In this document: one piece after another, positions 1-64,000 of the stretch
Position numbering within the stretch: the first letter of the stretch is position 1
Layout of the letters: each line of letters opens with the position of its first letter
Assembly: GCF_000341105.1 (NCBI RefSeq)
Contig: NZ_ANBB01000042.1
Span: 1-64,000 of the forward strand
Length of the DNA stretch: 64,000 nucleotides
Direction of reading: 5' to 3'
Source: Nocardiopsis potens DSM 45234
GTDB taxonomy: Bacteria; Actinomycetota; Actinomycetes; Streptosporangiales; Streptosporangiaceae
The notes under the pieces: model-generated
The model's input: only the letters and a program-made list of their open reading frames with translations
What the model was told of the DNA's origin: nothing
The model's database searches: none
Made by a program: the position numbers and the translations under genes

Positions 1-70
1 CATAAACTGCTCACGGCCTGAACGAACCAACCCGGTGTTGCGACGACCCCTAGAAACCGCCGCGTTGGTA

Positions 71-577
71 GGGCCGCAACGTCAAGATCATCGCCCAGGA
101 GCGCCTTCCCCGGCAGCGATCCGGCCCCGACCCCCACCGGCCCCGCCGCCGCCCGCCTGCACCCCGGCCCCGTGGGACGCCGCGCCGGACCGGCCGGCCG
201 GTCCCCCTGCCCTCGCTGCCCGTCTTGACCTTCGCTCCGTGAGACGCCGCGCCCGGCTGGGGTGCCTGGCCCCGCCCCTACCGCTGCCGTCGCTGCCGGT
301 CTGAGCCTTCGCTCCGTGGGGCGCCGCGCTGGACCGACCGGCCGGTCCCCTTCCCGCCGTCGCTGCCTGCTTGAGCCCCGACCCCGTGAGGCACCGCGCC
401 CGGGTGAGGCCTGTACCCCGGCCCTACCTGTGCCGTCGCCGCCCGTCTGAACCCCCGCCCCGTAAGGCGCCGTACCCGGTCGGGGCGCCTCTCGTCCCTC
501 GCCTCTCCCCGAGTTGCTCGTTGCAACGGCGACTTGACGACGAGCGCTCTGATGGGGCCGCAGCGTCAAGATCATCG
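71..577. repeat. 23-bp direct-repeat pair flanking a tandem array
   Basis: A 23-base sequence beginning GGGCCGC and ending CGTCAAGATCATCG occurs at 71-93 and again at 555-577 with one difference (A versus G after GGGCCGC). The two copies bracket the tandem array at 125-530. I did not find this sequence at the two other arrays in the window. It could be the edge of the repeat block or a target-site-like duplication; the sequence alone does not decide. No gene is supported between 1 and 602. Confidence 0.6.
125..530 (+). repeat. Tandem repeat array, alternating about 70- and 76-bp units
   Basis: Imperfect units recur with the landmark TTGA/CTGA at 226, 302, 372 and 448, so spacings are 76, 70 and 76. 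Each unit carries a C(C/T)TTCGCTCCGTGNGGCGCCGCGCC-like core followed by one of two fillers, one rich in GGACCGACCGGCCGGT and one in CGGGNGAGGCCTG. The same units, in the same orientation, form the right half of the elements at 36.9-38.3 kb and 55.6-57.4 kb. Open frames across it have proline/arginine-rich low-complexity translations and no ribosome binding sites, so I treat it as noncoding. It lies downstream of the tetR gene's stop. Confidence 0.7.
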
Positions 578-602
578 GGGAGAGGCGGGGCGCGGACCCC
601 GG

Positions 603-1199
603 TCAGCGGCTCCGGTCGGCGGGGCAGGCCTCGGCGATCGCGGCGAGTACGCGGGCGCGGGCCGAGGCGGCGGGGTGGGCGCCGATGAGGACGTAGTAGG
701 CCAGCCCCTCGGCCAGCGCGGTGAGCGAGACCGCGGCCGCCGCCGGGTCGGCGGCGCCGACCCCGTGCAGCAGGTCCGCGACCTGGCGGTGGAAGCGGCC
801 GTACTCGGCGCGCATCCGCTCGGCGATGGCCTCGTCGGACAGGGCGAGCGAGGTGAAGGCCTGGCGGACCCGCATGTGCGCGCGGGTGTCCTCGTCGTAG
901 GGGATGAGCTCGGTCAGCACCGCGGCCAGCACGTCGCGCGGGCCGCCCGCCCGGCCCGCGGCGTCCGCGATCCGGGCGCTGCTCAGCGCGTTCCCCCGGT
1001 CGAAGGCGGCCTCGATCAGCCCCTGCTTGGCGGGGAAGTAGTGCTGCACCCGGCCGGGGGAGACGCCGGCGCGGGCCGCCACCTCGCTCTGCGACACCGC
1101 GGCCAGCCCGCGCTCGGCGACGACCGCGAGGACCGCGTCGGCGATCTGGGTCCGGCGCTCCTCGTGGTGCGCGCCGGGTCCGCGGGTCCGGTGGCCCAT
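603..1199 (-). CDS. TetR/AcrR-family transcriptional repressor
   Basis: This 198-aa protein has an N-terminal helix-turn-helix of the TetR type (roughly residues 10-56, including VSQSEVAARAGVSPGRVQHYF) and a helical C-terminal ligand-binding half. The ATG at 1199 is chosen because AAGGAGGGG lies just upstream; a longer frame to 1412 has no such signal and would run through the divergent gene. It is transcribed away from an MFS exporter whose start is 107 bp off, the usual layout for a TetR protein that represses its own gene and the exporter until a toxic ligand binds. The ligand cannot be read from sequence. Confidence 0.92.
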   Translation of the reverse strand: MGHRTRGPGAHHEERRTQIADAVLAVVAERGLAAVSQSEVAARAGVSPGRVQHYFPAKQGLIEAAFDRGNALSSARIADAAGRAGGPRDVLAAVLTELIPYDEDTRAHMRVRQAFTSLALSDEAIAERMRAEYGRFHRQVADLLHGVGAADPAAAAVSLTALAEGLAYYVLIGAHPAASARARVLAAIAEACPADRSR

Positions 1200-1232
1200 C
1201 GCCCCTCCTTTTTCCAATGTGCTCTCATCGGT

Positions 1233-1262
1233 TTGACGGGCCGAGTCTACCCGGGCTAGCTT
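1233..1262 (+). promoter_or_regulatory. Probable promoter of the MFS exporter
   Basis: TTGACG at 1233-1238 is followed after 18 bases by TAGCTT at 1257-1262, a reasonable housekeeping-type -35/-10 pair. It lies within the 106-bp divergent intergenic region, so it is where the adjacent TetR protein would be expected to bind. I see no long perfect palindrome to name as the operator. Confidence 0.45.
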
Positions 1263-1305
1263 TCCGAGCAGAACGATGTGACCGCATTGATCTGCTGGAG
1301 GCCCC

Positions 1306-2724
1306 ATGGCGCCCGACGACCCCCGGCGCTCCACCGCGGACCGGGCGGGCGGCCGCGCCGGCCGCCCCGCCGTCGGCGCGGTGCTCGCGCTGGCCTGCAC
1401 CGCGCAGTTCATGGTGGTCCTCGACGTCTCCGTGGTGAACGTCGCGCTGCCCTCGATCCGGGCCGCGCTGGACTTCGGGCCGGCCGACCTGCAGTGGGTG
1501 GCCGGCGCCTACGCGCTGGCCTTCGCCGGCCTCCTGCTCCTCGGCGGGCGCCTGGCCGACCTGTACGGGTGCCGGCGGGTGCTCATCGCCGGCCTCGCCC
1601 TGTTCACCGCGGCGAGCCTGGCGGGCGGGGCGGCCTGGACGCCGGGCCTGCTCATCGCCGCCCGCGCCGCCCAGGGGCTGGGCGCGGCCGTGCTCGCCCC
1701 CGCCACCCTCACCGTGCTCACCGCGACCTTCCCCGACGGGCCCGCGCGCACCCGCGCGCTGGCCACCTGGACGGCGGTCGGCGCGGCCGGCGGCGCGGCG
1801 GGCAACCTGGTGGGCGGCCTGCTCACCGACTCGCTGTCCTGGCGGGCCATCCTGCTGGTCAACGTGCCGGTCGGGATCGCCGCCATCGCCGCGGCGGCGC
1901 GCTTCACCGCCCGGGACCGCCGCCCCGCGGGCGGCCCGGGCCGGCTCGACGTCCCCGGCGCGGTCGCGGCGACCGCCGGGGTCACCGCGCTCACCTACGG
2001 TGTCACCCGGGTCCCCGAGCACGGCTGGACCGACCCGGCCACCGCGGCGGCACTGGCCGCCGGCGGCGCCGCGCTGGCGCTGTTCGCCGCGGTCGAAGCG
2101 CGGTTCGCCGCCGCGCCGCTGGTCCCGCCCCGGCTGCTGCGCGACCGCGCGGTCGCGGTGGGCTGCGCCGTGACGCTGCTGGCGGGCGCCTGCTTCCAGA
2201 TCCCGATGTGGTACTTCCTCACCCTCTACATGCAGGACGTACTGGGCTACGGCGCGCTGGCGACGGGGCTGGGCTTCCTGCCGCACACCCTGGTCACCGT
2301 GGCGGCCGGCCGGTGGCTGACCCCGCTGCTCATGCGCCGGGCCGACGCCCGCGCGCTGGTCGCCGCGGGCGCCCTCATCGCGGCCGCGGGCTTCGCCTGG
2401 CAGGCCGCCGCGGTGCCGGCCGGGACCTACGCCGCGGCCGTCCTCGGCCCCGGCCTCCTGTTCTCCCTGGGCGGCGGCCTGTTCGCCACCCCGCTCACCG
2501 CCATCGTCGTCTCCGGCGCCGACCCCTCCGACGCGGGGGCCGCCTCCGGCCTGCTCAACACCGCCAAGCAGGCGGGCGGCGCGCTCGGGCTCGCGGTGCT
2601 GGTCACCCTGGCCGGCCCGGTCTCCGGCGCCGCCGGCTACGGCGGGGTCTTCCAGGTCCTCGCCGGTCTCCAGCTCGCCGTCGCCGCGGCCGCCCTCGCC
2701 CTGCCCGCCCGCCGCCCCCGCTGA
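1306..2724 (+). CDS. DHA2-family MFS multidrug efflux transporter
   Basis: This 472-aa membrane protein has the length and about 14 hydrophobic segments of the EmrB/QacA (DHA2) drug:proton antiporters. The first segment contains the family pattern AQFMVVLDVSVVNVALPSI, followed by the loop motif GGRLADLYGCRRV (motif A) and the motif C-like stretch around GAAGGAAGNLVGG near residue 165. It starts with ATG 1306 preceded by CTGGAGG. It would export toxic small molecules across the cytoplasmic membrane and is probably controlled by the divergent TetR gene. Substrate unknown. A low-complexity Arg/Pro frame overlapping it is a shadow. Confidence 0.93.
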   Translation: MAPDDPRRSTADRAGGRAGRPAVGAVLALACTAQFMVVLDVSVVNVALPSIRAALDFGPADLQWVAGAYALAFAGLLLLGGRLADLYGCRRVLIAGLALFTAASLAGGAAWTPGLLIAARAAQGLGAAVLAPATLTVLTATFPDGPARTRALATWTAVGAAGGAAGNLVGGLLTDSLSWRAILLVNVPVGIAAIAAAARFTARDRRPAGGPGRLDVPGAVAATAGVTALTYGVTRVPEHGWTDPATAAALAAGGAALALFAAVEARFAAAPLVPPRLLRDRAVAVGCAVTLLAGACFQIPMWYFLTLYMQDVLGYGALATGLGFLPHTLVTVAAGRWLTPLLMRRADARALVAAGALIAAAGFAWQAAAVPAGTYAAAVLGPGLLFSLGGGLFATPLTAIVVSGADPSDAGAASGLLNTAKQAGGALGLAVLVTLAGPVSGAAGYGGVFQVLAGLQLAVAAAALALPARRPR

Positions 2725-2752
2725 CCCCCGCCGGCCGCGCCCCCGGAACCGG

Positions 2753-3232
2753 TCACCCCGCCGGAGGGGCGGACAGGCGGACGACGCGGCCGGCCCCGGG
2801 GTCGTAGCCGAGGACCGGGGGACCGGGGGAGCCCTCGGGGACCATCAGCACCGGCCTGCCCAGGCGGCGCCCGATCGCCGAGAGGAATCCGCAGAACAGG
2901 TCCAGCCGCTCCTGCCCCTGGAGCTCCCGCAGGTCGACGTCGAAGTCGATCTCCTCCGGCGTGCAGAAGCGGAAGATCACGAGCACGCCGCCGGCCGGCC
3001 GCACCCGCAGCTCGGGCCATGTGCCGGGGCGGGAGAGCGCGGCCTCCGCGCGGGGGACGGCCCGGACCGCCCCGTCCTCGGCGTACCGGCTCGGCCACCC
3101 GCTCTCCTCGACCAGGTCGAGGAGGGCCTGCCAGTCCGCCGCCGAGGTGCCGGCGACCCGGAGGTCGGGGAGCGCCCCCATCGCCTCGGGGTCGAACAGG
3201 TCCCGCACCTCGTCCCAGAGAAGTCCGCCCAT
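2753..3232 (-). CDS. Hypothetical protein, 159 aa
   Basis: An acidic soluble protein beginning MGGLLWDEVRDLFDPE, without signal peptide or membrane segments. The start at 3232 is set by GTGGGAG nine bases upstream; a much longer open frame continues upstream to 4648 but runs antisense through the Usp gene and has unnatural composition. I do not recognise a domain. The tail contains a run of hydrophobic strands (LVIFRFCTPEEIDFDV, RPVLMVPEGS) suggesting a small alpha/beta fold. It lies convergent to the exporter gene and divergent from the first Usp gene, sharing the region that holds a DosR-like box, so it may belong to the same regulon. Confidence 0.75.
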   Translation of the reverse strand: MGGLLWDEVRDLFDPEAMGALPDLRVAGTSAADWQALLDLVEESGWPSRYAEDGAVRAVPRAEAALSRPGTWPELRVRPAGGVLVIFRFCTPEEIDFDVDLRELQGQERLDLFCGFLSAIGRRLGRPVLMVPEGSPGPPVLGYDPGAGRVVRLSAPPAG

Positions 3233-3401
3233 GCGGCGATGCTCCCACCCCTCTCGGCGGCAGGGCGGGGAGGGCGGTGCGCCCGGGCCTCCGCACCGGA
3301 CGCGGGTCCGACGGCACGGCCGCCGAGGCGGCGGGCGGAACCGGAGGGCACAGGCCGGAACGGCGGCCGCCCCGCCCACCGGGACCCCGCCCTCCGGCCG
3401 G

Positions 3402-3415
3402 GGGACCAAGGTCCC
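3402..3415. promoter_or_regulatory. DosR/DevR-like palindromic box
   Basis: GGGACCAAGGTCCC is a perfect 14-base palindrome (GGGACC-AA-GGTCCC) in the divergent region between the 159-aa hypothetical gene and the Usp gene. It fits the core GGGACT-WW-AGTCCC of the published mycobacterial DosR consensus with C for T. A weaker related copy, GGGAACGACGGCACT, follows at 3423-3437. The intergenic stretch 3233-3578 contains no gene. Confidence 0.55.
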
Positions 3416-3578
3416 TCGGACCCGGGAACGACGGCACTGAACGCGCCGAAGGCGCCCGGGCGAGACTGGACTCGCCCCCGGGGGACGCAGAGCGAGTGCC
3501 GCGGGGCAGGGGGGAGCCTGTGCAGGCCGCCGCTCCCCCGGGGGCCGGAGGCACATCGCGCGGGAGGGAGCGGCGGTG

Positions 3579-4499
3579 ATGGCGGGGAACGGAGAGGCGG
3601 TCGGCGAGGTCGTCGTCGGAGTGGACGGATCGAGGACAGCGCGCCGGGCGCTCGGATGGGCCGCCGAGGCGGCGGCCGACCGGGGTACCGGACTGCTCGT
3701 CCTGCACGCCGTGAGCATGCCGCTGGTCAGCGTCCCGTTCGGTCGGCCGATCCGGCTGCCCCCTACCCCCGAGGTGGCGGACCGGGCCTCCTCGCTGCTG
3801 GCGGACGCGGCGGCCGAAGCCGAGGCCGCCCGGCCCCGGACGCCGGTCCGTACCCGAGTCTCCGCCTCGGACCCGGCCCCGGCACTGATCAAGGCCTCTG
3901 AGGAGGCCGGGCTGGTGGTCGTCGGCTCCCGGGGCCTGGGCGGCGCCGGGTCGCTCTTCCTCGGCTCGGTGAGCATCCGGGTGGCCGCGCATGCCCGGTG
4001 CCCGGTGGTCGTGGTGCCGCCCGGGGAGGGCAGGCGCCGCGGGCGGCCCCGGGTGGCGGTGGGCGTCGACGGCTCGCCCGGCTCCGCGGCCGCGCTGCGG
4101 TTCGCCCTTGAGGAGGCGGCGCGGACCGGCGCGGGCCTCACCGCGGTGTACGCCTGGGAGCCGCACCGGCCGGCCGACCCGTTCCTGCTCGGCGCCGACC
4201 TGGACGAGGAGGAGCGCCGGAACCTCGAATCCCGGGCCGACAAACTGGTGCGCCGCATGCTGGACGAGGCGGGCGACGAGCGGACCGGAGACGTCCCGGT
4301 GCGCGTCCTGGTGGTCCGGGACCAGCCGGCGCACGCCCTGCTCGAAGCGGGCGCCGAAGCCGACATGATCGTCGTCGGCTCCCGGGGCCGGGGCGGCTTC
4401 CGCGGCCTGCTGCTCGGCTCGGTCGGCCAGGCGGTGCTGCACCACGCGCCGGTACCGGTGGCGGTCGTGCACGGGCATGCCGACGGACTCGCGTCCTGA
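3579..4499 (+). CDS. Universal stress protein, two Usp domains
   Basis: A 306-aa cytoplasmic protein made of two tandem UspA-type alpha/beta domains. Each domain begins with the VGVDGS-type strand (near residues 12 and 155) and ends with the nucleotide-binding signature G-x2-G-x9-GS (VVGSRGLGGAGSLFLGSV and VVGSRGRGGFRGLLLGSV), so it probably binds ATP. ATG 3579 sits eight bases after GGGAGGGAG; the in-frame GTG at 3576 is the alternative start. Double Usp proteins are classic members of the mycobacterial DosR regulon, and DosR-like boxes lie upstream at 3402 and 3423. Its molecular target is unknown. Confidence 0.93.
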   Translation: MAGNGEAVGEVVVGVDGSRTARRALGWAAEAAADRGTGLLVLHAVSMPLVSVPFGRPIRLPPTPEVADRASSLLADAAAEAEAARPRTPVRTRVSASDPAPALIKASEEAGLVVVGSRGLGGAGSLFLGSVSIRVAAHARCPVVVVPPGEGRRRGRPRVAVGVDGSPGSAAALRFALEEAARTGAGLTAVYAWEPHRPADPFLLGADLDEEERRNLESRADKLVRRMLDEAGDERTGDVPVRVLVVRDQPAHALLEAGAEADMIVVGSRGRGGFRGLLLGSVGQAVLHHAPVPVAVVHGHADGLAS

Positions 4500-4661
4500 C
4501 TCCGCCGCGGGCGCCGGGCCCGTCCTGCAAAGGGGCCGATCCGGGCCCGCCGGGGAAGGGCGCCGAGGGGCGGCGGCAGGGCGCGCGCCGCCCCCGGCCG
4601 CAAGGGCGGGGCGGCCTGCGGTCGGAGACCTCGGGCGACCGGGCGCATACCTGACGGTCTC

Positions 4662-6602
<1,941 letters not shown>

Positions 6603-7595
6603 TCAGAACCCCGCCAGGGCGTTCTGCAGCGCCTCCTCCTCGGCGCGCTCCGGCGGGCGGACCCGGCCCAGGCGCAGCACCATCTGCGGGTACGCGCCCC
6701 GGCACAGCCGATCGCCGAGGAAGGCGCGGAGCAGCGGCTCCTCCAGCGGCTGGGTGTGGAAGGCGGCGGACACGCCGCCGGCCGCCGCGGTCAGCAGGAC
6801 CCGCTGCAGCGCCTGGCCGGCCGCGAGATGGGCGGGCCGGCCGTCCTCGGCCGTGGTGAGCACCGCGACCGTCCCGGTGGCCCGCCCCGGTGCGGCGAGC
6901 AGCCCGCGGACGCCCCCGTGCCCGTAGTCGCGGCCGGGGAACGGCGTACCGGCCGACTCCTCGGACGGCGGGAAGTCCTCGGCGCGGACGCCCTCGCCCG
7001 GAGGCCCTCCGGCCGGGCGGACCCAGCGGGCGAGCTCCTCGCTCCGGGACCGCTCTCCGCGCTGCAGGTGCTCGGCGGCGGTGATCAGGCCGGCCAGCGA
7101 GCTCACCGCCGATCCGTCGGTGAGCAGGTGGAGCACCGCCCCTTCGGCGGACGCGGCCGCGCTCAGTGCGCGCACCAAGCGGACGTCGCCGACGTCACTG
7201 TGGAAGGCTCCGCGGTGGGTGCGGCGCCGCTCGACCGCGTTGTACAGCAGCCGCTCCAGCACGCCCGGCTCCGCCGGCCCGTCCGCACCGACCTCGGCGA
7301 GCAGGGCCGGGCGCTCCGGGTCGGGCAGCAGCGCGACCCGGGGGCGGAGACCGTGCGCGCGCAGTGCGAGCCGCACGTTGTACAGCGCCGCGCCGCAGCT
7401 GATCACCAGCTCCCGGGAACCGGGATCGGCGGCGTCCAGTCGGCGGTCCGGGTCGGCGCGCAGCGAGATGCGGCCCCCGCCGCCCGAGATGGTCCAAGGG
7501 CGGGTGCCGCACACCGACGGTGCGCGGTCGCCCGCCCGGATCGCGGCCTCCAGCGGCTCGCGTCCGATGAAGCGGTGGTCCGAGGAGGTCTTCAC
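6603..7595 (-). CDS. Acg-like nitroreductase-family protein
   Basis: A 330-aa protein matching in length and plan the mycobacterial Acg (Rv2032) family: a duplicated nitroreductase fold in which the FMN pocket may be covered or degenerate. Visible marks are the N-terminal RAPSVCGTRPW (compare RAPSxHNxQPW), the central RRRTHRGAF segment, and the C-terminal helix-strand VLLTAAAGGVSAAF with LRLG near the end. GTG 7595 is chosen because CGGAG lies seven bases upstream; an in-frame GTG at 7698-7700 would add 35 residues of low-complexity sequence. Acg-family genes are typical DosR targets, and the divergent gap to the next Usp gene holds several boxes. Confidence 0.85.
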   Translation of the reverse strand: MKTSSDHRFIGREPLEAAIRAGDRAPSVCGTRPWTISGGGGRISLRADPDRRLDAADPGSRELVISCGAALYNVRLALRAHGLRPRVALLPDPERPALLAEVGADGPAEPGVLERLLYNAVERRRTHRGAFHSDVGDVRLVRALSAAASAEGAVLHLLTDGSAVSSLAGLITAAEHLQRGERSRSEELARWVRPAGGPPGEGVRAEDFPPSEESAGTPFPGRDYGHGGVRGLLAAPGRATGTVAVLTTAEDGRPAHLAAGQALQRVLLTAAAGGVSAAFHTQPLEEPLLRAFLGDRLCRGAYPQMVLRLGRVRPPERAEEEALQNALAGF

Positions 7596-7744
7596 GAGGC
7601 GGCTCCGGTCGCTCGGTGCTCCGGCGCGTTCGGCCGGAGCGGGAACCGGGAGCGGTCTCCGCGGGCGGGAGTCCCGTTCCCGGGCTCGCCTCCAGCTCAC
7701 CCCGGCGCTCTTCCCCGGCCAAGGGCCGAAGGAGGTCCTTCCCG

Positions 7745-7758
7745 GGGACAGAGGTCCC
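7745..7758. promoter_or_regulatory. DosR/DevR-like box
   Basis: GGGACAGAGGTCCC lies inside the longer imperfect palindrome CCCGGGGACAGAGGTCCCGG, midway in the 350-bp divergent region between the nitroreductase and Usp genes (7596-7945). It fits GGGAC-N4-GGNCC. The region holds no gene. Confidence 0.5.
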
Positions 7759-7836
7759 GGGCGCTCGGGACCGGCCGCCCCCCGGGGCGACAGGACCTCC
7801 GTACTGCGCGGGACCGCCGCAGGGCGAGGCGGGCCC

Positions 7837-7871
7837 GGGACCTCGGCCCACCGAGAGGGGACCTCGGCCCC
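7837..7871 (+). promoter_or_regulatory. Tandem DosR/DevR-like boxes, 21 bp apart
   Basis: GGGACCTCGGCCC occurs at 7837-7849 and again at 7858-7870, exactly 21 bp (two helical turns) apart. The second copy is extended to GGGACCTCGGCCCC, matching a perfect inverted repeat in 11 of 12 arm positions. The pair ends 75 bases before the ATG of the downstream Usp gene. Same-face tandem sites are typical of activators that bind as cooperating dimers. Confidence 0.55.
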
Positions 7872-7945
7872 GCCGCCGGGGGCGCCTCCGCGGACGAGGA
7901 TCGAGGGGAACGGGAATTTCGGAGCGCGGTGGAGGGAAGAGTCCC

Positions 7946-8797
7946 ATGGAACGCTCGATCCTGGTGGGTGTGGACGGCTCAGAGGCGGCGCTGAAGGCCG
8001 TCGACTGGGCGGCCGCGGAGGCCGCCCGGCGCGGACGGCGCCTCGTCCTGCTGACGGCGCAGCCGCTTCCGTCCCCGGAAGGGGCCTTCATCTGGTCCGA
8101 GGCCGAGATCAGGGAGGAGGGCCCGCGGATCCTGGCCGAGGCCGAGAAGCGCGCCGCCGCGGCGGCCCCGGGCGTTCGGACGGGCGGGACCGCGGTCGTG
8201 GACGCCCCGGCGGCCGCGCTGCTGCGCCATGCCGAAGACGCCTCCATGGCGGTGGTCGGCCTGCGCGGCCGGGGCGGCTTTCCCGGGCTGAAGGTGGGAT
8301 CGGTCGCCTACCGGGTGGCCGCGCACGCGAAGACGCCGGTGACGGTGGTCGGCCCGGAGCCGCTTCCGGAGGACCGGGAGGGGATCGTGGTCGGCGAGGA
8401 CGGCTCGGCGCAGAGCGGCCGGGCCCTGGCCGAGGCCTTCGACGCCGCATCGGCGACGGGGGAGGGCGTGGCGGCCGTCCGCGCCTGGGAGCGCCCGCTG
8501 CCCCCGGTCACCTCCGCCCCGATGCCCTACGACTTCGGTGTGCTGCGCGACATCGAGGAGGCGGCCCTGGAGCGCGCCGCCGCCCCGTGGCGCACCGACT
8601 TCCCCTCGGTCCGGCTGCGCACCGAGGTGGTGGAGGCCCGGCCGGTCCCGGCGCTGGTCGAGGCCGCGAAGGAGGCCCGGCTGATCGTGGTGGGGGCGCG
8701 CGGACGCCGGGGGATCCCCCGGTTCGCCCTGGGGGCGACGGCGCACGGCCTGCTGCACCGCGCCGAGTGCCCCGTGACGATCGTGCACGCCGCCTGA
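7946..8797 (+). CDS. Universal stress protein, two Usp domains
   Basis: A 283-aa tandem Usp protein starting MERSILVGVDGSE. The first domain ends with VVGLRGRGGFPGLKVGSV and the second with VVGARGRRGIPRFALGAT, both variants of the G-x2-G-x9-G(S/T) ATP-binding signature; the second domain's opening strand is VVGEDGSAQS. ATG 7946 follows GGTGGAGGGAAGAG; the upstream in-frame extension to 7616 would run through the promoter region. A CBS-domain gene starts 15 bases after its stop, so the two are probably one transcript driven by the tandem boxes at 7837-7871. Confidence 0.92.
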   Translation: MERSILVGVDGSEAALKAVDWAAAEAARRGRRLVLLTAQPLPSPEGAFIWSEAEIREEGPRILAEAEKRAAAAAPGVRTGGTAVVDAPAAALLRHAEDASMAVVGLRGRGGFPGLKVGSVAYRVAAHAKTPVTVVGPEPLPEDREGIVVGEDGSAQSGRALAEAFDAASATGEGVAAVRAWERPLPPVTSAPMPYDFGVLRDIEEAALERAAAPWRTDFPSVRLRTEVVEARPVPALVEAAKEARLIVVGARGRRGIPRFALGATAHGLLHRAECPVTIVHAA

Positions 8798-8812
8798 GAA
8801 CGGGAGGAAGCC

Positions 8813-9499
8813 ATGACCGTACGAGTGGAGGACCTGATGGCGGCGGACCCGGTCGGCGTCTCCGCGGACACCGACCCTCGGGAGCTGGCGGAGCTGCTGC
8901 GCCGCTTCGGGGTGAGCGCCGTCCCGGTGGTGGACGGGGAAGGGCGGGTCATCGGGATGGTCTCCGAGGCCGATCTGCTGCTCAGGCTCACCGCGCCGGG
9001 CGGCCCCGGGCCGGGGCGCGGCCGGCGCGCCAGGGAGGAGCGCTCCAAGGCCGGCGCCGCCACGGTACGCCGCATGATGACCGCGCCACCGGTGACCGTC
9101 GGCCCGGAGGAGCCCGTCGCCAGGGCGGCCGAGCTGATGCACCGCCACCGGGTCAAACACCTCCCGGTGGTCGGCCCGGACGGAGCGCTGGTCGGGGTGA
9201 TCGGCCGGAGCGACCTGGTGGGGCTCTACACCCGCCCGGACGACCGGATCCGAGAGGAGGTCGTCCGCAGGCTGCTCACCGAGTTCGACCTGCCGCGGGT
9301 GCGGGTCCGGGTGGAGCGGGGCGAGGTCGTGCTGGAGGGCCGGGTCCGGCTGCGATCCAGTGCGGTGGCGCTGTCCAGGTCCGTCCGGCACATCGAGGGC
9401 GTCGTCCATGTGGCGGACCGGCTCGACTGGGACGCCGACGACCTGTCGCCGCTGTCCTCCGCGCTCATGCCCGGACCGAGGAGCGGGCGGGAGCGGTGA
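8813..9499 (+). CDS. CBS-pair and BON domain protein
   Basis: This 228-aa protein has a pair of CBS motifs (roughly 7-60 and 84-140; VSAVPVVDGEGRVIGMVSEADLL and VKHLPVVGPDGALVGVIGRSDLV) followed by a BON domain (about 150-212) ending in the typical G-V-x-V-x-D pattern (EGVVHVADRLDWD). CBS pairs bind adenine nucleotides and often report energy state; BON domains may bind membranes or ligands. A free CBS-pair protein, Hrp1, is a strongly DosR-induced protein of M. tuberculosis, though it lacks BON. Start ATG 8813 follows GGGAGGAAG. It is probably co-transcribed with the preceding Usp gene. Confidence 0.9.
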   Translation: MTVRVEDLMAADPVGVSADTDPRELAELLRRFGVSAVPVVDGEGRVIGMVSEADLLLRLTAPGGPGPGRGRRAREERSKAGAATVRRMMTAPPVTVGPEEPVARAAELMHRHRVKHLPVVGPDGALVGVIGRSDLVGLYTRPDDRIREEVVRRLLTEFDLPRVRVRVERGEVVLEGRVRLRSSAVALSRSVRHIEGVVHVADRLDWDADDLSPLSSALMPGPRSGRER

Positions 9500-9610
9500 G
9501 CCGCCGCCCCGCGCCCGCACGGAGGCCGGCGGGACGGGAAGGCCCGGGGGAACGGGCACGGTCCCGCCCGGCTGCGGGCGGGGCCGCTCCGCTCTCCGGC
9601 GGGCCCCGCC

Positions 9611-10345
9611 TCACGGCGCCGGCACCGGTCCCTCTCCCGCCCGGGGGAAGGGCGGTGCGGTGCCCGGCTGCGGCTCAGCCGGAACGATCCGGCGTCCGGT
9701 GACCTTCTCCGGGACCATGCGCACGTAGGCCTCGCGCTCGCCCCCCGCCCAGGGGCGGACCGGGGTGAGGCCGCGGAGCCGGAGGACGTCGCGGGCGTCG
9801 CGGACCGGCAGGGCGCGGCCGGTGAGCAGAACACTCCACCCTTCGTTCACGGCGTCGTCGATCCGGTCGACCTCGAAGGAGGCGCGGCCGGGCAGGTGCG
9901 CCGCGATCACCCCCTCGGCGCCGGTCCGGAAGACGACGTCGCCCCGGACGACCGCGTAGTTGACCGGCAGGACGGTCGGCGGTCCGCCGCCGTGCGGCGC
10001 GAAGGCGAAGCGCCCCACTCCGCCCGGGGCGATGAGCTCGTCGCACTCCCGGCGGGTCAGCGTGCGCAGCTCCGGTCGGGGGAGGACGGTGCCTCCGGCC
10101 CCCGGGGGCGCCTCGGTGTCGGCGCCGAGCAGGTGGTCGGGGGAGGTGCTCAAGGCCTGGGCCAGGCGGTGCAGCGACCGCCGGGTGAGCAGCGGCGGAT
10201 GCTCTTCCAGATAGGCGACGTAACCGGGGGCCATGCCGGCCCGCTGGGCGACCTCCTCCCGAGTGAGGCCGAGCTCTCTCCGGCGCTGGGCGGCCCGGCG
10301 GCAGAAGTCCCCGCTCGGCGGCCGTCCCGTCCGTTCGTCCTGCAT
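9611..10345 (-). CDS. XRE-type HTH fused to PNPOx-like flavin-binding domain
   Basis: A 244-aa protein with an N-terminal XRE helix-turn-helix (about 18-75; LTREEVAQRAGMAPGYVAYLE and LHRLAQALS) joined to a pyridoxamine 5'-phosphate oxidase-like split-barrel domain (about 95-225; LAxAPGGVGRFAF-type start, VLPVNYAVVRGDVVFRTG, and WSVLLTGRA). Such split barrels bind FMN, F420 or haem, so the fusion could be a redox-responsive DNA-binding protein; this is inference. It is divergent from the hibernation-factor gene, with boxes between them. The C-terminal 25 residues are Pro-rich. Confidence 0.87.
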   Translation of the reverse strand: MQDERTGRPPSGDFCRRAAQRRRELGLTREEVAQRAGMAPGYVAYLEEHPPLLTRRSLHRLAQALSTSPDHLLGADTEAPPGAGGTVLPRPELRTLTRRECDELIAPGGVGRFAFAPHGGGPPTVLPVNYAVVRGDVVFRTGAEGVIAAHLPGRASFEVDRIDDAVNEGWSVLLTGRALPVRDARDVLRLRGLTPVRPWAGGEREAYVRMVPEKVTGRRIVPAEPQPGTAPPFPRAGEGPVPAP

Positions 10346-10470
10346 CGCTTCCTCCCCGCGGTGATCGCTGCCCGCTTACACCTTCCAGCCTCGGGTCCCG
10401 CCCGCGGCGGCCCAAGGGGCCTTGGGGCGGGAAGAGGGGGGCGGAGGTCCCGAGGAGCGGCACCGGGGAC

Positions 10471-10485
10471 GGGACCGAAGGCGCC
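10471..10485 (+). promoter_or_regulatory. DosR/DevR-like box upstream of the hibernation factor gene
   Basis: GGGACCGAAGGCGCC matches GGGAC-N4-GGNNCC and lies 87 bases before the proposed GTG start at 10573. A weaker palindromic match, GGCCCAAGGGGCC, is at 10409-10421, nearer the divergent XRE-PNPOx gene. Confidence 0.45.
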
Positions 10486-10572
10486 CCGGAACGGGAGGGA
10501 CGGCGCTGCCCGGTGGCTTACCGGCGGAGCAGACTGGGCGCACCGGGAAGGAAGCGGGAGGAGGTGAGGACC

Positions 10573-10965
10573 GTGCGCTCTCGGGACCGCTGGGAGGATC
10601 CGCGGATCTCCGTCACCTGTCCGAGGAGCATCGGCCCGGCCGGAGCCGCGCACATCGCGGACCGGCTGGCCGGCCTGGAGCGGTGCGCCGGGCCACCGGT
10701 GCTCCGGGTGCACGCCGAGGCGGGGTACCGCGAGGTCGGCGGGTACGGCCGGCTGCTGAAGGTGGAGGCGGTCGCGGTCCTGGAGGGCGATGCGGTACAC
10801 GCCGGAGCGGAGGCGGACTCGCTGTACGCGGCGGTGGACAAGCTGTACCGCCGGCTCTGCCTGAGGCTCGCTTCCCCCTGTTCCGGGGACGGGCCCGGTG
10901 GCGGGCGGCCTCCGGGACCGGCGCGGAAGGAGCGGGGCGGCACTCTGCCCGACGGCCCGCGGTGA
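10573..10965 (+). CDS. Ribosome hibernation promoting factor (S30AE-type), short form
   Basis: This roughly 130-aa protein carries a divergent S30AE (HPF/YfiA) domain: an early beta strand, the helix GPAGAAHIADRLAGLE, strands around YGRLLKVEAVAVLEGDAVHAG, and the hallmark closing helix DSLYAAVDKLYRRL. The family binds the decoding centre of the 30S subunit and silences ribosomes in resting cells. It lacks the C-terminal dimerisation domain of long HPF. The start is uncertain: GTG 10573 sits eight bases after GGGAGGAGG, while GTG 10564 is also possible. A DosR-regulated HPF-like factor is known from mycobacteria (Rv0079/RafH), which suits its position here. Confidence 0.82.
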   Translation: MRSRDRWEDPRISVTCPRSIGPAGAAHIADRLAGLERCAGPPVLRVHAEAGYREVGGYGRLLKVEAVAVLEGDAVHAGAEADSLYAAVDKLYRRLCLRLASPCSGDGPGGGRPPGPARKERGGTLPDGPR

Positions 10966-11089
10966 ACGCGGGGCCGCTCCCTCTTCCGGAGCGGTCCGGG
11001 GGCGGAACCCCGAGGGGCGGCGGCGCGGAAGAGCGGGCGCTCCGCTCCAGGGGCGCCCGCGACCGGCCCCTCCCGGACGCCGGCGGGCG

Positions 11090-11245
11090 TCAGCCGCCCT
11101 GCTCGACGGTGGCCCTGCGCCGACCGCGCTCCCGCCGGGCGAGGCCGAAGCCGACCTCCAGGATCCCCTCCTTTCCTTGCAGGCAGGAGGCGGTGACGTC
11201 CGGGAGGAGCGCCTGCTCCTCGGCGTGCGCGAGCCTGTTCATCAT
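11090..11245 (-). CDS. Small hypothetical protein, 51 aa
   Basis: A short frame beginning MMNRLAHAEEQALLPDV and ending RRRATVEQGG. It is supported by an excellent ribosome binding site (AGGGAGGTCG directly before ATGATG at 11245). The first half is acidic and helical, the tail is basic. I recognise no family. It lies 128 bp downstream of the GH65 gene on the same strand and may be its operon tail. Confidence 0.5.
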   Translation of the reverse strand: MMNRLAHAEEQALLPDVTASCLQGKEGILEVGFGLARRERGRRRATVEQGG

Positions 11246-11373
11246 CGACCTCCCTGGCCATCGGCGGGCTTTCGCCTTCCAGTCCACCCGGCGGCTCACG
11301 GGCGCGGGCAGAGGCGGGCGCCCGGCCGCGGAAGGCCGAAGGCCACGCTCTTCCGGGACCTGCACGGGAGCGG

Positions 11374-13755
11374 TCAGCGGAGGGGGAGCTCGCACGAGGT
11401 GCACGGGGCCGCGGTGGCGCGGCGGCCTTTGAGCTCGACCGGGAACGGCGGTGCCGCGGACGGAGGCACGGACACCCGGGCGCTCTCTCCGTCCACCTCC
11501 AGACGCACGCCCCAGTGGTCCCGGTAGCGCAGTACGAAGGAGAGCACGGGCAGCTCGGCGGGGGTGAGCGGGCTGAGGTGCAGCACCCCCTCCCGCAGTT
11601 CGAGGCCGGTGTAGCAGCGGGTGAGCAGGTCTATGGTGCCCGCCATCGCCCCCAGGTGGATCCCCTCCGCGGTGGTCCCGCCCTGGGAGTCGTCGATGTC
11701 CGAGCGGAGGGCCTCGCGGAAGAAGCGCCAGGAGGCCTCCCGGTCGGTACGGGAGAGCACCCAGGCGTGCACCACTGAGCTCAACGTCGAGCCGTGGCAG
11801 GTGCGGGCCAGGTAGTACTCCACGGTGCGGGGGATCAGGCCGGGGTCGTAGGGCAGGCCGAGCCGCCTCAGCAACCCGGCCAGCTCGTCCGCGGAGAGCA
11901 GGAAGAACAGCATCAGCACATCGGCCTGCTTGGACGCCCGGTAGCGATTGCAGGAATCGCCTTCGGCCTCGAGGATCCGGTCCAGCCTCCGGATGTCGCC
12001 GTATCGGTCCCGGTAGGCGTCCCAGTCGAGTTCCGCCAGTTCCTCGTAGCCGTCGAACTGGCTGATCACCTCGTCGTGGAAGGGGACGTGCATTCTCCGG
12101 GAGAGCGTTTCGAAGCACGCCGTCTCAGCGGGGGAGAGGCCGATGGCCTCCTCCAGCGAGGTTCGGCACTGCTCCGGCAGCGCCTCCAGCGCGTCCATGG
12201 CGCGCAGCATCACCCACACCGCCATGACGTTGGTGTAGGCGTTGTCGTCCAGGCCCGGGGAGGAGCGGCCGGGCATCCCGTCGTGATACTCGTCCGGCCC
12301 CATGACGCCGCGGATCCGGTAGCGGTCCAGGGCCGAGTCGTAGACGGCCGCGTCGGCGAAGGCGCGGGCCACTTCCACCAGCAGCTCCGCGCCGAACTCG
12401 GCCAGGAAGGAGAGGTCCCCGGTCGCCTGGTGGTGCTGCCATACGTTGTAGGCGACGGCCAGGCCGACGTGCCGCTGCAGGTGCGAATGGTCGGGCAGCC
12501 ACCGCCCGGAGCGCGGGTTGAGGTGAAGCCGCTGCGACTCCTCCCGGCCGTCGCTTCCGCTCTGCCAGGGGAACAGCGCCCCCCGCAGTCCGGCGGCCCG
12601 GGCGGCCCGCCGCGCCGCCGGCAGCCGCCGCCACCGGTAGCGCAGCATCGCCCGTGCGGTCTCCGGGAAGTGCAGGTTCAGGAAGGGCAGCACGAACAGC
12701 TCGTCCCAGAACACATGGCCGCGGTACGCCTCCCCGTGCAGCCCCCGGGCGGGCACCCCGGCGTCCAGCTCTGCGGTGTGCGGTGACACCGTCTGCAGCA
12801 GGTGGAACAGGTGGAGCCGCAGGGCCTGCTGGTCCTCCTCGTCCTCGATGGCCACATCGCACGCCCGCCACAGGCGGCTCCAGGCCGCGGCGTGCCTGAG
12901 CAGCAGCGCCTCGAAGGAGCCGGCGCGGTCCGCGGCCGAGCGGGCCGCCCCCAGCGGATCGCCGATGGCCCGGTCCCGGGAGGTGTACAGGGCGACGACC
13001 TTCTCCACCGTGACCTGCCCGCCTTCCACCAGATTCATCGACAGGTCGCAACCGGCCCAGGCGGCGCGGGCGGGCGGGGCGGAGTGTACCGCCTCCGGGC
13101 CCCGGACCGCCCGGGTCCGCGCGGCGAGGGCGATCCCCACCCCCGACCCCGCGGTCGCACAGCGCAGCCAGACCGCGCCGGGGGCGCCCCCGCCTGCGCC
13201 CTCCGGCCGCAGGTGCTGCGAGGCCAGACCGCGATAGCGCGCCACTCCGGCATTGGCCGTCTCCCCGTCCAGGGCCGAGCGGACGGTCAGCCTCCCGCTC
13301 CAGTTCTCCGCCGCCAGGGTGGTCTCCAGAGCCGCCAGGTGCGGGTCGTCCATCGAGACCAGCCGCCGCTGGACCACCCGGGTGCGCCGCCCGCCGCCGT
13401 CCACGGCGAGGAAGGTCCGGGTCAGCACGCCGCGCCGCATGTCCAGCTCGGTGCGGTCCGGACCGGCCGGGTCGGGGCCGGCGCACCAGGCGCCGTCGCC
13501 GCAGCGGAAGGTCAGCGGGAGCCAGTTGGGTGCGTTGACCAGGTCCTCGTTCTCCACCCGGCGGCCGCCGACGGAGGAGACCGCGCGGTCATAGCACCCG
13601 GCGATGTAGGTGCCGGGGTAGTTCACCCCGTCGGCGCGCGCCTCAGGGGCGGCGCCGCGGGTGGCGAACAGGCCGTTGCCCAGGGTGCACAGGGCTTCGC
13701 GGGTTCCGGTGCGCCCGCCTCCGGGGCCCTCGTGCACCAGCCTCCAGCCGCTCAC
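11374..13755 (-). CDS. Glycoside hydrolase family 65 enzyme (disaccharide phosphorylase-like)
   Basis: This 793-aa protein has the GH65 plan: N-terminal beta-sandwich (about 1-270; early NGLFATRG and YPGTYIAGCYDR), linker helices, and the (alpha/alpha)6 barrel (about 310-700; HVFWDELFVLPFLN, FPWQSGSDGREE). The catalytic acid is predicted to be Glu489 in GPDEYHD, and a C-terminal beta sheet follows. The family phosphorolyses or hydrolyses alpha-glucosides such as trehalose, maltose or kojibiose. The motif HGSTLSSVVHAW occupies the phosphate-site region of phosphorylases, so phosphorolysis is likely. ATG 13755 overlaps the TGA of the beta-phosphoglucomutase gene (ATGA); the pair would yield beta-glucose 1-phosphate and convert it to glucose 6-phosphate. 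Confidence 0.93.
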   Translation of the reverse strand: MSGWRLVHEGPGGGRTGTREALCTLGNGLFATRGAAPEARADGVNYPGTYIAGCYDRAVSSVGGRRVENEDLVNAPNWLPLTFRCGDGAWCAGPDPAGPDRTELDMRRGVLTRTFLAVDGGGRRTRVVQRRLVSMDDPHLAALETTLAAENWSGRLTVRSALDGETANAGVARYRGLASQHLRPEGAGGGAPGAVWLRCATAGSGVGIALAARTRAVRGPEAVHSAPPARAAWAGCDLSMNLVEGGQVTVEKVVALYTSRDRAIGDPLGAARSAADRAGSFEALLLRHAAAWSRLWRACDVAIEDEEDQQALRLHLFHLLQTVSPHTAELDAGVPARGLHGEAYRGHVFWDELFVLPFLNLHFPETARAMLRYRWRRLPAARRAARAAGLRGALFPWQSGSDGREESQRLHLNPRSGRWLPDHSHLQRHVGLAVAYNVWQHHQATGDLSFLAEFGAELLVEVARAFADAAVYDSALDRYRIRGVMGPDEYHDGMPGRSSPGLDDNAYTNVMAVWVMLRAMDALEALPEQCRTSLEEAIGLSPAETACFETLSRRMHVPFHDEVISQFDGYEELAELDWDAYRDRYGDIRRLDRILEAEGDSCNRYRASKQADVLMLFFLLSADELAGLLRRLGLPYDPGLIPRTVEYYLARTCHGSTLSSVVHAWVLSRTDREASWRFFREALRSDIDDSQGGTTAEGIHLGAMAGTIDLLTRCYTGLELREGVLHLSPLTPAELPVLSFVLRYRDHWGVRLEVDGESARVSVPPSAAPPFPVELKGRRATAAPCTSCELPLR

Positions 13756-14492
13756 CCCGACACCCCGGAGATCTCCAGGTCACCGGGGTCGGCGACCACC
13801 GCGTGCGCGCCGCGCCGGTACAGCTCGCCCTCCCGGCCGCTCCGGTCGACCCCGATCACCAGCCTGAACCCGCCGCGAACCCCGGCCTCCACCCCGGCCA
13901 GCGAATCCTCCAGGACCGCGGTGCGGCCGGGCGGTGCGCCCAGTCGGCGGGCCGCCTCCAGGAACAGGGCGGGGTCGGGTTTGCCGGGCAGACCCAGCCG
14001 GGCCGCGTCCACACCGTCGACCCGGGCGTCGAACAGCGGCTCCGCACCGGCGGCCCTCAGTACCGCGGCGCAGTTGCGGCTCGCAGAGACGGCCGCGGTC
14101 GCGACACCCGCCTCCCGCAGCCGCCGGATCAGTGCCGCGGTGGAAGGGAACGCGGACGCCCCGTTCCTGCGCAGACGCGCCAGGAAGAGGCGGTCCTTCC
14201 TTTCGGCCAGCGACGCCGCGGTCGCGGCACCGGGGTGCGACGGATCTTCGGGGAGGGCGATGCCGCGCGAGGAGAGGAAGGCCCGTACCCCGTCCAGGCG
14301 CGCCTTGCCGTCCACGAGCTCCAAGTAGTCCTCGGGCAGCCGGAACGGCCGGTAGGGCTCCCCTGCTCCGGCGCGGGACCGGAGGAACGGGTCGAAGGCC
14401 GACTTCCAGGCCGCCGCGTGCACGGCGGCCGTGTCGGTGACCACCCCGTCGACGTCGAAGAGCACTGCCTCGATCTCGTCCAGCGGGATCAC
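13752..14492 (-). CDS. HAD-superfamily beta-phosphoglucomutase-like protein
   Basis: A 246-aa haloacid dehalogenase-fold enzyme. Motif I is LFDVDGVVTDT (nucleophile Asp about residue 13 and acid Asp two residues later), a helical cap follows (about 20-105), then motif II in VATAAVSAS, motif III Lys in GLPGKPDP, and motif IV in AVLEDSLAGVEAG. The start is GTG 14492 with AGGTGGAG close upstream. It is translationally coupled to the GH65 gene; a HAD/GH65 pair also occurs in mycobacteria (Rv3400/Rv3401). A DosR-like box on this strand lies about 97 bases upstream. Confidence 0.9.
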   Translation of the reverse strand: MIPLDEIEAVLFDVDGVVTDTAAVHAAAWKSAFDPFLRSRAGAGEPYRPFRLPEDYLELVDGKARLDGVRAFLSSRGIALPEDPSHPGAATAASLAERKDRLFLARLRRNGASAFPSTAALIRRLREAGVATAAVSASRNCAAVLRAAGAEPLFDARVDGVDAARLGLPGKPDPALFLEAARRLGAPPGRTAVLEDSLAGVEAGVRGGFRLVIGVDRSGREGELYRRGAHAVVADPGDLEISGVSG

Positions 14493-14588
14493 CGCTCCAC
14501 CTGGCGGCACGGTCCACCGCCCCTCCGTCCGGGCGGTCCGGTACCGCCCCCGCCCCCCATCACACCCCGCGCCGGCGGGCGGAGGGCA

Positions 14589-14656
14589 GGGTCTTTGGTC
14601 GCCGGGCCCGGGCCGAACGGCCGGAGCACCGGGCCCGGGCGGGGACCAACGGCGCC
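14589..14656. promoter_or_regulatory. Pair of DosR/DevR-like boxes in a divergent region
   Basis: On the minus strand, GCGACCAAAGACCC (14602-14589) lies 97 bases before the beta-phosphoglucomutase start. On the plus strand, GGGACCAACGGCGCC (14642-14656) ends 83 bases before the CBS-BON gene start at 14740. Both sit in the 247-bp divergent gap 14493-14739, which holds no gene. Each points to its nearer gene at a distance like that of the other boxes. Confidence 0.45.
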
Positions 14657-14739
14657 GGGCGGGGGACGTTCGCCGCTCGCCCCGGGCGGGTGGGCGGGGC
14701 AGCATCGGAGGACGGAGCGAGGGCACCGGGAGGCCGCCG

Positions 14740-15399
14740 ATGAGAACGGTCGCGGACTTGATGAGCACACGGGTCATCGCCGCGTCGGAGGACGCGGGGT
14801 TCAAGGAGATCGCGGTCGTGCTGAGGAACAACGGGGTCAGTGCGCTGCCGGTGGTCGACGCCGACCGGAAGGTCGTCGGGGTGGTGTCCGCCGCGGACCT
14901 GCTGCGGCGGATCGAGGCCCCGGGAACCGTCGAGGGGAGCGGGAGCGGTGCGTCGGCGCGCGATCTGATGACGACGCCCGCTGTGACCGTCACCGCGGAC
15001 GCGACCCCGGTGGAGGCGGCCGAGCGGATGCGCAGGCGGAGGGTCAAGCGCCTTCCGGTGGTCGACGGCCGAGGGCGGCTGGTCGGCCTGGTCAGCCGCT
15101 CCGACCTGCTCCGCGTCTTCTTCGTGCGGGACGACAGGATCCGCTGGCTGGTGGCCGAGGACGTGGTCCGGCGCGGATTCGGCCTTCCGGGCGTCGCCGT
15201 TTCGGTGGAGGGCGGCGTGGTGACCCTGGAAGGCGAAGTGCCCCGCAGGTCGGACATCCCGCGCCTGCTGCACGATGCCGGTCGGGTCGAGGGGGTGGTC
15301 GGGGTCCGCAGCAGGCTCGCCTATCGCAAGGACGACCTCGCGCCGCCGGCCGCACGGGAGCGGGCCGGGCGGGGCGCCCCGCCCGGCCCGCTGCGCTGA
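14740..15399 (+). CDS. CBS-pair and BON domain protein
   Basis: A 219-aa protein with two CBS motifs (about 5-58 and 73-128; VSALPVVDADRKVVGVVSAADLL and VKRLPVVDGRGRLVGLVSRSDLL) and a C-terminal BON domain (about 140-200; VSVEGGVVTLEGEV and VEGVVGVRSRLAY). The start ATG 14740 follows CCGGGAGG; the frame is open further upstream but without a ribosome binding site. It closely resembles the CBS-BON protein at 8813 and is likely a paralogue. Adenylate binding is inferred from the family. Confidence 0.9.
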   Translation: MRTVADLMSTRVIAASEDAGFKEIAVVLRNNGVSALPVVDADRKVVGVVSAADLLRRIEAPGTVEGSGSGASARDLMTTPAVTVTADATPVEAAERMRRRRVKRLPVVDGRGRLVGLVSRSDLLRVFFVRDDRIRWLVAEDVVRRGFGLPGVAVSVEGGVVTLEGEVPRRSDIPRLLHDAGRVEGVVGVRSRLAYRKDDLAPPAARERAGRGAPPGPLR

Positions 15400-15553
15400 A
15401 GGCCCGCCGGGCCGCCGGCCACCGCTGCGGCGTCCGCCGCGCTGGCCGGAACGGAGGCGCTCCGCAGGAAGAGCAGCATGAGGCGGTGCGGGAACACCGG
15501 CACCCGCTCGACCGGCCGCGGACGGCGGCAGGAGAACGGACGAGGGAGGAGCC

Positions 15554-16075
15554 ATGACGGTCCTGATCGGTTATGCCAGCGAGCACGGCTCCACCAGGGG
15601 GATCGCCGAGCGGGTCGCGCTGCGCCTCCGGGAACAGGGCATCGGAGCGGAGGCGGTCCGGCTCTCCCGGGCTCGGGAGGCCGAAGCCTACGAGGCGGCG
15701 GTCATCGGAAGCGCGGTGCACGAGGGGGCATGGCTCGAGGAGGCCGCCGATTACGCGCGGCGCAACTCGGAGGCGCTCGCCCGCCGCCCGGTCTGGCTGT
15801 ACAGCGTCGGCATGGCCGGTGCGGTCGGCGGCCGGTTCGAGGCGCTCGCCAAAGAGCCGAAACCGGTGGCCGAACTGCGGGAGCGGGTCCGCCCGAAGGG
15901 GCACCGCCTGTTCGCGGGGGCCCTCCGCCCCGGCCACCTGCCTCTCGCGGGGCGGGTGATCTACCGGCTGATGCGGGGGCGCTACGGCGACTTCCGGGAC
16001 TGGGCCGGTATCGACGCCTGGGCCGCTGCCATCGCGGTGGAACTCTCCGCAGCGGAGGGCGGCGCCCAGGTGTGA
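15554..16075 (+). CDS. Flavodoxin-domain protein (HemG-like)
   Basis: This 173-aa protein opens with MTVLIGYASEHGSTRGIAERVA, the FMN-phosphate loop of flavodoxins (T/S-x-x-G-x-T), and continues with the flavodoxin alternation of strands and helices (YEAAVIGSAVHEG, RPVWLYSVGMAG). Length and the C-terminal pattern GDFRDWAGIDAWA match the menaquinone-dependent protoporphyrinogen oxidase (HemG)-like family rather than electron-carrier flavodoxins. Start ATG follows GGGAGGAGCC. It probably acts as a cytoplasmic redox flavoprotein of the resting-state programme. It is convergent with the next CBS gene. Confidence 0.88.
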   Translation: MTVLIGYASEHGSTRGIAERVALRLREQGIGAEAVRLSRAREAEAYEAAVIGSAVHEGAWLEEAADYARRNSEALARRPVWLYSVGMAGAVGGRFEALAKEPKPVAELRERVRPKGHRLFAGALRPGHLPLAGRVIYRLMRGRYGDFRDWAGIDAWAAAIAVELSAAEGGAQV

Positions 16076-16187
16076 GGCGGGTCCGGCACGGCCCGCCCGC
16101 ATCCCGGATGCGCCGGTTCAGGGGCGGGCGCTTCGGGGCCGAAGGGTCCACGGAGCGCCCGCCCGATGCGCACCCGGCGGGGCGGAC

Positions 16188-16908
16188 TCACAGGCCGCGC
16201 CACTGCACGTACGGTGGGAGCACGTCGTCGACCTCCCACACCAGGGAGTCGCCGAGAACGGAGACCACCCCCTCGATGCGGCCGATCTGGCGCCGGAGCG
16301 AATCGGCGGTGCTCCGGCTCCGGACCGAGCCGCGCAGCGTCACCACACCGTCCTCGACGTCGGCGGTCACCTCCGCGGACCCGGAGGGGAGGGCGGAGAT
16401 CTCCTCGCCGACCTCCCTCGCGATTCCCTCGTCCGAACGGAGGAAGACACTGAGCAGGTCGCGCCGGCCCACGAGGCCCACCAGCCCCCCCGTCCTCATC
16501 GACGACGGGGAGCCGCTTCACCCCGTGCCGCTCCATGATCCGGGCGGCCTCCACGACCGACGCCGACGGCCGGACGGTGACCGCCGGCCCGCTCATCAGC
16601 TCCGCCGCGGTCATCCCCGAAGCCTTCTCGAAGGACGTCCCGGACAGCAGGCCGCCTCCGCCGATCCGGGAACGCAGCCAGGCGCGCACCGGTGACCGGT
16701 AGCCCCCTCCGTACTCCTCGCCTCCGAACTCCTCCTTGTGCAGGAGGTCCCCCTCGGTGACGACGCCGACCACCCGGCCGTCCGCGCCGGTCACCGGAAG
16801 GGCTCCCACCTCCTGCTCCAGCATGGTCTCCACGATCTCCAGGTAACCGGCGTCCTCGGCCACCGAGGAGACGTCTGCGGTCATGACGTCGCCGACCGTA
16901 CTGCGCAT
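16188..16908 (-). pseudogene. CBS-pair/BON protein gene interrupted by a frameshift in a C7 tract
   Basis: Translation from ATG 16908 (AAGGAG eight bases upstream) gives two CBS motifs (VGALPVTGADGRVVGVVTEGDLL and VKRLPVVDEDGG), then reads into an unrelated frame. The rest of the second CBS motif and a full BON domain (GLVGLVGRRDLLSVF to EGVVSVLGDSLVWEVDD) continue in another frame down to 16188. The join is a run of seven C at 16485-16491 (seven G on the coding strand); six would restore the frame. The span is 721 bases, one more than 240 codons. It may be a sequencing error, a recent null mutation or a slippage site. It follows the next CBS gene by five bases in one operon. Confidence 0.85.
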
Positions 16909-16913
16909 CGCCC

Positions 16914-17564
16914 TCACTCCTTCCGGGCGCCCGGTCCCTCCGCGGGCGCCGCCGATCCGGTCCCGGCAGAGGGAACGAGCAGGACGTCCCGCGTTCCAGG
17001 GACGGCGGCCGCGGTTGCCCGCACCGCCCCCGAGGCCCCGGCGCCGCCGATCTCCACCACGCCGCCGTGCACCGTGACCGACAAGGGGTCGGCGCCGCCG
17101 AGCGCGGCCACCACGTCGTCCCGGATGGCCCGGTCGGAGCGGAGGTAGGCCCGGGCGATGTCGCGCCGTTCCACGACCCCCACCACCCGGTCCCCGCGGA
17201 GCACCGGGACGCAGCGGACCCGCGTCTCGATCATCCGGTGGGCGAGCTCGGCGGCACCGTCGCCGTCGGCCGCGGTGATCACGGCCCGGGTCATCACGTC
17301 GGCCACGCGGCGGGGCGGCGCCTCCTTCCCGGAGGCCCGTACGCAGCGGCCGTAGGGGTCCGCGGCAGGAGCGAACAGGTCGCACAGCAGATCGATCTCG
17401 GTGACCACACCGACCAGGGCCCCGTCCGGGCCGACCACGGGGGCGCCGTCGCAGCGCCGCTCGCCCAGCAACCGGGCGGCCCGGTCCAGCGCGATGTCCT
17501 CGGTGAGCAGCACGGCAGGGGCGGACATCATCTCCGCCACCCGCATCGCCGCCGCGGGGGCCAT
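16914..17564 (-). CDS. CBS-pair protein with BON-like tail
   Basis: A 216-aa protein with paired CBS motifs (about 6-62 and 82-140; CDGAPVVGPDGALVGVVTEIDLL and VRCVPVLRGDRVVGVVERRDIA) and a shorter, degenerate BON-like segment (VTVHGGVVEIGGAGASGAV). Start ATG 17564 overlaps the stop of the preceding 58-aa gene by one base (TGATG), and its own stop is five bases before the frameshifted CBS gene, so the three form an operon. Sequence differs enough from the other CBS-BON proteins that it probably has a different partner. Confidence 0.87.
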   Translation of the reverse strand: MAPAAAMRVAEMMSAPAVLLTEDIALDRAARLLGERRCDGAPVVGPDGALVGVVTEIDLLCDLFAPAADPYGRCVRASGKEAPPRRVADVMTRAVITAADGDGAAELAHRMIETRVRCVPVLRGDRVVGVVERRDIARAYLRSDRAIRDDVVAALGGADPLSVTVHGGVVEIGGAGASGAVRATAAAVPGTRDVLLVPSAGTGSAAPAEGPGARKE

Positions 17565-17740
17565 CAGAGGCCTCCCCGTTCGGAGGAGGCGCCCTGCGGG
17601 ATCCGGGCCATGATCCGCTCCCCGGCCGCGGAGAGCAGGGCGACCTGCCTCTCCGGCCGGTGCACGTGCTCCTCGAATTCCCGCTTCTCCGCCATCGTCC
17701 GCCGGCCTTCCGGCGTCGGCTCCTCAGAGGTCCGGTGCAT
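17564..17740 (-). CDS. Small hypothetical protein, 58 aa
   Basis: The frame begins MHRTSEEPTPEGRRTM, is charged and rich in Glu/Arg, and ends RIPQGASSERGGL. ATG 17740 is preceded by GGTGAGGAGGGCGACG, a strong ribosome binding site; a second Met at residue 16 is an alternative. It overlaps the start of the next CBS gene by one base. No family recognised. A box lies about 103 bases upstream. Confidence 0.62.
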   Translation of the reverse strand: MHRTSEEPTPEGRRTMAEKREFEEHVHRPERQVALLSAAGERIMARIPQGASSERGGL

Positions 17741-17842
17741 CGTCGCCCTCCTCACCGCCTGTGGTCCCGGCGTTCCCGGTGCCCTGCATCCACTCTCGCC
17801 GCCTTGGTGCCGGGCGGACAGTGACCGGAGGCCCTTCGCCGG

Positions 17843-17879
17843 AGGACCTTCGTTCCCGGCCGGCGGGACCACGGGCGGA
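17843..17879. promoter_or_regulatory. DosR/DevR-like box(es) upstream of the CBS operon
   Basis: On the minus strand GGGAACGAAGGTCCT (17857-17843) fits GGGAC-N4-GGNCC with one change and lies 103 bases before the 58-aa gene. A plus-strand partial match, GGGACCACGGGCG, starts at 17865. The 206-bp gap 17741-17946 has no gene. Confidence 0.4.
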
Positions 17880-17946
17880 CGGGGCCTTTCCGCACGCGGC
17901 CGGGCCGGGCCGGGCGCGCCGCCGGCCCGGCCCGGACCCCCGAGGC

Positions 17947-18846
17947 TCAGCGTCCGTACTCGGCGCGGACGGCCACCACCGGGCAGGGGCTGTGCGCCAG
18001 CACCGCCTGGCTCACCGAGCCGAGCAGCAGCCCGGTGAAGCCGCCGCGGCCGCGGGTCCCCACCACGAGCAGGTCGGCGTCCTCGGCGCGGGCGCAGAGC
18101 ACCTCGGCGGCGTGGCCGGCCTCCACCGCCTCCTCCACCCGGACCCCGGGGTGGAGTTCGCGCTCGCCCGCGATCGACTCCGACAGCATCCGGCGGGCCT
18201 CCTCCTCCGCGGCCTCCACCGCAGGATCGTCCCCGGTGCGCTCGGTGGGCTCCTCCGGCGCGCCGAACCGGGCCCGGGTCGTCCTCCGGGGCACGGTGAC
18301 CGCGCGCAGCTCCGCGCCGCGCTCGGCCGCGGCCCCGAACGCCCAGGCGGCCGCGGCGCGGGCCGGCGCGGAGCCGTCCACGCCCACGGTGACCCGGCCC
18401 GCCGGCGGGCGGGGCTCCCGGTCCGGCACCACCGCCACCGGGCAGGAGCCGAACGCCAGCAGCTCCAGCGCGGTCGAGCCGATCAGCACCGCGCCGACGG
18501 TGCCCAGGCCGCGGGAGCCGACGGCGATCAGCTCGGACCGGCGGGACTCCTCCAGCAGCACCGGGGCGACGTCCCCGGTGATGTGCACCGACTCCACCTC
18601 GACCTCCGGGGCGTGCTCCCGGGCCCGCTCCTCGGCGTCGCGGGTGATCCGCCGGCCGTACTCCTCGATGTCGAAACCGGCCAGGCCGTGCGGGGTGGAG
18701 TGGTACAGCGGCCAGTCGAAGGCGTGCACGATGCGCAGTCGGCGCCCCTGCAGCCGCGCCTCTTCCACGGCCCAGTCCAGGGCCCGCATGCTCCCTCGCT
18801 TACCGTCGACCGCCGCCGCGATGGGCGCCTTCTCCTCTGCTGCCAT
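17947..18846 (-). CDS. Universal stress protein, two Usp domains
   Basis: A 299-aa tandem Usp protein. Domain 1 starts PIAAAVDGKRGS and ends VGSRGLGTVGAVLIGSTA; domain 2 starts VTVGVDGSAPAR and ends VGTRGRGGFTGLLLGSVS, so both ATP-binding loops look intact. A 40-residue acidic insert (about 190-230) lies in the second domain. The ATG follows GGAGG. It is the third double Usp in the island and lies between the CBS operon and the DevR-like gene, all on the minus strand. Confidence 0.93.
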   Translation of the reverse strand: MAAEEKAPIAAAVDGKRGSMRALDWAVEEARLQGRRLRIVHAFDWPLYHSTPHGLAGFDIEEYGRRITRDAEERAREHAPEVEVESVHITGDVAPVLLEESRRSELIAVGSRGLGTVGAVLIGSTALELLAFGSCPVAVVPDREPRPPAGRVTVGVDGSAPARAAAAWAFGAAAERGAELRAVTVPRRTTRARFGAPEEPTERTGDDPAVEAAEEEARRMLSESIAGERELHPGVRVEEAVEAGHAAEVLCARAEDADLLVVGTRGRGGFTGLLLGSVSQAVLAHSPCPVVAVRAEYGR

Positions 18847-18986
18847 GGCTCCTCCGCTCCTCGTCCTCTCCCGCCACCGACGCTAGGCGCGGCGGCTCCG
18901 GGCGTCCGCGGCCGGACGCCCCGGGGACGCGGCCCGGGACGCCCGGCGATCCGGGCCGCACGGCCCTTGACGCGCCGCCGACCGGG

Positions 18987-19667
18987 TCATTCGGAGGAGG
19001 AGGGGCGCCGGGACTCGGCCTTCAACCGGGCGGCATAGGCGGCCGCCTGCGTCCGGCGCTCCATGTCCAGCTTGGCCAGCAGGCTCGACACGTAGTTCTT
19101 CACGGTCTTCTCGGCGAGGAAGGCGCGCTCGCCGATCTGGCGGTTGGTGAGCCCCTCGCCGATCAGTTCGAAGATGCGGCGCTCCTGTTCGGAGAGGTCG
19201 GACAGCGGGTCCTGCCGGGTGGCCTGCTCGCGCATCCGGCGCAGCATCCGGGCGGTGCTGCGCGGATCGAGCAGGGACTCGCCGGCCGCCACCGTGCGCA
19301 CCGCCCCGACCAGGTCGGAGCCGTGGATCTGCTTGAGGACGTACCCCGCGGCGCCGGCCATCACCGCGTCGTAGAGGGCGTCGTCGTCGGCGTAGGAGGT
19401 CAGCATGAGGCAGGCCAGGTCGGGCAGGAGGGAGCGGACCTCGCGGCAGACCTCGACCCCGCTGCCGTCGGGCAGCCGGACGTCGAGCACGGCCACGTCG
19501 GGGCGGGCCGCCGGGATCCGGGCGACGGCCTCGGCGGCGCTCGCGGCCTCACCGACCACTTCGATGTCGTCCTCCTCGCCGAGGAGCGCGCTGATGCCGC
19601 GGCGCACCACGTCGTGGTCGTCGAGCAGGAACACTCGGATGGTGCCGTCGGTGTCCGCCACGTTCAT
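18987..19667 (-). CDS. DevR/DosR-like NarL-family response regulator
   Basis: A 226-aa regulator with a receiver domain (about 9-130) and a LuxR-type HTH (about 155-220). Acidic pocket Asp16/Asp17, phosphorylation site Asp62 ([13 protein letters not shown]), switch Thr90 and Lys112 are present. The HTH contains [23 protein letters not shown] and [17 protein letters not shown], nearly identical, as I recall it, to mycobacterial DosR including the Lys-Thr-Val-Lys-Asn recognition helix. It would be activated by the DevS-like kinase at 4662-6395 and bind the GGGAC-N4-GGNCC boxes. Start ATG 19667 is preceded by GGGAGGG. In M. tuberculosis devR and devS are adjacent; here they flank the island. Confidence 0.92.
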
Positions 19668-19794
19668 CCCTCCCCGAGCAGGGGCGGGGCCCTCCCGCTC
19701 TCGGGAACGTACCCGCCGGACGGGCGTCCGGCACCGCCCCGTCTCCGGCGCGCCGCCTCCGCGGTCGGCGCAGACCGCCGGTACGGAAACAGGG

Positions 19795-19832
19795 ATCGAT
19801 TGACCATCGATAGGAATACATCGATACTCGAT
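19795..19832. promoter_or_regulatory. Cluster of ATCGAT motifs overlapping the DUF2975 start
   Basis: The palindrome ATCGAT occurs at 19795-19800, 19806-19811 and 19820-19825, with CTCGATG directly before the ATG. CATCGATA is repeated at 19805-19812 and 19819-19826, 14 bp apart. The patch is A/T-rich against the surrounding GC-rich DNA, and no Shine-Dalgarno precedes ATG 19835, so the message may be leaderless and the motifs an operator. The regulator is unknown. Confidence 0.45.
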
Positions 19833-19834
19833 GC

Positions 19835-20332
19835 ATGAACGGCTTCTTCGTCACCGCCCTCCGGGCCGGCATCGTCGCGGCGATCCTGGTCGGCCTCTTC
19901 GGCCAGATCGTGGTCATCCCGACGGCGGCGGCCGAGGAGGTGGAGTACTTCCCCCCGTACGCTCCGTTCGAGGCGCCCTACGTGGCGGTGGCGATCCTCG
20001 GCGTCGCCTGCGTCCAGGTCGCGCTCGTCGCGGTGTGGATGCTGCTCGCCATGGCCGGCCGGGACGCGGTCTTCACCCCGCGCGCCTTCCGCTGGGTCGA
20101 CACCGTCATCGGGGCGACGGTCGCGGCGACCCTGCTGGCGCTCGGCGTCACCGTGCACCTGGCCGTGGCCGAGATCCCCTCGCCGTACGACGGGATGGAG
20201 GTCATCGCCGCCCTGGGCGCCGCGGCCGCCTGCACCGGCACGGGAGCGGCGTTCGCGATGCTCGTCGCCGTCCTGCGGAGCCTGCTGCGCAAGGCCACGG
20301 ACCTGCAGACCGAGATGGCCGAGGTGGTCTGA
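19835..20332 (+). CDS. DUF2975-family membrane protein
   Basis: A 165-aa protein with four hydrophobic segments (about 8-30, 50-74, 88-112, 122-146), the architecture of DUF2975. ATG 19835 follows the ATCGAT cluster without a ribosome binding site. In many bacteria a DUF2975 gene is paired with a small XRE regulator just downstream; none is present here, since the next gene is a large P-loop protein 160 bp away. Function unknown; probably cytoplasmic-membrane located. Confidence 0.78.
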
Positions 20333-20446
20333 GGGGGCCGATGCCGGCCCGCGGTCCGCTCCGCCCTTCCCCAGGAGGCGGAGGCGGGGCGCCGAGCCCC
20401 CGCCGGCGGCCCGGGAGCCCAGAAGCGGCAGGGGAAGGCGGTTCAA

Positions 20447-20452
20447 TACAAT
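20447..20452 (+). promoter_or_regulatory. Possible -10 element of the P-loop/TPR gene pair
   Basis: TACAAT at 20447-20452 lies 41 bases before GTG 20493 in an otherwise GC-rich gap (20333-20492). No good -35 is visible. Confidence 0.35.
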
Positions 20453-20492
20453 CGCGCGCGACGGCCGTCGAACCGACCCCGGACGGAGGCGC

Positions 20493-23400
20493 GTGAGACT
20501 CAGGTGGGTCCTCCCGGTGCTCTTGGCGGCAGGGGTGCTGGCCGGTGGCGCCGTCCTGGTCGAGAAGGTCTCGCTCCCGCTGTGGGCGGCCGCGGTCGCC
20601 GCGGGGGCGGCGATGGTGGCCAACACCGCCCTGGCCAAGCCGATCGAGCGGGCGCAGGAGTTCTTCGACCTCGGGCGGCGCGCGGCCGCCCACCGCAGGC
20701 ACCTGGTCCACGGGGCGCCGGTCCGGGTGCGCGACGCCGACCCGGTCGGCGACGGCGGCCTCGGCGTCACCGCCTCCCGCTCCAGGGACGGCGGCGAGGG
20801 CGGCGGAACCGACCGCCTGCCCGACTACGTCCCCCGCGAGCGGCTGGAGAACGAGGTCCGGGACAGGCTGCGCGGCAGCGGCATCGTCCTCCTCACCGGC
20901 CCCTCCGCGTCGGGCAAGAGCCGCCTGGCCTACGAGGTGGTGCGCGGCATGTACCCGAAGCGGCGCCTGTTCCGCCCGCGCAGGCCGGGCGGGGACGGCT
21001 CCGCCGGCGTTCGCGGCCTGGTGGCGGAGGACGCGGTCCCCAGGAAGGCCGTCGTCTGGCTGGACGGCCTGGAGGACTACATCGCCCAGGGGCTGGAGGG
21101 CGACGACGTCTACGCGCTCGCTCCGGAAGGGTCGGGCAACGTCATCGTCGCCACGATGCGCGACCGGCACGGCCGCCCCGGCGAGGAGGGCCCGGCCGGC
21201 CGCCCGTTCTTCGACAAGAGCCCGGACATCGTGGTCCGGGTGCCCGTCGAGCGCGCCGACTCGGAGGGCTTCGCCGCCCCCGACACCGACGACCGGCGGG
21301 TTCTGGACGCGTTCGCCCAAGACCGCTACGGGGTGACCGAGTACCTCTCCCGGGGGCCGGTGGCCTACCAGTTCTGGGAGGGGCTCACCGGAAGCGCCGA
21401 TTCGCACCGGGCCGGGGCCGTGGTGACCGCGGCCGTGGAGGCGCGGCGGGCCGGCAGGCACGCGCCTCTTCCTGCGGGGCTCCTGCGCGAGCTGCACGAA
21501 CCGTTCGTCGACGGCGCCGAGGGGCGCGGGGCGGGGCGGCAGACCTTCGAGGAGGCTCTGGAGGAGGCCACCACCCGGATCGGCGGCGCCGAGGGGTGCC
21601 TGCGCTCCTCCGACACCGAGCCCGGGGCGTTCTACGCCTTCGACTACCTGGTGGACCGCTGGGAGCGGGAGGCGGACCGCCCGATCCCGGAAGAGGCGCT
21701 GGAAGCGCTCGTCGAGCACACCCGGGGCGGCGAGCTGGACAACCTCGCCGAGACCGCCGCCGACCAGGAGCTGTGGCCCCTGGTCGAACGGGCCGCCCGC
21801 AAGCACCTGGCCGAACTCCCCGAGGACGACCCGGCGGGGGCCGGGGCCCTGCGTCTGCTGGGATGGGCGCTCCTGTACTCACGCGACAGGCTCGAGAGGG
21901 CCGAGGAGCCGCTCCGCCGCTCCGCCGGATTCGGCGACCTGCGGGCGGCGATCCTGCTGGGCAGCGAGCTGAACCTCGTCGAGCGGTACGAGGAGGCCGC
22001 CGAGGTGCTGGCTCCGGCGGCCGAGGCCGGCAGGGTGAGGGGGCTCTTCGAGCACGCGCGGGCCTGCCGGGAACTGGGCAGGTTCGCCGAGGCCCGGGGG
22101 GAGCTGGACCTCCTCTACCGGGCCGCCCGGGACGGCGAGTGGGACGACCCGGAATGGATCTCCCTGCGGGCGGTCGCCGACAACGAGCGCGCCGCCGGGG
22201 AGTGGGAGGCCGCGAAGGGGGCCTACCGGGAGCTGGCCGAACGCACCCGGGACGACCCCGAAGCACGCGGTGCCTTCCGCGCCGCACTGGAGGGCCTGGC
22301 CCGTACGAGCGCGGGGGAGGGCGATACCGGCGCGGCGCTGGAATGGGCGGAGGCCGGCGTCCGTGAGGACATGCCGTGGTCCTACCGTTTCCTGGTCGAG
22401 CACTTCGCGCGCACCGGTGAGACGCTGATGCGCCGTGCCTGGGAACAGCGGGCGGCGGACGCCGGGCTGCTCTGGGCCCTCCTGCGGACCGGCGCACTCC
22501 AGGAGGACGAGGTGGCCGAAGAGGCCGACTCCTGGGAGGCGCGGGTGGCCGAGCAAGGGGATGAGTACTCAGAGCTCGTGCTGAGGAACATCCGGACGGA
22601 GCGGCTCCTGAAAGAGATGGAGCAGCACCTGAAAGAGCTGGAACGGCTTGCGGGCCCTGGGGCGGAGCAGGTCAAGCGCATCCTGGAGAACGCCGACCGC
22701 CGCCAGGCCGGGCTGCCGCCTCTGGAGGAGGACGGGGAACCGCAGGAGCACGGGGCCCCGGACCCCGCCGAAGCGGTGGAGCAGAGGTGCGAGGAGCTGC
22801 AGTCCGAGAAGCGCTACGGCGAGGCCGCCGACCTGCTGCGTGCCGCGGTCGAGGCCGGCGACCGCGGGCACCTGGCCGAGCTGGGCCGCTGCCTCCTCCT
22901 CGCGGACCGCCCGGAGGAGGCCGTGGAGCCCCTGCGGTGCGCGGTCGAGGAAACGGGGGAGGACACACGGCTGCTGGCCTCGGCTCTGGAGGAGTCCGGG
23001 ACCGAGGGCGAACTGGAGCGCCTGCTGCGGACGGAGTCGGAGCGGGAGAAGCAGTGGGCGGTCGTCCGGCTGGCCGACCTGCTGGAGCGCCAGGGGAGGC
23101 ACGAGGAGCTGATCGACCACTGCGAACTGCACATCTGCCTGGGTTCGCACGCTGCGGCTCTGAAACTCGCCGAGTACTTCATGAGCTCTCGCGAGCACGG
23201 TACCGCGTGGCGGCTGCTGGACTTCGCCGGGCAGGGCGGGAACTTCATGGCGTCCTCGCTGACCGGGCTCTTCCTCAGCATCCGGGGGGAGTGGGAACGG
23301 GCGGTGGAGCTGCACCGCCTCGGCGGCGAGATCGGTGTCCCGTTCTCCCTCCGCAAACTGCCCGAGGCGCTGGCCCGGACGGGTCGCTGCAGTGAGGCGG

Positions 23401-23660
23401 AGGAGGCCTTCGCCGACGCCGAGCGGAAGCTGGAGGAGCTGGGGAGCGCCATGTCTCCCTGGGCCCGTCTGGATTATGCGGAGGCCCTGCTGGACCAGGG
23501 CTGGTACGAGTCCGCCCGGGCTCGGGCGGCGGAGATGGCCCGGGGAGGGCTGGACGCGGAGGACCGGAAGAGACTGGCGGAGCTGGAGCGGCGCTGCGCC
23601 GAGGAGCCGGCACGGGCGCCGGTGGCGCGGGCGCGGCGCCGGAGGAGGGGGCTGCGGTGA
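20493..23660 (+). CDS. Membrane-anchored P-loop NTPase with TPR-like repeats
   Basis: This 1055-aa protein begins with two hydrophobic segments (about 5-22 and 28-46), then a P-loop domain: Walker A GPSASGKS (136-143), Walker B-like VVWLDGLED (Asp191) and a possible sensor NVIVATMRDR (216-225). The rest, from about 440 to 1040, is a helical array of TPR/Sel1-like repeats (for example EEPLRRSAGFGDLRAAILLGS and YGEAADLLRAAVEAGDRGHL). This arrangement recalls STAND signal-transduction NTPases but the NTPase module is short. GTG 20493 follows GGAGG. Its stop overlaps the start of the next gene (GTGA), so the two are translationally coupled. No confident family assignment. Confidence 0.8.
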   Translation: MRLRWVLPVLLAAGVLAGGAVLVEKVSLPLWAAAVAAGAAMVANTALAKPIERAQEFFDLGRRAAAHRRHLVHGAPVRVRDADPVGDGGLGVTASRSRDGGEGGGTDRLPDYVPRERLENEVRDRLRGSGIVLLTGPSASGKSRLAYEVVRGMYPKRRLFRPRRPGGDGSAGVRGLVAEDAVPRKAVVWLDGLEDYIAQGLEGDDVYALAPEGSGNVIVATMRDRHGRPGEEGPAGRPFFDKSPDIVVRVPVERADSEGFAAPDTDDRRVLDAFAQDRYGVTEYLSRGPVAYQFWEGLTGSADSHRAGAVVTAAVEARRAGRHAPLPAGLLRELHEPFVDGAEGRGAGRQTFEEALEEATTRIGGAEGCLRSSDTEPGAFYAFDYLVDRWEREADRPIPEEALEALVEHTRGGELDNLAETAADQELWPLVERAARKHLAELPEDDPAGAGALRLLGWALLYSRDRLERAEEPLRRSAGFGDLRAAILLGSELNLVERYEEAAEVLAPAAEAGRVRGLFEHARACRELGRFAEARGELDLLYRAARDGEWDDPEWISLRAVADNERAAGEWEAAKGAYRELAERTRDDPEARGAFRAALEGLARTSAGEGDTGAALEWAEAGVREDMPWSYRFLVEHFARTGETLMRRAWEQRAADAGLLWALLRTGALQEDEVAEEADSWEARVAEQGDEYSELVLRNIRTERLLKEMEQHLKELERLAGPGAEQVKRILENADRRQAGLPPLEEDGEPQEHGAPDPAEAVEQRCEELQSEKRYGEAADLLRAAVEAGDRGHLAELGRCLLLADRPEEAVEPLRCAVEETGEDTRLLASALEESGTEGELERLLRTESEREKQWAVVRLADLLERQGRHEELIDHCELHICLGSHAAALKLAEYFMSSREHGTAWRLLDFAGQGGNFMASSLTGLFLSIRGEWERAVELHRLGGEIGVPFSLRKLPEALARTGRCSEAEEAFADAERKLEELGSAMSPWARLDYAEALLDQGWYESARARAAEMARGGLDAEDRKRLAELERRCAEEPARAPVARARRRRRGLR

Positions 23661-25369
23661 GTACGGATGACAGGGGCGCGTCCCGCGCCGAGCTCGCGAT
23701 GCTCATCGCCTTTCAGGACCGGGTTCTGGGCGACCTGCTCTCCGAAGCCGGGCTTTTCGCCCGCTATGTCCGGTACGGCGAGGAGAGCCCGGACGGCTCG
23801 CCCCCGCCCCGGTTGCTGGTGCACGAGTGGGCGGCGCGGCACCTGTTCGGCGGCGCGGACGGCGCTGAGGAGGGGAGCGGTGCCGACCTGGACCGGCTGG
23901 GCGATTCCTGCCTGGACGCCTTCTCGGCCGGCTGCGCGCCGCCGGCCGCGGCGGAGGCGCCGCGCGCGGCCCGGCCGGCGGCGCGCTACCTCGCCGCGCT
24001 GGCGGCCCTGCGCCGCCCCGGCGGGCTGCAGGCGCTGCTGGAGGCGGTCGGAGAGCGGAAGGACCGGAGCGGAGCGGAACCGCTCGCGGACGTCCTCGCT
24101 CTGGCCGTGGAGATGCTGGAGGAAAGGGGCGAACGGGAACGGGCGGAGGGCGTCTTGGCGGAGCTGGCGGCGGCCGACGCCATGCCCGCGCTGGGCGCCT
24201 GCCTGCGCTTCACCACCGTGGGCGCGGAGTTCGAGGAGCCCTACATCGCCGCGGAGGCGGCCGCCCTCGGCGCCGCGATCGCCTCGCTGCCCTTCTCCCC
24301 CGAGCTCTTCCGGCGCCTGGACACGCTGGCGCTGGTGGCCCAGGGGGTGGGGGAGAAGGCCGTCACGGGCCTCGAACCGCTGGCCGAGGCGCTGCGGAGG
24401 CATCCGAAGTACTTCAGGGCGGCCGTGCGGGGAGATGAGGGCCGGGGCTTCCTGATCGGGACGGCCGTGGGCGGCCTTCCGGACCCGGTCCTGCAGCGGC
24501 TGGCGGTCGATGCCCTTCGGGAGCGCTGGTTCTTCGAGATGTGGGTGGCGCTCGCGGAGGAAGACGACGAGGACCCGGACGAGCAGCGCGAAGCCCTCCT
24601 TCCGGCGCTGGCCGTGGCCGCACTGCGCTCCCCGGAAGTGGCGGGATGGCTCGCCGCCGAACCCGCCTCCATGGCTCCGCGCCCGGGCCTCCGCCGGCGC
24701 CTCCGCCTGCACCGGCTGCTGCGCTGGGCGGGCATCCCCCGCAGATCGCTCTACGCCCGGGCCCTGGAGGAGACCGCCCGGAGCGCCGGCGACCGCAGGG
24801 AGATTCCGGAGGTGCGCGCGCTCTCCGCGCTCGCGGGCGGAGCCCCCGCGGTCTACCTGCGCGCGCTCTGCGTGCTCGGCGGCTGCCTGGCCGTCCTGTT
24901 CGGCACCGGGCTGGCGCTGGAGGAGCTCGGCGGTCTCGGCAGGCTGATCGACGCCCTGGCGCAGGGGCGGACCGGTCGGACGGAGCTCCTCATGCTGGGA
25001 GCGTTGCTCCTGATCCTGCCGCTCACCTGGATCGGAGGGCGGGTGGCGGGGCTGCTCACCCTGCTACCGCTCCAGGTGCGCTGGGCGGTGCGACCCGTGC
25101 TCAACCCCGGGGCCCTGTCCGGTGGCGACGCCGACCTGCACCTGGTCCAGACGGCCGAGGGAATCGGCGCTTTCAAACCGGGGAGGGGCCGGTTCACCCT
25201 GCGCGGAGCGCACCGGCTCCGGGAGCTGCTGCTGGAGGCGGCCGTCTACCGGGACGGGGACCCGGAGAACGCCTATGCCATGGTGGCTCTGGCGAAGGCT
25301 TTCGGCTGGCGCCCGGTCTCCGGCGCTGACGACGCGGTGTCCGCCCTGGTCGCACGCAGATCCGGGTAG
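23657..25369 (+). CDS. Hypothetical protein with C-terminal membrane segments, partner of the P-loop/TPR protein
   Basis: A 570-aa protein. The first ~390 residues are alanine-rich helices that could form HEAT/ARM-like repeats (FRRLDTLALVAQGVGEKAVTG, PDPVLQRLAVDALRERWFFEMW). Two hydrophobic segments follow (about 412-432 LRALCVLGGCLAVLFGTGLAL and 449-475 LLMLGALLLILPLTW), then a soluble C-terminal domain of about 95 residues. GTG 23657 overlaps the previous stop (GTGA). I recognise no domain. Coupling to the P-loop protein implies a fixed stoichiometry and a shared membrane complex. Confidence 0.75.
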   Translation: MSTDDRGASRAELAMLIAFQDRVLGDLLSEAGLFARYVRYGEESPDGSPPPRLLVHEWAARHLFGGADGAEEGSGADLDRLGDSCLDAFSAGCAPPAAAEAPRAARPAARYLAALAALRRPGGLQALLEAVGERKDRSGAEPLADVLALAVEMLEERGERERAEGVLAELAAADAMPALGACLRFTTVGAEFEEPYIAAEAAALGAAIASLPFSPELFRRLDTLALVAQGVGEKAVTGLEPLAEALRRHPKYFRAAVRGDEGRGFLIGTAVGGLPDPVLQRLAVDALRERWFFEMWVALAEEDDEDPDEQREALLPALAVAALRSPEVAGWLAAEPASMAPRPGLRRRLRLHRLLRWAGIPRRSLYARALEETARSAGDRREIPEVRALSALAGGAPAVYLRALCVLGGCLAVLFGTGLALEELGGLGRLIDALAQGRTGRTELLMLGALLLILPLTWIGGRVAGLLTLLPLQVRWAVRPVLNPGALSGGDADLHLVQTAEGIGAFKPGRGRFTLRGAHRLRELLLEAAVYRDGDPENAYAMVALAKAFGWRPVSGADDAVSALVARRSG

Positions 25370-25447
25370 CCGGGGCGGACCTCCTGGGACGCCGGTCCCC
25401 GCTGGGGAGGGGCGGGCGCGCCGCGCGGGCCCCGGCGTCGCCCGGTG

Positions 25448-25861
25448 CTACCCCGCGCCTCCGGGTGCCAGGCGGGCGATGTAGTGCCGGATGTAGGGCG
25501 GGATCGGCTCGGGCAGTTCGCCGTCGGGGTGGACGAAGCGGAGTTCCTGTCCTTCGCCGAGGACCAGGTCGGTCTCGTCGCCGTCGAAGGAGGCGAGGAA
25601 GACCGGGGGAGGGGCCTTCTCCGATTCGTGCGGGTCGACCTCGGCGCGCTTCACCGAGGGCAGGCGGATGCCGGTCTCCTCGAAGACCTCGCGGAGCGCG
25701 TTCTGCTCCCAGGTCTCGCCGGGCTCGCGGCGGCCGCCGGGCAGTACCCAGTGGCCGGGCCAGCAGATGCCGGGGATGTCGTCGCGCAGCTGGAGCAGCA
25801 CCCGGCCGCGGCGGTCGGTGATCAGTACCAGGCATCCGGTCGGTCTCCGGTCACGGTCCAC
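25448..25861 (-). CDS. NUDIX hydrolase
   Basis: A 137-aa enzyme with a complete Nudix box, GGRREPGETWEQNALREVFEE followed by TGI (fits Gx5Ex7REUxEExGU), preceded by the strand LLQLRDDIPGICWPGHWVLP. The box binds metal and cleaves nucleoside diphosphates linked to another group; the exact substrate is not predictable. GTG 25861 is chosen because GGGAG lies six bases upstream; GTGs at 25891 and 25900 are possible. It is convergent with the gene pair to its left. Confidence 0.88.
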   Translation of the reverse strand: MDRDRRPTGCLVLITDRRGRVLLQLRDDIPGICWPGHWVLPGGRREPGETWEQNALREVFEETGIRLPSVKRAEVDPHESEKAPPPVFLASFDGDETDLVLGEGQELRFVHPDGELPEPIPPYIRHYIARLAPGGAG

Positions 25862-26372
25862 GCCGCGCTCCCGTTCTCCCGCATCGTCCACATTGCCCAC
25901 GCCGCCCGCGCCGCCGGTGCGCAGGCCGCCGGCGGGCCGCCCTGCGGCGGCGGTTCCGACCTTTTCACGGGGGCGCGCCCGGACGCGCGACCCCGCCCGG
26001 CCGTGTCGGCCCGCCGCAGGGCCGGCCTGCCGCCGGATGCTGCGCGTCCGCCCCGGGGCCCGGCGACGGCCGATGGGCGACGGTCCCCGGGCGGCGGGCA
26101 GCGGGACCGGACGGGCTCCGGTAGGGCCGGACGGGGCCGGATGGGACCCGGCAGGGCCGGCCGGCCCGGGTCGGCCGGTAAGCGGTCCGACCGATAGCGG
26201 GGAACGGGGCGTCCGGGACCCGGGGCGGTGTGCGGAGAACGTCCCGCCCGGTGCCGGTATGGCCGCCCCCGGGCGGCGGTGTACAGGGGCGACGCGTTTC
26301 CGCGGGGGCCGTTCGGCGCAGATCGACCACGCACAGCGATCACGTACAGCGATCACCGTTCGAAGGGCAACC
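25862..26372. other. Intergenic stretch, no gene; short direct repeats at its end
   Basis: This 511-bp GC-rich divergent region has no supported gene; frames through it are Pro/Arg/Gly-rich. ACAGCGATCAC is directly repeated at 26333-26343 and 26346-26356 (13-bp period), just upstream of the nuclease gene, and may be a regulator site. Confidence 0.5.
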
Positions 26373-27017
26373 ATGCTGCGCTCATCCCTCGCCGCCGGCG
26401 CCGTCTGCGTCGCCGCCGTCGCACTGGCCCCGGCCCCGGCGCACGCCGCGCCGGTCCCGCTCGCCGAGGCCGTCGCCGGGCTCCCCGTCGCCGACGAGTC
26501 CCGGGACGGCTACGACCGCTCCCTCTTCCCGCACTGGACCGACGCCGACCGGGACCGGTGCAACACCCGCGCCGAAGTCCTCATCGAGGAGGCCGTCACC
26601 GCCCCCGAGATCGGCGAGCGGTGCCGGCTCAGCGGAGGCGAGTGGTACTCCTACTACGACGGCCGCACCCACACCGAGGCCCGCGGCCTGGACATCGACC
26701 ACATGGTGCCGCTGGCCGAGGCCTGGGACTCCGGGGCCTCCGCCTGGAGCACGGCCCGCCGCCGCGACTACGCCAACGACCTGGGCGAACCGGTCGCGCT
26801 GGTGGCGGTCACCGCCCGGGAGAACCGGCAGAAGGCCGACCAGGACCCCGCGACCTGGCTGCCGTCGCTGACCAGCGCGCACTGCCGCTACATCACCGAG
26901 TGGACCGCGGTCAAGGTCCGCTGGGGCCTCACCGCCGACCGCGCCGAGCACGAGACGCTCACCCGGATGGCCGAGGACTGCCCGGACGCGGTGGTTGACA
27001 CCGAGCCCGCGGCCTGA
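26373..27017 (+). CDS. Secreted HNH-type (DUF1524/GmrSD-like) endonuclease
   Basis: A 214-aa protein with a signal peptide (residues 1-26, cleavage after AHAA) and a DUF1524-like HNH core: EWYSYYDG, then GLDIDHMVPLAEAWDSGA, in which the DIDH pair is the metal/catalytic motif, and RRRDYANDL...AVTARENRQKAD further on. Six cysteines are few but two pairs could form disulphides. ATG 26373 follows AAGGG. Secreted nucleases of this group degrade extracellular DNA in actinomycetes. A strong hairpin follows its stop. Confidence 0.9.
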   Translation: MLRSSLAAGAVCVAAVALAPAPAHAAPVPLAEAVAGLPVADESRDGYDRSLFPHWTDADRDRCNTRAEVLIEEAVTAPEIGERCRLSGGEWYSYYDGRTHTEARGLDIDHMVPLAEAWDSGASAWSTARRRDYANDLGEPVALVAVTARENRQKADQDPATWLPSLTSAHCRYITEWTAVKVRWGLTADRAEHETLTRMAEDCPDAVVDTEPAA

Positions 27018-27031
27018 CCGGAGGCGGCGCG

Positions 27032-27075
27032 CCCCGTACCGCGGGTCCGCGGTACGGGGACTCCGCGGTACGGGG
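27032..27075. terminator. Bidirectional terminator-like hairpin with duplicated arm
   Basis: CCCCGTACCGCGG (27032-27044) pairs perfectly with CCGCGGTACGGGG (27047-27059). The right arm is repeated exactly at 27063-27075, so two alternative hairpins can form. It sits between the convergent nuclease and AAA genes; no T-tract follows. Confidence 0.7.
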
Positions 27076-27088
27076 ACGGAGGCGCCGC

Positions 27089-28963
27089 TCAGCGCCCGGC
27101 GGCGGCCATCTCGGCGAAGGCGTCGATCCAGAACCGCTGCTTCTCCGGGGCCTGGCCGACCAGGTAGGTGGCGCGCAGCTTCGGCGGGAGGTGCCGGAGC
27201 AGCCGCGCCACCTCCGGCAGGTGCTCGCGGAGCTGGGACACCTCGGAGTTGGCCAGCACCCGGTGCACGGTGTCGGAGTCGGCGGTGCCCTCCGACGACT
27301 CCCGGACGGCCGCGGCCAGCTTGGTCTCCCAGGCGTCCACATCGGCGGCGATGTCGTGCAGGCCGACCGCCCGCCGCTCGGCCAGCCGGGCCTCCAGCCC
27401 GGAGAGCGGGACCGGCGCGAACTCGCCGTCCCCCAGGTAGACCAGCCCGGCCTCCAGCGGCTCACCGGCCAGGTGCAGCTTGATCAGCCGCTCCAGGGTG
27501 CGCTTGGTGATCCACTCCCGGCCCTCGTCGTCGATGTCGTTCTTCCACCACTCCAGCACCGTCTCGGCGGTGCGCCCGTAGGTGTCGATCAGCCACTGGT
27601 TGGCCGGGATGTCCTCGGGCAGCACCTCGTAGGAGACGGTGAACCGGCTGGCCTGCGCCAGGTTGTTGGTGCTGACCAGCAGCTTGCGGCCCAGGTGGTA
27701 GGGCGGGTTCTGCAGGGCGACCTGCGCGCGCAGGTTCTCGATCGGCCGGCCCGCCAGCGACCACTCCTGGGTGACCTCCATCAGCTTGGCGAAGGCCGCC
27801 TTGTCCTTGGGCCGGTTGTACTCGTCCCAGACCACCACCTTCGGCTCGGGGCCGAGCAGGGAGCGGGTGAGCAGCACGTCCAGCGTCCCGTCGGAGGCGG
27901 GGACCGGGACGCACAGGTCCTCCAGCGCGGTCACCGGCAGCGAGAAGTACACCGGGGCGCGGCCGGTCTCCTCGGCCGCCACCTGCCGGGTGATCTCGGT
28001 CTTGCCGCACCCGGGCGGGCCCTGCAGCAGCACCGCCCAGCGGTTGCGCACCGCGGCCCGCAGGATGCGGCGGACCGGGTCGGCCACCCTGTCCGGGTTG
28101 GCGGCGCCCGCGGCGGCCGCGATCCGGTCCAGGACCTCGTCGGTGCGGTCCCGGCCGGGGCGCCCGTCCCGGCCCGGTTCGGTCAGCGCGACCCGGACGC
28201 CGTTCAGCAGCGGCAGCCCCCAGCGCAGCGGGAGGCCCTCCTCGGCGCAGTCCAGCACGTGCTGCAGGGTGCGCGGCGAGAGCAGCCGGCGCAGCTCGGG
28301 GGTGAGCCCGGCCCACTCCCGGAACACCCCGCCCAGGTCGCGGGCGGGGTACCGCTCGGCCAGCCTGCGCCGCCACGAGGTGTCGTTGGCGGTGATCCGG
28401 ATGGTGGCCATCCGGTCCAGGATCGCCAGGTCGGTGCGGCGGGTGCCGGTCTCGGACGACGACTCGTTGTCGGCGAGGAACACCCCCACGCAGCCCAGCT
28501 CGCGCAGGTCGTGCTCGCCCAGCGTCCAGTTGCACGCGATCTGCATGAGCTGGGACTGGATGGTGTCGCCGGCCTGCAGCGAGTCGTCGATCACCAGCAC
28601 GAACGGGCGGCCGGGGCGCAGCCGGCCCATGATGAGCTGGCGCAGCGCCAGACCGCCGCCGTCCTGCCGCACCGGCGCGTTGACCAGCAGGTCGTCCGGG
28701 GTGAGGTTGGCGGCCGGGAGCAGCACCACCTCGGTCCCCGGGTGCGCCTGCGGGATGTGCGACAGGAAGGTGGAGGTCTTGCCGATGCCGTGCTCGCCGA
28801 AGACCTGCCCGGTCTGGCCCATCGCGATCATCGCGTCGATGAACCGCTCCAGGCGGGACGGGGCCGCCCCGCCCTCCGGCGGGTCCGGGTAGGTCGCGGT
28901 GGGCTCCCACCGGGGCGTGCGGGCGCTCTCCCGGGTGTCCCGGGCCGTTCCGGCGGTGCTCAT
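27089..28963 (-). CDS. AAA ATPase with two P-loops, MoxR-like
   Basis: This 624-aa protein holds two AAA modules. The first has GEHGIGKTS (Lys62) and Walker B VLVIDDS (about 122-128); the second has QGPPGCGKTE (Lys321) and VVVWDEYNRP (Asp380-Glu381) with a sensor-1-like LLVSTNN near 430. MoxR-family ATPases act with VWA-domain partners as remodelling machines. The VWA protein is encoded immediately upstream on the same strand (227-bp gap), and two LRV-repeat proteins are divergent beyond it. ATG 28963 is preceded by GGAGGCGCG. Having two P-loop modules in one MoxR-type chain is less usual. Confidence 0.88.
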   Translation of the reverse strand: MSTAGTARDTRESARTPRWEPTATYPDPPEGGAAPSRLERFIDAMIAMGQTGQVFGEHGIGKTSTFLSHIPQAHPGTEVVLLPAANLTPDDLLVNAPVRQDGGGLALRQLIMGRLRPGRPFVLVIDDSLQAGDTIQSQLMQIACNWTLGEHDLRELGCVGVFLADNESSSETGTRRTDLAILDRMATIRITANDTSWRRRLAERYPARDLGGVFREWAGLTPELRRLLSPRTLQHVLDCAEEGLPLRWGLPLLNGVRVALTEPGRDGRPGRDRTDEVLDRIAAAAGAANPDRVADPVRRILRAAVRNRWAVLLQGPPGCGKTEITRQVAAEETGRAPVYFSLPVTALEDLCVPVPASDGTLDVLLTRSLLGPEPKVVVWDEYNRPKDKAAFAKLMEVTQEWSLAGRPIENLRAQVALQNPPYHLGRKLLVSTNNLAQASRFTVSYEVLPEDIPANQWLIDTYGRTAETVLEWWKNDIDDEGREWITKRTLERLIKLHLAGEPLEAGLVYLGDGEFAPVPLSGLEARLAERRAVGLHDIAADVDAWETKLAAAVRESSEGTADSDTVHRVLANSEVSQLREHLPEVARLLRHLPPKLRATYLVGQAPEKQRFWIDAFAEMAAAGR

Positions 28964-29190
28964 CGCGCCTCCCGCAGGTCGCTCCGGCCCTCGGGGCGGG
29001 GCGTGCGGGCGGCGTCCGGCCGCGGGGCGGCTCCGGGCGGGTGCGCGCGGCGCCGGGGCCGCGGGGCACTGGTCGGGAACCGGGTCGGCACGGCGACTCC
29101 TTCAGCTGTTCGGGGAGGTGGGGGCAGGGGGCGGGCGGCGGACCGCGGTCCGGGCGCCGCCGGGGGAGGGGCCGGGGCGGGCCCCGGGGC

Positions 29191-30624
29191 TCAGTGGTCG
29201 CCGGTGGCCACCCGGTGGCAGGCCATCGGCGGGTCGTGCAGCTCGGGCCAGGTGCTGCCGCCGTCGGTGATCAGCCAGATCCACCGGTCCGGGTCGCGCG
29301 GGACGACCGCGGGGGCGTGGCCGTCGGTGACCATGATGACCGCGTCCGGCCGCTCCTCGAAGCGGCGGCCGTTGATCTCGCGGCGCCCCTCCGCGTACTC
29401 GACGACCTTCTGGAAGTCGGTCCCGCCGCCGCCCAGCACCCGCTCGCCGGGGACGAAGGGCATCACCTCGCCGTCGAAGGACACCCAGTGCGCCTCCACG
29501 CCGTCGGTCCGCCCGACCAGCCCGGTGATCCACTCGATCACCGAGTCGGGCATGGACCCCGAGGTGTCCAGGGCGATCAGCACCACCTTGGTGCGCTCGT
29601 CGCCGCGGCGGGCCAGCATCGGCTCGTGGCCCAGTGCGAGCATGACCGCGCCGAGCTTCTTGGGGTAGACCAGCCGCTCGCCGGAGTGCAGCTTGGAGGC
29701 CAGGGTGTCGGCCAGCCACCGCTTCCACCAGTCGACCCGGCGGGTGCGCGGGGTCTCGCCGCGCAGCGCGGCCAGGCCGAGCGACCCCCAGATCCGCGCG
29801 ATCCGCTCGCCGCCCTCCGCGCTCTGGTCGGCGATCTCCAGCAGCTCGGCGCGGGCGGACCGGTCGCCGCCGCGGGCCCGCCGCATGACCTCCTCCAGCA
29901 CCGCGGAGGCGGTCTGCCCGACCGTCTCGGGGTCCAGCGGCACGCCGTCACCGCCGCCCCCCTCGCCCATGTGCACGCAGAGCACGGCCGGCACCGGCGG
30001 CGCGGCCATCCGCTTGAGCTCGGAGTAGACCGACATGTCGGTCTCGGTGAACGCCGCGTAGTCCACCGGCTCCAGGCCCTGCCCCCGCAGGTCGTCGGCG
30101 TATGCCCGGTGCACCTCCCGGGGGTCGACGCCGGTCGGCTCGCCGTCCAGGTCGGGCAGCCCGGTGCGGCCCAGCCGGACCATCACCGCGTGGTTGATGC
30201 CGACCTCGGCGGCCAGCGTGAACAGCGGGTCGTCGCGCAGCTCCGGCTCCAGGTACAGGTGGCGCTGGATGATGTGCCGCGCCTCGTGGTAGAGCACGAA
30301 CTTCACCCCGTCGACGCCGAGCCGGGTGAAGAACCGCGGGTTGTACAGCAGCATGCAGGTGCCGTCCCCGGTGGCGGCGACCGCCGCGGTCGGCACCGCA
30401 GTGGTGGGGATCTGGTAGTGGCACTTGGCGTACAGCCAGGAGGCGACCGCGCTGTCGGCGACGCCGAAGTCCAGCAGCGCCGCCTCCTTCAGCCTGCGCG
30501 CCTCCTCCACCGTCTCCGGGTCGGCCGGGTCGTGCTCGGCCAGCGCCCGGCGGTCCAGCAGGTCGACGGGGGCGCTCGCGCGCCGCGCCGCCGGTCGGCG
30601 GGCATCGTGCCGGCTCTGTCGCAT
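29191..30624 (-). CDS. DUF2201-type metallopeptidase-like/VWA protein
   Basis: A 477-aa protein with two modules of the DUF2201 kind. The N-terminal one has VLYHEARHIIQRHLY, where HEARH (113-117) fits the zincin HExxH motif, so zinc-peptidase activity is possible. The C-terminal one is VWA-like with the MIDAS motif DTSGS in LIALDTSGSMPD and a downstream GGGGTDF. The start 30624 is chosen for GGAAAGG five bases upstream; the longer frame to 30819 would run through the conserved promoter element. It is the expected partner of the adjacent AAA ATPase. Confidence 0.87.
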   Translation of the reverse strand: MRQSRHDARRPAARRASAPVDLLDRRALAEHDPADPETVEEARRLKEAALLDFGVADSAVASWLYAKCHYQIPTTAVPTAAVAATGDGTCMLLYNPRFFTRLGVDGVKFVLYHEARHIIQRHLYLEPELRDDPLFTLAAEVGINHAVMVRLGRTGLPDLDGEPTGVDPREVHRAYADDLRGQGLEPVDYAAFTETDMSVYSELKRMAAPPVPAVLCVHMGEGGGGDGVPLDPETVGQTASAVLEEVMRRARGGDRSARAELLEIADQSAEGGERIARIWGSLGLAALRGETPRTRRVDWWKRWLADTLASKLHSGERLVYPKKLGAVMLALGHEPMLARRGDERTKVVLIALDTSGSMPDSVIEWITGLVGRTDGVEAHWVSFDGEVMPFVPGERVLGGGGTDFQKVVEYAEGRREINGRRFEERPDAVIMVTDGHAPAVVPRDPDRWIWLITDGGSTWPELHDPPMACHRVATGDH

Positions 30625-30782
30625 CGGGGCCTTTCCGGGAAGGGGGCGGCGGGGGCGGGCCCGGCGGGGCGGGGGATCGGCGTCCGTCCGGGCGGTTCCG
30701 GTGCACGCATTCAACCACCGGCCGCCGACACCCGCGTCCGCGCCGGGATCCACGCCGGGATCCGCGGCGGCGAGCGGCCCGG

Positions 30783-30819
30783 AAGGCCTGTCGCAGCGCT
30801 GCACTAGCCTCCACCGCAC
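30783..30819 (+). promoter_or_regulatory. 37-bp conserved upstream element, copy 1
   Basis: This element is identical at 35 of 37 positions to 33961-33997. It includes the palindrome GCAGCGCTGC and then ACTAGCCT (ACTAACCT in copy 2), whose TAGCCT/TAACCT could be a -10 box. It ends 53 bases before the first LRV gene, and here also lies in the divergent gap to the VWA gene. Conservation is much higher than in the flanking DNA, so it is probably a shared promoter/operator. Confidence 0.6.
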
Positions 30820-30872
30820 ACCGGCGGCCCGCCCCCGCGCGGCCCGCGCCCCGCCGACCCGGAAAGGCCCCC

Positions 30873-33674
30873 ATGCCGACCCTGCTGGACTTCTGCCGCC
30901 CGGAGGACTTCGCCGAGCTCTTCGCCCGAGCCCCCGCGCTGGTCCGCCCCGCGGTCGCGCAGAACCGCTCCGGTCCCCTGCCGGACTCCGTGGTCGACGG
31001 CGCCCTCGCGGCGGGCGAGCCCGGCATCGCCGCCCTGCTGGAGAACGGGAAGGCCCTTGAGGAGGACCCCGGGCTGCGGCGCAGGGCCGCCGCTTCGGGC
31101 AGCCCCCTGATCGCCGAGGCGCTCTGCGCTCAGGGCGGCTTCTGGTCCGCGTGGTCCCGCCGCGAGTGCGAGCTCCTGTTCGACTCGGCCGACCCCGCCG
31201 ACCCGCGCTGGCGCGGCCCCTCCGGCGCGGTCGCGTACCTGCTGCAGGCGGAACCGGACCGGTACCACAAGGACCGGTCGCTGCAGATCTCCGCGCTCGG
31301 GTCGCCCTTCCCCGACCTGGTCCGGCACGCCCTGCGGCTGTGGGGCGAGCGCCTGGAGCGCCGCGAGCTGCTCCGCGGGGTGCGGGCGCTGCACGAGCAC
31401 GGCGGGCCGGACGCGCTCCGGGCGGCCCTGGACGACCCCGGCCTGCGCTCCGCGCTCCCGGAACCGGTCCGGGACCTCGCCGAGCGCGCCCTGAAGGGCG
31501 AGGAGGGGGCGGCGGAGCTGCGCGCCGCCGCCGAAGAGGCGAACGGGACCGCCGCCGCCGTCGAGGAGCTGCGCGCGGCGGAGGCGGAGTTCCCCGACCT
31601 CGGCTCCGATTGGGTCGATGTGCGGCTGGAGGTGCGCGGCGGCGCCGACTGGGCGGTACTGGCCGCCGCGCACCGCGAGCTCCCGTTCACCCCCGAAGTG
31701 ATCAAGGCCCTGGTCCGGCACCCCGACTGCCCCGAGGACCTGCTGGTCGAGCTGATCCGGACAACGCCCGGCTCCAACCGGTACCTGGAGCGGAGCGACC
31801 GGCCGCTGTCGCTGCGGGAGATCACCGCGCTCCTGCCCGAGCTCCGAGACCGGCCGCAGTGGGCCGTGCTGGAGCGGACCCGCGAGCGCGACCGCGAGCA
31901 GGGCGTCACCGGCGACGCCGCCGATTGGGCGGCGCTGGCCGCCGCGAACCGGGCCGAGACGCTGCCCGTGTTCCTCTCCGAATACCTCGTCCAGCGCTCG
32001 GACTGCCCCGACGAGGTCCTCGTCGAACTGGTCTCAGACCACGCCTCCCCGAACAAGGAGAGCCGGGTGGAAGGGGTCGAGCGGCCGCTGTCGGCGGCGG
32101 CCCTCACCGCGCTGGCGGGCATCGTGTCGCCGCGCGCGGCGACACGCCTGTGCGCCCGGAGCCTGGGCCGCACCTTGACCGCCCGGGAGGTGCTGCACGA
32201 GCTCCGCCCCGCGCCGGTCGCTCTCCAGATCGGCGCGGCGCTCGCCGTCGGCGACGGGCGGGCCCGCGCCGAATGGGACGCCGTCGGCGATGAACTGGCC
32301 GTACTGCTCGCCGACACGGTCGGCGCCGACCCGCTGCTGTGGCGGGCGCTGCGCCGCAAGGCCGGCCGCGCCCGGGGGACCGTCGCCGAGCTGCTCGCCG
32401 AGGTCGCCCGCGGCAAGGCCGCGGACGGCCCCTGGCCCGACGCCGCCGAGATGCCCCCGGTGACCGGGGCCCGCCCGGCCGGCCAGGCGCGGACCGCCTT
32501 CGCGGTGCTGCTCGGCGCACTGCCCGCCGAGGACCAGGACCGGCTGCTGGACCGGGTGGACGACCGCACCGCCCACGACCTGTTCACCCAGGGGTGGTGG
32601 CGGCCCGAATGGCCGGAGTGGGTCCGGGCGGGGCGGCGGCAGCGCGACCGGGTGGCGCTGTCCCGCCGCCCCGGGCTGCCGGCCGAGGCGGTCCGGGTCC
32701 TGGCGGAACTGGACGACCCGGCGGTCAACGCCGGACTGCTCTACCAGGAGGCCGCCCCGCGCGAGGTCCGCGATGCGCTGCTGGCCGGCGTGCCGCTCGG
32801 CCCGGAGCGCCCGGACCGGTCGGAGCGTCTGCCGCTGGATCCCGGCTTCCGTACGGAGCTGCTGAAGGGTGCGTCCTGGCGGTGGCTCTACCCGGTGGCC
32901 GGCTGTGGAGACCCGGAGATCCTCGACCTGATCGAGGCCAAGGACCTGCGCACCGACCCGCTCAACCTGCGGCTGCGGATCAGGCTGGGGCTGTGGGAGC
33001 GGAACGGCCGCGGCCACTGCCCCCGGCACGAGGACCCCGGCGCGTACCTGGTCCCGGAGGCGGACCGCGCCGAGGACGATGAGGAGGCGGTGGAGCTGAT
33101 GCGGTCGGCGGTGGCCGAGGCGGAGTCGGCCAAGAAGCTGATCCGGCGGCTGCGCACCAGCTCCCGGAGGATCGACCGGATCGCCGCGGAGCGGCTCGAC
33201 TGGGACTGGGACGCGCTGCTGGAGGCGCACCTGCGCAGCCCGTTCAGCGCCGGGCGGGCCACCGAACTGGCCCGGCTGCCCGGCTGCCCCGAGCCGATCC
33301 GCGAAGGACTGGGGCGGATGACCAAACCGGAGCAGCGCGCCCACCGGCGGCTGGCCGAGGGGGTACCGCCGGAGAAGGCCCTGGCCAAGGTCGCGCTCTC
33401 CGGTCCGGGCCCGGGGCGGCCGTGGCCGCTGCTCGCCCTCGACCAAGGCCTGCTCACCCCGGCCGACCTGGTGCGGCACGGCCGGCCCGTCGGGGCGGTG
33501 CTGGGGATGGCGGGGACGGACGACCGGGTCCGGGAGGCAGTGGCCGAGGCGGTGCGCCCCCTGGACGGCCACCCGGATGCCTGGATGCTCGCCCTGCAGA
33601 TGCTGGACGGCTTCCCGGACACGCTGCCGACCCTGGTCCGCACGGCGCTGACGGCGGTCGGCGCGGAGCAGTGA
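30873..33674 (+). CDS. LRV-repeat (leucine-rich repeat variant) protein, paralogue 1
   Basis: This 933-aa soluble protein begins MPTLLDFCRPEDFAELFARAP and is built of helical repeats, several of which fit the leucine-rich-repeat-variant pattern xPxCPxxLLxxL (RHPDCPEDLLVELI, QRSDCPDEVLVEL, RRPGLPAEAVRVLAELDD). No enzymatic motif is seen. It is divergent from the VWA/AAA pair and followed by a paralogue of similar length. ATG 30873 is preceded by GGAAAGG. LRV repeats form protein-binding solenoids, so a scaffold or substrate-recognition role for the AAA/VWA pair is a reasonable inference. Confidence 0.82.
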   Translation: MPTLLDFCRPEDFAELFARAPALVRPAVAQNRSGPLPDSVVDGALAAGEPGIAALLENGKALEEDPGLRRRAAASGSPLIAEALCAQGGFWSAWSRRECELLFDSADPADPRWRGPSGAVAYLLQAEPDRYHKDRSLQISALGSPFPDLVRHALRLWGERLERRELLRGVRALHEHGGPDALRAALDDPGLRSALPEPVRDLAERALKGEEGAAELRAAAEEANGTAAAVEELRAAEAEFPDLGSDWVDVRLEVRGGADWAVLAAAHRELPFTPEVIKALVRHPDCPEDLLVELIRTTPGSNRYLERSDRPLSLREITALLPELRDRPQWAVLERTRERDREQGVTGDAADWAALAAANRAETLPVFLSEYLVQRSDCPDEVLVELVSDHASPNKESRVEGVERPLSAAALTALAGIVSPRAATRLCARSLGRTLTAREVLHELRPAPVALQIGAALAVGDGRARAEWDAVGDELAVLLADTVGADPLLWRALRRKAGRARGTVAELLAEVARGKAADGPWPDAAEMPPVTGARPAGQARTAFAVLLGALPAEDQDRLLDRVDDRTAHDLFTQGWWRPEWPEWVRAGRRQRDRVALSRRPGLPAEAVRVLAELDDPAVNAGLLYQEAAPREVRDALLAGVPLGPERPDRSERLPLDPGFRTELLKGASWRWLYPVAGCGDPEILDLIEAKDLRTDPLNLRLRIRLGLWERNGRGHCPRHEDPGAYLVPEADRAEDDEEAVELMRSAVAEAESAKKLIRRLRTSSRRIDRIAAERLDWDWDALLEAHLRSPFSAGRATELARLPGCPEPIREGLGRMTKPEQRAHRRLAEGVPPEKALAKVALSGPGPGRPWPLLALDQGLLTPADLVRHGRPVGAVLGMAGTDDRVREAVAEAVRPLDGHPDAWMLALQMLDGFPDTLPTLVRTALTAVGAEQ

Positions 33675-33960
33675 TCCGGCCCTGCGGCGCCGGCTCCCCG
33701 AGCTCCTCGGGGGAGGTCGGCGGGGCGCCGGAGTGCGGGGCGTCGGCGAGCCCCCGCTTCCACCGGTCGCCCCTGCGGGTGCGCGGCGAGCCCCCGCGCG
33801 CCCGCAGGGGCGGGCGCCCCCGATCCGCCCGCCGTCCTCCGTTCTCCGGCCGGCGCTGTCCGGCGGTTCGGCCGCCGCCGGCTACTTCTTCCTGCACGCC
33901 TCCTCCGCCGCCTCCGGCGCGGCCGGGACGCTCGGCCCATCACGGGACGGACGGCCCGAA

Positions 33961-33997
33961 AAGGCCTGTCGCAGCGCTGCACTAACCTGCACCGCAC
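33961..33997 (+). promoter_or_regulatory. 37-bp conserved upstream element, copy 2
   Basis: Second copy of the element at 30783-30819, with two differences (positions 25 and 29). It ends 80 bases before the second LRV gene in the 403-bp gap 33675-34077, which contains no other feature. Its presence shows that the two LRV genes are separately transcribed but probably co-regulated. Confidence 0.6.
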
Positions 33998-34077
33998 GAC
34001 GGCGGGCCGACGGCGCCCCCGATTCCCCCCGGAACGCCTTGCGGCCCGCCCCTGCCGATCAGGAAGAGGACCCCGAC

Positions 34078-36924
34078 ATGCCGGCCATGCCGACGCTGCT
34101 GGACTTCTGCAGCGCGGAGGATTTCGCCGACCTCCTCACCCGAGCCCCCGCACTGGTGCGCCCCGTGCTCACGCGGAACCGCCGCCTCCCGGAACCCCTG
34201 GTCGAGGGCGCTTTCGCGGCGGGCGAGCCCGGTATCGCCGCCCTGCTCGATGCCAGGCGGATCGTGGAGAGGGACCCGGAGCTGCGGCGGAGGCTCGCCG
34301 CCACCGGCAGCCCCCTGGTGGCCGAGGCGATCTGCGGCGAGGACGACTCCGGGGAAGCGTGGTCCGAGCGCGAGTACGAGCTCCTGTTCGACTCCGCCGA
34401 CCCCGCCGACCCGCGCTGGCGTGCCCCCGCCGGCGCGGTCACCCGCCTGCTGCAGGCGGAGCCGGACGACGAGCACGGGGACCGGACGCTCCAGGAGGCC
34501 GCGCTCGGGTCGCCCTTCCCCGACCTGGTCCGGCACGCCCTGCGGCTGTGGGGCGGGGAACTGGAGCGCCGCGAGCTGCTCCGCGCGGTGCGGGCGCTGC
34601 TGCTGCACGGCGGCCCGGACGCGCTCCGGGAGGTGCTGGACGACCCCGGCCTGCGCTCCTGCTTCCCGGAACCGGTCCGGGACCTCGCCGAGCGCGCTCT
34701 GAAGAGCGAGGAGGGCGCGGCGGAGCTGCGCGCCGCCGCCGAACGGGCCGACGGGACCGGGGACGCCGTCGAGGAGCTGCGCGCGGCGGAGGCCGAGGAC
34801 GCGGACGGCGTCAACGCCGAGTGGGTCGAGGTGCGGCTGGAGGTGCGCGGCGGCGCCGACTGGGAGGTGCTGGCCGCCGCGCACCGCGAGCGCCCGTTCT
34901 GCCCCGCCGTCTCCGAGACCCTGGCCCGGCGGCCCGACTGCCCCGAGGAACTGCTGGCCGAACTGGTCTCCGGGGCCCCCGACCCCGACCGGTTCCTGAA
35001 GCGGATCGACCGGCCGCTGCCGCTGCGAGCGCTGGCCGTACTGCCGCGCACGGTCCCCACCGGGCTGCTGAGATGGGCGGTCTTCCAGGCCCGCCAGCGC
35101 GACCTCGGGCAGGGTGCCCCCGAAGAGGGAGCCGATTGGGCGGCGGTCGGCGCCGCCCACCGGGCCGAACCACTGCCCGAGGTCCTCATCGAATACCTCG
35201 CCGGACGCCCCGACTGCCCCGACGGGCTGCTCACCGAGCTGGTCGCGGCGCACGGCTCCCCCGACGAGCCGGCGCAGCGGATCGACCGGCCGCTGCCCGC
35301 GGCGGTCCTGGCCGCGCTGGCGGGCATCGTGTCGCCGCGAGTGGCGGCCGGCCTGCTCGCCCGGAGCCTGGGCCGCACCCTGACCGCCGGGGAACTGCTG
35401 GACGAGGTCCGCCCCGCCTCGGCCGCCCTGCAGGTCGGCGCGGCCCTCGCCGCCGGCGACGAGCGGGCCCGGGTCGAATGGGACGCCTTCGGCGGCGAAC
35501 TGGCCGCGCTGCTCGCCGACACGGTCGGCACCGACCCGGCGGCGTGGCGGGCGCTGCGCCGCCGGGTCGCCCGCGCCCGCGGAACCGTCGCAGAGCTGCT
35601 CGCCGACGCCGCCCGGAACCGGGGCGGGACGGCCGGCGGCCCCTGGCCCGACGCCGCCGGCATGCCCCCGGTGACCAAGTCCCGGCCGTACTCCCAGGCG
35701 CGGACCGCCTTCACCGCGCTGCTCGGTGCACTGCCCGCCGAGGACCAGGAGCGGATGCTGGACCGGGTGGACGACCGCACCGCCCACGACCTGTTCACCC
35801 AGGGGCGGTGGCGGGACGAATGGCCGGAGCGGATCCGGGCGGGGCGGCGAACGCGCGACGCGGTGGCGCTGTCCCGCCGCCCCGGGCTGCCGGCCGAGGC
35901 GGTCCGGGTCCTGGCGGAACTGGACGACCCGGCGGTCAACGCCGGGCTGCTCTACCAGGAGGCCGCGTCGCGCGAGGTGCGCGACGCGCTGCTGGCCGGC
36001 GTGCCGCTCGGCCCGGAGCACCCGGATCGGTCGGAGCGCCTGGCCCGGTCGGAGCACCCGGGCCGGCCCGAGCGCCTGCCGCTGGACCCCGGGTTCCGCG
36101 AGGAGCTGCTGAAGTGCGGGTCCTGGCGGTGGCTCTATCCGGTGGCCGGCTGCGGCGATCCGGACGTCCTCGACCGGATGGAGGCGAAGGAGCTGCGCAT
36201 GCACCGGCGCAGCCTGCGGCTGCGGATCCTGCTGGGGCTGTGGGAGCGGAACGGCCGCGACTGCTCCCCTCGGCACGAGGCCTTCTGCACCTCCCTGGTC
36301 CCGGAGGCGGACCGCGCCGAGGACGATGAGGAGGCGGTGGAGCTGGTTCGGACGGCGGTGGCCGAGGAGGAATCGGCCTGGAAACTGGTCAAGCGGCTGC
36401 GCAGCAGCTCCTGGAGGCTGGGACGGATCACCGCCGAGCGGTTCGACTGGGACTGGGGCGTGCTGCTGGAGGCGCACCTGCGCAGCCCGTTCGGCCTCTT
36501 CTGGGTCAAACAGCTCGCCGCGCTCCCCGACTGCCCCGAGCCGATCCGCGCCGGGGTGGGGCGGATGACCAAACCGGAGCAGCGCGTCTGGCAGCGCCTG
36601 GCCGAGGGGGCGCCGCCGGAGAAGGCACTGGCCAAGGTCGAGTTGTCATGGGAAAGGGGACCGGAGCGCCCGTGGCCGCTGTACGCTCTCGATCGGGGCG
36701 TGCTCACCCCGGCCGACCTGGTGCGACACGGCCGACCCGTCGGTACGCTGCTGGAGTTCGCGGGAATGGACGCCCGGGTCCGAGAGGCACTGGCCGAGGA
36801 GATGCGCCCCCTGGACGGCCGCCCGGAAGCCTGGATGCTCGCCCTGCAGATGCTGGACGGCTTCCAGGAGTCACTGCCGACTTTGGTGCGCACGGTGCTT
36901 CTGGTACTCGGCCTGGAGAAGTGA
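34078..36924 (+). CDS. LRV-repeat (leucine-rich repeat variant) protein, paralogue 2
   Basis: A 948-aa protein alignable end to end with the preceding gene: MPTLLDFCSAEDFADLLTRAP, a shared LFDSADPADPRW block near residue 105, shared ALGSPFPDLVRHALRLWG, and shared LLYQEA and KPEQR segments. Repeats again include RRPDCPEELLAELV and GRPDCPDGLLTELV. A 12-residue insertion near 655-670 repeats (L)ARSEHPGRPERL. ATG 34078 is chosen for AGGAAGAGG upstream; the frame is open to 33733 but that extension passes through the conserved element. A gene duplication that included the promoter is the simplest origin. Confidence 0.82.
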   Translation: MPAMPTLLDFCSAEDFADLLTRAPALVRPVLTRNRRLPEPLVEGAFAAGEPGIAALLDARRIVERDPELRRRLAATGSPLVAEAICGEDDSGEAWSEREYELLFDSADPADPRWRAPAGAVTRLLQAEPDDEHGDRTLQEAALGSPFPDLVRHALRLWGGELERRELLRAVRALLLHGGPDALREVLDDPGLRSCFPEPVRDLAERALKSEEGAAELRAAAERADGTGDAVEELRAAEAEDADGVNAEWVEVRLEVRGGADWEVLAAAHRERPFCPAVSETLARRPDCPEELLAELVSGAPDPDRFLKRIDRPLPLRALAVLPRTVPTGLLRWAVFQARQRDLGQGAPEEGADWAAVGAAHRAEPLPEVLIEYLAGRPDCPDGLLTELVAAHGSPDEPAQRIDRPLPAAVLAALAGIVSPRVAAGLLARSLGRTLTAGELLDEVRPASAALQVGAALAAGDERARVEWDAFGGELAALLADTVGTDPAAWRALRRRVARARGTVAELLADAARNRGGTAGGPWPDAAGMPPVTKSRPYSQARTAFTALLGALPAEDQERMLDRVDDRTAHDLFTQGRWRDEWPERIRAGRRTRDAVALSRRPGLPAEAVRVLAELDDPAVNAGLLYQEAASREVRDALLAGVPLGPEHPDRSERLARSEHPGRPERLPLDPGFREELLKCGSWRWLYPVAGCGDPDVLDRMEAKELRMHRRSLRLRILLGLWERNGRDCSPRHEAFCTSLVPEADRAEDDEEAVELVRTAVAEEESAWKLVKRLRSSSWRLGRITAERFDWDWGVLLEAHLRSPFGLFWVKQLAALPDCPEPIRAGVGRMTKPEQRVWQRLAEGAPPEKALAKVELSWERGPERPWPLYALDRGVLTPADLVRHGRPVGTLLEFAGMDARVREALAEEMRPLDGRPEAWMLALQMLDGFQESLPTLVRTVLLVLGLEK

Positions 36925-38299
36925 CCCCGCCCCGCCCGCCCGGACGTCCCCCCCGGGCGCGGCGTCTCGCGGGGCGAGGGTTCAGGCTGGCGGCGAGGGC
37001 GGGAGCGGGACCGGCCGGCCGGTCGGGCGCGGCGCCTCGCGGGGTGAAGGTTCAGACCAGCGGCGACGGCGGGAAGGGGGACCGGTCGGTCGGGCGCGGC
37101 GTCTCGCGGAGCGAACGTTCAGACGGCAGCGAGGGCGGGAGGAGGGACCGGTCGGTCGGGTGCGGCGCCCCACGGAGCGAAGGTGCAAACCGGCGGCGAC
37201 GGCAAGGGGAGGGGCGGGGCGGAGGCGGTCGCCCGGGTGCGGCGCCTCACGGGGTCAGGGTTCAAGCGGGCGGCAAAGGCGGGAGAGGGGCGGGGCGCCG
37301 CGTTCACCGGCCAGGCCCGGCGCATGCTCCCGCCAGGGGGTGGCCTTATCCCCTATGCCGGGTTCGCGGCGAGGGACGGGCGGGCGCGGGGGCGCCCTGC
37401 GCACCGCGAGAGCACCCCGATTACATCTACCAGCGAGTAGTAAGCCCCCAGACCCCCACCACCCCCTCACCGATCACCCAGAGTGGCCAAGCAGGGTCTT
37501 CCCAGGGGGACAAAAGCGACATCTCGCCCCCGCGTCGCCCCTGCTCGGGTTCCGGCCTCCTGCTTTGCGGCCTTGCGGGCGGCTCGAACCCCTCACCACC
37601 GGCCCGACCGGAGCGATTCGGGGCTTCCGGGGCCCGATCCGGGCCGGGATGTGCGCCCGGGAATCACCGGGGTGCTCTCGCGGTGCGCAGGGCGCCCCAC
37701 CCCGCCATCACCCTACGTATTCGCCCAGGTCAGAGAGGGGTGGCGGTTTCAGGGCGGCCGGCCACGGCGCCCGGGCGGCACGGGAACGGCGAACCGGCCA
37801 CCCCGGCCCGCCCCGACCACTCCCGCCCTGCTCTGCCGCACCCGACCGACCGGCCGGTGCCCCTGCCCGCCTTTGCCGCCCGCTTGAGCCCCGGCCCCGT
37901 GGGGCGCCGCGCCGGACCGACCGGCCGGTGCCCACTGCCGCCTTCGCTGCCTGCTTGAACCTCCGCCCCGTGGGGCCCGCGCCCGGGCGACGCCTGCACC
38001 CCGCCCCCACCGCCGCCGTCGCCGCCTGTCTGAACCTTCGCTCTGCGGGGCGCCGCGCCGGACCGACCAGCCGGTGCCCCTCCCCGCCCTCGCCGCTGGT
38101 CTGAACCTTTGCTCTGTGGGGCGTCGCACTCGACTGACTGGCCGGCATGCCCTCTTCCTGCCGTCGTCCCGCCTTCGCTGCCTGCTTGAACCCTGGCCTC
38201 GTGGGGTGCCGTGCTCAGGTGGGGCGCCTGGCCCTGCCGGGGTGGTCGGGGCCGGGGTCGGGCGGGGGCGGCGGCTCCGTCTGGGCTCGGTGTTCCGCT
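36925..38299. repeat. Large repeat element, full copy A: inverted tandem arrays around an IR core
   Basis: This 1.4-kb gene-free region lies between the convergent LRV2 and caspase genes. From about 36960 to 37290, units containing GCGGCGACGGCG and TCGGGCGCGGCG run in one orientation. From about 37830 to 38230 the same units run in the opposite orientation (landmark TGA at 37884, 37956, 38031, 38102, 38188; spacings 71-85). Between them is a core with 31-bp inverted repeats. The same arrangement recurs at 55.6-57.4 kb. Frames through it translate to low-complexity Pro/Arg sequence and lack ribosome binding sites. Confidence 0.75.
37389..37698. repeat. Core of repeat element A, bounded by perfect 31-bp inverted repeats
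   Basis: The 31 bases at 37389-37419 (starting GGGGCGCCCTGCGCACCGCG) are the exact reverse complement of 37668-37698, with 248 bases between. Just inside the left arm, 37421-37443 is an imperfect palindrome beginning TTACATC and ending GAGTAGTAA. The interior also carries CAAAAGCGACATCTCGCCC. Copy B at 56341-56651 keeps the arms perfect although the interior has drifted. No reading frame resembles a transposase. Confidence 0.8.
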
Positions 38300-40288
38300 T
38301 CAGCGGAGGTCGAGGGCGAAGGAGTAGACCCGGGTGGACTGGGCGGGGCGGCCGTTGTTGTCGGCGATCAGGTACAGGGAGCGGTGGCCCGCCAGGTCGG
38401 GGTCGTCCGCGTCGGCGCGGCCCAGCTCGGGGCCGAGGGCCATCCCCTCGACGTTCTGCAGCAGCTGGTTGGGCTGGGTCTCCTCGGAGGTGATGTCGCC
38501 TTCGGGGCAGTTCGCCATGTCGAACAGGAGCGTCTTGGAGACCAGCAGGTCGGTGGCGTTCCAGTCGAGGACCTCGCCGGTGACGTCGTCGGCGCCGCCG
38601 AGGTCGATCTCGAAGACGCGGATGCCGTTCCCCAGGCCGCTGAGGTATCCGCGCTCCAGCGCGAGCAGCCGATCCTCGTCGATCGCCGCCAGTTCGACCA
38701 GGTAGAGGCCCACCTCCGTCTGGTAGCCGAACTGCCGGTCGAGGGTGTAGTCGCCGCCGGGCTCGCCCTGGTAGCGCTGGATGCGCACCTGGTGGCGGCC
38801 GTGCACGTCGTAGTCGCCGAGGATCGGGCCCTCCATGCCCGCGTACAGGTAGGCGCCGTCCGGGGTGGCGGCCAGGGCCTCGAGGCTGCGGCCGCTCTGG
38901 GCGTTGCCGTCCGGTGAGTAGCGGAACTCTTCGGGCAGCGGCAGCGGATCGCCCACCTGGCGCCCGTCCTCGATCCGGAAGCGGCGGACGGCCGGCCCGC
39001 TCTCGGAGGAGGCCAGAACGGTCTCCCCGCCGTTCTCCAGGACCAGCCCCTCGCCGTCGAACTTGGTGAACCGGTCGCCGTTCTCCTGATACAGCATCTG
39101 CAGCCCGGTGACGGAGGGCTCCAAGGACCCGGGACCTCCCAGGGACAGGGAGAAGACCTGGGCCGGCTCGTTGTCGCGCAGTGCCAGCGCCGCGCCGCCC
39201 TCGCCGGCCAGGGCGAGGGCGGACAGCCCTTCCACGCGGCTGCCCATGTGCTCGTTCTCCGGTGCGCGGTCGAGGTCGTCGGAGACGTCGAGGATGACCG
39301 CCTTCCCGTCGCCGCCGCAGGGACCGGGGATGGAGGCGGTGTTCCCGGCGTCCGCCCGGATCCGGTCGTGGGCGGTGAAGCCGCCGACCGCGCCGGCGGC
39401 CAGGCCGAGGACACCGGTCACCGCAGCGGCGGCGAGCACGGTGCGGCGGGAGTGCCCCGCCGGGGCCGGCGGCGGAGGGAACGCCTTCCGGTTGCGCACG
39501 AACGGCAGATCGCCGACGCCGTTGTGGTCCAGCCCCTGCGGTTCGGGGAGCCCCTTGGCGACGAGTCTCTTCTTCACCAGCTGGTGGATGCGGTCCAGGG
39601 AGAGCCCCTCGGCGCCCGGGTTCTCGGGGTCCCCTTGGTTCAGCACCTCGATGAGCGCACCGGTGAAGGAGGTGTGGGTCTCCGTCGGCGGAGCGTCGGA
39701 CGGGGCGCTGCCGGTGGTGGAGGTCAGCACGTAGGAGCCGTCGATCTCCACCTGGCGGGGCCGGGGGAGCCGGGCGCCGTCCCCGGCGGCCATCGCGCCG
39801 GTCTCCAGCGCCCTGCCGCTGAAGCAGCAGTCGAGGATCAGGATGCGCCGCCTGGCGTGCCTTCCGGACTCCTTCAGGATCTCGCGGAGCCGGCGGAACT
39901 CCAGCGCGGTCTCCCAACGCCCGCTGATCATGCTGGTCGGGGTCAGGTGGAGCTGCTCGTCCCAACCGAGCAGCCCGTGTCCGGCGTAGTAGACGACCAG
40001 GGCGTCCTCGGCCAGTTCGGCGGTCTCGTAGATCGGCCCGGTGAGGTCGCCGGGGGAGGCGGGATCGAGCACCGTCTTGATCCGGCTCTCGGGGACGCCC
40101 CAGATCTCCGGGTCGGCCAGGGCGCGTTTCAGATCGGTGACGCTGCGCCGGACGGAGGGCAGCGGTGGGAGCGATTCGTAGCCGCCGACCCCGATCAGCA
40201 CGCACGCAGACCGGGCGGGGTCGATCCGGTCACCGGGACCGTTCGGCCTGCTGTTCTCCTCCGCCTCCGAGCGGTCCTGCCCGCTCAT
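38300..40288 (-). CDS. Caspase-like protease fused to a phytase-like beta-propeller domain
   Basis: This 662-aa protein has an N-terminal peptidase C14 (caspase/metacaspase) domain (about 25-250): SACVLIGVGGYE, the catalytic His104 in VVYYAGHG and the catalytic Cys155 in ILDCCFSG. A Pro-rich linker and a single membrane segment (about 283-305) follow, then a domain of about 340 residues resembling 'esterase-like activity of phytase' (VEGLSALAL, DGAYLYAGMEGP, NVEGMALGP, LYLIADNN). The membrane segment would put caspase inside and propeller outside, or anchor both. ATG 40288 overlaps the stop of the EACC1 gene. Caspases with EACC partners are predicted immune or cell-death effectors. Confidence 0.9.
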   Translation of the reverse strand: MSGQDRSEAEENSRPNGPGDRIDPARSACVLIGVGGYESLPPLPSVRRSVTDLKRALADPEIWGVPESRIKTVLDPASPGDLTGPIYETAELAEDALVVYYAGHGLLGWDEQLHLTPTSMISGRWETALEFRRLREILKESGRHARRRILILDCCFSGRALETGAMAAGDGARLPRPRQVEIDGSYVLTSTTGSAPSDAPPTETHTSFTGALIEVLNQGDPENPGAEGLSLDRIHQLVKKRLVAKGLPEPQGLDHNGVGDLPFVRNRKAFPPPPAPAGHSRRTVLAAAAVTGVLGLAAGAVGGFTAHDRIRADAGNTASIPGPCGGDGKAVILDVSDDLDRAPENEHMGSRVEGLSALALAGEGGAALALRDNEPAQVFSLSLGGPGSLEPSVTGLQMLYQENGDRFTKFDGEGLVLENGGETVLASSESGPAVRRFRIEDGRQVGDPLPLPEEFRYSPDGNAQSGRSLEALAATPDGAYLYAGMEGPILGDYDVHGRHQVRIQRYQGEPGGDYTLDRQFGYQTEVGLYLVELAAIDEDRLLALERGYLSGLGNGIRVFEIDLGGADDVTGEVLDWNATDLLVSKTLLFDMANCPEGDITSEETQPNQLLQNVEGMALGPELGRADADDPDLAGHRSLYLIADNNGRPAQSTRVYSFALDLR

Positions 40289-40725
40289 TCGGCCTCCTCG
40301 GAACCGTCTCCGCCGGAGGCTTCACCGCCTTCGGAATCGGGGCGCCGCTCCTCGGCGTCGGTGCCGGAGGCTCCGGCGAGCCGCTCGAAGGCACGCGCTA
40401 TCGCCTCGGCGTCGTCGAGTTCCGCCTCGGTGAGGGTGATCTTCACACCGTCGCGCTCCAGCTGGACCGAGCAGCGGGAGTGGTGGGCGCGCCGCCAGGA
40501 GGCGATCGCCACGGCCAGCGCCCCGTACTGGGCCACGTTGTCGAAAACGAACTGGACGATCTCGAAAACCGTTCCCATTTGACCCGGTAGGGGGTCGGGC
40601 CCGCCCGCGGGGGCGAGGCTCACGCCTTCCGCGTGCAGTTCTCGGGTTTTCTCCTGCAGCCACCTGTACAGCGACCGGGACTCGGTGCCGCTGCTGGGCC
40701 CCTGCATCGAAAGGTCGATCTTCAT
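40285..40725 (-). CDS. EACC1-type effector-associated protein
   Basis: A 146-aa protein matching the 'effector-associated constant component 1' pattern: an N-terminal strand MKIDLSMQG, the RSLYRWLQEKTRELHAEGVSL helix-strand, the GQMGTVFEIVQFVFDN hydrophobic helix, an ASWRRAHHSRCSVQLERDGVKITLT segment and the terminal DAEAIARAFERL helix. EACC1 proteins were described computationally as the constant partner of variable effectors (caspases, trypsins and others) in bacterial conflict systems. ATG 40725 has GGAG five bases upstream; its stop overlaps the caspase start (ATGA). The acidic Glu/Ser-rich tail is low complexity. Confidence 0.85.
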   Translation of the reverse strand: MKIDLSMQGPSSGTESRSLYRWLQEKTRELHAEGVSLAPAGGPDPLPGQMGTVFEIVQFVFDNVAQYGALAVAIASWRRAHHSRCSVQLERDGVKITLTEAELDDAEAIARAFERLAGASGTDAEERRPDSEGGEASGGDGSEEAE

Positions 40726-41214
40726 CGGCACTCCGTCAGAACGCGCTCGGCACGGGCGGATCCACTGCACCGCTGGGGAAAGCGGCGACGCGGAGCGGCC
40801 CCGTCGCCTCCGGGGGCGCTCCGATCCGATGATGCCGGAATCGTATCTTCGCGTCCACCTATTGCGTACGGAGAACTCGGAGAACGGAAGAGGGTACATT
40901 TCGCCGCCGTGGGCCCGGAGGGGAATTCTGAATGGTAGGGGAAGAAAAACAGAGGTGGAAGTAGGGGCGGCGGGAAAGCCGGTGCGCGGGGTGGGGAATC
41001 ACCCAGGGGGCCCGGCCGCCGGACCGGCCGGGAGACGGGTCGGGGCAGGGGAGTGCGGGCGGCCCGGCGGTTCCGAGGGGTCCGCGGTCCCGGTGGGAGG
41101 GACGAGGTCGGGTTTGTCGCAGAGATCCGATAGACATGGCGCGTCGCACACCGACGGGCGGCACGGGCTCTCCGCGCCGCCTACCCCTCATCTGTCGTAT
41201 TAGAAGGTGATGCC
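40726..41214. other. Divergent intergenic region between the EACC1 and SWIM operons
   Basis: These 489 bp contain no supported gene. They hold both promoters. Slightly A/T-rich patches are at 40830-40880 (on the minus strand AAGATACGAT upstream of EACC1) and 40900-40960. On the plus strand TTGTCG at 41116 and TAGACA at 41132 are too close to be a standard pair. I name no operator with confidence. Confidence 0.4.
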
Positions 41215-41715
41215 GTGGAATCCGAAGGCTTCGACGTCGGCCGGGCGAGCGCGGTGACCGTGCTGCCGCCCGCCAAGCCGCGGAAGCTGGCCAAGGTGCC
41301 GTTCGTGGAGCTGGCCGACGGGAGACTGCAGGGCGTCGTCTCCAGCGGATCCGACATCGCGCGGGTCTACGTCTCCTCGTTCACCGCCGGGACGCACACG
41401 TTCAGCTGCGGCACCAACAACAACCGCCCCTGCGGCGGGCTGGGCGGCTTCCCCTGCAAGCACCTGCAGGCACTGCTCACCGAGGCGGTCTCCCAGTACG
41501 GGCTGCGCCGCGTCACCGACTACCTCAAGATCCAGGTGGAGGAGGACGCCGGCCCCTACGACATGGCGCGCGCGTTCGGCGGCGGCCCCGTGCGGGAGGA
41601 GTCCGGGGCCGTGTTCAACCGGTTCCTGCGCTACCTGTCCTACCTGGAGCTTCCCGGCGCCACCGCGCCGCTGCCCGAGATGCACTGGTTTCCGGCCACG
41701 GGGGCGATGAGCTGA
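41215..41715 (+). CDS. SWIM zinc-finger-like protein
   Basis: A 166-aa protein. A strand region (VYVSSFTAGTHTFSC) leads to a Cys-rich segment: SCGTNNNRPCGGLGGFPCKHLQALL, with the closing C-x-H followed by a helix as in SWIM zinc fingers (canonical CxCxnCxH; the first pair here is wider). The rest is helical. GTG 41215 lies after AGAAGGTGATGCC. Its TGA overlaps the next ATG (TGATG). SWIM proteins occur beside MoxR/VWA genes elsewhere, for example yehQ in E. coli as I recall, and may bind DNA or protein. Confidence 0.8.
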   Translation: MESEGFDVGRASAVTVLPPAKPRKLAKVPFVELADGRLQGVVSSGSDIARVYVSSFTAGTHTFSCGTNNNRPCGGLGGFPCKHLQALLTEAVSQYGLRRVTDYLKIQVEEDAGPYDMARAFGGGPVREESGAVFNRFLRYLSYLELPGATAPLPEMHWFPATGAMS

Positions 41716-43121
41716 TGCTGCCCGCACAGACCGCCGAACTGACCTCCGCCGCTCCCTCCGGCGTCGACGAGGCCCTGGACCTGGTCGCCGTGTTCGACCG
41801 GGCACTGGAGAACGGCCTGGGGCGCCCCGGCGCCGAGCAGACCCGGGCCCTGGCCGACCTGGCCGGTGCGATGGCCGCCACCCCGCTGGGCGCCCTGGTG
41901 CGCGAGGCCGCCGATGCGATCGGCTCCGGCACCATCGGCGACGCCCAGACCGCCGCGCTGGCCGGCGCGCGCAGCGCGCTGATCGGGGCGGTGCACGACG
42001 CGCTGCTCGCCGCCGCCGACACCGCCCTGGGCCGCACCCGAGACGCCGACCCCGAACCGGACGAGCCCGCCGAGGCGCCCACCGGCCCGCTCGGCGGCGT
42101 CCGCTCCTGGCTCACCGAACTCGCAGTCATCGGCTGGCGGGGCGTGGACCGGGACATCGCCGGCGGCGCCGACCAGGCCATCGAGGCGCTGCTCGGCGAC
42201 CCGGAGCGGCGCCGCGCCGCGGTACTGCTCGACGGCCTGGCCGCCGAGCTCCAGGCCAACGCGCCCGTCGCCGCCATGGAGGGGCTGCCCACCCGCCGCT
42301 GGGCCGACCTGTGGGCCCGCGCGGTCCTGCTCACCCAGGACGCCGCGCAGGCCGGCCCGTCCGGGACCGCCGCCCCGGCCACCGGCCGGCTGCTGCCGCT
42401 CGGTGCCGACGTGCACGAGCACGGCACCGCCGTCCAGCTCCAGGTGCACGCGATCTTCGAACCCGCCGACGGCGGCCCGGCGCGGCTGGTACGCGCCGCG
42501 GTATCCGCGCCCAAGGTCGACGTGATCGTCGGCCCGGGGGTGTGGAACCTGCTCACCGACCACCAGGTGCTGCTCGGCGCGCTGGCCGACAAGCGCTCCG
42601 TGAAGATCGAGGGCATGCCGCTGCTGGACGGCGGCGACCTGATCTGGCAGGAGGAGCTGGCCGGGCTGGACGAGCCGGCCGACCCGTTCAGCACCGCCCG
42701 GGTGGCGCTGCCCGTCGCCCACGCCCCGGCCGTGCCGCCGCTGGAGCGGCACCCGGTGCGGATCGCCGAACCGGTGCTGCTGGAGGGTTACAAGAAGGGG
42801 ACCGCCGCCGACGGCGGCCCGGCCTTCGACCTCGGCGACGCGGTGCTCCCGGTCGACACCGGCCGGCTGCCCGGCTGCGGCCCGCTCACCGAGAAGCTGG
42901 TCGCCGCCTCCTCGGCCTGCATCGGCCTGCTCCGCTGGGACGCCGGCCGCTGGTCGGTGCAGCCGCTCGCGGTGCAGACCACCATCAAGCGCAAGCCCGC
43001 CGAGGTGCACACCGCCGACTGGGCGATGGGCCCCACCGACCCCAAGGTCGCCAAGGCCGAGGCCCGCTACGACGCGGTCAACGTGCTCCGCGAGCGCTCC
43101 GGAAGGCTGCTGCGCAAATGA
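41715..43121 (+). CDS. Hypothetical protein of the SWIM/VWA/MoxR operon, 468 aa
   Basis: A soluble, alanine-rich helical protein (first 250 residues) with a more beta-rich second half (VQLQVHAIFEPADGGPARLVRAAV, VDVIVGPGVWNLL). No signature motif recognised. ATG 41715 overlaps the preceding stop and its own stop overlaps the next start (ATGA), so it is an obligate part of the operon. It may be the adaptor between the SWIM protein and the ATPase machine; that is inference. Confidence 0.8.
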   Translation: MLPAQTAELTSAAPSGVDEALDLVAVFDRALENGLGRPGAEQTRALADLAGAMAATPLGALVREAADAIGSGTIGDAQTAALAGARSALIGAVHDALLAAADTALGRTRDADPEPDEPAEAPTGPLGGVRSWLTELAVIGWRGVDRDIAGGADQAIEALLGDPERRRAAVLLDGLAAELQANAPVAAMEGLPTRRWADLWARAVLLTQDAAQAGPSGTAAPATGRLLPLGADVHEHGTAVQLQVHAIFEPADGGPARLVRAAVSAPKVDVIVGPGVWNLLTDHQVLLGALADKRSVKIEGMPLLDGGDLIWQEELAGLDEPADPFSTARVALPVAHAPAVPPLERHPVRIAEPVLLEGYKKGTAADGGPAFDLGDAVLPVDTGRLPGCGPLTEKLVAASSACIGLLRWDAGRWSVQPLAVQTTIKRKPAEVHTADWAMGPTDPKVAKAEARYDAVNVLRERSGRLLRK

Positions 43122-44461
43122 GCGGGGCAGCGGAGGAGACCGCGGTCAACCCTGACCAGAACCGCCGCCAGGTGCTCTACTGGCGGCTGCTGTCCCGCCT
43201 CTTCGGGGACGAGGAGCAGCCCGCCCTGGAGTCGGCCGGCGTCGCCGTCGTCGACGACATCGGCCTGCCCCCGGCGCTGCTCGACCCGGGCACCAGCGTG
43301 GACACCGTGGTGCAGCGCTTCCCGGAGCTGGCCGCCGAGTTCGACGGCCTGATGTCGGAGGAGGCCCTGGCCGCCGGCGACGACGACGGCCCGGCCGGCG
43401 CCGAGGCGGTGCGCCGCGCCGCCCTGGTGTCGAAGCTGCTGCTGAACGTGTTCGCCACCGGCTCCGGCGACGTCAGCGCCTCCCGGCTCGCCGAGTGGCA
43501 GGCCGACGCCGGGTGGCTGGAGCGCGCCTGCGGCCACCGGCCGGGCGAGCTGCGCTCCCGCCCGAACGGCGAGGGCCTGTCCGGGACGCTCGGGGACATC
43601 GAGGGCGACCTGGTGCGCCGGATGCGGCTGCGCGAGGTCCTCGGCGACCCCAGGCTCGCCAAGCGGCTCACCCCGAGCATGTCGCTGATCGAGCAGCTGC
43701 TGCACGACAAGCACAACCTGTCCGGGGTGGCGCTGGCCAACGCCAAGGCGCTGATCAAGCGGTTCGTCGACGAGGTCTCCCAGGTGCTGCGCACCCGGGT
43801 GGAGAAGACCAGCACCGGCAAGATCGACCGGTCGGTCCCGCCCAAGCGGGTGTTCCGCAACCTCGACCTGGACCGCACCATCTGGAAGAACCTGCCCAAC
43901 TACAACCCCGAGGACCAGCGGCTCTACGTCGACCGGCTGTTCTACCGGCACACCGCCAAGCGGGTCGAGCCGGCCCGGATGATCGTGGTGGTCGACCAGT
44001 CCGGCTCCATGGTCGACTCGATGGTCAACTGCACCATCCTCGCGTCGATCTTCGCCGGGCTGCCCAAGGTCGACGTGCACCTGGTCGCCTACGACACCCG
44101 GGCGCTGGACCTCACCCCGTGGGTGCACGACCCGTTCGAGACGCTGCTCCGTACCAAGCTCGGCGGCGGCACCGACGGCACCGTCGCCATGGAGCAGGTC
44201 CGGCCCAAGATCACCGACCCGAAGAACACCGTGGTCGCCTGGATCTCCGACTTCTTCGAATGGCGGGAGCAGGAGGTGTTCAACGGCATGGAGTCGCTGC
44301 ACCGCTCCGGCGTCCGCTTCATCCCGGTCGGCTCGGTGACCAGCGGCGGCCGGCAGATGGTCAACCCCTGGTTCCGCCAGCGCTTCAAGGACATGGGCAC
44401 CCCCGTCCTGTCCGGCAACATCGACAAGCTCGTTTTCGAACTCAAGAACTTCCTGGACTAG
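43118..44461 (+). CDS. VWA (CoxE-like) domain protein
   Basis: A 447-aa protein with a helical N-terminal half and a C-terminal von Willebrand factor A domain (about 280-445). The MIDAS metal site is intact: DQSGSM (DxSxS) in MIVVVDQSGSMVDS, a Thr in GGGTDGT, and an Asp in VAWISDFFEW. ATG 43118 overlaps the preceding TGA. The MoxR ATPase starts 12 bases after its stop. VWA/MoxR pairs act as metal-dependent assembly or remodelling factors, the VWA binding substrate. Confidence 0.9.
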   Translation: MSGAAEETAVNPDQNRRQVLYWRLLSRLFGDEEQPALESAGVAVVDDIGLPPALLDPGTSVDTVVQRFPELAAEFDGLMSEEALAAGDDDGPAGAEAVRRAALVSKLLLNVFATGSGDVSASRLAEWQADAGWLERACGHRPGELRSRPNGEGLSGTLGDIEGDLVRRMRLREVLGDPRLAKRLTPSMSLIEQLLHDKHNLSGVALANAKALIKRFVDEVSQVLRTRVEKTSTGKIDRSVPPKRVFRNLDLDRTIWKNLPNYNPEDQRLYVDRLFYRHTAKRVEPARMIVVVDQSGSMVDSMVNCTILASIFAGLPKVDVHLVAYDTRALDLTPWVHDPFETLLRTKLGGGTDGTVAMEQVRPKITDPKNTVVAWISDFFEWREQEVFNGMESLHRSGVRFIPVGSVTSGGRQMVNPWFRQRFKDMGTPVLSGNIDKLVFELKNFLD

Positions 44462-44472
44462 GAGACCCACCC

Positions 44473-45585
44473 ATGTCCGACATGCTGCGCGCCCCCGCCG
44501 AGGTCAAGTACGCCGAAGAGCTGGAGTGGCTGGAGTCGGTGGACGACGGCGCCAAGCCGTTCTCCTGGCGGCTCAGCCCCAAGATGGTGCGGCTGTTCAT
44601 CCTCGGCTCCGAGCCCTCCGACGGCCTGGACCGGGAGATCCCGCAGAAGTGGTTCGGCGACCGCACGTTCGTCGAACGCAGCATCGTGACCCTGGCCTCC
44701 GACCGCGGCCTGCTGCTCATCGGCGACCCCGGCACCGGCAAGAGCTGGCTGGCCGAGCTGCTGTCCGCCGCGATCTGCCGCGACTCCACCCTGGTCGTGC
44801 AGGGCACCGCGGGCACCACCGAGGACCACATCAAGTACTCCTGGAACGTGTCCATGGTGATCGCCAAGGGCCAGTCCCGGGAGTCGATGATCCCCTCGCC
44901 GATCATGACCGCGATGGAGCAGGGCGCCATCGGCCGGTTCGAGGAGCTCACCCGCTCCACCAGCGACGTGCAGGACGCGCTGATCTCGATCCTGTCCGAG
45001 AAGTACGTGTCCATCCCCGAGCTGGACGAGGACAACACCGTCTTCGCCAAGCCCGGGTTCTCCATCATCGCCACCGCCAACAGCCGGGACAAGGGCGTCA
45101 ACGACCTCTCCTCCGCGCTCAAGCGGCGGTTCAACTTCGTGCGCATCCCGGTGGTCACCAACAAGCGCAGCGAGAGCGAGATCGTCCGGTTCCGCACCAC
45201 CGAGCTGCTCCGCCGGCACAGCATCGACCTGGAGGTGCCGCTCACCCTGCTGGACATCCTGCTGCAGAGCTTCACCGACCTGCGCGCCGCCGCCGAGTCG
45301 GCCACCAGCGACGACGAGAAGCTGGAGTCGGCGCTGTCCACCGCCGAGCAGATCGGCGTGCTGGAGGACGCCATCCTGCACAGCCGGTTCTTCGGCGACA
45401 GCACGCTGCGCGCCCAGACCCTCGCCGGGTCGATGGTGGGCTCGCTGGTCCGCCGCAACCCCGAGGACCTGACCATCATGAACAAGTTCTGGCACGGGGT
45501 GGTCGAGAAGCACAGCAAGTCCTCCGGGGGCGAATGGACGGAGTTCCTGGAGGGCGGCAAGCAGGCGATCGAAACCCTCTCCTGA
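44473..45585 (+). CDS. MoxR-family AAA+ ATPase
   Basis: A 370-aa single-module AAA+ protein: Walker A GDPGTGKSW near residue 85, Walker B region GAIGRFEELTRS (GRFEE in place of hhhhDE, as in this MoxR subgroup), sensor 1 SIIATANSRD and an arginine-finger region ALKRRFNF. ATG 44473 has GGAG upstream. Its stop overlaps the next start (TGATG). It would power the VWA partner encoded just before. The second MoxR-type gene of the window, at 27089-28963, is clearly of a different subgroup. Confidence 0.92.
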   Translation: MSDMLRAPAEVKYAEELEWLESVDDGAKPFSWRLSPKMVRLFILGSEPSDGLDREIPQKWFGDRTFVERSIVTLASDRGLLLIGDPGTGKSWLAELLSAAICRDSTLVVQGTAGTTEDHIKYSWNVSMVIAKGQSRESMIPSPIMTAMEQGAIGRFEELTRSTSDVQDALISILSEKYVSIPELDEDNTVFAKPGFSIIATANSRDKGVNDLSSALKRRFNFVRIPVVTNKRSESEIVRFRTTELLRRHSIDLEVPLTLLDILLQSFTDLRAAAESATSDDEKLESALSTAEQIGVLEDAILHSRFFGDSTLRAQTLAGSMVGSLVRRNPEDLTIMNKFWHGVVEKHSKSSGGEWTEFLEGGKQAIETLS

Positions 45586-48443
45586 TGAGCGAGACGACCG
45601 AAGCGATGACGGACACCAGCCCGTTCCGCGCACTCCGGGACCAGCTGGGCGCCGCCGCGGCCGAGTTCGCCGGCGCCCCCGCCGAGATCCTGTCCGGCAT
45701 GGTCGACGACGTCGACCGGGCACTCGCCGAGAAGCTGGAGATCTTCCCGGTCTGCCACCACTCGCCGGCCTCCGCGCTGTCCATGGCGCGCCGGCTGCGC
45801 GAGAAGCGCCCCAAGACCGTCTACCTGGAGCTCTGCGAGGACCTCCGGCCGCTCCTGGAGGAGCTGCGCAACTGCCGCCTGCCGGTGGCGCTGCAGGCCT
45901 TCGCCACCGACCTGGAGGGCTTCCCGCCCGGCGCGGGCCCGCTCAGCGTGGTCGCGCCGATCACCGAGACCTCCGCCGAGTACCAGGCCATCGCCTACGC
46001 GCTGGACGACCCCGGGGTCGAACTGGTCCTGGTGGACCGGTCGGTGGACCACGTGTTCCAGTGGGACCCCGCCTACCAGCGGGCCGACGGCGCCGACGGC
46101 GAGCCCGAGGCCGCCGCGCCGGCCCCCGCGCCGGCGCCGCCGGCCGGGGCGGCAGAGGACGCCGCCGACGACGAGAACGCCGCCATGCACGGCGGCGCGG
46201 TCGGCGTCGAGATCGGCGACCTGCGGCCGCGCTTCGCCGAACTGGAGGAGCACCTGCTCCGCCACGGCCGGGTCCGGCACTGGTCGGAGTGGTGGGACCA
46301 GTACGTCGAGCAGCCGCTGGCCGGCGCGGACTACGACACCTACCGCCAGGTCATGGTGATGATCGGCAGCCTGTTCCGGCGGCTGGCCCCCTCCGGTGGG
46401 GACCGGGTCTCCATCGACGAGGACCGCGAGCGGTACATGTGGACCCGGATCCGGGAGCACCTGGCCGCCACCGGCGGCGACCCGGGCGAGGCGATGTACG
46501 TGTGCGGCGCGTTCCATGCCGCCAGCCGGGTGGCGGAGTTCGGCACCGAACCGGAGTCCGACGGCTTCGAGATCACCCCCGGCACCGGCACCTCCTGGCT
46601 GTACGGCCTCATCCCGTCCAGCCACTCGGCCATCGAGGCCCAGTTCGGGCTGGCCGGCGGGTCGGTGTCGATCGCCGCGGCGACCTGGGACAAGCACGTC
46701 TCCGCCAGGGGCGCCGAGCCGTTCGTGCTCAAGGGCCAGCGGGGCGCCCGCAAGCGCGGCAAGGGCCGGGCCAAGGCGCCCGCCGCGCCGCAGGCGGTCG
46801 CCGACCGGCTGACCGGGTTCCTGTCCAGCCCGCCGGTGATGGACCCGCTGGACGAGGCGGAGCTGGTCGGCTGGTGCGTCGAGATCGTCCGACTGGCGCG
46901 CCGCAACGGCTACCTGGCCAGCACCGCCGACGCCATCGCGGTCTATGAGACGTCGGTGCTGCTGGCGGGGATGCGCAACCGGGCCCGCCCCACGCCGTAC
47001 GACTTCCAGGACGCGGCGATCACCTGCATCGAGAAGGACACCGTCCCGGGCCGGCGCGACGTGCGGCGGCTCTGCGAGATCCTGCTCGGCGGCGACCGGA
47101 TCGGCGAGGTCGGCTACGAAGCCCTCCCGCCGCTGGTCCAGGACCTGTACGACCGGCTCGACCCGCTGGGCATGCCGAAGAAGAGCGGGGTGCACCGGGT
47201 CCTGATCGACCTGCGGGCCGACCCGCACCTGGAGCCGTGCTCCCGGCTGCTGTGGCGGCTGCGCCGGCTGCTCCCCGGCGACGTGGCCCGACCCATCACC
47301 GGCGCGCTGGAGCTGGGCGAGCGCTCGCACCAGGAGAGCTGGGACGTGGCGCTCGGCCGCAACCAGCGGGCGCTGATCGAGCTCGGCTACGAGGGCGTCA
47401 CCGTCGAGCAGGTGCTGGAGCAGCGGCTGCGCGCCGCCGCCTGGGGGGCCAAGGCCACCGCGGCCTCGGCGCTGGAGTCGGTGGAGGAGTCCATCCTGCT
47501 GCTGGAGTCCCCGCGGCTCACCGAGGAGCTGGGCGAGCGCGCCGTGCAGCTGCTCGCCGCGGAGCGGACCGTCGACGGCGCCCCCGAGGTGCTGCGCCGG
47601 TTCCGCCGGCTGCTCGGGCACTACCGGGCCACCGAACCGGCGCTGCCCAAGTGGTGCGAGGCGTTCGTGACCACCGGCTTCGCGCACTACTGCACGATGC
47701 TGCCGACCTCCTTCACCGACGACGCGGTCGGCATCCGGCAGGTCGCCGCGATGCTCGGGTTCCTGCTCACGCTGGAGAACACCGCGCTGGCGCTGGGCTG
47801 CGAGCGGACCCAGCTGGAGCTGGCGGTCAAGCAGTCGCACCCCTCGCAGCCGGCCAAGACGGCGCTGCTGTGGGCGGCGGAGAACCGGCTCGACCTGCTG
47901 CCGCTGGCCGAGCTGCGCCGCCGCTGCGCGGAGCTGCTGGACAACCCGCTGGTGGTGCCGGCGTTCCCGCAGTACCTGAGCGGGTTCGTGCAGGCGCTCT
48001 CCCCGGTGCCGATGCTGGCGCCGTTCGTGGTGGAGGCGATCTCGGACGCCTTCGGGCGGCTCCCGGACCGGGTGCTGCTGCCGTGGCTGCCGTCCCTGAT
48101 CACCACGTTGAAGGAGCACGCCGGGGAGATGGTCCCGGTGCTGCTCCGGGAGGCCGGGCGGACCTTCCCGGGGTCCCTGCCCGCGCTGGACGCGTGGACG
48201 CCGCCGTGGGCGGAGCCGGAGCCGCAGGCCGGGCCCCCGGTCGGCGCGGCCCCGGCCGGGCCGGTCGCCGACCTGCTCACCGGGAACCGGGCGGCCGGCG
48301 ACGCGGTGGCCGCCCTGCTCGGGGTGGAGGCCGAGTGGCCCGCCGCGGCCCCCGCCGCGGGCGGGCCCGCGCACCCGGGGGCGGCGGCCCTGCTGGACCG
48401 CCACCCGGCCCCGGCCGAGGCGGTCGCGGCCCTGCTGGGCTGA
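45585..48443 (+). CDS. DUF5682-family protein
   Basis: This 952-aa protein has the DUF5682 opening pattern EKLEIFPVCHHSPASALSMARRLREKRPKTVYLELCED (an HHSP motif followed by a strand ending in an acidic residue), a low-complexity Ala/Pro stretch (about 165-195), a conserved MYVCGAFHAAS segment and a long helical C-terminal part with TPR-like helices. Its tail (about 880-952) repeats AVAALLG. ATG 45585 overlaps the MoxR stop. DUF5682 proteins are found with MoxR/VWA/SWIM genes in many actinobacteria. Its HH and acidic motifs may form a hydrolase-like site similar to the ChaN/TraB fold, which is a guess. Confidence 0.85.
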   Translation: MSETTEAMTDTSPFRALRDQLGAAAAEFAGAPAEILSGMVDDVDRALAEKLEIFPVCHHSPASALSMARRLREKRPKTVYLELCEDLRPLLEELRNCRLPVALQAFATDLEGFPPGAGPLSVVAPITETSAEYQAIAYALDDPGVELVLVDRSVDHVFQWDPAYQRADGADGEPEAAAPAPAPAPPAGAAEDAADDENAAMHGGAVGVEIGDLRPRFAELEEHLLRHGRVRHWSEWWDQYVEQPLAGADYDTYRQVMVMIGSLFRRLAPSGGDRVSIDEDRERYMWTRIREHLAATGGDPGEAMYVCGAFHAASRVAEFGTEPESDGFEITPGTGTSWLYGLIPSSHSAIEAQFGLAGGSVSIAAATWDKHVSARGAEPFVLKGQRGARKRGKGRAKAPAAPQAVADRLTGFLSSPPVMDPLDEAELVGWCVEIVRLARRNGYLASTADAIAVYETSVLLAGMRNRARPTPYDFQDAAITCIEKDTVPGRRDVRRLCEILLGGDRIGEVGYEALPPLVQDLYDRLDPLGMPKKSGVHRVLIDLRADPHLEPCSRLLWRLRRLLPGDVARPITGALELGERSHQESWDVALGRNQRALIELGYEGVTVEQVLEQRLRAAAWGAKATAASALESVEESILLLESPRLTEELGERAVQLLAAERTVDGAPEVLRRFRRLLGHYRATEPALPKWCEAFVTTGFAHYCTMLPTSFTDDAVGIRQVAAMLGFLLTLENTALALGCERTQLELAVKQSHPSQPAKTALLWAAENRLDLLPLAELRRRCAELLDNPLVVPAFPQYLSGFVQALSPVPMLAPFVVEAISDAFGRLPDRVLLPWLPSLITTLKEHAGEMVPVLLREAGRTFPGSLPALDAWTPPWAEPEPQAGPPVGAAPAGPVADLLTGNRAAGDAVAALLGVEAEWPAAAPAAGGPAHPGAAALLDRHPAPAEAVAALLG

Positions 48444-48480
48444 GCACCCCGCCCGCTTCAGGGCGGTGGTCAGGGTGCTC
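48442..48480. terminator. Terminator-like hairpin between convergent genes
   Basis: GAGCACC (48442-48448) pairs with GGTGCTC (48474-48480), and inside it CCGCCC (48449-48454) pairs with GGGCGG (48461-48466). It overlaps the DUF5682 stop codon and lies before the CDF gene's end. No T-tract. Confidence 0.6.
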
Positions 48481-48506
48481 CGCCCCTCGCGGCGCCGGGG
48501 CCGGGG

Positions 48507-49451
48507 TCAGCCGCTCTGCGCGCCCGCCGGGGTCCGGCCGGTGCGCAGGACGTCCGGTTCGATGTAGATGAGCCGGGCGATGGGGACCTCCTCGCGGATG
48601 CGCGCCTCGGCCGCGTTGATGGCGCGCACCACCCGGCCCGCGTCGTCCTGGGCGTCCACCGCGATCTTCGCGGCGACCAGCAGCTCCTCCGGGCCCAGGT
48701 GCATGGTGCGCATGTGGATGACGCCGTCGACGTCCTCGGTGCCGGTGATGGCCGCCTCGATCCGGCGCACGTGCTCGTCGGAGGCGGACTCGCCGAGCAG
48801 CAGGCTCTTCACCTCGACGGCCAGCACGATCGCGATGGCCACCAGCAGCAGGCCGATGGCGGCGGTGCCCAGGCCGTCCCAGATGCCGTTGCCGGTGATC
48901 AGGGTGAGGCTCACCCCGGCCAGCGCGAAGACCAGGCCGATCAGGGCGCCGGTGTCCTCCAGCAGGATCACCGGGAGCTCCGGCGACTTGGAGCGGCGGA
49001 TGAACTGGACCCAGCTCGCGCGGCCGCGCACCGCGTTGGACTCCTTGACCGCGGTGCGCAGCGCCGTCGACTCCAGGGCGACCGCGACCAGCAGCACCAC
49101 CACCGGCACCCAGTGCCAGGCGGTGATCGGATGCGGGTCGCTGATCTTGTGCCAGGCCTCGTAGAGCGCGAACAGCCCGCCCAGGCTGAACAGCACGATC
49201 GCCACCAGGAACGCGTAGATGTAGCGCTCGCGGCCGTAGCCGAACGGGTGGTCGGGGGTGGCGCGCCGCTTGGCCCGCTTGCCGCCGATCAGCAGCAGCG
49301 CCTGGTTGCTGGAGTCGGCCACCGAGTGGATGGACTCGGCCAGCATCGAGGACGAGCCGGTCAGCGCGTAGGCCGCGAATTTGGTCGCCGCGATCCCCAG
49401 GTTGGCCGCTAAGGCCATGACCACGGCTTTGGTGCTTCCCTCGGTGCTCAT
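48507..49451 (-). CDS. Cation diffusion facilitator (CDF) transporter
   Basis: A 314-aa protein with six hydrophobic segments and a cytoplasmic C-terminal domain (about 225-300). Metal-site marks are SIHSVADSSNQ (HxxxD, segment 2) and the matching D in LLEDTGALIGL (segment 5). The family exports Zn2+, Fe2+, Mn2+ or similar ions by proton exchange. Histidine is present only in the first half-site, and the second half-site DxxxL is atypical, so the metal is uncertain. ATG 49451 follows GGGGGGATCG. It is convergent with the DUF5682 gene. Confidence 0.9.
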   Translation of the reverse strand: MSTEGSTKAVVMALAANLGIAATKFAAYALTGSSSMLAESIHSVADSSNQALLLIGGKRAKRRATPDHPFGYGRERYIYAFLVAIVLFSLGGLFALYEAWHKISDPHPITAWHWVPVVVLLVAVALESTALRTAVKESNAVRGRASWVQFIRRSKSPELPVILLEDTGALIGLVFALAGVSLTLITGNGIWDGLGTAAIGLLLVAIAIVLAVEVKSLLLGESASDEHVRRIEAAITGTEDVDGVIHMRTMHLGPEELLVAAKIAVDAQDDAGRVVRAINAAEARIREEVPIARLIYIEPDVLRTGRTPAGAQSG

Positions 49452-49504
49452 CGATCCCCCCGCTGAGGTGCTGTTCCATCGGACAGGGGCGCATCCTAGC
49501 GGGA

Positions 49505-50698
49505 CGCGGCCGCCCCTCCGGGCATCCGGGGCCGGGCGGAGGGCCGCCGGCTGGTCCCCGGCCCGCCCGGCCCTGGAGGCCCCGGCCCGCATCCTGCTCT
49601 CCTCCGGCTCCGAGGGCGAGCCGGCCATGGTCGCCTACACGCACAACGCCATGGCGGGGGGCCGGGGCGACTACCCGGCCGCACTGCACACCGGCCCGGG
49701 CCCGATGCGCAACCTGGTGCTGGTCTCCCTGGCCTCCTCCTTCGGCTCCTGCGGGGCCCCGGTGACGCCGGCCCGGTACGGCGGCACCCTGGTGCTGCTG
49801 CCCCGGTTCGACCCGGCCGCCGCGCTGCGCGCGGTGCAGCGGCACCGCCCCACCCACCTGATCGGGGTGCCGACCATGCTGCGCCGCATCGCCGAGCTGC
49901 CGGAGGAGGCCGACGCCTCCGCGCTGCGCACGGTGGTGGCCGGCGGCGCGCCGCTGCACCGCGAGGTCCGCGACGCCTGCCTGCGGCGGTTCGGCCGCCC
50001 GGTGGTCGACGTCTACGGCTCCACCGGCGGCGCCAACCGCCACACCGGGCGCGACCCCGGCGCCTGGGAGCCCGGCGTCGCCGGGCACCCCGCCTCCGGC
50101 GTCGCCGAGGTGAGCATCCGCGACCCCGGGGGCCGGCCGGTCCCGCCGGGGGAGACCGGGGAGATCTGGGCGCTGGGGCCGATGACGCCGATGTGCCACG
50201 TGGACGCGCCCGGGCTGGACGCCGACCGCAGGGCCCCGGGCGGCTGGGTGCGCCCCGGCGACCTGGGGCTGATCGACGCCGAAGGGCGGCTCCGGGCGGT
50301 GGACCGGCTCCGCCGGGCGGTGATCCGCGGCGGGGTCGACATCTCCCCGGCCGAGGTGGAGCGCGAACTGGGCGCGCACCCGGCCCCGGCCGAGGCGCAC
50401 CGCCTGCCGGTGCCCGATCCCGACCCGGGCGAGCGGATGTGCGCCTGCGTGGTCCCCGGGCCCGGCACGCCCCCGCCGGCCCGCGAGGACCTGCTGGCCT
50501 TCCTCCGCGACGAGCGCGGCCTGGACGTCCGCAAACTCCTCCGAGCACGTGGCGGTCCTGCCGGAGCCGCCGCTCGGCCCCACCGGCAAGGTGTGCACGG
50601 CCGCCCTCTCCCGCGCCGCCGCCGAGGCCGCCGCCGCGGACCGCGCCCGCGGCACCGAACGCAGAGCAGACGGAAGCAAGGAGAAGGAGTACAGATGA
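49505..50698 (+). pseudogene. Remnant of an AMP-binding acyl-CoA ligase, truncated and frameshifted
   Basis: The sequence reads as the middle and C-terminal part of an AMP-forming ligase: LLSSGSEGEPAMVAYTHNAM (the P-loop-like A3 region, without the usual Lys), HLIGVPTMLRRIAEL, VVDVYGSTGG, GEIWALGP and WVRPGDLGLIDAEGRL. The N-terminal ~180 residues are missing. After LDVRKL (about 50537) one extra base shifts the frame; SEHVAVLPEPPLGPTGKV continues in the next frame to TGA 50698. Both the truncation and the shift mean it cannot make a working enzyme. Its end overlaps a methyltransferase remnant. Confidence 0.8.
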
Positions 50699-50937
50699 CC
50701 GACACCGCGACCGAGGCGCCCGGGAACGCGGCGCCCTCCCGCCACCTCTTCGACGACCACAGCGAGCACGCCTTCGACCGGCACCGCCTCCTGGCCGCCG
50801 CCTACGACCCGGTGACCACCGAGCGGCTGGCGGAGACCGGGGCCGGACCCGGGGGGCACTGCCTGGAGGTGGGCGCCAAGGGCGGCGGCGTCGCGCGGTG
50901 GCCGGCCGACCGGGTCGCCCCGGGCGGCCGACCAGGC
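50695..50937 (+). pseudogene. N-terminal fragment of a SAM-dependent methyltransferase
   Basis: ATG 50695 overlaps the ligase stop (ATGA) and has GGAGAAGGAG upstream, so an original operon is visible. The product begins MTDTATEAPGNAAPSRHLFDD, continues AAAYDPVTTERL and reaches HCLEVGAKGGGVARWPADRVAPGG, the start of a Rossmann methyltransferase (motif I E-x-G-x-G-x-G, with Lys inserted for Gly). Homology stops there; the frame continues as low-complexity sequence to 51066. The gene is therefore truncated. Confidence 0.7.
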
Positions 50938-51140
50938 GGGTGCCCCCCCGCGCTGCGCGGGCCGGGCGCCTCCCGGGGCCCGGCGCCGGGGCCGGTCCGG
51001 CTCCGGGCCGGGGCGGGTGCGGCAGGAGTGAACGATTCGGGAGAATGGGGCGTCCGAACCGCGTGAACGTCCTCCTCCCCGCACGGGGCACGGCCGCGGC
51101 GCCGTGCCGGGGGAGGGAGCCCCGACCCCCGAGGACTCCG

Positions 51141-53321
51141 ATGGCCCACCCCTTCCGAGCGCCCGCCGGCCTCGCCCCGCTCGAACCCGCCGACCCCCGG
51201 TCGGTCCCGCCGTTCACCGTGCACGGCAGGCTCGGCGCGGGCGGCATGGGGGTGGTCCTCGCCGCGACCGACCCGGCCGGGGCATGGGTGGCGATCAAGG
51301 TCGTGCGGCCCGAGTACGCGGGCGACGCGGAGTTCCGGGCCCGCTTCGCCGGCGAGGTCGAGCTGATGCGCCGGGTCCGGGCGCGCTGCATCGCCCCGGT
51401 GCTGGCGCACGACACCCGCGCGGGGCAGCCCTGGTACGCCACCCCCTACCTGCCCGGGCCGACCCTGGGGGCGCGGGTCCGCCAGGGCGGGGCGATCCCG
51501 ATGCCGCAGGCGAGGGTGGTCGCGGCGGGCATGGCCGAGGCGATCGCCGCGATCCACGCGGCCGGCGTCCTGCACCGCGACCTCAAGCCGTCCAACGTCA
51601 TCCTCGCCCCGGACGGCCCCAAGGTCCTGGACTTCGGCATCGCGCGGGCGGTCGACGAGACCGGCCTGACCCGGACCGGCGGCCTGGTGGGCTCGCCCGG
51701 CTGGCTGAGCCCCGAGCGCTACCGGGGCGTCAGCGGGCCCGAGGCCGACGTGTTCGCGTGGGGCGCGATGGTCGCCTTCGCCGCCACGGGGCGCTCGCCG
51801 TTCGGCGGCGGCGGGGCCGAGACGCTGATGTACCGCATCCTCAACGAGGAGCCGGACCTGGGCGGGCTGCCCGAGGAGCTGCGGGAGCCGGTCACCGCGG
51901 CCCTGGACAAGGACCCGGACCGCCGCCCGCGGGCGGCGGAGCTGCTGCACCGGATCGCCGGCCCCGCCCCCGGCGCCGAGGCGGGGGCCGATGCCGGGGC
52001 CGACGACACGACGGTCGTCGACGGGCTCATCCGCGCCCACTGGGACGGGGGAGGGGACGGGCCGGGAGCGGCCGCCCCGCCCGAGACCCGAGGGACGCGG
52101 CCCGCCCCGCCCGAACCCCACGCGGCGAGGCCCGCTCCGCCCGCGGTCCCGGGAACGCCGCCGCCCGCCCCGGCCCCGCCCGGGACGCCGGGGGACGGGC
52201 CCCCGGCCCGCCGCTGGAAGCTCCCCCTGGCCCTGACCGCCGGGGCGCTCTCGGTCGCGCTCATCGGAGTATCCGGGCTGATCGCCGCCGCGCGGTTCGG
52301 CGGCGGGGACGACGGGGAGCCCGGCGGGCCCGGCCCGGCCGCCGAACCGCCGCCCCTCGCCGGCGAGGGGACCCTGTCCGGGGCCTTCCAGGGCGCCGGC
52401 TCCACCTTCCTCGCCGCCGCGTTCGAGGGGTGGGCCGCGGACTACGCCGAGCGGCAGCCGGGCGTCGAGGCCTCCTACGACGCCGTCGGGTCGGGCGCGG
52501 GGGCGCAGATGTTCGTCAGCGGCGAGGCCGACTTCGGGTCGGCCGAGGCCGGCCTCACCGCGGAGGAGGTCGAGGCGGCCGAGGCCGCCCGGGGCTGCCC
52601 CGTCGTCCAGTTCCCCGTGGTGACCGGGGCCGTGGCCGTGGTCAGCGCGAACGAGGAGCTGGAGGGCACGGCGTTCACGGCGGACGGGCTCGCGAGCCTC
52701 TACCGCGGGGAGGACCTGGACTACCCGGGGCTGCCCGGCACCGTCCCCGCGGAGGGGGCGGACGGGGAGGGGCCGAGCCTGGAGATCGTCCCGGTCCGCC
52801 ACGACGACACGGCCTCCACCGCCCGGGTGTTCGCCGACTACCTGGCGTCGCGGGGCACCGGGTGGGACCCCGAGGACTGGGGCGACGCGGCCGTGGCCGC
52901 CCCCGGCGACGAGGGCGTCTACCAGGTCCTCCAGGAGGAGCAGGGCGGCATCGGGTTCGTCAACGCCTCCTTCGCCGACGAAATGGAGCTGACGGCGCTG
53001 CCGGTCGTCAACGACTCCGGCTCCCCGGTCGTCCCGGACCCCGGCAGCACGGAGGCGGCCACCGAGCAGCTGGAACTGGACGGCGGCAGGGCCGCCCTCC
53101 CCTCGGCGGAGGGGGAGGCGTACCCCATCATGCGGATCGCGCACGTGTTCGCCTTCGAGTGCGGCTACGACGGGGGCGCCGGAGCGGCGCTGCGCGACTT
53201 CTGGCTCTACGCCCTGGGCGAGGAGGGCGCCGGGACCGCCCAGGACACGGGGTACACCCCGCTGGGCCCGGTGATCGCCGAGGAGACCACCGGCACCGCG
53301 GCCCGCATCGGCACCGCCTGA
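51141..53321 (+). CDS. Ser/Thr protein kinase fused to a PstS-like phosphate-binding domain
   Basis: This 726-aa receptor kinase has a Hanks-type kinase domain (about 24-275): glycine loop GRLGAGGMGVV, Lys53 in VAIKVV, HRDLKPSN (Asp147), DFG (Asp164) and activation-loop SPGWLSPE. A Pro-rich juxtamembrane region (about 305-357) and one membrane segment (about 361-384) follow. The extracellular part (about 410-726) is a PstS/PBP-like domain: SGAFQGAGSTF, YDAVGSGAGAQMFVSGEADFGSAE, and IGFVNASF. A phosphate or similar ligand outside could control the kinase inside. ATG 51141 is preceded by GAGG. I know PASTA and other sensor domains on such kinases; a PstS-like one is unusual. Confidence 0.9.
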   Translation: MAHPFRAPAGLAPLEPADPRSVPPFTVHGRLGAGGMGVVLAATDPAGAWVAIKVVRPEYAGDAEFRARFAGEVELMRRVRARCIAPVLAHDTRAGQPWYATPYLPGPTLGARVRQGGAIPMPQARVVAAGMAEAIAAIHAAGVLHRDLKPSNVILAPDGPKVLDFGIARAVDETGLTRTGGLVGSPGWLSPERYRGVSGPEADVFAWGAMVAFAATGRSPFGGGGAETLMYRILNEEPDLGGLPEELREPVTAALDKDPDRRPRAAELLHRIAGPAPGAEAGADAGADDTTVVDGLIRAHWDGGGDGPGAAAPPETRGTRPAPPEPHAARPAPPAVPGTPPPAPAPPGTPGDGPPARRWKLPLALTAGALSVALIGVSGLIAAARFGGGDDGEPGGPGPAAEPPPLAGEGTLSGAFQGAGSTFLAAAFEGWAADYAERQPGVEASYDAVGSGAGAQMFVSGEADFGSAEAGLTAEEVEAAEAARGCPVVQFPVVTGAVAVVSANEELEGTAFTADGLASLYRGEDLDYPGLPGTVPAEGADGEGPSLEIVPVRHDDTASTARVFADYLASRGTGWDPEDWGDAAVAAPGDEGVYQVLQEEQGGIGFVNASFADEMELTALPVVNDSGSPVVPDPGSTEAATEQLELDGGRAALPSAEGEAYPIMRIAHVFAFECGYDGGAGAALRDFWLYALGEEGAGTAQDTGYTPLGPVIAEETTGTAARIGTA

Positions 53322-53380
53322 GGCAGGGTGGTCACAGGTAGGAGGGAAAGCGCTGGTCCACCGGGCCGCCGAGGTCCCCG

Positions 53381-53722
53381 GCGCGCACCCTGAACGGCGC
53401 CGACCCCGGTGCGCCGAGCGTGCGGGAGATCGCGGAGGCCGTCGCCGCGCACTTCGGCCACGCCTGGCGGGTGCGCCCCGCGACGGAGGCCTCCGGCCTG
53501 GGGCGGACGCCGTGGGACACCGAGTCCCCGATCGTCCTGGGCACCTCGGCGGCCGAGCGGATCGGCTGCACGCCGGCCGGCACCTACGCCGAGACGGTCC
53601 GCGAGGAACCGGACTGGCCGGCCCGGGCGGCGGAGGCCGGCCCGGAGCCGGTCGCCGACGCCGCCTTCACCGCCCGCTACCTGGACTACCGCGCCGAGGA
53701 CGCGGCACTCGCCGCCGCCTGA
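53381..53722 (+). pseudogene. C-terminal fragment of an NAD-dependent epimerase-like gene
   Basis: From about 53381 the frame reads ARTLNGADPGAPSVREIAEAV, then HFGHAWR, TPWDTESPIVLG, GCTPAGTYAETVREEPDW, typical of the C-terminal end of actinobacterial short-chain/NAD-dependent epimerases. The Rossmann N-terminal two thirds are absent; the sequence begins only 60 bp after the kinase stop, with no credible start or ribosome binding site. A GTG at 53420 could start a 100-aa protein, but it would not fold as the enzyme. Confidence 0.65.
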
Positions 53723-53866
53723 GCCTTGGGGCTGGAACCGTGCCGCCGCCCCCCGGGGCCGGCGGGGCCCGGTGCCTCCTCCCGGAGAGTGCCGTTCAGA
53801 GAGCGTCGCGCCCCGATCGGGTGGGAAGGCATTCCCGCCGCACCCGCCGCCGGGGCGGCGCCGGGG

Positions 53867-55030
53867 TCAACCGGGAGGCGCCGGGGCGGAGGCGCGGGCG
53901 GCCGGCGCCGGGTAGGCGAGCCGGCGCAGCAGCACCTCCGCCGGGCCCTTCCGGCCGGCCCGCCGCATGAGGTCGGCGGCGGCCAGCGACACCAGCCAGA
54001 CCGCCCCGGCGACCCCGAAGGCGCCGGCCGGGCCGAGGTCGTCCCGGAGGCCGAGGCCGTAGGGGTGGAAGACGGCCAGGAACGCGACCGTCTGGAACAG
54101 GTACAGGCTCATCGAGCGCTGCCCCAGCGCCTCCACGGCGGTGGTCAGCGGGCCCCGGGTGCGGGCCGCGCCGATCGCGGCCAGCGCGATGATCGCGGCC
54201 AGGCCGATCCCGCCGAAGTAGCCGGTCAGCGGCTGGGCCAAGGAGGCAGCCCAGACCGCGGCCGCCGACGGGTCGGCCCAGGCGCCCAGCTGGATCAGGA
54301 TCGCCGGGACCGCGCCCAGGACCGAGACCGCGGTGGTGAGCACCGCGGCGCGGACCAGGAAGGCGCGGTGCCGCCCGGGCTCGTCCAGCAGCCGCCGCCG
54401 GGCCGCCCAGATCCCGATGATCATCGGCGGGGCCACCGAGGCTCCGCCGAACACCAGGCTGAACGGCCAGACCGCCAGGCGGTCGGGGAGCGGCGGGGCG
54501 GCGGTGACCGCGATCGAGCCCGACTCCAGGACGGTCACCCCCTGGTCCAGCGCCTGCCACATGCCCATGCCGGTGGAGAGGGTCGCGGGGACCAGCGCGA
54601 TCCCGGCGGCCCACAGCAGCGTCCGGTTCCGGGCCCGCAGCAGGCCCAGCAGCAGCACCGAGGTGATCCCGTAGACGGCCAGGATGTCCAGCGGGACCAG
54701 CGCCGTGTGCAGCGCGCCGAAGGCCACCAGCCACCAGCCCCGGCGGCGCAGCAGCCGGCGGACCTCGGGCCAGGACGCGCCGCGCCCGGTCCGCCGGTCC
54801 AGCATCTGCACCAGCGCGTAGCCGAACAGGAACGCGAACATCGGCCGGGCGTGGTTGCCCACGAAGAGCTGGTGCGCGACCAGGGCGATGTCGTCCGCCG
54901 CGGAGGGCGCGCGGCCGGCCGCCGCGGTGAACAGCGGGGCGTGCGCGCAGGCGATGGCCAGCAGCATGGCGCCCCGGGCCAGATCGGGCGCGAGGGCGCG
55001 GGCCCCGGGGGCGCGGGTCGGCGTCGTCAC
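53867..55030 (-). CDS. DUF418-family membrane protein
   Basis: A 387-aa protein with about ten hydrophobic segments. Family marks are the N-terminal LARGAMLLAIACAHAP, the HARPMFAFLFGYAL segment, and the C-terminal ALGQRSMSLYLFQTVAFLAVF, typical of DUF418 (acyltransferase-3-like) proteins. GTG 55030 is chosen because AGGAGGG lies six bases upstream; a frame to 55114 lacks a signal. Function unknown; some relatives modify exported products. It is divergent from an AbrB-like regulator over an A/T-rich gap. Confidence 0.88.
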   Translation of the reverse strand: MTTPTRAPGARALAPDLARGAMLLAIACAHAPLFTAAAGRAPSAADDIALVAHQLFVGNHARPMFAFLFGYALVQMLDRRTGRGASWPEVRRLLRRRGWWLVAFGALHTALVPLDILAVYGITSVLLLGLLRARNRTLLWAAGIALVPATLSTGMGMWQALDQGVTVLESGSIAVTAAPPLPDRLAVWPFSLVFGGASVAPPMIIGIWAARRRLLDEPGRHRAFLVRAAVLTTAVSVLGAVPAILIQLGAWADPSAAAVWAASLAQPLTGYFGGIGLAAIIALAAIGAARTRGPLTTAVEALGQRSMSLYLFQTVAFLAVFHPYGLGLRDDLGPAGAFGVAGAVWLVSLAAADLMRRAGRKGPAEVLLRRLAYPAPAARASAPAPPG

Positions 55031-55109
55031 GGTCGGCCCTCCTGGTGCGGTTCTGCTCCGGTCGGTCTGCGGCGAGGGGCCGCCGGGTGCGCGGAACCGG
55101 GGCCCTCTC

Positions 55110-55226
55110 CGCAAAGAACGTTATACACGCAATGACATGTAAATCATACCTGCAGGTCAGTCCGGTGACTGGCCGGAACCGGACATGATTCGCTTGATAC
55201 GCTTTGCAAAACGTCCACGTGCGCGG
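55110..55226. promoter_or_regulatory. A/T-rich divergent promoter region
   Basis: This is one of the few A/T-rich patches in the window. It includes TATAAC (minus strand, in GTGTATAACG) as a possible -10 for the DUF418 gene, the palindrome ACCTGCAGGT at 55148-55157 and CAGTCCGGTGACTGG just right of it. On the plus strand TTGATACGC at 55193 precedes the AbrB-like gene. One of the palindromes may be the AbrB-like protein's own operator. Confidence 0.4.
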
Positions 55227-55583
55227 ATGGAAAGCGGTGATGAGGTGGCCACCGAGGAGAGCAAGGCCTCCTACGGTCCCGGCGGGCGGGGCTTCTACGG
55301 CGCCGTGACGGTCAGCGAGCGGGGCCAGATCGTGATCCCGGCCCAGGCCCGCCGGGACCTGGGCATCGCCCCCGGCACCAAGCTCCTCGTCCTCGGCGAC
55401 CCCGAGCAGGGGCTGGCCCTGATGACCCTCGACCGCTTGATGAGCAACCTCCAGGGTGCGAGCGGACTCCTCGCCGAGCTGCAGAAGCACGCCCAGGGCG
55501 GGGCCGGCGAGGCCGGCGGGCCCGGTGAGTCCGGCGGGCCGGAGGACGGCGGGGGCGGCGAGAGCGCCGGCGCCCCCGAGTAG
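55227..55583 (+). CDS. AbrB/SpoVT-type DNA-binding domain protein
   Basis: A roughly 118-aa protein. A swapped-hairpin AbrB domain (YGAVTVSERGQIVIPAQARRDLGIAPGTKLLVLGD) is followed by a helix and a Gly/Glu-rich low-complexity tail. Such proteins are dimeric DNA-binding regulators or antitoxins. The start is uncertain: ATG 55227 is assumed, ATG 55185 lies in promoter-like A/T-rich DNA, and GTG 55245 is also possible. No toxin gene is adjacent; the divergent DUF418 gene is the likely target. Confidence 0.8.
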   Translation: MESGDEVATEESKASYGPGGRGFYGAVTVSERGQIVIPAQARRDLGIAPGTKLLVLGDPEQGLALMTLDRLMSNLQGASGLLAELQKHAQGGAGEAGGPGESGGPEDGGGGESAGAPE

Positions 55584-55639
55584 CGGGCGGCCCCGGAAAC
55601 CGGGTCCGCAGCACAGAAGGAACGGGCCCGGCCCGGCGG

Positions 55640-57390
55640 TGGTCTCGCCGCAGCCGAGCGCGGCGCCCCACGGGGCCAGGGTTCAAGCAGGCGGCGACGG
55701 CGCAGGCAGGGCCGGGGCGGGGGTGGTCGCCCGAGCGCGGCGCCTCACGGGGTGAGGGTTCAGGCCGGCAGCGACGGCAGCGGTGGGGACCGGCCGGTCG
55801 GTTCGGCGCGGGGCCTCGCGGAGCGAAGGTCAAGGCGGGCAGCGATGGCGCAGGTAGGAACCGGGCCCGGCGTCTCACCTGGGCGCGGCGCCCCGCAGAG
55901 CGGAGGTTCGAACGGGCGGCGAGGGGGACCGGCCGGTCGGTCGGCGCGGCACCCCACGGAGCGAAGGTCAAGACGAGCGGCGACGGCGCAGGTGGGAACC
56001 GGGCCCGGCGCCCCACCCGGGCACGGCGTCTCACGGGGCCGGGGTTCAAACCGGCGGCGACGGTAGCGGTGGGGACCGGCCGGTCGGTTCGGCGCGGCGC
56101 CCCACGGGGCGAAGGCTCAAACCGGCGGCGACGGCGAGGGTAGGGCCGGGGCGCAGGCCCCACCCGGGCGCGGCGCCTCGCGGAGCGGAGGTTCAAGCAG
56201 GCGGCGACGGCAGCGGTGGGGAGCGGGGCGGAGGCGGCCGCCCGGGCGCGGCGCCCCGGCGGTGCGGGTGGGCCTGCCCGAGCCGAGCAGGGTGGTCATA
56301 TCCCCTATGCCGGGTTCGCGGCAGGGAACAGGCAGGGGCGGGGGCGCCCTGCGCACCGCGAGAGCACCCCGATTACATCTACCAGCGAGTAGTAAGCCCC
56401 GAAGCTCCCACCACCCCCTCACCGGTCACCCAGAGTGACCCAAGTGGGTCCTCCCGGCAGGGCAAAAGCGACATCTCGCCCTCACCCCTGCCTCTCCTGG
56501 GTTTCGGCCCCCCTGCATCCCGGTCTTGCGGGTGGCTCGAACCCCCGAACACCGGCCCGATCAGGGCGAATCAGGGCCTCAGGGGCCCGATCCGGCCCAG
56601 GGTGCGCGCCTGGGAATCACCGGGGTGCTCTCGCGGTGCGCAGGGCGCCCCTCCCCGCCATCACCGTGGGTATTCGCCCAGGTCAGGGAGGGGGAGCGGT
56701 TTCAGGGGCGGCCGGCCCCGGCGCCCGGGCGGCGCGGGCACGGCGATCCCGCCCCCACTGCCCGCCCCGACCACTCCCGCCCTGCTCTGCCGCACCCGAC
56801 CGACCGGCCGGTCCCCCACCCGCCGTCGCCGCCCGCTTGAGCCCCGGCCCCGTGGGGCCCGGCGCCCGGGCGATTGCCTTTGCCCCGCCCCTGCCGGCGC
56901 CGTCGCCGCCCGTCTTGACCTTCGCTCCGCGGAGCGCCGCGCCCGACCGACCGGCCGGTCCCCCACCGCCGCCTTCGCCGCCCGCCTGAACCCCGGCCCC
57001 GTGGGGCGCCGTGCCCGGGCGACTCCCGTACCCCGGCCCTACCTTCACCGTCGCCGCCCGTCTGAACCTTCGCCCCGTGGGGCGCCGCGCCTGACCGACC
57101 GGCCGGTGCCCCACCCGCCTTCGCCGCCCGCCTGAACCCCGGCCCTGTGGGGTGCCGCGCTCGGCTGGGGCGCTCGGCCCGTCCCTACCTCTGCCGTCGC
57201 CGCCTGTTTGAAGCTTCGCTCTGCGGGGTGCCGCGCCGGCCCGATCGGCCGGCCTCCCTCCCGCCCTCGCCGCCTGCTTGGACCTTCGCCCCGTGGGGTG
57301 CCGGGCTCGGGTGGTGGGCCTTGCTCTGTCTCTACCTGCGCCGTTGTCGCCGGTCGTGGTCCGTCCGGCCGGGAGTGGGGCCGGGGCCGT
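55640..57390. repeat. Large repeat element, full copy B
   Basis: This second full copy of the element at 36925-38299 lies between the convergent AbrB-like and zinc-ribbon genes. The left array (about 55670-56280) has units with GGTTCAAGCAGGCGGCGACGG and GACCGGCCGGTCGG alternating; the right array (about 56800-57350) has the inverse units. The left array is longer than in copy A (about eight units against four or five), so unit number varies. No gene is supported in 55584-57394; frames are low-complexity. Confidence 0.75.
56341..56651. repeat. Core of repeat element B, bounded by perfect 31-bp inverted repeats
   Basis: 56341-56371 and 56621-56651 are perfect reverse complements and equal to the arms of copy A. 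The 249-base interior aligns with copy A; in place of A's TGGCCAAGCAGGGTC it has GACCCAAGTGGGTC, which could form a small hairpin. The TTACATC...GAGTAGTAA palindrome is kept at 56373-56395. Homology extends left beyond the arm (ATCCCCTATGCCGGGTTCGC in both copies) and right of it (ATTCGCCCAGGTCAG). Confidence 0.8.
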
Positions 57391-57394
57391 GCGC

Positions 57395-57778
57395 TCAGCG
57401 GCGGGGGTCGTCATCTACCGGTGTCGAAGGATCCGGCCGCGACAGCACCTCGGACAGCGGCAGGCCCTCCCGCGCGGCGGCGTCCCTGCGGGCCCGCAGC
57501 TGCGCGCGCGTCCGCGGGCGGTACCGGGGCTCCCGGGTGCAGCCGCACACCGACCGCCCCTCGTAGCGCAGCCCTTCGCCCAGGACGGCGGCCACCACGG
57601 ACCACCCGGCCGCATCGCGCCTCGGCGGCGCGGCGAAGTCGCGGCCGGCGCAGGCCAGCGGCCGGGCGCAGCCGGGGCACGGCTGCTCCCGCTGCGGATC
57701 GGCATGCCGCTTGAAGCCGATGCGGCACGAGACGCACACGTAGTGCAGCTTGTAGCGGGCCGCGGCGTAGAGGCACAT
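57395..57778 (-). CDS. Zinc-ribbon protein, hypothetical
   Basis: A 127-aa protein with two Cys pairs close together (YVCVSCRIGFKRH and PCPGCARPL), forming a zinc ribbon at residues 14-42, then the PPRRDAAGWSVVAAVLGEGLRYEG segment and a basic RYRPRTRAQLRARR tail. This plan is common in streptomycete proteins that are sometimes wrongly named as deoxyxylulose-phosphate synthase. ATG 57778 has no strong ribosome binding site; the frame is open to 57946. Function unknown. Confidence 0.72.
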   Translation of the reverse strand: MCLYAAARYKLHYVCVSCRIGFKRHADPQREQPCPGCARPLACAGRDFAAPPRRDAAGWSVVAAVLGEGLRYEGRSVCGCTREPRYRPRTRAQLRARRDAAAREGLPLSEVLSRPDPSTPVDDDPRR

Positions 57779-57963
57779 CAGGGCATCGTACTGAACGGGC
57801 CGGGCCGGGGCCCGTCCCGTTGGACGCGGGCGGCCCGGCCGGCCGGGCGCCGGTGGGAACCGTGCGGCGCCGCCTTCCGGCGGGTGGGATCCGGAGGTCG
57901 GGGCCGTCCGGGGGGCGTGGGAGGATCCGTCCACCGATACGACCACCGCGGAGGACGAGGACG

Positions 57964-58536
57964 ATGTTCGCCATTCCCCTGGGCGACGGGGCGGAACTGG
58001 GGCCGCTGGAGCCCTGGCAGGCCGAGGAGCTGCTGGCCCACATGGAGCGCGGCCGGGAGCACATCGGGCGCTACGTCGGGCTCCCCGACCTGGTGACCGA
58101 TCTCGATTCGGCGCGGGCCTGGCTGCAGAACTACGCGGACAAGGCCGCCGCCGACACCGGCCGGCTGTACGGCATCCGGTTGGACGGGCGGCTCGTCGGC
58201 GGGGTGCTGTTCCGGGTCTTCGACGCGGCCCAGGGCACCTGCGAGGCCGGCTGCTGGCTGGAGCCGGCCGCCACCGGCCGCGGCCTGGTCACCCGGGCGG
58301 TGCGGGTGATCATCGACTGGGCGGTCGAGGAGCGCGGGATGCACCGGGTGGAGTGGCTGGTCGCCTCGGAGAACAAGGCCAGTATCAGTGTGGCCGAGCG
58401 GCTGGGCATGGTCCGCGACGGGGTGCTGCGGGAGGACTCCCTGTACCGCGGGGTCCGGCAGGACACCGAGGTCTGGTCGGTGCTGGCCCCGGAGTGGCGC
58501 GCCGCCCGCACCGCCGACCGGCCCGGCGCCGGCTGA
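57964..58536 (+). CDS. GNAT acetyltransferase, RimJ/RimL type
   Basis: A 190-aa protein with the GNAT fold of the RimJ/RimL group: opening FAIPLGDGAELGPLEPWQAEEL, strand GIRLDGRLVGGVLFR, the acetyl-CoA loop EPAATGRGLVTRAV (R/Q-x-x-G-x-G/A variant), HRVEWLVASENKASISVAERLGM and DSLYRGVRQDTEVWSVLAPEW. It probably acetylates a ribosomal protein N-terminus or another amine. ATG 57964 follows GGAGGACGAGGACG. Divergent from the zinc-ribbon gene. Confidence 0.92.
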   Translation: MFAIPLGDGAELGPLEPWQAEELLAHMERGREHIGRYVGLPDLVTDLDSARAWLQNYADKAAADTGRLYGIRLDGRLVGGVLFRVFDAAQGTCEAGCWLEPAATGRGLVTRAVRVIIDWAVEERGMHRVEWLVASENKASISVAERLGMVRDGVLREDSLYRGVRQDTEVWSVLAPEWRAARTADRPGAG

Positions 58537-58677
58537 CCCGCCGCCGGCGCGCTCGGAGAGGACCGGTTCCGCGGCGCCGGCCGGCCGCAGGGCGGCGTCC
58601 GGGTGCCTTCGGAGCGCCCGGCCGCACGCCTCATCGGGTGGTCGGACGGGTGGCGCCGGGCTCTGCCTGCGGCGGGT

Positions 58678-59445
58678 TCAGCGCCCCGGCCGCGGGGCGG
58701 CGTCCCGATGCCCCGTGGTGCTTCGGGGCCCGGTGGCGGCCGCGTCCGGTTCTTCGGCGGGGTCCTCCGGGGGCGGCCCGGCGATCGGGGGTGCGGTCCC
58801 CGGGCGCGCGGAGCGGCGCCGCCACCGGTGCAGGGCCGGGCCCGCCGCGCACAGCAGCGCGAACAGCGCGGCGCAGGCCAGGAAGGCGGGGGAGAGCGGG
58901 TCGGCGGCCGCGTCGCCGAGCAGCACCAGGGCCAGGGTCGCCGGCAGGCCGCCCAGCGCGGTCCCGACGGTGAACGGGACGGCGCCCAGGGAGGTCAGCC
59001 CGAGGCCGTGGTTGACCGCGGAGAAGGGCAGCACCGGGAGCAGCCGGAGCTGGACCACCGCGAGCAGGCCGTGCCGCTCGGTGAGCCGGTCCAGGCGCTC
59101 GGCCGCGCCCCGGGGCAGCCGCGCCGCGACGAAGTCCCGGGCGAGGAACCGGGAGAGCCAGAACTGGGCCAGGGCGGCGGCGACCCCTCCGGCCAGTGCG
59201 AGCGGCACCCCCAGCCAGGGGGAGAAGAGCACCCCGGCCGCCGCGTTCAGCGCCGGGCGCGGCACGTACACCAGCGCCGCCGCGACATAGCAGACCAGGT
59301 AGGCCGCGGGCGCGGCCGGCCCGGCCGCCTCGATCCAGGCGCGCACCTCGCCGGGGCCCGGTGCGTGGAACCCCGCGGCGACGGCCGCCGCCACCGCGGC
59401 CGCGAGGACCGCAGCGCGCACCCCCGGCCGAACCGCCGAGCGCAT
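58678..59445 (-). CDS. VTT-domain (TVP38/TMEM64-type) membrane protein
   Basis: A 255-aa protein with five or six hydrophobic segments. The VTT/DedA-like core is visible (YVPRPALNAAAGVLFSPWLGVPLALAGGVAAA, FLARDFVAARLPRG, LRLLPVLPFSAVNHGLGLTSL). VTT proteins are lipid scramblases or transporters. The last 45 residues are Pro/Glu-rich. ATG 59445 has GGGGAGG eleven bases upstream, so the spacing is long and the start not certain. Confidence 0.87.
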   Translation of the reverse strand: MRSAVRPGVRAAVLAAAVAAAVAAGFHAPGPGEVRAWIEAAGPAAPAAYLVCYVAAALVYVPRPALNAAAGVLFSPWLGVPLALAGGVAAALAQFWLSRFLARDFVAARLPRGAAERLDRLTERHGLLAVVQLRLLPVLPFSAVNHGLGLTSLGAVPFTVGTALGGLPATLALVLLGDAAADPLSPAFLACAALFALLCAAGPALHRWRRRSARPGTAPPIAGPPPEDPAEEPDAAATGPRSTTGHRDAAPRPGR

Positions 59446-60022
59446 CCCGTCCGCAGCCTCCCCGCTCCCGAGCCGAACCGGCCTCCCAGTATCCCCGACC
59501 GCGCGGGCCGCCCGGTCCGCGCCGTCCGGTCCATGCCGCCCGGTCCATGCCGTCCGGTTCGCGCCGCTCGGCGGAGTCGGGGGGAGAGCGCCGAGGAAAT
59601 TACCTGGAATTGCCGAATTCAAGGGCGGGAAAATGGATGCTCTTCTGCTTTGAAATGCCCGGCAAGGGTGCCCGCTCATTGATCGGTGCGGTTCGCTTGA
59701 AAATTCTGGCTTCGGCGCTTTGAAGGGGAATGGGATTCGTGTCCGCTCCGGGGCCTAGTCGGATTTTGTGCCGTTGTGCGGCGGTGGATCGGTGTCCACG
59801 GCCGGCTCCTGGAAATATCGCACGCTTGTGCCCCATGGTGCATTCATTCCCCTGGCCCGATCTCTGCTGCGAGTGCGGAGAAAATCTTCGCCCTTTGAGT
59901 GGCCGGGGGTTTATCGGTGTGAGAGGTGAGGTACTTTTTCGGTCGTGGACACGTCTGTGCGGCGCTGCCCCGGGCGCGTTCCGTTCATGGGAGACCAATT
60001 CCGTTTTTTCAAGGAGAAGACG
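59446..60022. other. Intergenic region, no gene supported
   Basis: These 577 bp between the divergent VTT and EF-hand genes are less GC-rich than most of the window (for example around 59590-59720 and 59880-59940). A 132-codon frame on the minus strand (59600-59998) exists but has atypical composition and no ribosome binding site, so I reject it. The region is likely leader and promoter for the EF-hand gene. I see no clear RNA structure. Confidence 0.45.
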
Positions 60023-60550
60023 ATGCCGAACGGCAAGGAGAAGGCCCGCTTCGAGAAGCGCTTCGAGCTCTGGGACAAGAACGGGGACGGGGTGGTCGAC
60101 CGCTCCGACATGGAGCAGGAGACGCAGCGGGTCGTGCAGGCGCTCGGCCAGCAGAACAGCCCGAAGGGGAAGAGGTTCATCGACGCCTACCTGGAGATGT
60201 GGGACGGCATCACCCAGGCCGTGGGCAAGAACCGGATCTCGAAGGACGACTTCATCCGGCTCTCCGACGAGTCGATCCTGAGCCTGGGCGACAGCGAATT
60301 CACCCAGCGGGCGCGCCCGGTCGTGGAGGCGCTCGCGGCCGTGCTGGACACCGACGGCGACGGGCAGATCAGCGAGCCGGAGTTCCGCAAGTGGCTCCAG
60401 GCCATCGGGATGAGCGAGGCCGACCCCACGGACGTGTTCGAGCAGCTGGACAGGGACGGCAGCGGCTACCTCTCCGTCGACGAGTTCGCCGACGCGGTCC
60501 AGGACTACGTCTTCGGCAGGCAGAACGCCCCGCTGCTCGGCGTCGGCTGA
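60023..60550 (+). CDS. EF-hand calcium-binding protein (calerythrin-like)
   Basis: A 175-aa soluble protein with EF-hand loops DKNGDGVVDRSD (18-29), DTDGDGQISEPE (109-120) and DRDGSGYLSVDE (143-154); a second position, GKNRISKDDF (68-77), is degenerate. Four-hand proteins of this length are the calerythrins of actinomycetes. They probably buffer or sense calcium. The ATG follows AAGGAGAAGACG, a strong ribosome binding site, which rules out the upstream start at 59945. A perfect hairpin follows. Confidence 0.93.
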   Translation: MPNGKEKARFEKRFELWDKNGDGVVDRSDMEQETQRVVQALGQQNSPKGKRFIDAYLEMWDGITQAVGKNRISKDDFIRLSDESILSLGDSEFTQRARPVVEALAAVLDTDGDGQISEPEFRKWLQAIGMSEADPTDVFEQLDRDGSGYLSVDEFADAVQDYVFGRQNAPLLGVG

Positions 60551-60564
60551 GCGACGCCGGAAAG

Positions 60565-60600
60565 GAAGGGCCGCGCGGGGATCGCCCCGCGCGGCCCTTC
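60565..60600. terminator. Strong bidirectional hairpin terminator
   Basis: GAAGGGCCGCGCGGGG (60565-60580) pairs over all 16 bases with CCCCGCGCGGCCCTTC (60585-60600) around an ATCG loop. It lies between the convergent EF-hand gene and the 161-aa gene. Confidence 0.8.
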
Positions 60601-60628
60601 CGCCGTGCGCCTCTCCGCCGCCCCGCCG

Positions 60629-61114
60629 TCACCGCGGAGGGCCGGAGGACGCCCCGGCGGGCTCCCGGGTGCGGACGACGACCCCGGTCCGGGCCGCCGC
60701 CTCCAGGAGCACCGGGTCGGCCGGGAGGACCAGCGGCGACCAGGCCGGGCCGTCCGGCCAGGCCCGGGCCAGCGCCGCGGCGGCGGCCCGGCGGAAATCG
60801 GCCAGTACGGCGGACGCCTCCCCCGCGCCCCACCGCCGCTCCGCCCAGCACCACAGCAGCACCGTGACGGCGCCGCACCGCCCCGCGCCCCGCCGCATGG
60901 CCGGTCCGGGGCCGTCGGGGCGGGCGTGCGGCGGCGGCAGCAGCACCTCGGCCCGGCCCGGGCAGGCCTCCCCGGTCGACGCCCGCTCCACGGCGGCCGC
61001 CGCGTCCGCGAGGAGCCGGGCCAGGACCTCGGGGCCGGTGCCCACGGGGACGGCCGCCGTCAGCGACATCGGCACCCTCGCCCACACCGGGCCGGCCGGC
61101 TCGGAAACGGACAT
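60629..61114 (-). CDS. Hypothetical protein, 161 aa
   Basis: An alanine- and arginine-rich protein starting MSVSEPAGPVWARVPMSL. A strand-helix alternation (VWARVPMSLTAAVPVG, AVTVLLWCWAERR, ASAVLADFRRAAAAALARAWPDG, PVVVRTREP-type end) suggests a small alpha/beta protein. No family recognised. ATG 61114 follows GAGGGGGAGC. It is downstream of the PKS-ACP operon but separated by a strong hairpin. Confidence 0.6.
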   Translation of the reverse strand: MSVSEPAGPVWARVPMSLTAAVPVGTGPEVLARLLADAAAAVERASTGEACPGRAEVLLPPPHARPDGPGPAMRRGAGRCGAVTVLLWCWAERRWGAGEASAVLADFRRAAAAALARAWPDGPAWSPLVLPADPVLLEAAARTGVVVRTREPAGASSGPPR

Positions 61115-61205
61115 GCTCCCCCTCGTCGGTCGGGTCGTTCATCGGGACGGCCCGCCCTCCCGCCGGAGCGGGGAGGCGGGCCCGGGGCGGTGATCCCGGC
61201 GCTGC

Positions 61206-61237
61206 GCGGGGGCATCGGAGCGCTCTGATGCCCCCGC
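61206..61237. terminator. Hairpin terminator downstream of the PKS/ACP operon
   Basis: GCGGGGGCATC (61206-61216) pairs with GATGCCCCCGC (61227-61237); the stem extends inward by G-T, G-C, A-T and G-C pairs, leaving a two-base loop. It begins about 28 bases after the ACP stop in the direction of transcription (minus strand). Confidence 0.7.
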
Positions 61238-61264
61238 GGCGCCGAGACCATCGGGGAGAGCGGA

Positions 61265-61582
61265 TCAGGGCGTCCGGTCCTGCGGCCCGGGGAACAGGTC
61301 CTGCAGGACCCGGGCCGCCTCGGCGAAGGTCGGGGCGGCGTTCAACCGATCGCGCGGGACCGGCGCGCCCAGCCGGGCGGAGATCCGGGTGCGGATCTCC
61401 ACCGCGGCGATGGAGTCCACGCCGGCCTCGGCGAACTCCATGTCGGGCTCCAGGTCCCGGGTGTCGGGGTGGCCGAGCACGGCGGCCGTGCACTCGGTGA
61501 CGACGTCCAGCAGCAGCCGCTCCCGCTCGGCCGTGGGCATCGCGGCCAGCCGCGCCTTCAGCGGCCGTGCATCGGCGGTCAT
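61265..61582 (-). CDS. Free-standing acyl carrier protein
   Basis: A 105-aa carrier protein with the 4'-phosphopantetheine site Ser57 in EAGVDSIAAVEIRTRI, preceded by the typical helix ERERLLLDVVTECTAAVLGHPD and followed by LNAAPTFAEAARVLQDLF. ATG 61582 overlaps the preceding stop (ATGA). Together with the hydrolase and PKS it forms a coupled operon. It may accept the finished chain or supply a starter unit. Confidence 0.92.
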   Translation of the reverse strand: MTADARPLKARLAAMPTAERERLLLDVVTECTAAVLGHPDTRDLEPDMEFAEAGVDSIAAVEIRTRISARLGAPVPRDRLNAAPTFAEAARVLQDLFPGPQDRTP

Positions 61583-62352
61583 GCCGTCCTCTCCGCTTCC
61601 CGCCCCCCGGCGCCCGGGGACGCCCCGGCCGGGTGCGCCGGATGCGCCGCCCCGGTCTCCTCCAGCCAGCCCCGCAGCGCCGCGAAGAACCCCTCCGGGT
61701 CGTCGAGGTGGAGCATGTGGCCGGTCCCCGGGACGGTGCGGACGTCGAAGCCGCGCGCCTCCCCGCCGGACCCGTCGATCTCCGGGATCAGCCCCTGCCG
61801 CTCGGCGAGCAGGATGAGGGAGGGCGCCGCCGTCGACTCGGGGAGCGCCGGCATGTCGAAGGTGTGCATGTCCACCATGGTCCGCGGGTCCCACAGGGCG
61901 CGGGCGCGCGCCTCGGCCTCGACCGCCGCGCGGGACCAGCCCGGGTTGCGCTCGGCGATCTCCTCCGCGGTCATGCCCACCAGCCGGGCCGCCGACCGGG
62001 GGTCGGGGAGGTCGGTGACGGCCCGGATCCCCCAGTACGGCTCGGCGTAGACCAGCCGCGCCGGGCGCAGCTCGGCGGCGGCGAGCCCGAGCAGCGCCGC
62101 GCCCACCGAGTGCCCCAGCGCGAGGTCGGCCCCCGCCGGCAGCGTCTCCGCCAGGTCGCCGGCGAGCGCCTGCGGGCTGTAGTAGCCGCGCGGGCTCCCG
62201 CCGTGCCCGCGCAGGTCCGGGGCGATCACCCGGTAGCCCAGGCCGGCCAGGGCGCCGGCCGCGTGCTCCCAGGTCCCGGAGTCGCCGGCGAACCCGTGCA
62301 CCAGCAGCGCGGTCCGCTCGCCCTCCCCCCACGTTCGGGTTTCGAGCCTCAC
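61579..62352 (-). CDS. Alpha/beta hydrolase (thioesterase-like) of the PKS operon
   Basis: A 257-aa alpha/beta hydrolase: oxyanion region LVHGFAGDSGTWEH, nucleophile Ser82 in GHSVGAA, catalytic His in GTGHMLHLDDPEGFF, and Asp probably in PEIDGSG. GTG 62352 overlaps the PKS stop (GTGA). Position after the terminal ACP of the PKS suggests it releases or edits the acyl chain. The last ~20 residues are Pro/Ala-rich. Confidence 0.9.
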   Translation of the reverse strand: MRLETRTWGEGERTALLVHGFAGDSGTWEHAAGALAGLGYRVIAPDLRGHGGSPRGYYSPQALAGDLAETLPAGADLALGHSVGAALLGLAAAELRPARLVYAEPYWGIRAVTDLPDPRSAARLVGMTAEEIAERNPGWSRAAVEAEARARALWDPRTMVDMHTFDMPALPESTAAPSLILLAERQGLIPEIDGSGGEARGFDVRTVPGTGHMLHLDDPEGFFAALRGWLEETGAAHPAHPAGASPGAGGREAERTA

Positions 62353-64000
62353 TTCGCCTCTCCCTTCGCGTTCTGCAGCCGGGCCACCACGCGCCCGGCC
62401 AGTTCGGTGACGGACGGCCCGGACGCGATCTCCACCAGCGCCAGGTCGCAGCCGAACTCCTTGCGGACCGCCCCGAGCAGCTCGGTCGCCATGATCGAGT
62501 CGAACCCGAGGTGGTCGAGCGTGCGGCCGCGGTCGATCCCCTCCGGGGGCGCGCCCACCACGCGGGCCACCACCCGGGCGAGCATCTCCGCGGCGACCTC
62601 CTCGGCCTCCTCGGGCGGGGCCTCCGCCAGCCGGCGCCGGGCCTTCTCCAGCGCGGTGGCGTCGGACACCGCGGCCTCCGGGACCAGGTCCCGCAGCCGC
62701 GGCCGCTCCGCCACGTAGGGCCGGATCTCGGCGAGCCGCTCCCAGTCGATGTCCATCACCGCGGCCACCTCGGCGCCGCGGCCGATGAGCTCCTCCAGGG
62801 CGGCGAACGCCCGGTCCGCGGAGACCAGGCCCATGCCGCGCCGGCCGACGGCTCGGGCCACGTCCTCCTCGGCCAGGGCGCCCACGCCGCGGATGCTGCC
62901 CCACTGCACCGCGATGCCGGGGAGTCCGGCCCGCCGCCGGGTGCGGACCACCGCCTCGGCGGCGGCGTTGGCCGCCGCGTAGCCGGCCTGGCGCAGGTTG
63001 CCGATGGCCGAGGTCACCGACGAGTAGACCGCGAACAGGTCGAGGTCCATGCCGCGGGTGGCCCGGTCCAGGACGTGCGCGCCGCCCAGCTTCGGCGCCA
63101 GCACGGCCCGGGTCCGCTCGTCGTCGGCGTCCTCGAACGGCTCGTCGTGCAGCACCATCGCGGCGTGCACCACGCCGCGCAGCGGGCGGCCCTCCTCGGC
63201 GAAGCGGGCGATCAGCGACCGGACGCCCGCGGCGTCGGTCGCGTCCAGGGCGTGCGCGGAGGCCTGCGCGCCGAGCGCCTCCAGCTCCCGCAGCAGCGCG
63301 GGGACCCCCTCGGCCGCGCCGCCGCGCCGGCTCGCCAGCGCCAGGTGCCGGGCGCCGCGCCGGGCCATCCACAGGGCGGTGGCGGCGCCGAGCCCGCTGG
63401 TCCCGCCGGTGATCAGGTAGGTGCCGTCCGGGTCGAAGGCGGCCGGGCGCGGCGGGAGCAGCGCGGCGGGGGGCCGCTCCAGGGACACCACCGCGCACCC
63501 GGCGCTCGCCGGGGCGCGCGGCGCCCGGTAGGCGTCCCCGGCGCCCTCCGGTTCGTGCAGGTCCAGCGGGAGCGGGCGGTAGGCGCCCGCGTCGACGCGC
63601 TCGGTGAGGCGGGCGAACCGCTCGGCCGCCGCGGCGGGCCGCTCGGCGGCCGTGCGCACCGGGTCCACCGAGGCGAAGACCAGGTCGCCGCGGAGCGGCG
63701 GCATCGGGGACGGCAGGGCGGGGCCGCCGGCCGCCTGGACGAACCGGCCGCCCGGGGCCAGCAGCTCCAGGGCGCGGGCCGCGGCGGCGCCGGCGGCCGT
63801 GTTGAAGACCGCGTCGGGGCCGCGCCCGCCGGTCAGCGCGGACACCTTGCGGGCCAGGTCGGGGTCGCCGGTGTCGAGCACGTCCGCCACCCCCAGCATG
63901 CCCAGCAGCTCGCGGCCGTTGGGGTGCTCGGCGGTGGCGATGACCCGGGCCCCGGCGCCGCGGGCGTGGGCGATCGCGGCGGCCGCGGTCCCCCCGCCGG
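62349..64000 (-). CDS. Type I polyketide synthase, C-terminal part (ER-KR-ACP), runs off the window
   Basis: Only the 3' part is in the window; on the minus strand the frame enters at the right edge. The first residues, GGGTAAAIAHARGAGARVIAT, are the NADPH site of an enoyl reductase. A ketoreductase follows (GGTSGLGAATALW, catalytic YSSVTSAIGNLRQAGYAAAN), then a C-terminal ACP with GFDSIMATEL. The order ER-KR-ACP means a fully reducing module. No thioesterase domain is fused; the stop overlaps the start of the separate hydrolase gene. The product is unknown. Confidence 0.93.
   Translation of the reverse strand, partial: GGGTAAAAIAHARGAGARVIATAEHPNGRELLGMLGVADVLDTGDPDLARKVSALTGGRGPDAVFNTAAGAAAARALELLAPGGRFVQAAGGPALPSPMPPLRGDLVFASVDPVRTAAERPAAAAERFARLTERVDAGAYRPLPLDLHEPEGAGDAYRAPRAPASAGCAVVSLERPPAALLPPRPAAFDPDGTYLITGGTSGLGAATALWMARRGARHLALASRRGGAAEGVPALLRELEALGAQASAHALDATDAAGVRSLIARFAEEGRPLRGVVHAAMVLHDEPFEDADDERTRAVLAPKLGGAHVLDRATRGMDLDLFAVYSSVTSAIGNLRQAGYAAANAAAEAVVRTRRRAGLPGIAVQWGSIRGVGALAEEDVARAVGRRGMGLVSADRAFAALEELIGRGAEVAAVMDIDWERLAEIRPYVAERPRLRDLVPEAAVSDATALEKARRRLAEAPPEEAEEVAAEMLARVVARVVGAPPEGIDRGRTLDHLGFDSIMATELLGAVRKEFGCDLALVEIASGPSVTELAGRVVARLQNAKGEAK

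Follow-up and report, generated by a model that had tools for sequence, protein, structure and literature searches.

Between a plus-strand gene that ends at 36924 and a minus-strand gene that ends at 38300, two tandem arrays face each other across a short core, and the question raised by this locus is what kind of element has such a layout and how it came to be there. The window, the whole 64-kb stretch of DNA that was analysed, is contig C42 of the own genome (G000), which is 6.91 Mb long and assembled in 133 contigs. The genome of a sister species (G004; 7.4 Mb in 3 contigs) shares about 92% nucleotide identity with it where the two can be aligned. The foldback architecture of the element is well supported. 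On balance, it is probably a long, gene-free, non-autonomous foldback-like mobile element with ends of IS30 type; its membership of an IS30-derived family is tentative, because most copies, including the one at 36953-38219, are without recognisable ends.

Opposed arrays around a conserved core

The element at 36953-38219 spans 1.27 kb and comprises five plus units, a 310-bp core and five minus units. The left array (36953-37289, +) was delimited by a unit profile and by its direct repeats, and its five units (36953-37011, 37020-37082, 37086-37148, 37152-37214 and 37229-37289) run toward the core. In an alignment of 30 central modules from the own genome, the left inner arm that joins array to core (37290-37388, +) is kept among copies, and the right inner arm (CCATCACCCTGCGTATTCACCCAGGTCAG...; 37699-37860, +) is strongly kept. 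The core (37389-37698, +) has perfect 31-nt inverted ends at 37389-37419 and 37668-37698. The right array (37861-38219, −), inverted with respect to the left, again has five units in the unit profile: 37861-37920, 37929-37990, 38004-38066, 38076-38137 and 38168-38219. Open reading frames across the element gave no Pfam family match. The gene adjoining it at 38300-40288 (−) encodes a 662-aa protein with caspase-like (Peptidase_C14) and Phytase-like domains.

A second complete element in the window lies at 55652-57311 (+) and is 1.66 kb long, with eight plus units, a core at 56341-56651 and seven minus units; its outer ends are not recognisable either. Beside it, 55245-55583 (+) encodes a 112-aa protein with a weak match to the MazE antitoxin. 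At the contig start the unit profile found half an element, made up of five minus units (147-482, −).

The opposed arrays that an earlier note had reported around the core are present far beyond chance. Across 77 core-bearing elements of the own and sister genomes, all 759 units face the core (378 plus units on the left, 381 minus units on the right, none reversed), and among the 38 arrays found in contiguous stretches of the own genome (1.56 Mb in total) the order is +++core--- wherever both sides are present. The two alternating fillers of the earlier note hold on alignment, with filler types changing at 184 of 250 neighbouring transitions against 49% expected, and the number of units does differ between copies, from 1 to 11 per side. 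Unit spacing alternates between ~70 and ~77 bp, and TRF returned periods of ~66-77 bp and, for the dimer, ~133-146 bp. GC palindromes do not recur in every unit as had been claimed: GGCGCC is present in 220 and ACCGGCCGGT in 119 of 339 units. The proposed extent of 1.4-1.8 kb suits the second copy in the window and is too long for the element at 36953-38219.

About 100 cores are present genome-wide: counts of the core end on the two strands were 103 and 94, and a reversed control gave 1 and 0. When the element region was searched against the whole genome, 283 matches were returned. Core length is nearly constant at about 299-311 bp, and motifs such as CTACCAGCGAGTAG and ACCCAGAGTGGC are kept across both species. 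Mean mutual identity is 86% among own cores and 70% among sister cores, and some pairs within the sister genome are nearly identical (up to 99.4%). Among six genomes of the genus, the element was found in the own genome and in the sister genome, which has at least 40 cores; the other four gave short background matches only, as did another 293 genomes from the family. The element family is confined to two species among the 299 family genomes searched. Plasmids and phages were searched without a match. A pattern scan of GTDB, which may leave out near relatives, returned a single match (L195), which comes from a Saccharibacteria MAG and is probably due to chance.

These observations agree with a non-autonomous element of the MITE kind, in that there is no transposase gene inside and there are about 100 copies, and with a foldback element, in that long inverted repeats of tandem units, variable in number, enclose a middle part. 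The window alone does not reveal that the element belongs to a family of about 100 members, some of which have transposon-like ends.

Outer arms, palindromes and an IS30-type end

Some arrays run on into one of two arms, A or B (~60 bp), and then into half of a 64-bp palindrome. In the window this is seen at the half element, where outer arm B, an IS30-like inverted end (519-544, −), adjoins a palindrome half (545-577, −). Of the elements scored, 14 of 33 in the own genome and 3 of 29 in the sister genome have recognisable ends (arms and/or palindrome halves), so that over half of the own copies and 26 of the 29 sister copies are without them. An element with ends lies centrally in the palindrome, and in most cases CAGAGCG flanks both sides, so that the palindrome's central CG is present twice. 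Palindrome halves that flank one element resembled each other no more than halves taken from different elements did (n=7, p=0.28), and the possession of ends was not linked to a younger core (p=0.40). A fixed position of arm B to the left of the core was rejected, since the orientation of the core relative to the arms is one way in 8 cases and the other in 7; one element, C27:69732, has arm A at both ends.

The palindrome also occurs alone, in 28 solo copies in 1.56 Mb of own sequence (C47:148735-148798, C2:148433-148496, C27:187888-187951 and about 25 more). Its exact pattern was found 56 times in the own genome, 20 times in the sister genome and not at all in 58 other genomes. The window holds one diverged solo copy of the family at 61190-61253 (no strand assigned), recognised by a profile match at 61221-61253 together with the sequence, its left boundary being approximate; it lies 11 bp from the stop codon of the downstream minus-strand gene. 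The arms of solo palindromes covary with double-sided changes (2.06 mismatches within copies vs 7.09 across copies; 0/5000 permutations), and in being a dispersed extragenic palindrome with conserved pairing the solo palindrome is REP-like. Such copies are possibly mobile hairpins or hairpin terminators.

The first 61 nucleotides of the window (1-61, +), at the contig edge and at a palindrome centre, are the right end of an IS30-family element, and the adjoining palindrome half lies at 60-93 (−). In the sister-genome copy of this element (L231), an IS110 element interrupts a transposase gene of IS30 type, and the best-annotated plasmid relatives are named IS30 family transposase. An intact IS30 transposase gene was not found in either assembly, and the own genome has the right end only, at three contig edges, the gene body being unassembled or absent. 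These IS30 ends adjoin halves of the same 64-bp palindrome on own contigs C42 and C50 and at L231 and L232 of the sister genome; the third own copy, on C64, does not.

Arm A matches the IS30 right end (0/5000 shuffles) and resembles arm B (p=0.004), which itself matches the IS30 left end weakly (p=0.04). In E. coli, IS30 is reported to use the central 2 bp of nearly palindromic hot spots (PMC9333248). Where the present element has ends, its position would likewise suit insertion into a palindromic target at the central 2 bp, and its arm A is like the right end carried by the IS30-family element in these genomes. It differs in lacking a transposase gene, in having ~1-1.7 kb of arrays and core instead, and in that most copies are without recognisable ends.

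Other candidates for the mobiliser were set aside. An IS110 element was rejected on the absence of a PF01548 match from the own assembly and on the IS30-type nature of the end at window 1-61. Matches to HTH_38 were rejected as IS30 transposases, since the ends are missing from all nine loci and the three inspected (L196, L197 and L200) seem to encode other proteins. Two further features were seen at the sister-genome IS30 copies. In two different IS30-family copies (L231, 2369-4466, and L232) an IS110-family element whose gene is identical occupies the same position, suggesting that its insertion into the IS30 gene was targeted. At L231 4470-4511, beside the IS30 end, arms A and B are joined directly (~42 bp) without arrays or core, as either a minimal form or a joined-end remnant.

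In the mechanism that we favour, a full-length element would consist of an outer arm, inward-facing units, the 310-bp core with its 31-nt inverted ends, inverted units and the other outer arm. An IS30-family transposase would act on the outer arms, A being like the IS30 right end and B perhaps like the left, and insertion would take place in dispersed 64-bp palindromes a short way downstream of genes, at their central CG. Later, the opposed arrays would provide homology for recombination, by which unit numbers change, cores flip and copies exchange sequence, and copies such as that at 36953-38219 would have lost their outer ends.

Comparison with the sister species

Several loci are occupied in one species only. 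The sister genome has no array opposite own C27:138278, 191927, 94938 and 21642, and the own genome has none opposite G004:394699, 433808, L251 and L257. The evidence for mobility is this presence and absence between two species. Clean empty sites are unreadable between the species, as intergenic DNA hardly aligns, and a target duplication could not be read from them.

Six element loci are common to both species. At four with comparable cores, core identity is 64-80%, and that of the flanks is mostly about 91-95%. A shared split element (C2:242156/L240; G000:C2:241789-244980), in which about 2 kb separates the core from the right array, is unlike these in keeping 94.5% core identity, and at the sixth locus, L237, no core comparison is possible. 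Only one flank of the sister element at L237 matches the flank of the own element at G000:C46:121198-122840, and a synteny break exactly at the element is possible there.

These values bear on a less likely account, in which arrays and core are an older repeat family spread by ectopic recombination, gene conversion or a transposase acting on other ends, and only a subset gained IS30-type arms and palindromes. The many copies without arms, the low core identity at the four shared loci beside the well-kept core of the split element, and the near-identical core pairs within the sister genome all speak for it. However, gene conversion alone leaves unexplained the copies whose sites have no array in the sister species, and those arms that do occur are IS30-like and lie at the centres of palindromes. 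Separate insertions into a shared palindrome could also account for non-orthologous cores at shared sites; such insertions and exchange between copies would both explain the low core identity.

The proposal that the arrays change by recombination is borne out by the varying unit numbers, by the 8:7 core orientation, by the element with the same arm at both ends and by the greater difference between species in cores than in flanks at shared loci. Recombination between opposed arrays would account for the core flips and the same-arm element, as far as static assemblies can indicate. It is doubtful that the whole family is a multi-copy invertible system, of foldback type and possibly adopted by the host, in which opposed arrays at about 100 sites let the 310-bp core flip or be exchanged between copies.

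Possible host roles and known systems

Somewhat more doubtful still is a chromosomal element used by the host, for example in nucleoid-protein binding, as a domain boundary or as a topological buffer, and kept by selection at about 100 sites. Its strict architecture and the core motifs kept in both species would suit such a role, and within nine contigs no interval is below 12.5 kb. Yet the element is missing from four of the six genus genomes and from the remaining family, it is present or absent site by site between the sisters, and strictly regular spacing is contradicted by core ends 4.9 kb (C28) and 7.4 kb (C37) apart elsewhere in the genome.

A role in 3'-end formation, also raised by the earlier note, fits the solo palindromes: they lie a median of 19.5 bp from a stop codon, mostly within 60 bp, none of the 28 is between divergent genes, and their arms covary. 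It does not clearly fit the arrays, of which 10 lie between convergent, 18 between codirectional and 4 between divergent genes, so that placement only between convergent genes was rejected. Moreover, none of the palindromes mapped with their flanks to the other species (4 own, 7 sister) has a counterpart in the stretch compared, where intergenic DNA hardly aligns. That arrays and palindromes together serve transcription ends of neighbouring genes is improbable.

The constant length and conserved motifs of the core might point to a structured RNA with the arrays as accessories, a reading we regard as highly improbable. An Rfam search gave no match and double-sided changes in own cores were not above shuffles, by which an RNA gene in the core was rejected. 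Sister cores were marginal at most in one of two folds, and a mixed own and sister set exceeded shuffles, as expected from its two groups. A pairing constraint on the core ends was rejected, with no covariation found (p=0.5). The search of the element for a protein, a known RNA family or a clear conserved structure found none. An assembly artefact, which the several own contigs that end inside cores or arrays might suggest, is hardly credible, since the same layout, without the collapse or expansion that the earlier note had considered, is found in about 30 elements of the 3-contig sister genome. The elements do account for breaks in the short-read assembly of the own genome, because contigs end in them.

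The favoured reading, a gene-free foldback-like mobile element, can be placed beside several known systems. MIRU-type repeats of mycobacteria lie in tandem between genes, in units of tens of bp whose copy number varies. The present element shares with them intergenic units of variable number and differs in that every copy has its units in two opposed arrays, one on each side of a conserved core. Like REP/REPIN palindromes, which are targeted by IS elements of families listed as IS3, IS110, IS4, IS256 and IS5 (PMC1525189, PMC3116915), the palindromes described here are dispersed, extragenic, near gene 3' ends and targets of insertion, but each is a single near-perfect 64-bp palindrome. Foldback and Galileo of Drosophila resemble the element in that a middle part is enclosed by long inverted ends, inside which tandem repeats vary in number, in that many copies are non-autonomous and in that copies show signs of exchange; these transposons are eukaryotic and belong to another transposase superfamily (P element for Galileo) (PMC3573991). 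Its alternating units, IS30-like outer arms and bacterial host set the present element apart.

To our knowledge, foldback-type mobile architecture is known only from eukaryotes (animals and plants), and the element looks like a bacterial counterpart of their foldback transposons. A bacterial foldback family of about 100 copies, in palindromes also used by an IS30-type element and in two sister species only, would be a young system and would allow direct study of how targets are chosen, how tandem arrays grow and how opposed repeats bring about inversion.

Follow-up and report, generated by a model that had tools for sequence, protein, structure and literature searches.

The gene at 51141-53321 of the window, by which we mean the whole 64,000-nucleotide stretch of DNA that was analysed, encodes a protein with the architecture of a receptor kinase and an outer domain derived from PstS. 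Our favoured reading, held with somewhat better than even confidence, is that the protein is a single-pass membrane receptor kinase from a clade of recombining kinases, with an ectodomain that is of PstS lineage and would serve a ligand other than phosphate. The preliminary description of this DNA had proposed a phosphate-sensing receptor kinase independent of PhoR; of that proposal the receptor-kinase architecture with its PstS-derived outer domain stood, and the phosphate ligand did not fare as well, four of seven phosphate contacts being changed. The modular kinase clade is now the more interesting point than the claim of a phosphate receptor, which is weakened. To our knowledge, the ligands of most bacterial receptor Ser/Thr kinases are not known; since the ectodomains of this clade come from transporter-binding families whose usual ligands are known, the ligands of these receptors can be guessed and the guesses tested.

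Gene and domain architecture

The features of the gene are collected in Table 1. The reading frame stays open upstream of the ATG at 51141 and would run to 1042 residues if counted from a GTG; that ATG was taken as the start because it is the one chosen by a G+C-by-codon-position caller, written for this analysis, and because relatives conserve the sequence downstream of it. The Pkinase profile (PF00069) scores 110.8 bits, above its gathering score of 31.7, and the kinase motifs can be read directly as GAGGMGVV (residues 32-39), VAIK (50-53), HRDLKPSN (145-152) and DFG (164-166), with SPE at residues 190-192 where APE is the usual motif, so that the Hanks-type kinase of the preliminary description is borne out. 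The same is true of the one membrane segment between the domains, found by hydropathy scan (a second stretch flagged by the scan, at residue 126, falls within the kinase domain), and of the full PstS-like ectodomain with its GAGSTF (418-423) and GSGAG (450-454) motifs, to which PBP_like_2 (PF12849) matches with an E value of 5.6e-27 (95.6 bits against a cut-off of 27). One chain thus holds a kinase, one membrane segment and a full binding-protein domain. From this topology the kinase would lie inside the cell and the PstS-fold domain outside; the kinase is presumably catalytically active. Narrower families were not reached by either part: the best NCBIfam match, the AfsK equivalog NF053615, covers residues 14-333 only and scores 239.5 bits against a cut-off of 1300, the likeness to this Streptomyces kinase being confined to the kinase part, as it is for the PASTA kinase family NF033483 (153.5 bits against 450); the scores for the PstS equivalogs TIGR00975 (123.8 against 205) and PRK10918 (70.7 against 339) also lie below their cut-offs.

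Table 1. Window positions of the kinase gene, its domains and the pocket residues of its outer domain
Feature	Position	Strand	Evidence
Whole gene, 726 aa plus stop	51141..53321	+	ORF reading; start kept in relatives
Hanks-type protein kinase domain, residues 26-270, catalytic motifs present	51216..51950	+	Pfam PF00069, E 9.7e-32
Juxtamembrane linker rich in Pro/Ala/Gly	51951..52214	+	sequence
Single membrane-spanning segment, about residues 361-382	52221..52286	+	hydropathy scan, sequence
PstS-fold (solute-binding protein) ectodomain, residues 408-726	52362..53318	+	PF12849 at 408-682, AF2 model, Foldseek
GAGSTF, T422 = E. coli T10, kept	52392..52409	+	alignment
GSGAG, S451 = E. coli S38, kept	52488..52502	+	alignment
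E469 = E. coli D56	52545..52547	+	alignment
VRHDDTASTA altered loop: R553 (=R134), H554 (=R135), A558 (=S139), S559 (=G140), T560 (=T141)	52794..52823	+	alignment
D590 = E. coli N177 (PhoX Asn201)	52908..52910	+	alignment, PhoX contact list
R665 and H668	53133..53144	+	alignment

By sequence, the ectodomain finds PstS with a best phmmer E value of 6.4e-19 (to 2z22). An AlphaFold2 model, built on an alignment of 34 sequences (the window's, one relative from Nocardiopsis lucentensis and 32 viral PstS), has a pLDDT of 90.6 and a pTM of 0.87; Foldseek ranks PstS first for this model (8ods, E 6.2e-25), and VIA-align superposes it on the cyanophage PstS 7xg8 over 291 residues with a Z score of 32.0 and an rmsd of 2.9. 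As modelled, the ectodomain has the complete PstS fold.

Distribution and ancestry of the outer domain

With up to six candidates per genome scored, so that further copies may exist, the fusion was found in 12 of 341 genomes of the window's family: 10 of 40 in genus g38, which is taken to be Nocardiopsis, 1 of 2 in g30, and 1 of 6 in g1, the last being the window's own genome. Both domains are complete in 11 copies, and the remaining one, from N. lucentensis, is cut by a contig edge. In a class-wide search of 394 genomes at E<=1e-45, family members included, the five matches of 459-487 bits are all in the window's family. In these searches five or six candidates at most were scored in any one genome, and the counts hold among the matches listed; lower in the search lists, no kinase match was found in larger frames at five of the seven class-wide places, at one more class-wide place and three places of the family search, or in frames of 774 and 810 aa. 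No relative of the ectodomain was found in viral contigs when they were searched by ectodomain patterns.

The closest stand-alone relatives are 33 frames of 370-478 aa in g38, which score 209-230 bits to the fused ectodomain, against at most 146 bits for other PstS. Two of them, L059 and L061, were read with wide flanks, and their neighbours include genes for two permeases, an ATPase and a response regulator (assigned by Pfam in L059 and by similarity in L061), a set that places these stand-alone PstS in a Pst operon. A tree of 49 ectodomain sequences joins the 12 fused domains in one clade (100/100), which groups with 19 stand-alone PstS (96/99), and sets 13 canonical PstS apart in a clade of their own (100/100); thus, the ectodomain belongs to the lineage of this second operon, a lineage of the Nocardiopsis group, and not to the canonical one. 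Elsewhere in the window's genome lie a pst operon of the canonical kind (L045) and a second stand-alone PstS (L044). In the second operon itself (L059:3218-8570 and L061:3522-8742), which has a PstS with Glu56, the regulator gene sits between those for PstS and the ATPase and, in L059, is assigned by Pfam to the OmpR type. One PstS of this second-operon type, also stand-alone, was seen in another family of the class (L184, genome G558), perhaps acquired by transfer.

The phosphate pocket

In PhoX of Xanthomonas citri, the contact list given in PMC5439949 has phosphate held by Ser34, Ser62, Asp80, Arg159, Gly164, Thr165 and Asn201, which an offset of 24, derived here, converts to positions 10, 38, 56, 135, 140, 141 and 177 in E. 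coli numbering. The preliminary description cited two motifs of the ectodomain and named loss of the phosphate-contacting residues as what would speak against it; outside those motifs such loss is found. The window's ectodomain retains three of the seven; the other four are lost through D56E, R135H, G140S and N177D, and S139A is present beside them. These positions were counted in 12 fused ectodomains, 25 related stand-alone PstS (of the 33 listed) and 13 canonical PstS. The retained contacts are general: all three sets have Thr or Ser at position 10, every sequence has Thr at 141, and 38 is Ser in 11/12 fusions, 25/25 stand-alone and 13/13 canonical proteins. At position 135 all 12 fusions have His, against Arg in all 25 stand-alone and all 13 canonical PstS, and at 139 all 12 have Ala, against Ser throughout both other sets. 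Position 140, Gly in every stand-alone and canonical sequence, is occupied by Ser in 10 of the fusions, by Ala in one and by Thr in one. The other two changes are less clear-cut. Glu56 occurs in 11/12 fusions and also in 25/25 stand-alone PstS, with Asp in 13/13 canonical proteins, and position 177 is Asp in 12/12 fusions, Asn in 25/25 stand-alone and Ser in 12/13 canonical PstS. Since working PstS vary at 56 and 177, these two are weaker evidence, and positions 135, 139 and 140 are the strongest points for a changed pocket. The conservation of phosphate contacts that marks PstS is therefore not found here, with the reservation that canonical PstS also vary at 177.

Moreover, the fusions share residues of their own. 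Arg665 (12/12) and His668 (11/12) occur in none of the 38 other sequences compared; Arg553, at a site that is Arg in E. coli as well, is present in 12/12. The pattern R-H-x-x-x-A-x-T-A is identical in all 12 while the remainder diverges. Because the same change runs throughout the fusion family, the pocket looks remodelled, not decayed. Decay by chance is disfavoured, R135H, S139A and N177D being identical in 12/12 fusions, and the rate comparison does not settle it. In comparison with PstS and PhoX, then, the window protein shares the fold, sequence homology and three of seven phosphate contacts, but it is fused to a kinase, lies without recognised transporter genes beside it and has four of the seven contacts changed. 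The PstS branch is accordingly a test case for the evolutionary re-tooling of a phosphate pocket.

Rates were obtained by a simple pairwise count with a rough dN/dS, a crude measure for DNA of 75% G+C. In the kinase, 10 genome pairs differ by 0.015-0.14 at non-synonymous sites, with a rough dN/dS of 0.08-0.30; for the ectodomain the corresponding figures are 0.15-0.32 and 0.48-1.06, the value of 1.06 being that of the window's own pair. Within the one gene, the ectodomain is thus clearly under less constraint than the kinase, and weak constraint would give such values. Set against stand-alone PstS from the same genomes in 7 pairs, the ectodomain differs 2.2-6.5 times more at non-synonymous sites; since its synonymous difference is 1.6-8.4 times higher too, and since the stand-alone dN/dS is itself 0.27-0.91 (exceeding that of the ectodomain in 1 of these 7), the contrast speaks only weakly against a phosphate sensor.

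What the outer domain may sense

Because the contacts are altered alike across the family, inorganic phosphate is not the best-supported ligand and is most likely not bound in the manner of PstS. We suppose instead that the ectodomain binds a small ligand, that this ligand is something other than phosphate, and that its binding controls the kinase. An extracellular small molecule would be bound between the two lobes of the ectodomain; lobe closure, or ligand-dependent dimerisation, would then alter the activity of the cytoplasmic Hanks kinase, with the single helix relaying the change of orientation or the dimerisation.

Several other explanations have to be weighed against this one. The most trivial is that the fusion is an accident of annotation or chance, in which neighbouring genes were joined by read-through or an assembly error. 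This has a negligible probability, nothing was found in its favour, and it is ruled out by the complete architecture in 11 genomes including the window's, the kinase domains of the ten relatives being 72-86% identical to it, to which the twelfth copy, interrupted by its contig edge, can be added. A more serious proposal is that the protein is a true phosphate receptor kinase, one that still binds Pi, with neighbouring or new Arg and His residues standing in for Arg135, and controls its kinase apart from PhoR. Phosphate could be bound through another geometry since Arg553 adjoins the lost Arg135 and since Arg665 and His668 are new; the presence of both arginines in all 12 fusions, the PstS fold and homology, the three kept contacts, and a Glu56 shared with stand-alone PstS, the two from pst operon loci among them, all speak for it. 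Yet R135H, S139A and N177D are found in 12/12 fusions, Gly140 is lost from every one, and the loss of Arg135 with the gain of Asp177 would leave a site less suited to an anion. The absence of recognised pst or pho neighbours counts against phosphate as well, as does the finding that each of the 12 fusion genomes holds one or more additional PBP_like_2 matches scoring above the family cut-off, and, weakly, the ratio of 2.2-6.5 in non-synonymous difference over the seven genome pairs. We consider a phosphate receptor doubtful, with a minor but real chance of being correct.

It is also conceivable, and we think quite unlikely, that no small ligand is involved, the outer domain being a degenerating PstS that serves dimerisation or contact with an envelope component such as the Pst transporter, a second binding protein or the cell wall. 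Such a domain could account for the high non-synonymous difference in the ectodomain and linker relative to the kinase of the same gene, for the loss of the main phosphate contacts, and for the patchy occurrence in 12 of 341 genomes (with up to six candidates scored in each). It sits less well with a frame that is intact in all 11 full-length copies, with an R-H-x-x-x-A-x-T-A pattern constant in 12/12 against a diverging remainder, with a rough dN/dS below 1 in 9 of 10 pairs, and with the occurrence of other types of binding protein on sister kinases. The reading that we prefer thus remains a PstS-lineage receptor for a non-phosphate ligand.

A kinase clade with diverse outer domains

The window's genome has 36 matches to the kinase domain at E<=1e-20, itself included. 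In one of the two nearest paralogues (L191), the kinase is 68% identical and the ectodomain is of the SBP_bac_3 family, its best NCBIfam match being the ectoine-binding protein EhuB at 159.7 bits, below the cut-off of 190.9; in the other (L194), the kinase is 62% identical and the ectodomain is SBP_bac_1. Sampling 55 chosen genomes by similarity to the window's kinase at E<=1e-97 yielded 24 kinases, which form one supported clade (97/92) in a kinase tree of 51 rows. Solute-binding-protein ectodomains are present on 22 of these 24 and come from six Pfam families: PstS (11), SBP_bac_5 (4), SBP_bac_1 (2), SBP_bac_3 (2), Peripla_BP_6 (2) and OpuAC (1), with 2 ectodomains lacking a Pfam match. The best kinase tree does not make the 11 PstS-type kinases monophyletic, 10 of them grouping with L024 just outside; monophyly is not rejected (p-AU 0.404), and it is recovered by the ectodomain tree. 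The kinase tree includes 25 other kinases, from genomes G000, G126 and G127, and no solute-binding-protein match was obtained for any of them, 4 of the 25 frames being cut at the end of the locus. Since the 24 were found by similarity and the 25 represent three genomes, less closely related kinases may have binding-protein ectodomains as well. The clade of binding-protein kinases has at its base L230 and L232, whose ectodomains have no Pfam family at the threshold used. Four kinases of the same broad family, with no recognised Pfam ectodomain, stand in tandem at G127:C1:1251117-1257471 (L192, L195, L197 and L200).

The clearest case of exchange comes from two kinases of one genome (L235 and L236 in G072), which are 99.2% identical over 897 bp through the kinase and then continue into unrelated ectodomains, one OpuAC (glycine betaine/choline type) and the other SBP_bac_3 (EhuB type). 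This shows ectodomain exchange, or gene conversion of the kinase, on one scaffold. The best reading of the clade as a whole is that different transporter binding proteins were joined by recombination to a single kinase scaffold. Natural pairs in which one kinase bears differing outer domains, L235/L236 foremost among them, amount to ready chimeras with which to ask how a bacterial kinase with a single membrane pass reads its ectodomain. We put forward more tentatively, at rather less than even confidence, a joint proposal: that the Nocardiopsis group holds a kit in which one kinase scaffold is recombined with binding proteins of at least six families (phosphate, ectoine, glycine-betaine/choline, oligopeptide, sugar and branched-chain-amino-acid types), and that the PstS-type branch of this kit was re-tooled from Pi to another, perhaps zwitterionic or organophosphorus, ligand through Arg135 to His, Asn177 to Asp and the new Arg665 and His668.

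Gene neighbourhood

Neither in the window nor in 10 related loci was a pst or pho gene recognised next to the kinase, the neighbours being judged by eye from their first residues and by similarity clustering with a few Pfam scans; the company of pstC, pstA and pstB that would mark a PstS was likewise not recognised there. An AMP-binding gene on the same strand ends 74 bp upstream of the kinase gene in the window, so that co-transcription is possible. Homologues of this gene (49627-51066 in the window) also adjoin the kinases at L049:8546-10150 and L051:8630-10234, on the other side and strand. Gene order is shared by L049-L051, and by L052 with L054-L057; L053 and L058 differ. No operon partner common to the related loci was seen. 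A few features of these loci might be taken differently. In L055 and L056, a response regulator and an apparent sensor kinase lie some 4-5 kb from the fused kinase, the regulator falling into one similarity cluster with its counterpart from the second Pst operon. At L057, a set of sugar-type transporter genes lies a few kb upstream of the kinase, and in L058 an ABC ATPase directly after the kinase clusters with PstB and by eye resembles an export ATPase. In the window, a 100-aa frame at 53420-53722 has a good codon signal and no Pfam match, and is possibly a gene remnant; Rfam at gathering scores gave no match between 48000 and 56000.

Relation to known systems

The combination of kinase and binding protein is already in database annotation. 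Two Streptomyces proteins (WP_331752712.1 and WP_331752709.1) are annotated as "bifunctional serine/threonine-protein kinase/ABC transporter substrate-binding protein" and, like the window protein, have an N-terminal Hanks kinase and a C-terminal solute-binding protein in one chain, but their ectodomain is Peripla_BP_6 and not PstS-like, and their kinases lie outside the 24-member clade. Since these two kinases fall elsewhere in the tree, kinase/binding-protein fusions probably arose more than once. In the parts of the open-access PMC literature covered here, no paper on Ser/Thr kinases fused to PstS-type or other binding proteins was found. For Streptomyces, the covered parts of a review of phosphate sensing (PMC7866108) discuss PhoR-PhoP and PstSCAB, and no Ser/Thr receptor kinase appears in them.

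Two systems described in other actinobacteria come close. In Corynebacterium and Mycobacterium, the GlnH-GlnX-PknG system likewise couples a solute-binding protein to the control of a Ser/Thr kinase (PMC9769921), but it does so through three separate proteins and a cytoplasmic kinase, whereas the window protein has sensor and kinase in one chain. In M. tuberculosis, the receptor Ser/Thr kinase PknD is associated with a PstS gene, its predicted operon including pstS2 (PMC3322341), although its own sensor is a beta-propeller (PMC2877116) and PstS2 is a separate protein. A tandem arrangement was seen on the 626-kb linear plasmid of Streptomyces anthocyanicus (L187), where two kinase/Peripla_BP_6 fusions are adjacent.
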